Assembly (NCBI GenBank): GCA_002877915.1
Contig: PNJE01000073.1
Span: 1-34,174, forward strand
Source: Candidatus Aminicenantota bacterium
GTDB taxonomy: Bacteria; Acidobacteriota; Aminicenantia; Aminicenantales; Saccharicenantaceae
Length of the DNA: 34,174 nt
Direction of reading: 5' to 3'
The notes under the pieces are model-generated. The model was not told where the DNA came from. It saw nothing but the letters and a program-made list of their open reading frames with translations, and ran no database searches. Position numbers and translations under genes: made by a program. Below, piece after piece: positions 1 through 34,174 of this stretch; the stretch's first letter is position 1; each line of letters begins with the position of its first letter.

Positions 1-375
1 GCTGTAGCTCAAGATAGCCCGATTTTAGCTCTGGATGAACCCAGTTCTCATCTGGATTTAAACTACCAGCTCCAAATTTATTTTTTGCTCAAAAGGTTGC
101 AAGAAAAAAAAGGCAAGGCCATCCTGGTGACTGAACATAATCTGAATCTCTGCGTTCCTTATTGTCACCGCCTGGTTTTTTTAAAAGCCGGCAAGATTGA
201 AGCCGAAGGGAAACCAGAAGAAATAATTAGTGAAGAGATGCTCCGGCGGGTGTTCAAAGTCGAGGTTGAATTAAGGTCAAATTCTTCCACCGGACTGCCA
301 GAAATTTCCCTGATTCATCCGACTGGAAAGCATCGCGAGATAAAAACGCCTTCGGGCCTTCTCAGCCGGAGTTGA
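1..375 (+). CDS. ABC transporter ATP-binding protein, C-terminal part (truncated by window start); iron-siderophore/cobalamin importer type
   Basis: Frame 1 is open from base 1: AVAQDSPILALDEPSSHLDL (Walker B plus D-loop), then a switch His in LVTEHNL; followed directly by a binding protein and FecCD-type permease. Confidence 0.9.
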   Translation, partial: AVAQDSPILALDEPSSHLDLNYQLQIYFLLKRLQEKKGKAILVTEHNLNLCVPYCHRLVFLKAGKIEAEGKPEEIISEEMLRRVFKVEVELRSNSSTGLPEISLIHPTGKHREIKTPSGLLSRS

Positions 376-414
376 TTTGAGTAACAATAGCCGGCTTAGT
401 AAGAAATATTAAAA

Positions 415-1443
415 ATGAAAAAAAATCAATTTAAGCCTCAATCTGAAAAAACCTTCCTGGTCAATAATTCTTCATTCTCGCAAAACGATTCGCCCTTAAT
501 AAAATCCAGTTGGGTCAGCCGATTCTTCCTTTTACCCATTGTTATTCTGAATCTTTTTATTTTTGGGCCAGAAAATTCCCGAGGGCAGGCTATCAGCTCA
601 GTCGATGATTTTGGCCATTGCCTGGAGCTTAAAGATTGCCCCCAAAAAATTATTTCTCTGGCTCCCAACCTGACAGAAATCCTGTTTTCTCTTGGCCTCA
701 ATCAGCAGGTAATTGGAGTAACCAGGTTCTGCGATTATCCACCTGAGGCTCGAAGCAAGGAAATAATCGGTGGGCTAATTGACCCCAACCTGGAAAAAAT
801 AGAGTTCTTACAACCGGACTTGGTGCTCGGTTTCCGCGGAAATTCCCGGCCAGTCCTGGAAAACCTTTATAATCGTCATCTACCTTTAGCCGCTTTTAAT
901 ATCGGGAAAACTTTTGATGATCTTTTCCAGTTGATTACAAAAATTGCTCAGCTGACCTGCCGCCAGGAGCAATCGTTAAAGTTAATTTCAGACCTCCAGA
1001 GCAGGCTAAAAATTATTGATTCTTCCTTAAGCCATTTAAAACTAAAAAACCCGCGGCCAAAGGTTTTTTTGACCCTTTATGGGCAAGGCTCCGGCTTGTG
1101 GACTTGCGGCGGCGATAGCTACCTGAATTATCTTCTGGAAAAAGCAATGGTGAAAAATGTAGCCTCTAATCTCCGGGGCAACTGGCTGACCTATAGCCGA
1201 GAAAAATTGATCAAGGACGACCCAGAAATTATTTTAATTCTGAGTCAAAATCGAGAAATATTCAATCAGGCCAAACAGTGGTTTCTGTCGCAATCTGTTT
1301 TGAAAAAAATCAAAGCAGTTAAAAACGAGCATTTTATCTTTCTTGATGAAAATCTTTTCAGCCGTTTTGGGCCCAGGCTGGTTGAGGCCTATGAGCAATT
1401 GATAAAAGCGCTTTATCCAGAGCTTTCCTTGGAGGAAAAATGA
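415..1443 (+). CDS. Periplasmic substrate-binding protein, BtuF/FepB-like
   Basis: IISLAPNLTEILFSLGLNQQVIGVTRFCDYPPEA...GGLIDPNLEKIEFLQPDLVLG is typical of cluster A-II binding proteins; N-terminal hydrophobic segment; ATGA overlap with the permease. Confidence 0.9.
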   Translation: MKKNQFKPQSEKTFLVNNSSFSQNDSPLIKSSWVSRFFLLPIVILNLFIFGPENSRGQAISSVDDFGHCLELKDCPQKIISLAPNLTEILFSLGLNQQVIGVTRFCDYPPEARSKEIIGGLIDPNLEKIEFLQPDLVLGFRGNSRPVLENLYNRHLPLAAFNIGKTFDDLFQLITKIAQLTCRQEQSLKLISDLQSRLKIIDSSLSHLKLKNPRPKVFLTLYGQGSGLWTCGGDSYLNYLLEKAMVKNVASNLRGNWLTYSREKLIKDDPEIILILSQNREIFNQAKQWFLSQSVLKKIKAVKNEHFIFLDENLFSRFGPRLVEAYEQLIKALYPELSLEEK

Positions 1444-2441
1444 CCCCAAAAAGAAAGCGGCATTTTTTCTTCTTACTTATAGTTTTACTAACCGCCGCTG
1501 GTTTCTTCCTGTCATTACAAATTGGCGCAGTTAAAACTTCATTTTCTGAACTTTGCCAGGCAATTTTTTCCGGGCAAAGCGAATTTCAAGATATCTTCTT
1601 CGGGCTCCGTCTTCCGCGGGCTTTATTAGCCTATTTAACCGGCGCCTCCTTAGCCCTGGCCGGAGCCATACTCCAGGGCTACTTTCAGAATCCTTTAGCC
1701 GATCCCTTTATTCTCGGGGCTTCTTCCGGCGCTTCTTTAGGAGCAGTCCTCGCTCTACAACTTGGCCTGACTTGGAGCCTTCCGGGCTTCTCGGCCCAAA
1801 GTCTGTCGGCGTTCGTTACTAGCCTGGCCCTGGTAATGGGGGTTTATCTTATTTCTGAACGCCAGCATTTTCGGACTCCAGAGTCATTGCTTCTGACCGG
1901 CATAGCCGCCGGGGCTTTAGCTTCAGCTTTAACTTCCTTTTTACTTTTCCGGCGAGCCGATGCTTATGAGCAGGCAGTATTCTGGCTTCTGGGCAGTTTT
2001 TCTCTTACTGATTGGAGACAGGTTTGGTTGATCCTGCCCTATCTGATTATTTCCCTTCTGATTGCCCAGTTTTTAGCTCGGGACATGAACCTTTTGACTC
2101 TCGGCGACGAAGTGGCTCAGTCGCTCGGCTGCCCGGTAAAAAGCGTCAGAAAAGTTTTTCTTTTCCTGGCCACCCTGTTAGCTTCTTTTTCGGTAGCTGT
2201 GGCCGGAATCATCGGCTTTGTCGGGCTTATTGTTCCCCACGCTGTTCGATTGATAATTGGACCCGATCACCGGAGATTATTTTTATTCTCGGCTGCTTCC
2301 GGGGGAACATTCCTTCTCTTTTCTGACCTCTTAGCCAGAACCATTTTTGCTCCTTCCGAGATTCCAGTCGGGACCATCACTGCAGTTTTCGGTGCTCCCT
2401 TCTTTGTCTATCTTTTAAACCGGCCAGCAAAAAAACCCTAA
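1440..2441 (+). CDS. FecCD/BtuC family ABC permease
   Basis: RLPRALLAYLTGASLALAGAILQGYFQNPLADPFILGASSGASLGA and GFVGLIVPHAVRLIIGPDHR are family hallmarks. Confidence 0.95.
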   Translation: MTPKRKRHFFFLLIVLLTAAGFFLSLQIGAVKTSFSELCQAIFSGQSEFQDIFFGLRLPRALLAYLTGASLALAGAILQGYFQNPLADPFILGASSGASLGAVLALQLGLTWSLPGFSAQSLSAFVTSLALVMGVYLISERQHFRTPESLLLTGIAAGALASALTSFLLFRRADAYEQAVFWLLGSFSLTDWRQVWLILPYLIISLLIAQFLARDMNLLTLGDEVAQSLGCPVKSVRKVFLFLATLLASFSVAVAGIIGFVGLIVPHAVRLIIGPDHRRLFLFSAASGGTFLLFSDLLARTIFAPSEIPVGTITAVFGAPFFVYLLNRPAKKP

Positions 2442-2560
2442 TCTACCAAAACAATACCACGGCTAAGGCACTTAATTATCTTTTATTAATTAGCCCCTTT
2501 TCTTTTCTGTTTTTTCCACCAAAGAAACTTTCTTAGGTAACATTACCTCAACTTAAATGA

Positions 2561-2590
2561 TTGACAAAAGGCAGCCGTTTAGCTTAATGT
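2561..2590 (+). promoter_or_regulatory. Predicted sigma70-type promoter (TTGACA-18-TAATGT)
   Basis: TTGACA 2561-2566, TAATGT 2585-2590, upstream of the ORF at 2600. Confidence 0.45.
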
Positions 2591-2599
2591 AGTTATATC

Positions 2600-2968
2600 A
2601 TGCTGCTAACCTTCAACCAAGTGCTTTTTCTGATTTTAACTGTTCTGAGCGCTGTCCTGGTAACTTTTTTAATAATTTTTCTTATTCGATTAAGCCGAAC
2701 CGCTCGGGAAGCTGAAAAATCTTTCCAGGAGCTGCAAATTATTCTTCATAAAATGGAGAGAATAGAAGACAAGCTTGACCGCCGCCTGGATGATGCCGGT
2801 GAAATCATTGATTCCACCAAGAAAACTTTTTCTGGGCTTTCTGAGCTTTCCTTTTTCCTGACCTCCAAAGTAATCAGACCGGCTTCCAAATATTGGCCGA
2901 TTTTGTTCCCCCTGATTCGCCTTGGTTGGCAGTTTACGAAAAAAAGAAAGGAGAAAAAAAATGTCTGA
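2600..2968 (+). CDS. DUF948-like membrane-anchored coiled-coil protein
   Basis: N-terminal TM segment, then ARTAREAEKSFQELQIILHKMERIEDKLDRRLDDAGEIIDSTKKTFSGLS; paired with a downstream YtxH-like gene. Confidence 0.65.
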   Translation: MLLTFNQVLFLILTVLSAVLVTFLIIFLIRLSRTAREAEKSFQELQIILHKMERIEDKLDRRLDDAGEIIDSTKKTFSGLSELSFFLTSKVIRPASKYWPILFPLIRLGWQFTKKRKEKKNV

Positions 2969-3287
2969 TAACAAAGATTCCCGCTTGGTAGATTCTCTTT
3001 TAACCTTTCTGGCTGGAGCAGCCACCGGTTTTATTTTAGGCATTCTCTTCGCCCCCGCCAGTGGAAAGGAAACCAGGAAAAAAATCAAAGAGCAGGCCTT
3101 AAAGGGACAGGAGCTGGCCAAGGAAGGATACCAAAAAATAGCCCGGGAAGCGGGAAGGGGAGCCAAGGTGGCAAAAGAAAAAGCTGAGGAAGGAATTGAA
3201 GCAATTAAAGAGTTCCTGGAAAAGAAAAAAGAAGAATATACTCGTAAGGAGCCAGAGTTTCCAGAGGATTTAGATACTGAGAAGTAA
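2961..3287 (+). CDS. YtxH-like protein
   Basis: LLTFLAGAATGFILGILFAPASGKETRKKIKEQ is typical of YtxH; start taken at ATG 2961 (MSDNKDSR) behind AAAGGAG rather than the track start 2922. Confidence 0.8.
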   Translation: MSDNKDSRLVDSLLTFLAGAATGFILGILFAPASGKETRKKIKEQALKGQELAKEGYQKIAREAGRGAKVAKEKAEEGIEAIKEFLEKKKEEYTRKEPEFPEDLDTEK

Positions 3288-3353
3288 TTTAGCAAATAAA
3301 GCTTTGGCTTAATTTTTTAAAGATAAAATTTATCCCAAAAATAGAGGGTACCG

Positions 3354-4706
3354 ATGGGAAGCGTAAAAAATAAGGGGGATGGAATCCTTCTCAGGCTACT
3401 GGGTCCATTATTAATTTTTCTCTTATTCAGTTCTTATTTGCCTCTCCAGGCCCTGGACCAGAAACTATCTCAAAAAATTGACCAGGAAATAGAAAAAAAT
3501 CGGGCTGAAATAATCAAAATCAGACGCTTCATCCATATGAACCCGGAGCTCGGCAACAGAGAATTTGAAACCGCCAAGTTAGTGGCTAATAAATTAACCT
3601 CCTTAGGACTGGAGGTAAGGACCGGGATAGCCAAGACCGGTGTAGTTGGCCTTCTTCGAGGAGCACTCCCTGGCCCAACGGTAGCTATCCGAGCTGATAT
3701 GGATGCTTTGCCCATCCAGGAGCAGAATACCTTTCCTTATAGATCCCTTAATCCAGGGGTCATGCATGCCTGCGGCCATGATATGCATACAGCCATTGCC
3801 TTAGGAACAGCTATGGTTCTCTCTACCATTAAAGATAAAATTCGGGGAAACATTGAATTTATTTTCCAGCCGGCAGAAGAAGGGGCTCCCGCCGGAGAGG
3901 AAGGTGGAGCCGCCTTGATGATAAAAGAAGGCGTCTTGGATAATCCTTCGGTTCGAGCTATTTTTGCTCTTCATGTATGGCCTGACCTGGATGTCGGTAA
4001 GGTAGGCTACGCTTCTGGGTACCTCATGGCCAGCTCTGACAACTTTTCGATAACCATAAAGGGCAAGAGCGCCCACGGAGCTCAGCCTCAGGAAGGAATC
4101 GATGCCATTGTTATTTCTGCTGAAATTATTAATAGCCTCCAGACTATCGTTAGCCGCTCCATTGATCCCACCGAACCCTTAGTTATCACCGTCGGCAAAA
4201 TCCAGGGCGGAAATCGAGTTAATATTATCGCCGATAGGGTCACTATGGAAGGAACTGTTCGCACGCTGAATGAAGAAGTCCGAAATGAGACTCCTATCCT
4301 GATGGAAAATATCGTCCGGGGAATAACTCAGTCCTATGAAGCCAGTTATAACTTTGATTATCAAAAACAACTTCCTGCTCTTTACAACCACCCGGAGTTT
4401 GTTCAGGTAGTTTTGCCTGCCCTGAAATCCTGCTTGGGTGAAGAAAATGTCGTGCAGGTCAAGCCCCAGATGGTATCTGAGGATTTTGCCTTCTTCGCTG
4501 AAAAAATCCCTGCTTTTATGTTTCTTCTGGGTGTAAGACCGCCGGGTCAGGTCTCTGCTGCCCCCCTCCACAGTCCTAACTTTAACCCTGACGAGAAAGC
4601 GATTCCCATCGGGATAAAAGCCTTTTGCTATCTTGTCTTAAATGCTCTGGATCAACAAGCTTCTCTAAAAACTCATCCCGAACCCCCATCTTCTATTATA
4701 AAATAA
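3354..4706 (+). CDS. M20 family metallopeptidase/amidohydrolase, exported
   Basis: RRFIHMNPELGNREFETAKLV, RADMDALPIQEQ, HACGHDMHTAIALG, QPAEEGAPAGEEGGAALMIKEGV; N-terminal signal-like segment. Confidence 0.95.
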   Translation: MGSVKNKGDGILLRLLGPLLIFLLFSSYLPLQALDQKLSQKIDQEIEKNRAEIIKIRRFIHMNPELGNREFETAKLVANKLTSLGLEVRTGIAKTGVVGLLRGALPGPTVAIRADMDALPIQEQNTFPYRSLNPGVMHACGHDMHTAIALGTAMVLSTIKDKIRGNIEFIFQPAEEGAPAGEEGGAALMIKEGVLDNPSVRAIFALHVWPDLDVGKVGYASGYLMASSDNFSITIKGKSAHGAQPQEGIDAIVISAEIINSLQTIVSRSIDPTEPLVITVGKIQGGNRVNIIADRVTMEGTVRTLNEEVRNETPILMENIVRGITQSYEASYNFDYQKQLPALYNHPEFVQVVLPALKSCLGEENVVQVKPQMVSEDFAFFAEKIPAFMFLLGVRPPGQVSAAPLHSPNFNPDEKAIPIGIKAFCYLVLNALDQQASLKTHPEPPSSIIK

Positions 4707-4710
4707 TTAA

Positions 4711-7104
4711 ATGATTTTCCCTTTACTTCTTCCTGCCCTGAGCTTTATTTTCGGGCTGATATTGGCCCTGGTTAGCAAAAGCGCCTTTCCTTCCTGGTTA
4801 ATTTTCGTCCTTTTTTTGACTTTAATTGCTGGCTGGTTTTTTTATTTTAAAAAAAATAAATCGCTAAGTCTGACCTTCATTCTGGGTGGGTTTTTCGCTT
4901 GCGGATTCTCACTTTATAGCTGGCAGTACCAGGAGTTCCAGAATAATCCCCTCCACCAATTAAAAGCAGACGGCTACATTGATTTCAAAGGAGAAATTTT
5001 AAAATCACCTGAGAGGAGACCGGACCGGGATCTTCTGACGATTGAAATAAGCGAGGTGGCCATAGAGAATCGGGTCGAAAAAATGAGTGGTCGCCTTCGA
5101 CTCTCCATTCCCCATTCAACTACTTCGGAAAAGCCCTTAGAACTCCTGGCCGGTGACCAGATTGATTTTTCTGCCTGCCTTAATTCCGAAGAATCTTTTA
5201 GAAACTTCTTTCCAGATTTCATGCCCCGGTATCTCCGCAGTCAGAAAATAGAAGCTCGAGCTTATACCAAAAGCGCTTTGCTGATAAAAAAAACCAATAA
5301 GACTAATCTCACCTTTATCGGATTTTTTTCACGCTTGCGGAGAGGGCTGCAAAAAAGGATAGAAGCTGATTTCCCGGGAAAGGGAAAATTCACTTTATCA
5401 AAGGAAGGGGCTATTCTGGAAGCTCTGCTTCTTGGAGAAGATGGCCGCCTCGACAGTCAAACCGACCAGTAGTTTCAAAAGACCGGCCTATATCATCTTC
5501 TGGCGATATCTGGAGCGCACGTCGGGGTAATAGCCTTCCTTATCTATTTTCTCCTCGGGTTTTTTATTATTCGCCGCCGGGTTATTAATGCCATTATGCT
5601 TTTTGTGCTTATTTTTTATGCTTTTCTGGTCGAAGGGCAACCGTCGGTTTTCAGGGCGGTCATCATGGCTTCCGTTTATTTCTTGGGGAAAATCATCTTT
5701 ACTGAGGTTAATCTTTTAAATACCATTTCCCTATCAGCCCTCCTCCTCCTTTTAATCAACCCTTTTAGCCTCGAAGATGTTGGTTTTCAACTGACTTTCC
5801 TGGCGACACTCAGTCTTATTCTTTTTTATCAGCCCATTTTAAAATGGCTTCCCTCTCTGCCGTTCAAGCTGTCAGAGATGGCCGCTCTCTCGATTGCCGC
5901 GGTAGCTGGAACAATGCCAGTTATTATCAGTAATTTCAACCGGGTAACTTTTGCCTCAGTTATTCTTAATATTCCGGCGGCTCCCTTAGTTGGCGTGATA
6001 ATGGGCGTGGGATATGCTTACCTAATTATAGGTTCTATTGTCCCCGCAATTGGGCACCTGCTGGCAATTATTCCTAAGCTGCTGGTCAGGCTGTTCCTCT
6101 GGATTACCACCTGGCTTGAGCCATTTTCCTCTCTATCTTACAGGATACCAAGCCCGCCGCTCATAATAATTCTTGGTTTTTACCTTTTCCTGTTGCTTTT
6201 TCTGCTGAAAGCTAAATCGAGAGGCCTGAAAATAATCCGGGCGGCTGGCTTTATTGCTTTTTTTATTATCCTCATAAGTTATCCTTTCTCGCCGTCCAGC
6301 CATCCACTGACAGTTACTTTTCTTGATGTCGGCCAGGGGGATTCAGCAGTAATCGAACTGCCCGGGGAAAAAATAATGGTCATTGACGCCGGGGGATTTC
6401 TCCGTAGTACTTTTGACCCCGGGGAAAGCATTGTTTCGCCATTTCTCTGGAGTAAAGGCTATAAAAAAATAGATTACTTGATTTGTACCCATCTTCATCC
6501 TGACCATGCGGGAGGAATTCCAGCCCTCGCCCGAAATTTCCGGATAAAAGAATACTGGTACACCGAAGATTATCCAGAAAATGATTGGCAGAAAGAAATT
6601 CAGAAAGCTCTATCCAGAAGTGTTCCCAGGAAAAAAATCTTAACCGGCGCAAAAATAAACTTGGGGCCAGCAGAAATCGAAGCTATCTACCCTGATTATG
6701 AGGCTTATAAAATCTTCTCAGCGGGAAACGATCGGTCGGCTGTCCTGCGAATTGATTACGGGCAGCATTCTTTTCTTTTTACGGCTGACATCACCCGGGA
6801 GGTAGAAAAATACATTATTTCGAGATCTAATGAAAAGCTAAGGTCTACAGTCTTAAAAGTTCCCCACCACGGCAGCCGGTCTTCTTCCAGCCCTGAATTT
6901 ATCTCAGCCATCAGCCCTCATTGGGCAATAATTACCGCCGGGTTAAACAATGTTTATGGTTTCCCTGATGAAGAGGTTATCTCAACCCTGGATGCAAAAG
7001 GCGTCCAGATTCTCAGAATTGACCGCCATGGAGCGATAGAAATAAAAAGCAACGGCCAAAGGATATTTTTAAGAACAGCCGCTCAAACAACTGCTCAGGA
7101 ATAA
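4711..7104 (+). pseudogene. comEC: ComEC/Rec2-type competence protein interrupted by one in-frame TAG (5470-5472)
   Basis: ORFs 4711-5472 and 5596-7104 are in the same frame (offset 885 nt). Translation through the TAG gives LDSQTDQ*FQKTGLYHLLAISGAHVGV, the ComEC core. The 3' part has the metallo-beta-lactamase-like domain (VTFLDVGQGDSAVIE, CTHLHPDHAGGIPAL, VPHHGSRSSSSPEF). Confidence 0.85.
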
Positions 7105-7296
7105 CTCTGATGAATATTTTCTATCCAATAATCCTGATGCTCAGCTTTTAGCCAGTCGAAAATTTCCGGCTAATTGAAAGCTTCTCGCCCAAAAAAGATT
7201 CAAACCCAAAAAGATATCCCAGATCGGATGCCAATACCGCTTCCAGATATTTTCTTTCTTCAACCTATTATTTCCAGGCCTAAAAGAGCCTTCAAG

Positions 7297-7326
7297 TTGA
7301 CAGCCAATCTTAAAGGATAGTATTAT
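7297..7326 (+). promoter_or_regulatory. Predicted sigma70-type promoter (TTGACA-18-TATTAT)
   Basis: TTGACA 7297-7302, TATTAT 7321-7326, just upstream of the ORF at 7347. Confidence 0.5.
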
Positions 7327-7346
7327 TTTAGTAGACGAGGGATGAA

Positions 7347-7973
7347 ATGATAAAAAAGACCTTAAGCTTGGTATTATTATTTTCCTTCGTAGGTCTGACA
7401 TTTCTTCTGGCTCAAGACAAGGAATTAGTCGAGCTGGCTAAAAAAGAAAAAGCTCGAAGAGAAAGCCTCAAAGGACAAAAAGTTAAGGTCATCACCAATA
7501 AAGAGCTGGAAAACCTGACGAAGACTCCTTCACTCATTCTTTCTGGGAGCAGCCAGGCGACCGAGGCTCAAAAGCCGGCTACTACGACCGCGAATAGCTC
7601 CAGCAATGAGACACCTGTAATCCACCGGGTAACTGTAGAGAATCAACCACCAGTTTCTCCATCAAATTCTCAACCATCAGCCTCATCTCGGGCTTCAACT
7701 GAAGGGGTGGATGTCAGAGGCAGCAGCCTGGAAGAAGCCTGGAAAAAGGCCAAGGAATATGTCGAGCTTTTGACTCTCAAAATGAATTCCCTATGGCAAG
7801 AATTTTATAGTCTGAATGATATGAAATCCAGGGATTACATTCAGCAACAAATTAGCGAGACTTACGAAAAACTCCTTAAAGCTCAAGAAGAAGAGGCTCA
7901 ATTGAGAATGGAATATGAAAAACAAATAAATCAGAAAAAGAGCGAAAGTGCTTCTCCCATCTGGATAAAATAA
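7347..7973 (+). CDS. Hypothetical exported protein with C-terminal coiled coil
   Basis: Signal peptide MIKKTLSLVLLFSFVGLTFLLAQ, Ser/Pro/Thr-rich linker, helical C-terminus; promoter and purine-rich RBS upstream. Confidence 0.7.
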   Translation: MIKKTLSLVLLFSFVGLTFLLAQDKELVELAKKEKARRESLKGQKVKVITNKELENLTKTPSLILSGSSQATEAQKPATTTANSSSNETPVIHRVTVENQPPVSPSNSQPSASSRASTEGVDVRGSSLEEAWKKAKEYVELLTLKMNSLWQEFYSLNDMKSRDYIQQQISETYEKLLKAQEEEAQLRMEYEKQINQKKSESASPIWIK

Positions 7974-8060
7974 CCCAGATAGCTGAAATCAAGAATCAAG
8001 CCAGGAGAAACAGCCAGCAAAGCCGAAAAAAGAAAAATTAAGAAGGGGGGACATTAATAC

Positions 8061-8948
8061 TCAGCGGAAATATAAAGTATCGATTTTTAAACCGAGCTCC
8101 CGACCATTCTCAATACCAGGATAAAGCTCATTGATTTTAATGGTCTTATCTACAGAAATTACCAGTTTTAATTCCGGGTCAGAACCAAGTTGGCCGGGAG
8201 TTAAAGAATAAATTTTTTCGAATGGACCAGGAGACAAATTGAATTCATCCAATTGGCTACTCCCTAAATAAATTGAAACTCGCTGGCCTTCAACAACTTC
8301 ATTCTGTCCCCTGATCATAAGAATAGCCGGCCGTTCAGGATTCTTTAAAAGGCAAACTGCTTGTTTTTGGCTCCAGAGCTCGAATAAAGAATTGCCGGTG
8401 GCTGCTCTTGTCGGGTTGACTTTTTCCCAGCCTTCCAGAAAAACTATATCAGGGACGTCGAGGGGGCAAGGTGAAATCGAAATAGATCGCCTGAAGATAA
8501 CCAGGTAAGGACCTGGCCCAGCTGGCTCCAGAACTATCCTGAAATCAGCCTCAATCCCACGGGACATCTGCAGATTAAAGCGATCAATGAAAGGTGGGAT
8601 ATAAACATATTTTTCTGTCTCATAAACCCGATTGGGAAGCCACTTTGAGGTTTGAGGCGTAATATTAAGCTTTTCTTTAAAAATAAACTTGTCCTGCCAG
8701 ACCGACTCGGCTACCATCTGATAATCTTTGCCCAAGCCCTTGAAGGCAGAAGTGGTTATTAATTTTACTCGCAGTTTAGTCACTAAATTATCCGAGAGGC
8801 TTTTATCCGAAAATTGGGCGGTGGCGGCCAGCCCGACTACCTCGGATTCTTTCTGACAAGAGGAAAAAACAAAAGAAATCACCACGCTGAAGAAAAGCTC
8901 TATAAGACAAAAGTGTTTAAACTTTTTTCCTTTGGAAATTATCATCAC
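8061..8948 (-). CDS. Hypothetical lipoprotein
   Basis: N-terminal hydrophobic stretch ending in a lipobox-like FVFSSC; no recognised domain. Confidence 0.65.
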   Translation of the reverse strand: MMIISKGKKFKHFCLIELFFSVVISFVFSSCQKESEVVGLAATAQFSDKSLSDNLVTKLRVKLITTSAFKGLGKDYQMVAESVWQDKFIFKEKLNITPQTSKWLPNRVYETEKYVYIPPFIDRFNLQMSRGIEADFRIVLEPAGPGPYLVIFRRSISISPCPLDVPDIVFLEGWEKVNPTRAATGNSLFELWSQKQAVCLLKNPERPAILMIRGQNEVVEGQRVSIYLGSSQLDEFNLSPGPFEKIYSLTPGQLGSDPELKLVISVDKTIKINELYPGIENGRELGLKIDTLYFR

Positions 8949-9202
8949 AAATAAGATAAGACTAAAAAGATTATAGACGAATTAACAGTAATAATCAAAA
9001 TTTCGTTCCCCTAAAAGCAAAAAAGGGAATTAACCCCTCTCCTTCCCTATGAATAAATAACACCCGAGAACATCCCAGAAAACAAAAAAATCAGTCGCCT
9101 TTATCGTGCTGCCTAGTAAACCTTCAGGCTCAAAAAAAGCCAGTTTTTAATTTTATTATCCCGGAATTTCAAACAGAGCCAAAAACATCATTGACTGACC
9201 TA

Positions 9203-9230
9203 TTGACAGGCGATTTATTTTTACTATTCT
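9203..9230 (+). promoter_or_regulatory. Predicted sigma70-type promoter (TTGACA-16-TATTCT)
   Basis: TTGACA 9203-9208, TATTCT 9225-9230, upstream of the ORF at 9357. Confidence 0.4.
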
Positions 9231-9356
9231 GAAACCTTATGAATTTTTATTTAGTTTTAGAAAATCGATAAGTGGCCGGCCTCGGTTTTAACCCATGACC
9301 GACAGAAGATTCAATTAAAAATAAGCGACCACTTCAGAAGAAAGGATATTTAGGCT

Positions 9357-10565
9357 ATGAATTCAATTATCCCTTGGGCGATGAAAACTAAGATACAGGA
9401 AATTGTTCATTTAAGGCCAGGTTTAAAAAGCCTTTTGGCTACCTGGTTTGCTTTTGTTTTGACCTTCTTCTTTTTATTTTACCATCCGCTTCAGGGAGAA
9501 AAATTGCCAGACTCGGATACAAAAACCCGGACATTTTTAGAATCTCAGGAAACTCCAAATTCAGGTTTCAATGGAGGTGAAGCTAAACTTCAACTGGGAG
9601 AAAGTACCGATGGCCCCGGTATTCAGGAAAAGATTGAGCCTCAGGAGAAAACTACCGAGCAAAAGTCCAAAGAGCAAGAATCTAAGGGCACCCGACAGGA
9701 GCCGCAAAACAAGGCGGCAGAAAATTCTCAAGCCAACGAAAAAAAATCCCAGGCCTCAGGTGAATCCGAAAAAAAGAAAGACATTTTGAGCTGGTTGCAG
9801 CCGTGGAAAAAAACTATCGAACTCAGCTATGTGGTAACCGGTGGCAATACCGTCTCTTCATCCTTCAGCTTCGGAAATACTTTTATTCGCACACCAAATG
9901 AAAAAGACACCTATACTATCAAGACGTTTTTCCTCCGAACACATTCGACCACCATTTCAAGAAAAGCAATTGGCACTCAGGATAGCTTTACCATAGAAGA
10001 AGAAAAAAACAGGCAACTGACGGCTGAAAACTATCTCGTCTCAGGTCAGTATGATCACCGGGTCTCAGGTCGGTTGATAACTAACCTGGCTTTTGTCTGG
10101 GATAGAAATAAATTTTCGGGGGTCGAGGGGCGAGCTCTCTGGACGGGCGGCGCCGGCTTAATTCTGGCCGATACCTCCACCAGCAAGGTAAGAACCCAAG
10201 CTGGGCTTAGCTTTACTTTGAGAAAATATACCGCCCAAAGTCTTTCCTCTTTCCTTGGATTTCGCTATACCTTCCTCTGGGATCAGAAGCTTTTTGATAA
10301 TGCTTCTTTCAGCACTGCTTTTATTTTTGATGATAATCTCACCCGAATAAGCGACTGGAGGTACGAGTGGAGTAACAACCTGACTGCCCCGCTGAGCAAA
10401 TCACTGGCGCTTAAAACCAGCGTGAAAATAATGAGAAACCACCGACCTCCGGGATACGAGGTGGCTTTATACAACCCTGACGGCACCGCCACAGGATTAT
10501 CTGTCTCCATCCCCAGGCAGAAGGTTGACACCTTTTTCACCACCACCATTGTCTTCAACTTTTGA
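9357..10565 (+). CDS. DUF481-like outer-membrane beta-barrel protein with low-complexity N-terminal linker
   Basis: Signal/TM segment, K/E/Q-rich linker, then IELSYVVTGGNTVSSSFSFGNTF...; alternating beta-strand pattern ending in aromatic residue (FTTTIVFNF). Start could be 9357 or ATG 9381. Confidence 0.75.
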   Translation: MNSIIPWAMKTKIQEIVHLRPGLKSLLATWFAFVLTFFFLFYHPLQGEKLPDSDTKTRTFLESQETPNSGFNGGEAKLQLGESTDGPGIQEKIEPQEKTTEQKSKEQESKGTRQEPQNKAAENSQANEKKSQASGESEKKKDILSWLQPWKKTIELSYVVTGGNTVSSSFSFGNTFIRTPNEKDTYTIKTFFLRTHSTTISRKAIGTQDSFTIEEEKNRQLTAENYLVSGQYDHRVSGRLITNLAFVWDRNKFSGVEGRALWTGGAGLILADTSTSKVRTQAGLSFTLRKYTAQSLSSFLGFRYTFLWDQKLFDNASFSTAFIFDDNLTRISDWRYEWSNNLTAPLSKSLALKTSVKIMRNHRPPGYEVALYNPDGTATGLSVSIPRQKVDTFFTTTIVFNF

Positions 10566-10573
10566 GTCCAGCC

Positions 10574-10602
10574 GCGATTTTAGGCTTCGAGGCTAAAGTC
10601 GC
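10574..10602. terminator. Stem-loop downstream of the DUF481-like gene (possible terminator or REP-like palindrome)
   Basis: GCGATTTTAG (10574-10583) pairs with CTAAAGTCGC (10593-10602) over 10 bp with one G.U pair, 9-nt loop; no clear U-tract. Confidence 0.4.
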
Positions 10603-10623
10603 TATCTTGATAATCCGCCCTTA

Positions 10624-10652
10624 TTGAAAAAACAGACATAATGCTCTATGAT
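10624..10652 (+). promoter_or_regulatory. Predicted sigma70-type promoter (TTGAAA-17-TATGAT)
   Basis: TTGAAA 10624-10629, TATGAT 10647-10652, upstream of rph. Confidence 0.4.
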
Positions 10653-10696
10653 AGAAAAATAAATTTCTAATTTTTTTTACAAAAATTTTCTGCTGG

Positions 10697-11500
10697 ATGG
10701 GAGAGGAGAGCAAATTGAGTGTTAAAAAAGCGGCCAAAAAAACAACCAAACCATCCTTTAGCCGGCCCTCCGGAAGACTTTATGATGAGCTAAGGAGTCT
10801 CACCCTTAAACCTGATTACTTAGAATTTGCTGAAGGTTCGGCCTACATTGAAATGGGCAAAACCAAGGTAGTAGCTTCAGCCTCAATAGAGGAAAAAGTA
10901 CCCCAGTTTTTAAAAGGCACCGGTTCCGGCTGGATTACGGCCGAATATTCGATGCTTCCCCGGTCGACAGAAAAAAGAACTCCCAGAGAGAGAACCCAAG
11001 GAAAAATTTCAGGTCGCACTCAGGAAATCCAGCGCCTGATAGGCCGGGCCTTGAGAGCGACAACCGACCTCACCTTGTTGGGCGAGCGAACTATTATCAT
11101 TGACTGTGATGTAATTCAAGCTGATGGCGGAACCAGGACTGCTTCTGTTAATGCTGGCTGTATTGCTTTAGCTCTCGGCCTGAAAAAGCTGCTGGATGAA
11201 GGCTTAATTTCAACCTTTCCTATGCGGAATCTGGTAGCCGCCGTCAGTGTAGGCCTGGTTGAGGGAATAAAGCTGCTGGATCTCGATTATTTAGAAGATT
11301 CTCAAGCTGAAGTAGATATGAACGTAATCGAGACTGACCGCGGCCAGCTGGTCGAAGTCCAAGCTACAGCTGAAAAGGCATCTTTTTCTAAAAGTGAACT
11401 TTCGGCCCTGCTAAAACTGGCTGAAAAGGGGATAAAAGAAATACTCGAGGCTCAAAGAGCTTTACTGAAAAAAATCCATCCGGTTTTTATCGCCTTCTAA
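10697..11500 (+). CDS. rph: Ribonuclease PH
   Basis: GSGWITAEYSMLPRSTEKRTPRERTQGKISGRTQEIQRLIGRALRA and IDCDVIQADGGTRTASVNAGCIAL are diagnostic. The start may instead be TTG 10715, since GGAGAGGAG lies inside the called N-terminus. Confidence 0.97.
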   Translation: MGEESKLSVKKAAKKTTKPSFSRPSGRLYDELRSLTLKPDYLEFAEGSAYIEMGKTKVVASASIEEKVPQFLKGTGSGWITAEYSMLPRSTEKRTPRERTQGKISGRTQEIQRLIGRALRATTDLTLLGERTIIIDCDVIQADGGTRTASVNAGCIALALGLKKLLDEGLISTFPMRNLVAAVSVGLVEGIKLLDLDYLEDSQAEVDMNVIETDRGQLVEVQATAEKASFSKSELSALLKLAEKGIKEILEAQRALLKKIHPVFIAF

Positions 11501-12900
11501 CTGCGCCACTTATATCCTTTTTCTCTGAAAAGCCGGACGCAGGCTTCAACCACTTTCTGGTCATAAAGAACTCCGGCGCCATTCTCAATCTCAGTTAGCG
11601 CTTCTTCCAGGGCAAAGGCTTCTCGATACGGCCGATGGGAAGACATAGCCTCTATGGCATCAGCCACTGCCAGGATTCTGGCTTCCAGCTTTATTTCATC
11701 GCCCTTTAAACCACGCGGATATCCAGACCCATTAATCCTTTCATGATGCTGGTAAACTATTTCGGCCACCGGCCAAGGAAAATCAATCTCTTTAAGTAAA
11801 TCATAACCTATTTGAACATGATTCTTAACCAGTCCCCACTCGCTGCTATTTAGATTCCCAGGTTTACTCAAGATTTCAGAGGGAACAACAATTTTACCGA
11901 TGTCATGAATCTGGGCGGCTAACCGCAGTCCCTCGATTCTATCAGCCGGAAGACCCATTTCCGAGGCAATGGCCCTGGCGAGATCGGCGACTCTTTTTTG
12001 GTGTCCGCCGGTATAAGGGTCCTTATAATCTATTAGCTTATGGAGAACCTCAATAACCGCACCGAATGCTCCTCGCAGTTGCTCTAAGGTCCTGGATAAT
12101 ATTTTTTCTACTTCCTTTCTATAGGTCAGATCATAAATCACTGTAAGGGCCGCTGAAGCCCCCCGATAATTAATCAGGCTGACATCCACTCCAATCCACA
12201 GCTTCCGACCATCCTTACGAGGAACCTCAAGCTCAAAATGCTTGATTAGAGGCCCTCCGGAGATGGCCTTCTGATATAACTCCTCTATCTTTTCTTTTTG
12301 CTGTTCATCCAAAAAATCGGAATAGTGGGCTCCAATGATTTCTTCCGGGGAAAAGCCGAATATTTCCGAGGCTGCCTGGTTGGCGAATTTGAACTTACCA
12401 TCCTGGACGATAACCACCGGTGTCCGCATATTATTTAAAAGATTGTCAGTCAGAATTTCTCTTTCTCTAAGCTCTTCTTCAACTTTAACTTCTTCAGTCA
12501 CTTCCCGCACGACGCCGGCCACCCTTTCGCCGGCAATCTGGGAAGTATGAAATTCTAGGTGAATTAGCCGCCCTGTCTTGGTGAAAACCCTTAGCCGATA
12601 AACTGGCGCTACCGAGCGCCCAGAGCGTCGGGCTTCCCGGCGCTCGAGAATTATTTCCCTATCTTCGGGATAAACTTGCTTTAAAAAATCTTCAACTTTT
12701 AAAGAGATAATTTCTTCTGGAGACAATTCCAGCATTTTGGCCAGGGCAGGATTAACATATTCAAAGCCATTTGGACCGATGATATAAAATCCTTCCCGGG
12801 ATTCTTCCACCAGCACCCGGTAAAGCTCTTCTTTCAAGCCTAAAATATAGGCTTTGTCTCCCGCCCGAAAATGAGGTTTTTTAAAATCTTCCTTTTCCAT
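11497..12900 (-). CDS. PAS-PAS-HD-GYP domain regulator (putative cyclic-di-GMP phosphodiesterase)
   Basis: Two PAS segments (YIIGPNGFEYVNPALAKMLELSPEEI; VQDGKFKFANQAASEIFGFSPEEIIG) and HD-GYP motifs HDIGKIVVPSEIL, QHHERINGSGYPRGLKGDEI, AVADAIEAMSSHRPYR. Confidence 0.93.
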   Translation of the reverse strand: MEKEDFKKPHFRAGDKAYILGLKEELYRVLVEESREGFYIIGPNGFEYVNPALAKMLELSPEEIISLKVEDFLKQVYPEDREIILERREARRSGRSVAPVYRLRVFTKTGRLIHLEFHTSQIAGERVAGVVREVTEEVKVEEELREREILTDNLLNNMRTPVVIVQDGKFKFANQAASEIFGFSPEEIIGAHYSDFLDEQQKEKIEELYQKAISGGPLIKHFELEVPRKDGRKLWIGVDVSLINYRGASAALTVIYDLTYRKEVEKILSRTLEQLRGAFGAVIEVLHKLIDYKDPYTGGHQKRVADLARAIASEMGLPADRIEGLRLAAQIHDIGKIVVPSEILSKPGNLNSSEWGLVKNHVQIGYDLLKEIDFPWPVAEIVYQHHERINGSGYPRGLKGDEIKLEARILAVADAIEAMSSHRPYREAFALEEALTEIENGAGVLYDQKVVEACVRLFREKGYKWRS

Positions 12901-13183
12901 CCTAACTCCTTAGCCCAGCTCATCAATCCTTTTTATAAAATTTTTTCTTATAAAGCAAGATTTTTCTTAAAATTTGGCCAATTTATAACATTTATTGTCA
13001 TGAGAATAGCCGGCGAGCTGATATTTATATGCTCAACTTATTTAAATAAATTTATTTCCTAAATAAACCGGGTTTTATGAAAGTACAGCTATTATGCTCA
13101 GATTACTAATTACTTGCTTTTATCCTATTTAACTCGTTTTTATTTTATAAATTCCAGCAATTGCCCGGTCTTAGAAATATAAC

Positions 13184-13212
13184 TTGACTTTAAAATTTAT
13201 TAGAATTAATAT
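13184..13212 (+). promoter_or_regulatory. Predicted sigma70-type promoter (TTGACT-17-TAATAT)
   Basis: TTGACT 13184-13189, TAATAT 13207-13212, upstream of the flotillin-like gene. Confidence 0.4.
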
Positions 13213-13386
13213 CTTTCTTTGATAAAAAGGACCTTTCAAAATAGCCTGAGCCGATAAAGCAAGAAAATATGAACAATAAAGCGGGTGTTTCTTTTTTTCT
13301 AAGGAATATTTTTATTTTTTTCAGCAGATCCAGGCTTAAAATTTTTGATTTAATAATAAAAGCATCATAATTGGAGGGAGGTTAAG

Positions 13387-14835
13387 ATGCCATTAACTAC
13401 GTGGCTTATAATTATCGGAGCAATTATTGTTTTCTTGGCTATTGTTGGCCTAATATTAGCTATTCAATACCGGAAAGTTGGGCCCAACGAGGCCCTAATT
13501 ATTGCTGGCGGGCGCAAGAGGACAGTTTCCCTGCCTGATGGAACAAAGATAAAGGTCGGATATAGATATAAGCTGGGTGGTGGTACCTTTGTCTGGCCAT
13601 TCATTGAAAAAGTTTATGCTTTGCCCCTCGAAGTTATCACTCTTTTTATAAAAACGCCTGAAGTCCTGACTCATGGGGGGATTCCAATTCTGGCCGAGGC
13701 TTCAGCTCAGGTCAAGGTGGGCTCAAGAGACCTGGACATCAGGTTAGCCGCAGAACAATTCCTGGGCACAGGAAAAGAAGGTATCCGCGATGTGGCTATG
13801 AACGTCCTCGAAGGCAAAATGCGAGAAGTCATTGGGACAATGACCGTTGAGGAAATTTACCGGGGGCGCCAGGAATTTTCGCGAAGAGTTATTGAAGCCA
13901 CTAAGGAAGACCTTTCCAAGATGGGTCTGGTTATCCTTTCTTTTTCCCTCAAAGATATCAGTGATACCCAGGGTTATATCGATGCCTTGAGCAAACCGGT
14001 AATTGCCGCCGCCAAAAGGGATGCCGCTATTGCCCAGGCAGAAACAGAAAAGGAAGCTATTATCAAATCATCCCAGGCCCGGAAAGAAGCCGAAGTTGCC
14101 CGGCTGCAGTCTGAAGCTCAGATTGCCAAAGCTCAGTGGGAAAATGAAGCCAAGAAGGCTGAATCCCAAGTGTTTGTCAACCAGAAAAAAGCCCAGGCTG
14201 ATTTTTCTTACGAGCTGGAAAAAAATAAATTGTCCCAGGAGATAAAAAAGGAAGAAGCTAAGGTCAAGCAGATTGAAAAAGAGGAAGCCATTAAGATTGA
14301 AGAGCTGGAGATCAGGCGCAAGGAAAGAGAACTTGAAGCTAATGTCTTAAAGCCGGCTGATGCCCGCAAATATCAGATTAAGGCTGAGGCTGAAGCCGAA
14401 GAAATCAGGTTGATGGCGGAAGGCAAAGGCAAAGCCGAAGCTATGCGCCTGGAAGCTCAGACAAAAGCCGAAGAGATCAGGCTCCGCGGCCTGGCCGAGG
14501 CTGAAGCTATGATGAAAAAAGCCCAGGCCTGGGAAAAGTATAACGAGGCCGCTATCCTGGAAACCTTCATTAAGGTTATGCCTGAGCTGGCGAAAGCAGT
14601 GGCTGAGCCTCTCTCCAAGGTGGAAAAAATCGTCATCATCGGTGGAGATAAGGGAGTGGGAACAAGCCAGATTACCGGCCAGGTAACTGAAATAATTGCC
14701 CAGATGCCCGAGATAATAAAGACACTCACCGGGGCCGACCTTAACCAGTTTTTAAAAAACAAGCTCAGTGGAACCACGCCTAAAGCTCAGCCGGAAGATG
14801 CCTCCGCTCAGGGCAAAACTCCTGATAAAAAATAA
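13387..14835 (+). CDS. Flotillin-like SPFH/band 7 protein
   Basis: N-terminal [47 protein letters not shown], long Ala/Glu/Lys coiled coil; RBS GGAGGGAGG. Confidence 0.93.
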
Positions 14836-14867
14836 ATGACCGGACAAAATAGGAAAGTAGGACAGCC

Positions 14868-17192
14868 ATGGTTTCAGAAAGAGTGACGAAAATAGGGGCT
14901 TCTCCCACCTTAAAGATTTCAGCCAAGGCCAAAGCCATGAAAGCCGAAGGCCTTGACGTTGTGGACTTAAGCGTTGGTGAGCCGGACTTTCCAACACCGG
15001 AAAATATAAAATCGGCAGCCATAAAAGCTATTGAGCAGAATTTCACCAAATACACAGAAAATGACGGCATTCCTGAATTGAGAAAGGCGGTTTGCCTGAG
15101 GCTAAAAGAGGACTACGGGGTGGAATATAAGCCCAATGAAATTTTAGTCTCGAGCGGCGCTAAGAACTCTCTATTTAATTTAATTCAGGCCATTGTTAAT
15201 GAGGGAGATGAAGTCATCATTCCGGCTCCTTATTGGGTAACCTATCCTGAATGTGTCAACCTGGCCAAGGGGAAACCGGTTATCGTCGAGACCAGGGAGG
15301 AAGATGGATTTTTGCTGACGCCGGGATTGCTGCGGGCAGCTATTACCCCCTCGACCAGGGCTTTGATACTTAATAATCCCGGCAATCCAACCGGCGCAGT
15401 TTACAGCGAAGAACAGCTCCGAGCCTTGGCCGAAGTTATAAAAAAGGAAGATATTTATATCATCGCTGATGAAATTTACAGCCGCCTGGTTTTTGATGGT
15501 TTCCGCTTCGTGAGTTTTGCCGCCCTGGGAGAAGATATCAAGAAAAAGACCATCCTGATTACCGGAGTTTCCAAGAGCTATTCTATGACCGGGTGGAGAA
15601 TTGGCTTTGCGGCTGGCCCGACTGAGATAATAAGTGCTATGTCAAAGGTCCAAAGCCATACCACTTCTAACGCCTGCTCGATATCGCAGAAAGCCAGCGT
15701 TGAAGCTTTGGTGGGCCCGCAGTATGAAGTAAATAAGATGGTGGCAGAATTTCAGAGAAGGCGAAATTATGTCTTGATGAGGCTGCAGCAAATTCCAGGG
15801 ATTTCCTGTTTCAAGCCTCAGGGAGCTTTTTATGTCTTTCCCAACGTAAAGTCGTTTTATGGAAAAGAGGCTGGCGGAATCCAGATTAGAAATTCTTACG
15901 GGCTGGCTTATTATCTTTTGAAGGAAGCGCAGGTAGCTATAGTGCCCGGGGATGCTTTTGGAGCCGATGATTACATCAGAATTTCCTACGCCACTTCGAT
16001 GGCCAACCTGGAAAAAGGTCTCGACCGAATCGCCGAAGCTATGTCCAGGCTTAAAACGGCCAAGAAAGTTAAACAGATTTATCTGCAGAATTACGTAACC
16101 AGAGTGAAAAAACCGGTGCCAATTGAGGTAGTGAGCGAAACCAAAATGCGCGATGCCCTGGTAGCCGAAATGGAAAGCCATCTTGGTTACGAGAATTATT
16201 ATGAGTGGAATGCCAATATTAACGGGACAATTGTTCAGCTCAAAACCAACGTCGGGCATCTATATGATTTTTGGGTAGAAAATTGGTTTCCTGGCCAGAT
16301 TGAAGCCGGGCTCGAACCGCACGCTATAATTTATGCTGTGGACAATGTAGCCGGGAGAGAGCCGCGCGCTTATTATCATCCGGAGACGAGAACCGGTCTT
16401 CTCGTTAACACGGATAATTACGGCGCCTTGAGAAAATTAGCCCTGGGAATGGTTATTGATTCGCAGGAACACTTAGGAATAAATGCCGTAAGGGGCATGG
16501 CGGTGGCGGCGGATGGCAATTCTCTTATTCTTATCGGTCAACCAGGAACTGGCAAAACCGAGCTGTTCTTTAAGTTGCTAAAAAAAACATCTGTCCAGGC
16601 ACAGACCAATGAGATTCTGTTTGTGAGATTTTCCGGAAACCGGGCGGTTGCCGATAGCGTTGAAAGGAAATTCTACATCCCGACCAATACGGTTGAGCTT
16701 TACGACAAGTTAGCCAAATTATTTGACCACAGCAAGTGTGAGAATGTGGTTACCCGGCGGGAAGATTGCACTGACCGAAAATGCCCGATGCAGGATGACT
16801 GCCGGCTGGACAAGGGCGCGCCTTATTGTTTCAGGGCTTCAAGCGAGTCCCAGGCTATGCTCGACCCGAATTGGATCTCGGGGCCATCAGGTTATGTAAA
16901 GAGGACAAATCTTAAAGCTTTGGTGATTTTGAGAAATGATCAGACCTCACCGGCTGTTGTTGAGCTAACAAAAGAAGAAGCCTTGAAGTGCCTGGAATCC
17001 GGCGAGCCAGCGGGAGCCATCAAGGCAGTTTCGGCTAAAGCCCAGCCATTTTTTAATCCTCATCTTATAGTGATGAATGAAGATAAGATGGCTTTAGAGC
17101 GAATGTTCTTCAGTCGGTTGCTCGACCAGGTCAAGTGCTATTTGGCCAACAGCGCCGTCGTGACCGCGGACCAGCTCAAATCCCTGCTCTAA
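14868..17192 (+). CDS. Fusion: class I PLP aminotransferase (aspartate aminotransferase-like, about aa 1-396) plus P-loop HprK/PEPCK-like domain (about aa 397-774)
   Basis: N-part: VDLSVGEPDFPTPENI, NNPGNPTGAVYS, IADEIYSRLVFDG, SKSYSMTGWRIGF (PLP Lys). C-part: GINAVRGMAVAADGNSLILIGQPGTGKTELFFKLL (Walker A at 16536-16562) and a five-Cys cluster. No stop or frame change between the parts. Confidence 0.9.
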   Translation: MVSERVTKIGASPTLKISAKAKAMKAEGLDVVDLSVGEPDFPTPENIKSAAIKAIEQNFTKYTENDGIPELRKAVCLRLKEDYGVEYKPNEILVSSGAKNSLFNLIQAIVNEGDEVIIPAPYWVTYPECVNLAKGKPVIVETREEDGFLLTPGLLRAAITPSTRALILNNPGNPTGAVYSEEQLRALAEVIKKEDIYIIADEIYSRLVFDGFRFVSFAALGEDIKKKTILITGVSKSYSMTGWRIGFAAGPTEIISAMSKVQSHTTSNACSISQKASVEALVGPQYEVNKMVAEFQRRRNYVLMRLQQIPGISCFKPQGAFYVFPNVKSFYGKEAGGIQIRNSYGLAYYLLKEAQVAIVPGDAFGADDYIRISYATSMANLEKGLDRIAEAMSRLKTAKKVKQIYLQNYVTRVKKPVPIEVVSETKMRDALVAEMESHLGYENYYEWNANINGTIVQLKTNVGHLYDFWVENWFPGQIEAGLEPHAIIYAVDNVAGREPRAYYHPETRTGLLVNTDNYGALRKLALGMVIDSQEHLGINAVRGMAVAADGNSLILIGQPGTGKTELFFKLLKKTSVQAQTNEILFVRFSGNRAVADSVERKFYIPTNTVELYDKLAKLFDHSKCENVVTRREDCTDRKCPMQDDCRLDKGAPYCFRASSESQAMLDPNWISGPSGYVKRTNLKALVILRNDQTSPAVVELTKEEALKCLESGEPAGAIKAVSAKAQPFFNPHLIVMNEDKMALERMFFSRLLDQVKCYLANSAVVTADQLKSLL

Positions 17193-17200
17193 AAATCGGT

Positions 17201-17393
17201 AAAAATCGGGACACCCTAGATTTTTCCGAATTTTCATAATAAATCGCATAAAAATCGGGACACCCTAGATTTTTCCGAATTTTCATAATAAATCGCATAA
17301 AAATCGGGACACCCTAGATTTTTCCGAATTTTCATAATAAATCGCATAATAAATCGGGACATCTTATATTTCCCCGAATTTTCATAATAGCAT
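17201..17393. repeat. 49-bp tandem repeat: three identical copies (17201-17249, 17250-17298, 17299-17347) plus a degenerate fourth (17348-about 17393)
   Basis: Unit AAAAATCGGGACACCCTAGATTTTTCCGAATTTTCATAATAAATCGCAT repeated head-to-tail. Each unit can fold as AAAAATC-GGG-aca-CCC-ta-GATTTTT. Confidence 0.97.
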
Positions 17394-17558
17394 CCTCGCC
17401 ATGATAATAGCCTGCGATTAATAACCTACGAGCTGCCGGCTTGCTCTATTATTTCAACTCAGTCTCTTTTTAACTCAAAAGGCAAGACAAATTATCAAGA
17501 AAATTAAGATCCCCGGCTATTTGCTGGCTTTTTACTTTGTCCTCTTGGGATAAAAAAA

Positions 17559-17582
17559 TCGGAAAAATCTAGCGTGTCCCGA
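17559..17582 (-). repeat. Diverged inverted copy of the repeat core
   Basis: Reverse complement TCGGGACACGCTAGATTTTTCCGA matches TCGGGACACCCTAGATTTTTCCGA of the array at 23/24 positions. Confidence 0.9.
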
Positions 17583-17605
17583 ATTTCACGAATTTCAACC
17601 GAATT

Positions 17606-18796
17606 TCAATAAATGGGCCAGCGGCGGGCAATAAAGCCGTCGCGAATTTCCCGCCAGCTTCCCAGCACTTCGTCAGCAATTTTCTTAATTTCATTTTTAG
17701 CCTTGCTGACATCCAATCCCCATAACTCTACATTCAGCGCCTGAGGTTGGGTTATCGGATCATTTATTTTACTCACCATGTAAACATAAACCTGCTTAAC
17801 TTCAGGAAGCTGAGTGACTATGCGGTTAGCTATCAGCTGGCTCATGATGCTATAAATTTTGCCCACATGGCTAACTGGATTTTTTCCGGCCACCGCTTCA
17901 AGGCTCATCGGGCGGTAAGGCGTAATCAGACCGTTGGCCCGGTTACCACGCCCGACCTGCCCATCATCTCCAGATTCAGCACTTGTTCCGGTGACCGTGA
18001 GATAAGCTGTCTTTTTGGTATCAGCATTATTTATTATTACTTCTACCTTTCGATCGGTATAACGGCCAACAAATTCATCTTTGAGGTAGCGCTCAATTTG
18101 ATTTTTTATTTCATCATAAGTTTTTCTGTCTGGCACCTCTGAGGCCACAAAAGCGGCCGCTATGGTCAGGGTGATTAATTCCTCCTTCCGAACACCCATT
18201 ACCTTAATATCTTCGCCGAGAGCCGGCCATTTTTGTTTGCCTTCGGAGCTGTTTAAAAATTTTTCCGTTTCAAAAACCAGTTTCTCCAGCTCGCTCAGCG
18301 GAGCATATCCGACCGCTAAGGAAGTATCGTTTGCTCGCGGCGGCTGTTCATTGTCAGAAAAGATACTAACCAGGTCATCACTCCCCGAACGAATTAATAA
18401 CTTAACATTAAAATTTTCAGGTTTAAGATGGGGCACTTGCCCCATCATCCAACCCCTAATTTTATCTTCCAGCTTAGCTTCATTAATTAACTTTTTCCCA
18501 TCGACTTCCTTGCTGGCCCGTCCGACGATATACAAATTAATTGGCTCAATTATCTGGCCGCCGCCAAAATCGCACCTTGAATGCCCCCCGACCAGAACAG
18601 CCTTATCGACGTTATGATGTAAAATTTTCCCGGTCTCCTGCCGATAAATTTCAGAAAGTGCCACCGAAAGCTCCTCCGAGGCCCCATCGCATAAAGAATC
18701 AGGATGCCCCTTGCCTTTCCGCTCGACAATTTCTACCGGTATTTCCTCGGCTAACAAATCTTGACCCGCCCTAAGCTCAAAATAATATTCAGACAT
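17606..18796 (-). CDS. mat: Archaeal-type S-adenosylmethionine synthetase (methionine adenosyltransferase)
   Basis: VEIVERKGKGHPDSLCDGASEELSVALS, DKAVLVGGHSRCDFGGGQIIEPI, TGTSAESGDDGQVGRGNRANGLITPYRPMSLEAVAGKNPVSHVGKIYS match the archaeal MAT family rather than classical bacterial MetK. Confidence 0.95.
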   Translation of the reverse strand: MSEYYFELRAGQDLLAEEIPVEIVERKGKGHPDSLCDGASEELSVALSEIYRQETGKILHHNVDKAVLVGGHSRCDFGGGQIIEPINLYIVGRASKEVDGKKLINEAKLEDKIRGWMMGQVPHLKPENFNVKLLIRSGSDDLVSIFSDNEQPPRANDTSLAVGYAPLSELEKLVFETEKFLNSSEGKQKWPALGEDIKVMGVRKEELITLTIAAAFVASEVPDRKTYDEIKNQIERYLKDEFVGRYTDRKVEVIINNADTKKTAYLTVTGTSAESGDDGQVGRGNRANGLITPYRPMSLEAVAGKNPVSHVGKIYSIMSQLIANRIVTQLPEVKQVYVYMVSKINDPITQPQALNVELWGLDVSKAKNEIKKIADEVLGSWREIRDGFIARRWPIY

Positions 18797-18981
18797 TTTA
18801 ACCTCCGTTAGTTAAGTACGCTTCGGGAAACCGTTTCCTGGCAGGATAATTTGGCTGATAGGATAAGCCAGGCTGGATAGCGCTCTACCCACCGCGGTCT
18901 CCGCTCCAAAATTCTGGCGAGGCGCCTCTCTTCTGCTCGAGAGGAGCGGGACCTGGTGGCGATAGTCGCTTTCGCCCCACT

Positions 18982-19100
18982 CCTCTCATCTTTCGCTCCA
19001 GCCGAAATCGGAGCTCAACGCTTTTGGCACCTTGCTCACCATTGAGCAGGTTGCCGGGCTTCATCGGGCGCGTCAACCCTCTGCCTCTCTGGATGAGAGG
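18982..19100 (-). ncRNA. SAM-I (S-box) riboswitch aptamer
   Basis: Minus strand reads CCTCTCATCCAGAGAGGCAGAGGGTTGACGCGCCCGATGAAGCCCGGCAACCTGCTCAATGGTGAGCAAGGTGCCAAAAGC...GAAAGATGAGAGG: conserved GCCCGATGAAGCCCGGCAACC and AAGGTGCCAAA cores, and a perfect 9-bp P1 (CCTCTCATC/GATGAGAGG). Lies upstream of the SAM synthetase on the same strand. Confidence 0.93.
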
Positions 19101-19463
19101 ATGAGAACGCCAGCGCCATGCTAATTATAGACCAACAATTTCATTTCAACAATACTTGGCAAAAAAATTTTTTTATAAAATTTTTAAAAATACCATCGAC
19201 CATCTTGTTAGGCAATTTTATAAAGTTGGCTCGCTCAAAATCTTTAAGGACGCTATCTAATGTAGTATGAGCATCAGCTGGAAACTGAAGTTAATTGGCT
19301 AATTTATTAAGTTGTCCGCAAAGAATGTATTGCGATTGGAAAACATAATATGTTATTCAGTTTACTTTATAAAACATAAGGCATATTCCGGCCCGGAACT
19401 GCCTCATTCCTGAAATTATTGCTCTTATTTATTTCTCTTTTCACCAGAATAAATAAGAAAAAG

Positions 19464-20240
19464 CTAAATTTTTTCTCCAGCTATAAACACCCGCTTAGCT
19501 CGTGTATGGTAATCAAGAGGATTACCGCCAAAGACTACCAGGTCAGCGTCTTTTCCAAGGGATAGGCTGCCAATCCTATAGGCCACACCCAGCACCTCCG
19601 CCGCATTTATAGTCAAAGCTCTAAGAGCTTCATCTTCTGGTAGGCCGCCTCTGACGGCCAGAGCCGCTATGAGCGGCAGCTCTTCCAGCGCCCCAAGTCC
19701 ATATTGAACTTCACTCTGCAGAACGATTTTCACTCCCGCCCGGTGCAGCTGAGCGGCGTTGCTTATGTCCAGCTTCTCCGTCTCAGTTCTCTTCGGCCCG
19801 ATGCCCATAGGTCCAACTATCACCGGTATTTTCCTTTTGGCGATTTCTTCTGCTAAGAGATAACCTTCGGCGCAACCTATGAATATGGCTTTAAGCTTAA
19901 ACTCATCCACCAAGCGTAGAGCTCCGCTGATATCATCAATCCGGTAACATTCAATAAGAGCTGGCCATTCTCCCTTTACCACTTTGGATAGGGCATCAAG
20001 CTTTAAATCTCTCTTAGGCTGCTGTATTTCTCCGGCCGTCTTTCCCGCTTTTTTGGCCTCGGCCTGTTTCTTTTCGAAAGCCTCCCATTTCTCGGCCTGC
20101 TCCTTAGCTTCAAGCAGGGCTTGTCTAATAACATAAACATTTCCCATGCGTGTGGACGGCAGCCGCCCCTTTCTACCAAACGCCTCCTTGGGTCCCTCGA
20201 CTATGGAAAATTTAATCCCAGCCGGGGATTTTAGAATCAA
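19464..20240 (-). pseudogene. Amidohydrolase-family paralogue lacking its N-terminal part
   Basis: Begins mid-domain (TTG start, SPAGIKFSIVEGPKEAFGRKGRLPSTRMG) and keeps a typical C-terminus (DEALRALTINAAEVLGVAYRIGSLSLGKDADLVVFGGNPLDYHTRAKRVFIAGEKI). No HxH motif or signal peptide. Confidence 0.7.
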
Positions 20241-21327
20241 TTGCCGCTTGAGTTCTTAAAAAGGGCTGCTGAACAACATCGGCGTCAGTCATAAGGCAAA
20301 CAAACACGCCTTTTTTAACCAGGTAATCGGCCAGGTTAACGAGCCGGTTTTGATCGTCGTAAACAATCATCCGCGGCCCGACCACTACAGCCACCTCGCT
20401 TTGGGCCAACTCCTCGGCCACTTTATAAGCTTCCTCCGCATGGGCTAAGGATAATTTTTTGAATTTAAATTCCCCAGCTAAACGCACCGCGATCATGATG
20501 TCATCAACTGAATTCACGTGAATATGCACTGGAATTTTCTGGTCCAAAACCAGCAGCATGGCTTCCTTCTTAAGGTCGCGAGCCGGGGGCAAAGCGGCCG
20601 GGTTTTTCTTTCTTTCTCGCTCGTAGGCTTCGAGCGCCTTTTTATATTCTTCAGCTTCCAGCATGCCCTGCCTGACTAAGTAAGCCGTGCCCATCTTAGT
20701 CATGGGCATCTGACCTTTCTGGGCGTAGGCGGCTTTGTGGCCGAGAGCCATTTTCATGTCGGCGGGGAAGAGGAGGCACATTTGGTCCACAGTTTTTCCA
20801 CGCAGCTTTAGCACAGCTGACTGGCCGCCAATGACGTTTCCAGAGCCAGGCCTGACCACGGCCGCCGTCACGCCTTCAGCCAATGCGTTCAAGAACTGAT
20901 GGCGGTCTGGCCCCACTCCCTCCGGGTGAATCGAATCTATGATGCGCAGCTGCGGGGTAACTGGGTCTGTCATTTCGTTATCTTCTGTCACGCCACCGCT
21001 TGGCCCAAGACCCAAATGTGAATGTGCGTCGATTAGACCTGGAGTAATCAGACAACCAGAGGCATCTATCACCTTAGCTCTGGCTGGTATCTGAACATTC
21101 TGGCCAAGGTCAAAAATACGACCATTCTTGATGACAATCGTACCCTTAATGAAATCCTGACCGGTAGCCGTTAGAATTCTCGCTCCGCTTAGGACAATGA
21201 TTTCATCGGCCGCGGCCAAAGGGCTGGCAAAAAGCACAAATTGAGCAATCAGCGCCAAACATAAGAAGGCCGCAGTTAAAATTGAAAGCCTTATGGAGCT
21301 TTTTTCTAGACCGTATTTTCTTCCCAT
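20212..21327 (-). pseudogene. Exported amidohydrolase (imidazolonepropionase-like) lacking its C-terminal part
   Basis: Signal peptide, LITPGLIDAHSHLGL (HxH), VHIHVNS, SLAHAEEA, LMTDADVVQQPFLRTQAAI, then an abrupt out-of-frame end DSKIPGWD at the junction with the next ORF. Confidence 0.7.
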
Positions 21328-21521
21328 TTTTACTTTCCCCTTTTGCTTATTTTTTCCTTTCTTGTTGCTTATTTTTTGTTCACCTTAAAATAAATTGCCA
21401 CAGGCGTTTTGACGCTTCTTTTGTCTATTCTAAATTATAACTACGTTCTGGTAAATTATTTTCTTTCATGCTAAGACATGGTATCCAAGATATTAGATTC
21501 TGGCCTGAAATAGCGCTACTG

Positions 21522-21550
21522 TTGACTTTTGCCTTTTCTCCGTATATCAT
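21522..21550 (+). promoter_or_regulatory. Predicted sigma70-type promoter (TTGACT-17-TATCAT)
   Basis: TTGACT 21522-21527, TATCAT 21545-21550, upstream of the TonB receptor signal-peptide start at 21596. Confidence 0.5.
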
Positions 21551-21595
21551 CTGGGTGTTACGAATCTAAAAAATGTAATACTAACGGAGATTGAC

Positions 21596-23782
21596 ATGAA
21601 AAGGCTCACCAAGCTTTGCTCAGCGAAATTCGGCTTAGGCTTGGGCTTATTTCTTCTTATTACCAGCAGTCAGGCATTTTGAGCCGCTTTCTCAGCGAGG
21701 GAGGCAGTTACTCCTCAGATAAATCCTGGTGTCATCGTCATCAGCCACCTCACATCACCTTGCTCACCGCCCGATATCAGACCAAGCCAGGCCAAAACCA
21801 ATGAAGAATATAACGACGCCGCTCAACTATCAGAAACCTTATCATCCGATTCTGGCGCTTCACTTTATGAAACAGATGCCTCGGAAACCTTATCTTTTGA
21901 GGCCAACGCCCAAAGCCAAACGCTAACTGACGATAATCAGACTCAATCTTCAACCGAAAAAAAACAGAAAAAAACTACTACCGATAATCCTGATAAAAAA
22001 GAGCAGAAAGCAATCAACGAAGAAGAAATATCCCGCTCGCCTCAATACCGGCCTCACGAAGAAATTGTTGTCACGGCCACTATGTCGCCTTTGGAAGTAA
22101 AGAACTGCACCGTTTCTACCTCAGTCGTCTCTCAGGAGAAGCTCTCCGCCGTCCATGTGTCCAACGCCCTAAACGCCCTCCTTTACGAGCCAGGCATCTT
22201 CGTTATGAGAACCGGAAATTTCGGCCGCTCAGATGTAGAAATCCGAGGCCTTGGTCAACGAGGCCAGAGAATTGGCGTGATGGTGGACGGCCGTCCAGAA
22301 AAGATGGGAATTTTTGGTTGCGTGGTCACCCAGACTTTTCCTTTTGACAACGTAGATCGTCTGGAAGTGGTGCGCGGCCCAAATTCAGTTTTGTATGGCT
22401 CAGATGCTCTGGGCGGCGTGATTAACATCATAACTCACACGCCCGGACGTGGCTTTGAAAACGAAATTGAAAGTTCCTATGGCTCTTTTAACACTAAGGA
22501 AATCAACCTCCGCCATGGAGCCGGTTTTGAAAAATTTAAGTATTACCTCACCTTTGACCACAGTCAGAGCGATGGGCACATAGCCAACTCCGCTTACCGG
22601 GGAGACAGTTTCACTGGAAAGACTGTCTATAATTTCTCCGGAAAATGGTCTCTAGCTCTAAGCGGCAAATACTACGCTGGGCTCAAACACGAGCCGACCA
22701 TCCTTTACCCCAACCCGCCTGCTGAAAACTGGTTTGATTACAAACGCGGAGCAGCTGACCTGACACTAAGCCGCCATTCTGACCTCTCAGACTTGAGTTT
22801 TAAATTTTACACCGACTTCGGCCGTCACCGTTTTTCAAACGGTTGGAACTCGCGCGACCACGTCTATGGCAGCATCTTGAAGTATACTTTCTCAGGTTGG
22901 GAAAATAATCAATTAACTGTCGGTGCTGATTACCGTTATCTTGACGGGCAAAGCTTTAACTACCCGGTTGGCTCCTGGCACCGGAGCGAAGGCGGGTTTT
23001 TTGCTTATGACCAATTTGCTTTTAAGCAAAAGCTGATCCTCACCGGCGGAGCTCGTCTGAACCTCGATTCTGTCTATGGCACAGCTTTTGCTCCGAGCGC
23101 CGGATTGATCTTTTTCCTCACTGAACATACTTCGCTGCGGGCACTGGTCAGTAAGGGCTTTCGCTCCCCTCAGCTTAATGAACTCTATCTTTTCCCTTCA
23201 TCCAACCCGAACCTCAAGCCTGAAACTTTATGGAATTACGAAGTTGGGATAAACCAGCGCTTTGGTCAGAACTTTGATTTCAACTTGACGCTTTTTACCA
23301 TGAATGGCCGCAACTTCATTGAACTCAGGCCGAACCCAACGCCGCCGCCCTTGTATCGGATGACCAACATGGGTACCTACCGAGCAAAAGGGGTTGAAGC
23401 GACTTTAACCGCCCTAGTGACTGATTACTTGAGGCTAATGGCTTCTGGCACTTATCTTGACCCCGGAACTAACACCCAAGGTAAAGCGGGGCAGAAATAT
23501 GATTTAAGCTTGATTTTTTCCAAGGGAAAATTATTCCAGGCCGCTGTCGCTCAATACGTCACCGACTATTATGCTGGAAATAACAAAACCCAGAAGCTCC
23601 CCTCGTTTTTCCTGCTGAATTACAAAATCGAATGGCAGTTTACTCGCTTTCTTTCCGCTTTTCTCAACCTGGATAATCTGTTGAATACTAAGTATCAAAT
23701 CTATGTAAACTTGAGCGAGGCGGCAGGACCTTACCCAATGCCCGGGCGGTCCGTCTATGTTGGATTAAAAATAAGGCCGTAA
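21596..23782 (+). pseudogene. TonB-dependent outer-membrane receptor (BtuB-like) with an in-frame TGA (21680-21682) right after the signal peptide
   Basis: ATG 21596 behind GGAG gives MKRLTKLCSAKFGLGLGLFLLITSSQAF*AAFSAREAVT..., in frame with the ORF at 22082 (offset 486 nt). Plug and barrel hallmarks: EEIVVTAT, DVEIRGLGQRGQRIGVMVDGRPEKMG, VDRLEVVRGPNSVLYGSDALGGVINIIT, terminal SVYVGLKIRP. Confidence 0.85.
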
Positions 23783-23860
23783 AAGGCAAAAAATAAGGTT
23801 TTAATGAAGATCGAAGAGGAGAAAATTTAAGGCACACTGACGAGGTAATGGGGCAAAAAG

Positions 23861-24427
23861 ATGAGCCAAAAACGGCACTTTGAACTGCTGCTGGGCGGGT
23901 TGTTTTTAGCCCTGGCCATTGGGCTGCCACCAGCTTTTCACCTGGTTGGGCTTAGCAGCACATTTTTGCCGATGTTCTATCCAGTGCTTTTGGCCGGTTT
24001 TCTCCTTCATTACCGCATTTCTGTGCCTGTGGCTTTGATGGCTCCGCTTGTCTCAGCTGCTCTAACCGGCATGCCGCCGTTTTACCCGCCGATTGCTTTC
24101 ATTATGATGGCTGAAGGGCTAGCTATGACTTTGTTGCCGTTCCTTCTTTTCCAGAGATGGCGGCTGAATATTTACCTCTCCCTCGCCGTCACTATGCTGG
24201 CAGAACGGTTGATTCTTCTTCTTTCGACCTGGGTAATGGCTGACTGGTTGAAACTTCCAGGAGTGGTGCTTGGTCCAATGAGCCTGCTAAAAGGCCTGCC
24301 GGGGCTTGTAATTATTTTTCTAATTATCCCGCCCCTCGTGGTTGGCCTTAAGAAGAAAATCAAGCAGATGCCATTTTTGCCAGAAGAAAGTTTGGACGAG
24401 GCGAAATCAGAGGAGTTGGCTAAATGA
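23861..24427 (+). CDS. Membrane protein, probable ECF transporter S component
   Basis: About six hydrophobic segments, size about 188 aa, translationally coupled gene cluster with ECF T and A components. Confidence 0.65.
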   Translation: MSQKRHFELLLGGLFLALAIGLPPAFHLVGLSSTFLPMFYPVLLAGFLLHYRISVPVALMAPLVSAALTGMPPFYPPIAFIMMAEGLAMTLLPFLLFQRWRLNIYLSLAVTMLAERLILLLSTWVMADWLKLPGVVLGPMSLLKGLPGLVIIFLIIPPLVVGLKKKIKQMPFLPEESLDEAKSEELAK

Positions 24428-25122
24428 GTTATAGCAACTGGCCAAATAAAACTAATGATAAAACAACTGCTCTAACTGATTTTTTTAATAAAAGCCATCT
24501 GCTCAACTCAAGACAACTCAAAGAAGAGGTTTTTAAACGGCGGCTTTTCTTTGACCGCGTGGCTGAAGTTTGGGAAGAAGAGCATCGCACCGCTGAGCCC
24601 AACCATAACCTATGCCGCATTTTGCAAAGGATGGAACTTAAGCCCGGGCAGGTAGTACTTGATGCCGGTTGCGGCACTGGTCGCCTTGCCCCCTTTATCC
24701 TAAAAAAGATCGGCCCTGAAGGCAAGCTCATAGCAGTAGATGTCTCAGCTAACATGCTGAAAATTGCCCGGCAGAAGTTCAACTACCATAATCTGATATT
24801 TTATCAGGCTGATGTCTGTGAACTCGAGGTTTCGGGATTATTTGACCAGGTCATCTGCCTTTGCCTTCTTCCCCACTTACCCGACAAAGAGCTGGCCTTA
24901 CGCAGCTTTCGAAAATATTTAAAAGCAGAGGGGCAGTTCATCATTGCCCACACAACCAGCCGGGAAGAAGTTAACCGCTACCACGCCCAGCTTCCTGAGC
25001 CAATCTGCTGTGACCAACTTCCAGAAAGGCCGGAGATGATAAAACTTCTGCAAAGAACAGGCTTTACTATGCTGGAGCTTGAAGAGAGTGACATATATTT
25101 TCTGCGGGCCGTCTCCTCTTAA
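24424..25122 (+). CDS. Class I SAM-dependent methyltransferase
   Basis: VVLDAGCGTGRLAPFILKKIGPEGKLIAVDVSANMLKIARQK (motif I and post I); ATGA overlap with the S-component gene. Confidence 0.93.
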   Translation: MSYSNWPNKTNDKTTALTDFFNKSHLLNSRQLKEEVFKRRLFFDRVAEVWEEEHRTAEPNHNLCRILQRMELKPGQVVLDAGCGTGRLAPFILKKIGPEGKLIAVDVSANMLKIARQKFNYHNLIFYQADVCELEVSGLFDQVICLCLLPHLPDKELALRSFRKYLKAEGQFIIAHTTSREEVNRYHAQLPEPICCDQLPERPEMIKLLQRTGFTMLELEESDIYFLRAVSS

Positions 25123-25212
25123 AAAATCGATAATTCTATTTCTGAACAGGCTTTTAAAAAGTATAATTAGGAAACATTCAACCGATCTGCGGTAAAATTA
25201 GAGTACGTCCGC

Positions 25213-25926
25213 ATGAAAAGTAATAGCAAGAAAGTCTCACTCGACCCGAGAGTAGGGTTGGTCGGTTTTCTGGCAATCCTGGTGTTTGCGGCAGCTTTGC
25301 CTGCTGGTGCCCCGCTCTGGAAAAGTGTCGTACTTTTTTCCTTGCTACTAACGGGCGGGCTGTTTTTCTCATTCCGAGGCAGCCAATTTTGGAAAAGGTT
25401 TAAAAATTTAGTCTTGATTTTGCTTCCTTTTTTAGCTTTTCTTTTAGTTATAACGTTGTTATTTTCAAAAGAGCCTCCCGGACGTGCGCTTTTTTACTTC
25501 GGCCAGATGGTTTTTCGCGCCTTGATTGTTGTGGCTGCCGACCTGGTTTTCATCCTGAGCCAAAAAACTCAAGACTTGTTGGCCGCTTTAACCCAAGCAA
25601 AGTTGCCGCCAGTTTTTATCCAGCTTCTTAATTTCGCGATTCGCTATTCACAAATTTTTACTAAGGAAGCTACCAACTCTTTTCGCGCCCGACTGTCCAG
25701 AGAAAAATGCCGGCGGCTATTTTTTGAAAACTTAAGAATAACTGGGCTAATCAGCGAAAGGATATTCTGGCGAGCGATAGAACGCAGTGAGAGAATTTAT
25801 GCGGCTATGCTTTCCAGAGGCTATAATGGCCACTTATATTTCCACCAGAAATTCAGGCTGCAGCGGGCAGATTTAGTAGCTTTAATTAGCTTGCTTGCGG
25901 TCTTAATTTTTCTGGCGAGCATTTGA
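25213..25926 (+). CDS. ECF transporter T component (CbiQ/EcfT family)
   Basis: LDPRVGLVGFLAILVFAAALPAG N-terminus, RSERIYAAMLSRGYNG (EcfT coupling motif region). Confidence 0.9.
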   Translation: MKSNSKKVSLDPRVGLVGFLAILVFAAALPAGAPLWKSVVLFSLLLTGGLFFSFRGSQFWKRFKNLVLILLPFLAFLLVITLLFSKEPPGRALFYFGQMVFRALIVVAADLVFILSQKTQDLLAALTQAKLPPVFIQLLNFAIRYSQIFTKEATNSFRARLSREKCRRLFFENLRITGLISERIFWRAIERSERIYAAMLSRGYNGHLYFHQKFRLQRADLVALISLLAVLIFLASI

Positions 25927-26654
25927 TGGAATTGGAGGAGAAGTTGGCTGAAACTTCAATCATCGAAGTTAAAAACCTGCGCTACCGTTTCCCAGATGGA
26001 ACCTTGGCGTTAAATAAAGTTTCTTTTTCTGTGGGCGAAAAAGAGCGGGTGGCCATCATCGGGCCAAACGGCGCCGGGAAATCAACACTGTTGCTGCTGC
26101 TCGATGGCTTGCTTTTGGGAGAGGGCCAGGTGAAAATTCTTGGTCAGGAGCTCAAAGGCGATAATCTCAAATCCATCAGGTCAAAGGTTGGGCTGGTTTT
26201 TCAGAATCCCGATGACCAGCTTTTTATGCCTTCAGTGCTTGATGATGTGATGTATGGCTTGTGCGTAAAGAAAAAATCTCCAGACAATGAAGCCTTAAAA
26301 AAGGCCAAAGGAATTTTGCGCGAGTTAAAAGCGGAGGCTTTGGCTGAGAGGTCAACTATGAGCCTTAGCTTGGGCGAGAAGAAAAAGGTGGCTCTGGCCG
26401 GGGTGCTGGTCATGGAGCCGCTGGTGCTTCTTTTGGACGAACCAACTTCTGGCTTGGACCCGGCAGCCAAGCGTTGGCTCATCAGCTATCTTTCAGCGCT
26501 CGAGCGAACGATGATTTTTGCCACTCATAATTTAGAACTTGCCCGGCAACTGGCAGATCGGGTGATTCTGCTTAACCGGGGCGAAATAGCAGCTGATGGA
26601 CGGGCGACAGAAATTCTTGAGAATGAAAAGCTACTGCTGGAAAATGGCCTTTAG
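25926..26654 (+). CDS. ECF transporter A component (CbiO-like ATPase)
   Basis: Walker A GPNGAGKST, GLVFQNPDDQLFMPSVLDDVMYG, SLSLGEKKKVALAGVLVMEPLVLLLDEPTSGLDP; ATG at 25926 overlaps the upstream TGA. Confidence 0.95.
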   Translation: MELEEKLAETSIIEVKNLRYRFPDGTLALNKVSFSVGEKERVAIIGPNGAGKSTLLLLLDGLLLGEGQVKILGQELKGDNLKSIRSKVGLVFQNPDDQLFMPSVLDDVMYGLCVKKKSPDNEALKKAKGILRELKAEALAERSTMSLSLGEKKKVALAGVLVMEPLVLLLDEPTSGLDPAAKRWLISYLSALERTMIFATHNLELARQLADRVILLNRGEIAADGRATEILENEKLLLENGL

Positions 26655-26673
26655 GCTTTAAAAATGGCCAAGA

Positions 26674-27381
26674 TTACTTGTTAAGGCCAGATTTAATGGC
26701 AGAATAAACCTGATTAATAAGCGCCGGAATGTCGTCCGCAGTTTTACCGACCACCTCAATCGGCTGGTGAAAAATAACTTTTATCTTGCCTGGGCGGGGG
26801 AAAGGGTGCCCGCGGGGCATAAGCTCATAAGTGCCTTTGATGGTGACAGGGACAATCGGAGCCCCAGCGGACAAGGCTAAGAAAAAGCCACCGCGCTTAA
26901 AAGGCTGGAGTTCACCTGTTCGGCTGCGGGTGCCTTCAGGAAAAATGAGGAAAGAATAGCCGCGCTCTCGCATGAGCCGGGCAGCTTCCTCGATGCTTCG
27001 TTGGCCGCCGCTGGCCCGTTTTCGGTCAACCGGAATAAAACCGACAAATCTCATGCCCAAGCCGACCACCGGTATTCTGAAGATGCTTTTCTTGAGAATA
27101 ACCCGCACAAGCTGGGGAATGACATAAAAAAGCAGCGGCCCATCCAGAAAGCTGAGGTGGTTGGCCATGAAAACGTAGCTCCGGGAAGGGTCTATATGGT
27201 CTAAGCCAATGACTTCCATTTTCAAATTCAGGATGTGACGGCTGACCCCCATAGCCCATTTGGCTACAACAAGGAGTGGGTCACGAATGCCGAGGGGCCA
27301 GCAGATGAGCAGCACCGGTGTCAGCAGCACCACCAGCACCACATAAAATATAAGCAGGATTATCGTCCTTACTACAGCCAT
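26674..27381 (-). CDS. 1-acyl-sn-glycerol-3-phosphate acyltransferase (PlsC family)
   Basis: NHLSFLDGP (HX4D variant NHLSFLD), FIPVDRKRASGGQRSIEEA, FPEGTRSRTGELQPFKRGGF. Confidence 0.93.
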   Translation of the reverse strand: MAVVRTIILLIFYVVLVVLLTPVLLICWPLGIRDPLLVVAKWAMGVSRHILNLKMEVIGLDHIDPSRSYVFMANHLSFLDGPLLFYVIPQLVRVILKKSIFRIPVVGLGMRFVGFIPVDRKRASGGQRSIEEAARLMRERGYSFLIFPEGTRSRTGELQPFKRGGFFLALSAGAPIVPVTIKGTYELMPRGHPFPRPGKIKVIFHQPIEVVGKTADDIPALINQVYSAIKSGLNK

Positions 27382-27756
27382 GATTATAAAATTTTATCAC
27401 AACTACAGCTAAGTTTTATCGTTCAGCGGATTATTTATTAATCTGAGCATTAATTATATTAATTATATTTAAAGGCGAAGAATGGGCTTAAACAATTATC
27501 TTTACCAAGAAAACTCTTGGCTGATAGTTATTTTTAGCAATATCAAAAAAGCTTTTTTTAAAGTAATTTTTATAGTTGAATTAATCTTTTAAATCTTTTT
27601 ATAATTATAAAAAATGGATAAATAAGAATCGTCAGTGAAAAGTTGTTGTTTAGATTTACTAACCTTAAAAAATTTTAAATCCTTTATATTAACGTTCATT
27701 ATTAAGCACCTATATTTTTGCCTTGCTTTTTTAAATTCAAAAAAAGGAATTTATCT

Positions 27757-28797
27757 ATGAAAAATTATCTGGTTACAGGCGGCTCAGGATACTTCGGTTC
27801 AATTCTAGTTGATTATCTGCTAAAAAAAGGAAATAAAGGTGTGAATGTTGATATTTGCCCGCCTGTCGCTTCTCACCCTTTTCTGGTTAACCAGATATGC
27901 GACCTTAGAGATTATAGCCGACTGGTTGATGTTTTTAAAAAATACGGCCCCTTCGATGCCGTCTTTCACCTTGCTGCCATGCTGGCGCATTCTATAAAAG
28001 ATAAGAACCTGCTTTTTGAATCTAATGTTAAGGGAACTGAAAACGTTGTCAAAGCCTGTTTTGAATTTGGGGTAAAAAACCTGGTTTTCACCTCAAGCAA
28101 TTGCCTTTGGGGAAAACCGTTTAACCGACCCGTAATTGAAGAAGACAAACCCGAACCAATTGAAATATATGGCCAATCAAAAATGATAGCCGAACAAGTT
28201 CTGTTTGAGTATGGCGATAAAGTCCATTCGGCTATACTTCGGGTTCCAACGATTGTCAGCTCAGGGCGTCTCGGCTTGCTGGCTATACTCTTTGAATTTA
28301 TAGAGGAAAATAGAATCTTATGGATTGTAGGAAAAGGTAATAACAGATATCAATTCATATATGCCTTAGATCTGGCCGAGGCGGCCATCTTGGCATCCAA
28401 TATTCACACTACTAGGATCTACAATGTGGGAAGCGATAATGTCAAAACATTACGCGAAATATACCAATATGTAATAGACGGGGCTAATTCAAAATCCAGG
28501 ATTAAATCTTTGCCTAAAGCTCCCTCATTGCTGGCGATGAAAATTGCTCATTGGTTAAAACTATCCCCCCTCGGCCCTTATCATTACAAAATGATCTCAG
28601 AGAGCTTTGAGTTTGACACGACCAGAATTAAGACAGAGTTAGGTTGGAAGCCAACCAAAACGAACGAAGAAATGTTGTTTGAAGCATACCAATATTACCT
28701 TACCAACAAAAAAGAAATATTAGACAGACAAAATGCCTCGGCTCATAGGAAGCCGGCTGAGATGGGAATTATAAAATTTATTAAATGGCTCTCATAA
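27757..28797 (+). CDS. NAD-dependent epimerase/dehydratase (extended SDR)
   Basis: MKNYLVTGGSGYFGSILVDYLL (Rossmann GxxGxxG), FHLAAM, YGQSKMIAEQ; start placed at ATG 27757 rather than the track start 27718. Confidence 0.93.
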   Translation: MKNYLVTGGSGYFGSILVDYLLKKGNKGVNVDICPPVASHPFLVNQICDLRDYSRLVDVFKKYGPFDAVFHLAAMLAHSIKDKNLLFESNVKGTENVVKACFEFGVKNLVFTSSNCLWGKPFNRPVIEEDKPEPIEIYGQSKMIAEQVLFEYGDKVHSAILRVPTIVSSGRLGLLAILFEFIEENRILWIVGKGNNRYQFIYALDLAEAAILASNIHTTRIYNVGSDNVKTLREIYQYVIDGANSKSRIKSLPKAPSLLAMKIAHWLKLSPLGPYHYKMISESFEFDTTRIKTELGWKPTKTNEEMLFEAYQYYLTNKKEILDRQNASAHRKPAEMGIIKFIKWLS

Positions 28798-28807
28798 AAG
28801 AAGGAAA

Positions 28808-30508
28808 ATGATAGAAAAAAGGCCTTTTTTATATCTTTATTATGCGTTCGTCTTAATTGCTTTCGTATCTGCTCTTATAAATTTACTTGTAGCTATCTTC
28901 CCTGTGGATTACGAGCTTGGCCATGATGAGGCAGAGCACCTACATGTTGCCTATCTCCTTCAACAGGGCCAGCGTCCATATATAGATTTTATAGAAAACC
29001 ATCCAACCCTTTTCAATCATTATTTACGTTTTATAAAAACTTTCTTTAACCTTAAAACCGTAAGAAGCTGGGCTTTCGCCGCAAGATTGACAATTTTAGC
29101 TCACATATTATTAATGATATTTATTTTCTTTATCTGGCTATCTGATTTAATCAAGATAAAGCCCGGTAGGCTTCTTTGGATTTCATTTATTTTGATAAGC
29201 TTTTCCTGCCTGGGTTATTATGATAAACAATTGGCCTCTATGTGGCAGATTAGGCCTGACTGGTTAAGTTACTCTTATTCTTTTGTCGGTTTTTATTTAT
29301 TTTATATTTTCCAGAAGAATGAAATTAAAGGTCAGTCAATAAAGAAAATCAAAAATTGCATATATCTTATCATAGGTGCAATATTATTAGGTCTTGGTAA
29401 CACCATACTACCCAAAGGATTTGTCCTAATACTCGGGATAACTTTTGGCCTGGTCGCCTTATTATTAATCAAAGAAATAAAGGCTAATATTTTCCTTAGC
29501 TGGAAATTTATATTAAGTTCTCTGTTTTATGGTCTCATTACATTATCAAGTTTTTTGCTCTTCGCTCTTGCTGATTGTAAGCTGTCAAGGATAAATTTTA
29601 ATAGCTGGATTAAAGCCAACTTCATTCTTAATTCTATTAAACATTTGCCTCTGACCAACGCTCAAAACAACCCCTTAGCTTCGATTTCTGCCATATTCGC
29701 CATAAACTTTCCCCTGATAATTATTATGTCTTTTTGGATTACATATATAATAGCCTTAACGAAAAAATCGCCTCTGAACCAGACCTTCGGACGACTTATA
29801 ATAATCACCCTTTTTGTCTTGATCACTAATATTGCCATGACCGCCTTCGGTAATGGACTCTCCTGGCCTCATTATTTTATCCCCTGTGTATTTTCTGCTA
29901 TGCTGATATATTTAATCCTCACGCATGACCTTTTCTTAAAAGCAAAATCTTTTATGATTAAATCTTCAAATTATGTTCTTTATGCTTTTATCTTTGCTTG
30001 CTTATTATTTTTATCAATACCTCTTAAGCAAATAATCTGGGCTTATCCTTCAATTACCAACCTAAAAGCAAATTTGACAGATCCTTTAATCTCCGGCCAG
30101 CCGGATTATTTAAATGAGGCGATAATGCCTCCTAACTTGATATATTTCAGCCCAAAACCGACAGAGATGCCGATCTTGGCTAAGCAGGCCGGTTATTATT
30201 TCATGCTCGTTATAGACGGGAAAATCTGGCAGGATTGTTATACCTTGGGCTTAGGCCCAAAACCAGAAACTCATATTAAAGATTTATTTGCAGTCAATCC
30301 TCCAGACATTTTAGCCTTCCAGGGACCCATAAAATTATACGAATATATTGTTAATGCCAACCATCTTCAAAAAATTAATTTAGATTGGCTGCTGGATTCA
30401 GTAAAAGAAAATTATGTCCTGATGGCCTATAAAATAAGACAGTTTTATGTCAGAAAAGATCTGGTCGGTTACCTACAATCCTTAGGATGGCAACAGGTGA
30501 GAAAATGA
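28808..30508 (+). CDS. Polytopic membrane protein, probable GT-C-fold glycosyltransferase
   Basis: Many TM segments; acidic motif in first periplasmic loop (DYELGHDEAEHLHVAYLLQQGQRPYIDFIENHPTLFNHY). Confidence 0.65.
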   Translation: MIEKRPFLYLYYAFVLIAFVSALINLLVAIFPVDYELGHDEAEHLHVAYLLQQGQRPYIDFIENHPTLFNHYLRFIKTFFNLKTVRSWAFAARLTILAHILLMIFIFFIWLSDLIKIKPGRLLWISFILISFSCLGYYDKQLASMWQIRPDWLSYSYSFVGFYLFYIFQKNEIKGQSIKKIKNCIYLIIGAILLGLGNTILPKGFVLILGITFGLVALLLIKEIKANIFLSWKFILSSLFYGLITLSSFLLFALADCKLSRINFNSWIKANFILNSIKHLPLTNAQNNPLASISAIFAINFPLIIIMSFWITYIIALTKKSPLNQTFGRLIIITLFVLITNIAMTAFGNGLSWPHYFIPCVFSAMLIYLILTHDLFLKAKSFMIKSSNYVLYAFIFACLLFLSIPLKQIIWAYPSITNLKANLTDPLISGQPDYLNEAIMPPNLIYFSPKPTEMPILAKQAGYYFMLVIDGKIWQDCYTLGLGPKPETHIKDLFAVNPPDILAFQGPIKLYEYIVNANHLQKINLDWLLDSVKENYVLMAYKIRQFYVRKDLVGYLQSLGWQQVRK

Positions 30509-31932
30509 AAATTTTAATAATAGGGGCGGGTCCGGCAGGCCTGACTGCTGGCTATGAACTGGTAAAAAGCGGGCATCAAGTCATAATTCTGGAAAAAGAA
30601 GGCCAGGTCGGCGGAATCTCTAAGACCATAAATTATCATGGTTATTTATTTGACCTCGGTGGACACAGGTTTTTTACAAAATATGAACAGGTGGAAAAAA
30701 TTTGGAAAGAAGTTTTGCCAAATGATTTCATTAAAAGGCCTCGACTTTCAAGAATATATTATAATGGCAAATTTTTTTATTACCCACTAAGGCCCTTTAA
30801 TGCCCTGATCAATCTTGGACCAGTTAAAGCTACCAAAGCCGTTCTCAGTTACCTCAGGGTTAGGATTAAGCCTTATCCGGATCCACAAACTTTTGATCAA
30901 TGGGTGACCAATAAATTTGGTTGTCAGCTCTATCAAACATTTTTTAAAACTTATACTGAAAAAGTCTGGGGAATTCCATGCAACCAGATAAGCGCTGATT
31001 GGGCAGCCCAGAGAATAAGGGGGCTTTCCCTCAGCAAAGCCATATTAAATGCCTTCGGCTTAACCGGAAAAAGCAAAATAAGGACTCTAATTGAAGAATT
31101 CTTATATCCAAGGCGTGGCCCGGGCCAATTCTGGGAAAAGATGGCTGAATTAATAGAAAGAAAGGGCGGCCAGATTATTCTGCAAGCCGAGGCTATCCAA
31201 ATTAAACATACTGGTAAATCGCTGATGATAACTGCCAAGATTAAAGATAGGATGGAAGAATTTACGGCTGATAGACTAATTTCTTCTGCTCCCCTCAAAG
31301 AAACTATCCTAACACTCAATCCTCAACCACCTGAAGAGGTCTGCAAGGCTGCCGAATCGCTTAAATACCGCGACTTCTTTACGGTATGCCTAATAATAAA
31401 CAAGCCTGATTTATTCCCTGATAACTGGGTCTACATCCATTCTCCCGAAATAATAGCTGGCCGGATGCAAAACTTTAAAAACTGGAGTCCAGAAATGATT
31501 CCAGATCAAGCCCATACTTCTTTGGGACTTGAATATTTCTGCTTCTCCTCCGATCCCATATGGTCTTTACCAGAGTCAAATCTTATTGAAACGGCAATTT
31601 TAGATATAGAAAAATTAAAATTGGCTGAGAGGAATGATATAACTGATGGGACTATTGTCAGGGTACCCAAAGCTTATCCTGTTTATGATCCCAATTATAA
31701 AAGGCAAATTGAAAAAATAAGATTTTACCTTGACCAAGTCCCCCTAATTCAGGTCATTGGCCGGAACGGGCTCCACCGTTATAATAATCAGGACCATTCA
31801 ATGATGATGGGATTATATGCTGCCTGGAATATACCTGAAAAAAAACATCCAATCTGGGATATTAATGTTGAAGAAGAATACCACGAGGAAAAGCAGGACC
31901 AAATTCCACTTTCCATAAACTTAGATAAATAA
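30505..31932 (+). CDS. FAD-dependent oxidoreductase, amine oxidase/protoporphyrinogen oxidase/UDP-galactopyranose mutase-like
   Basis: KILIIGAGPAGLTAGYELVKSGHQVIILEKEGQVGGISKTINYHGYLFDLGGHRFFTK; start at ATG 30505 overlapping upstream TGA. Confidence 0.88.
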   Translation: MKILIIGAGPAGLTAGYELVKSGHQVIILEKEGQVGGISKTINYHGYLFDLGGHRFFTKYEQVEKIWKEVLPNDFIKRPRLSRIYYNGKFFYYPLRPFNALINLGPVKATKAVLSYLRVRIKPYPDPQTFDQWVTNKFGCQLYQTFFKTYTEKVWGIPCNQISADWAAQRIRGLSLSKAILNAFGLTGKSKIRTLIEEFLYPRRGPGQFWEKMAELIERKGGQIILQAEAIQIKHTGKSLMITAKIKDRMEEFTADRLISSAPLKETILTLNPQPPEEVCKAAESLKYRDFFTVCLIINKPDLFPDNWVYIHSPEIIAGRMQNFKNWSPEMIPDQAHTSLGLEYFCFSSDPIWSLPESNLIETAILDIEKLKLAERNDITDGTIVRVPKAYPVYDPNYKRQIEKIRFYLDQVPLIQVIGRNGLHRYNNQDHSMMMGLYAAWNIPEKKHPIWDINVEEEYHEEKQDQIPLSINLDK

Positions 31933-31938
31933 GCAATC

Positions 31939-33816
31939 TTAACGGATATAACCCAAAGATTTTAAATCTTCAAGTTTCTTCGCTTTATCTTTGTTTTTCT
32001 CTTTCCCCAAAACCGCCACCTTCTTTCTGAAAAATTCTAATTTCTTTTTTAACTGCGGGATTTCGAATCCTTTTTCTTTTAATAGGTTGATTTTCTCTTC
32101 AGGATCATCTTCAAGATTATAAAGTTCATACCCAAATTCGTACTTCGGAATTATATATTTTGTTATATCGCCATAAATTTCAAGAGTATCAGGACTGACA
32201 AAACCTGAATTCTCAATTAGTTTCCAGTTGCCTTGCAAAACAGAAATTTTATCATCGCCCAGCAATATTCCCTCAGCATAAATTTCTTCCCTTTTCCCCT
32301 TTATAACCTCCGTTAGATCAAATCCCCTAAAAAAAGGGCTGGAAATTTTCAGCCCACTCAATTTGATGATCATCGGCAGCAAATCAACCAGTTGTACTTT
32401 TGACGATATTCTTTGCCCATTTATATGCCCTGGATAACCTATTATTAAAGGTATTCTTAATATTTCTTCATGCAAGCTATGCCCATGATCATAATTTCCA
32501 TGCTCAAAAAATTCTTCACCATGATCTGAGGTAAACACTATTATCGTATTTTTCATTATGTTTAGCTCACCAAGCATATCAATTATTTTTTTAAAATTTT
32601 CATCTACATAATTGATAGCGCCATCATAAAGGCCAACTAAACCATCCTTATCTTCCTTAGAGATACCCATAAGACTTAGTATTCGGACATCTATGGTCTT
32701 AAAATCTCCTGCCCTAAAAAGCTGGCCTGCCTTCGCCCCAAACTTATAATCATACTGTTCAGGTGCATTATATGGAGAATGGGTATCATAATAATGAATA
32801 TAGCTAAAAAAGCGCTTATTTTTATATAATTTCATCCTTTTTATTAATTGGGCTGTCGCTTCTTCTGCCCTGGCAAAATTCATCTGGTCATATTGATCAA
32901 ACCCTTGACCAAATCCGTAATCTTTCGCCAACACAGGGTTAGTCTGGACACCCAAAGTCACATACCCAAAATTTTTGAATATTTCTGCTATAGTCAATAT
33001 TTTATTAGCTAAGACACTTGACCAATAATATGCCCTATGTTCATGAGGATACATTGAAGCAAACAGTGAAGCCATAGCAGGCTTAGTCCAGGAAGCCGTT
33101 GTCCAGGCTTTTTCAAAGACTAAGGATTCCGAAGCAAATTTATCAATATTAGGTGAAGTTGGCTTATTATAACCATAACAGCCAAGGCGATCGGGTCGTA
33201 GAGCATCAGAAATAATTATTATCACATTGGGGCCTTCTGGAACTTTATGGTATTGGCAATATAAATTGTATAAATTTGAAACTATAAAAGAAAATAAAAA
33301 GAGCCACCCTGTTGCTTTAAAAATAAATTTAAAGCTCTTCTTCAAGCTGTCGTATAATTGCCTGGCTTGCCGGTCCTTAAGCTTAAGGAATAATATTATT
33401 AATAGTAAGCTTATTAAAATCACAATCAAAAATATTTGCCAGCCAGAAGAACTATTTGATTTTATAAAATATATGATTCCGGCAATAGGAACTAAAAAAG
33501 CTAAACCTATAATAAAATATCTAAACCTGATCAAAATAATTTTCCGATTTGTTTCAATTCTAATTTTCAATATTCTTGATAAAATTCCCCACCAGATAAG
33601 CAAAATTAATAGCAATGATAAACTTAAAATTAGGCCGATAAATACAGCTTTGTTTAGATGGTTAGTGGCAACGAACAAAGCAAGATCATACATTTCTTGG
33701 GCCAAATATTCCTGAAAGCAAATTTCCCGGCAGGCAATAATCAAACCGACTAAAAAGGAAATGATTAAAATCAAAAATATTAAAGGCAAGATTTTATTTA
33801 ACTTCTGCTTTTCCAT
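31939..33816 (-). CDS. Membrane-anchored alkaline phosphatase/sulfatase-superfamily protein, probable phospho-transferase type
   Basis: Several N-terminal TM segments, then NVIIIISDALRPDRLGCYGYNKPTSPNIDKFA, TTASWTKPAMASLFASMYP, IVFTSDHGEEFFEHGNYDHGHSLHEEILRIPLII. Confidence 0.88.
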   Translation of the reverse strand: MEKQKLNKILPLIFLILIISFLVGLIIACREICFQEYLAQEMYDLALFVATNHLNKAVFIGLILSLSLLLILLIWWGILSRILKIRIETNRKIILIRFRYFIIGLAFLVPIAGIIYFIKSNSSSGWQIFLIVILISLLLIILFLKLKDRQARQLYDSLKKSFKFIFKATGWLFLFSFIVSNLYNLYCQYHKVPEGPNVIIIISDALRPDRLGCYGYNKPTSPNIDKFASESLVFEKAWTTASWTKPAMASLFASMYPHEHRAYYWSSVLANKILTIAEIFKNFGYVTLGVQTNPVLAKDYGFGQGFDQYDQMNFARAEEATAQLIKRMKLYKNKRFFSYIHYYDTHSPYNAPEQYDYKFGAKAGQLFRAGDFKTIDVRILSLMGISKEDKDGLVGLYDGAINYVDENFKKIIDMLGELNIMKNTIIVFTSDHGEEFFEHGNYDHGHSLHEEILRIPLIIGYPGHINGQRISSKVQLVDLLPMIIKLSGLKISSPFFRGFDLTEVIKGKREEIYAEGILLGDDKISVLQGNWKLIENSGFVSPDTLEIYGDITKYIIPKYEFGYELYNLEDDPEEKINLLKEKGFEIPQLKKKLEFFRKKVAVLGKEKNKDKAKKLEDLKSLGYIR

Positions 33817-34174
33817 AGTTCTATTTTAAAACAATTTTTCGTATTTTATCCATCAAACGGTTATTTCTGCAAAGATTTTTATAAAAATTGATCTTCAAAG
33901 CAAAACTTTCTTATCATTAATTTGGATTTTTAATGTGGGATTTCTTGATAACCGCATATCCAGATAAAGAACGAGGAGGACAGCCAAAAAATCAATAATA
34001 CCCTAAGAAAATTTCATTAGGCCAAATATTTTTGTCTGAATTCTTAATTCTTCTGTTGGCATTAATAAATCAGGCCAAAAAATTATAGCTCTGGCTCATC
34101 CCTTATTATTAAATTACGTGTTCTTTTCGTTCTTAAATAATATTATAAGGATATAAAAAAGGGCGGCCGAAGCC

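Follow-up and report, generated by a model that had tools for sequence, protein, structure and literature searches.

Positions 14868-17192 (+) of the window, that is, of the whole stretch of 34,174 nucleotides that was analysed, encode one protein in which a class I aspartate aminotransferase (aa 1-396) is joined in frame to a C-terminal domain (C-domain) of about 375 aa. The explanation that we favour, with a probability of roughly 0.6, is that this protein is an aspartate aminotransferase (AspAT) with a pseudo-PEPCK domain, which would have a regulatory or docking function and would couple the enzyme to a flotillin scaffold. The fusion itself, the fold of the C-domain, the loss of its motifs, its single origin, the selection acting on it and its gene neighbourhood were all established computationally, and from them we infer that the C-domain docks or senses something and in this way influences transamination.

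The fusion gene and its distribution

The gene is a single open frame of 774 aa with zero internal stops, as the first-pass annotation of the window had read it, and both motifs quoted there are present as written. That annotation also proposed a search for the same fusion in other genomes, and named a frameshift or an assembly join near 16050 as the observation that would speak against it. In the window's own genome the fusion is single-copy (the own-genome search gave an open frame of 779 aa). A query consisting of the C-domain only, run against genome contigs, found 78 loci from other genomes, most of which have the same aminotransferase/C-domain junction and a frame of about 775-790 aa. 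Wherever the sequence extends far enough, the loci from Aminicenantes, Zixibacteria, Calditrichota and Ignavibacteriota/Bacteroidota have the same aminotransferase in frame upstream of the C-domain, and the exceptions are broken copies (L052 is split, and in L056 the aminotransferase part is split). The fusion is thus carried by more than 60 independent genomes (MAGs of these four groups), and the complete chromosomes CP070813, CP070674 and CP070766 are among the assemblies with the same junction. Because this junction recurs in so many independent genomes, the notion that sequencing or assembly had joined two unrelated genes near 16050, for which no point in favour was found, retains practically no probability.

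Of 149 genomes sampled from the phylum of the window, 15 have the C-domain, in every case within an open frame of 774-795 aa. Further weak matches in this draw (E ~1e-4) cover the P-loop stretch only; they are probably HprK and were discarded. Each of the 11 genomes checked for copy number has one C-domain, fused or free-standing, never both, and the plasmid search gave no match to the C-domain.

The aminotransferase domain

14868..16055, + strand: class I (AspAT-type) aminotransferase domain, aa 1-396 (PF00155, nearest structures, invariant residues)
15573..15575, + strand: codon of K236, the predicted PLP lysine (SKSYSMTGWRIG) (sequence; invariant in 44 fusions)

The N-terminal half is a complete class I aminotransferase of about 396 aa, in agreement with the first reading. 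The full-domain match to the Pfam profile Aminotran_1_2 (PF00155), by which class I aminotransferases are recognised, was found on aa 30-388 (E 4.9e-79, 266.6 bits against a cut-off of 19.7). The nearest solved structure is AspAT B 6f35 (392 aa aligned, E 7e-115), and other near structures are AspAT 1j32 and the bifunctional Asp/prephenate AT 5wmh. Six residues are invariant across 44 aligned fusions, namely K236, N173, D201, Y204, R244 and R371, which we take to be the PLP Lys, the Asn, the Asp, the Tyr and the two Arg of the class; the PLP-lysine role of K236 is presumed from general knowledge of class I aminotransferases. As all six are invariant, the active site should be intact, again by general knowledge of the class. 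The NCBIfam equivalog cut-offs lie above the score of this half (456 versus 617 bits), and its nearest relatives predict Asp/2-oxoglutarate transamination. The window's genome encodes no other close AspAT, the next relative being 33% identical.

Fold and family of the C-domain

16056..16085, + strand: interdomain linker, approximately aa 397-406 (low pLDDT in the full-length model)
16065..17189, + strand: C-terminal domain with predicted PEPCK fold (pseudo-PEPCK), aa 400-774 (AF2, Foldseek, hhalign)

The AlphaFold (AF2) model of the C-domain, built on an alignment of 64 relatives, has a pLDDT of 89.6 and a pTM of 0.89. The best Foldseek match of this model in the PDB is an ATP-PEPCK (E 2.4e-18, TMq 0.70), the alignment to ATP-dependent PEPCKs spans the C-domain end to end, and among the matches listed by Foldseek (50) all are PEPCK. 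In hhalign, all C-domain copies taken together match the neighbouring PEPCK genes with a probability of 95.7 (E 1.1e-8), and the free-standing copies alone with a probability of 91.3 (E 9e-7); HPr kinase gives a weak profile match at the P-loop (E 0.002-0.006). Because the modelled fold is that of PEPCK and profile matches to both PEPCK and HPr kinase exist, the C-domain is assigned, on model and profiles, to the HprK/PEPCK superfamily. The AlphaFold and profile check that the first-pass annotation proposed therefore sustains its description of this domain as HprK/PEPCK-like.

Nothing above the curated cut-offs of Pfam or NCBIfam was found for the C-domain, only weak P-loop matches. The window has no match to PF01293 (ATP PEPCK), for which two free-standing relatives (L077 and L078) score 18.9 and 22.3 bits against a cut-off of 26.5, and none above the cut-off to PF07475/TIGR00679 (HPr kinase/phosphorylase). 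AAA/helicase matches in Pfam (AAA_5, E 2e-4) are below the cut-off, are confined to the P-loop and were superseded by the fold search, and TOPRIM matches in the PDB sequence search were rejected as weak and at odds with the fold.

The full-length AF2 model (pTM 0.55) has no defined interface between the aminotransferase and the C-domain, and aa 400-406 have a pLDDT below 50. We propose from this model that the two domains are joined by a flexible linker.

Loss of the catalytic residues in the fused copies

16491..16493, + strand: Arg (in NAVRGM, aligned with HprK LHG) replacing the His that is catalytic in HprK/PEPCK relatives
16536..16559, + strand: Walker A-like GQPGTGKT, intact in the window and degenerate in most fusions (motif counts)
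16608..16613, + strand: Asn-Glu in place of the catalytic Asp-Asp of the free-standing relatives (motif counts, PEPCK alignment)
16737..16829, + strand: five-Cys insertion CENV..C..C..C..C, a possible metal site (alignment)

Free-standing relatives of the C-domain (L059-L078) occur in MAGs labelled Deltaproteobacteria, Nitrospirae, Acetothermia and Planctomycetota. Motifs were counted in 71 fused and 17 free-standing copies, and the complete set of His, Walker A and Asp-Asp is present in 17/17 free-standing versus 0/71 fused copies. Taken singly, Walker A (GxxxxGK[ST]) is kept in 5/71 fused copies, Asp-Asp in 3/71 and His in 3/71, with Arg at the His position in 67/71, whereas each of the three is kept in 17/17 free-standing copies. 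When the free-standing copies are aligned with PEPCK, their His, Walker A and Asp-Asp each coincide with the corresponding element of PEPCK, an Arg coincides with the later Arg, and Lys-Ser stands where the neighbouring PEPCK has Lys-Lys. For the PEPCK active-site set (Lys-Lys, His, Walker A, Asp-Asp) the window has RK, R, GQPGTGKT and NE. Its intact Walker A makes the window atypical among the fused copies: most of those in Aminicenantes have GTKKT at this position, and in Zixibacteria it is entirely gone (GPKGLKRG). In two loci (L039 and L057) Arg stands for His beside an intact Walker A and Asp-Asp, a state compatible with stepwise loss. Since the fused copies never keep the full set, there are strong grounds in the motif counts to infer that their C-domain has lost phosphotransfer activity.

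The first-pass annotation considered two roles for the C-domain, an ATP-dependent kinase coupled to transamination and a regulator of the aminotransferase; these counts weigh against the former, and the latter is the option that survives. In its strongest form, the kinase idea describes an active bifunctional enzyme, which converts aspartate to oxaloacetate and then makes PEP in the C-domain, or phosphorylates a keto acid, an amino acid or a protein with ATP. The PEPCK fold, the intact GQPGTGKT of the window and the pathway logic of a frequent PEPCK neighbour gene would agree with this; however, the catalytic His and Asp-Asp are missing in the window, the Zixibacteria copies have no Walker A, even the free-standing relatives differ from PEPCK in the Lys-Lys pair, and many fusion genomes retain a separate PEPCK. 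An active kinase or PEPCK is therefore disfavoured by the motif counts and we regard it as very unlikely, though the C-domain may still catalyse by a non-canonical route.

Nucleotide binding may survive in the window, which keeps Walker A, as do L039 and L057 together with Asp-Asp. A non-catalytic domain whose P-loop binds ATP or ADP and links AspAT activity to energy charge would explain why GTGKT is kept in the window and in L058, and GTGKS in L039 and L057, and would agree with the purifying selection on the C-domain. But in most fused relatives the Walker A glycine is replaced by Lys, Arg or another residue, or Lys-Thr is missing, and because of this degeneration nucleotide binding is unlikely as a function shared by the family; we consider nucleotide sensing a minor possibility.

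The most conserved patch of the C-domain, WNAN..TN..H..FW.ENW, lies N-terminal to the P-loop and is common to fused and free-standing copies. Its strong conservation could point to a different transferase activity on the same fold, but a site for binding or for an interface would explain it just as well, and we know of no precedent for new transferase chemistry in the HprK/PEPCK fold; the chance of this is slim. The five-Cys insertion is found in the Aminicenantes fusions, has fewer Cys in Zixibacteria and is largely missing from the free-standing copies of Myxococcota and Nitrospirota.

The free-standing L059-L078, of about 357 aa, appear to be intact HprK/PEPCK-like proteins with no Pfam family, and their sequences suggest that they are probably an uncharacterised kinase family. 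In many Deltaproteobacteria-labelled MAGs their genes are preceded by guaB-guaA-like genes and followed by that of an S49 peptidase.

Origin and selection

All fused copies form one clade with a support of 100 both in the C-domain tree and in the aminotransferase tree (both are quick trees, with some long end branches), which argues for one fusion that has been inherited since. Pairwise dN/dS between close relatives in the window's genus is 0.04-0.11 for the C-domain versus 0.03-0.04 for the aminotransferase (for pairs that include the window, dS is saturated). Therefore, the C-domain is under strong purifying selection and is not decaying. Two sequence-level marks of a pseudoenzyme were thus found: the catalytic residues are gone and purifying selection on the domain is retained.

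Gene neighbourhood and the proposed role

13387..14835, + strand: flotillin/SPFH gene, 32 bp upstream of the fusion gene (homologue has Band_7 + Flot)

In 51/51 testable fusions (48 by clustering, 3 by tblastn) the gene immediately upstream, on the same strand, encodes a flotillin, and the 3' end or body of this gene was found just upstream in all ten phylum loci tested. No flotillin was found in the examined flanks of the free-standing C-domains, nor beside unfused aminotransferases, for which the flanks extend only about 1.5 kb.

Downstream, 33/51 fusions have a PEPCK gene of the ATP type no more than 600 bp away; in Zixibacteria a nucleoside diphosphate kinase gene sits between it and the fusion gene. 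In the phylum draw a PEPCK is present in 11/15 fusion genomes versus 7/134 others, an association confounded by kinship. In the window's own genome an ATP-PEPCK is absent and a GTP-PEPCK is encoded elsewhere, so a PEPCK partner was rejected as a universal feature. Internal TGA codons in the PEPCK matches of genomes G004 and G047 were dismissed, as the alignment overran the natural stop; the PEPCK match of G020 also shows an internal TGA. The PEPCK beside some fusions (L025:6176-8005, L046:6588-8432 and similar) is a divergent protein of about 615 aa (295.6 bits versus the NCBIfam PEPCK cut-off of 369).

Near the fusion gene, the window contains a 49-bp unit repeated four times with 94% matches (17193-17389), which begins right after the stop codon, and an ordinary SAM riboswitch (RF00162, 62.6 bits, 18983-19099, - strand) upstream of a SAM synthetase gene (17606-18796, - strand).

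In the explanation that we favour, the aminotransferase would interconvert aspartate and oxaloacetate, and the C-domain would be an HprK/PEPCK-fold module derived from a free-standing enzyme, which lost its phosphotransfer residues after the single fusion. The module was probably retained for binding: it would dock to the flotillin platform of the same operon, as gene order suggests, and/or sense a ligand, a C4 acid or a nucleotide, thereby adjusting transamination. The neighbourhood suggests the aspartate-oxaloacetate-PEP branch point as the site of action. An unlikely extension is a flotillin-anchored module, in which the pseudo-PEPCK as adaptor ties AspAT to the membrane scaffold, together with a true PEPCK where present, and channels aspartate-derived oxaloacetate to PEP. 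If true, this would be a bacterial membrane-organised entry into gluconeogenesis, with a dead paralogue as the adaptor.

The clients of bacterial flotillins are largely unknown, and through the fusion a functional connection of these proteins to central amino-acid metabolism becomes testable. The fusion is also a clear evolutionary case of an enzyme turned into a non-catalytic partner, with one origin and with the catalytic set present only in the free-standing copies, and the C-domain is spread through widespread uncultured phyla without a Pfam or NCBIfam model.

Comparison with known systems

Each half falls into a known superfamily; their combination and the disappearance of the catalytic set from the fused copies appear undescribed in the open-access literature searched, where no paper on the fusion was found. 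This is consistent with the initial remark that no characterised enzyme with such an arrangement is known.

The class I AspATs (AspAT A/B, 1j32 and Asp-prephenate type, PF00155) align with the whole N-domain and share its catalytic residues, but the known members (about 400 aa) stop where the C-domain of the fusion begins. ATP-dependent PEPCK (PF01293) shares its fold with the entire C-domain, and its profile aligns through the P-loop, ENV and LTPEQA-like regions; however, the C-domain has 375 aa against about 530, lacks His and Asp-Asp and stays under the Pfam cut-off. With HPr kinase/phosphorylase (PF07475; 1jb1, 1ko7) the HG...G..GtGK.. segment aligns, but the match extends over no more than some 60 residues, both His and Asp are replaced and the HprK N-domain is absent. 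The free-standing relatives share the C-domain of the window at full length (32-39% identical) and, unlike the fusions, have the complete His, Walker A and Asp-Asp set, are unfused and have no flotillin alongside. A precedent for how a non-catalytic C-domain could work is the plant PPDK regulatory protein (PDRP), in which a P-loop-fold domain has been proposed to be allosteric and not catalytic (PMC9138534), although PDRP is of another family, its two domains are of one fold and it has no aminotransferase.
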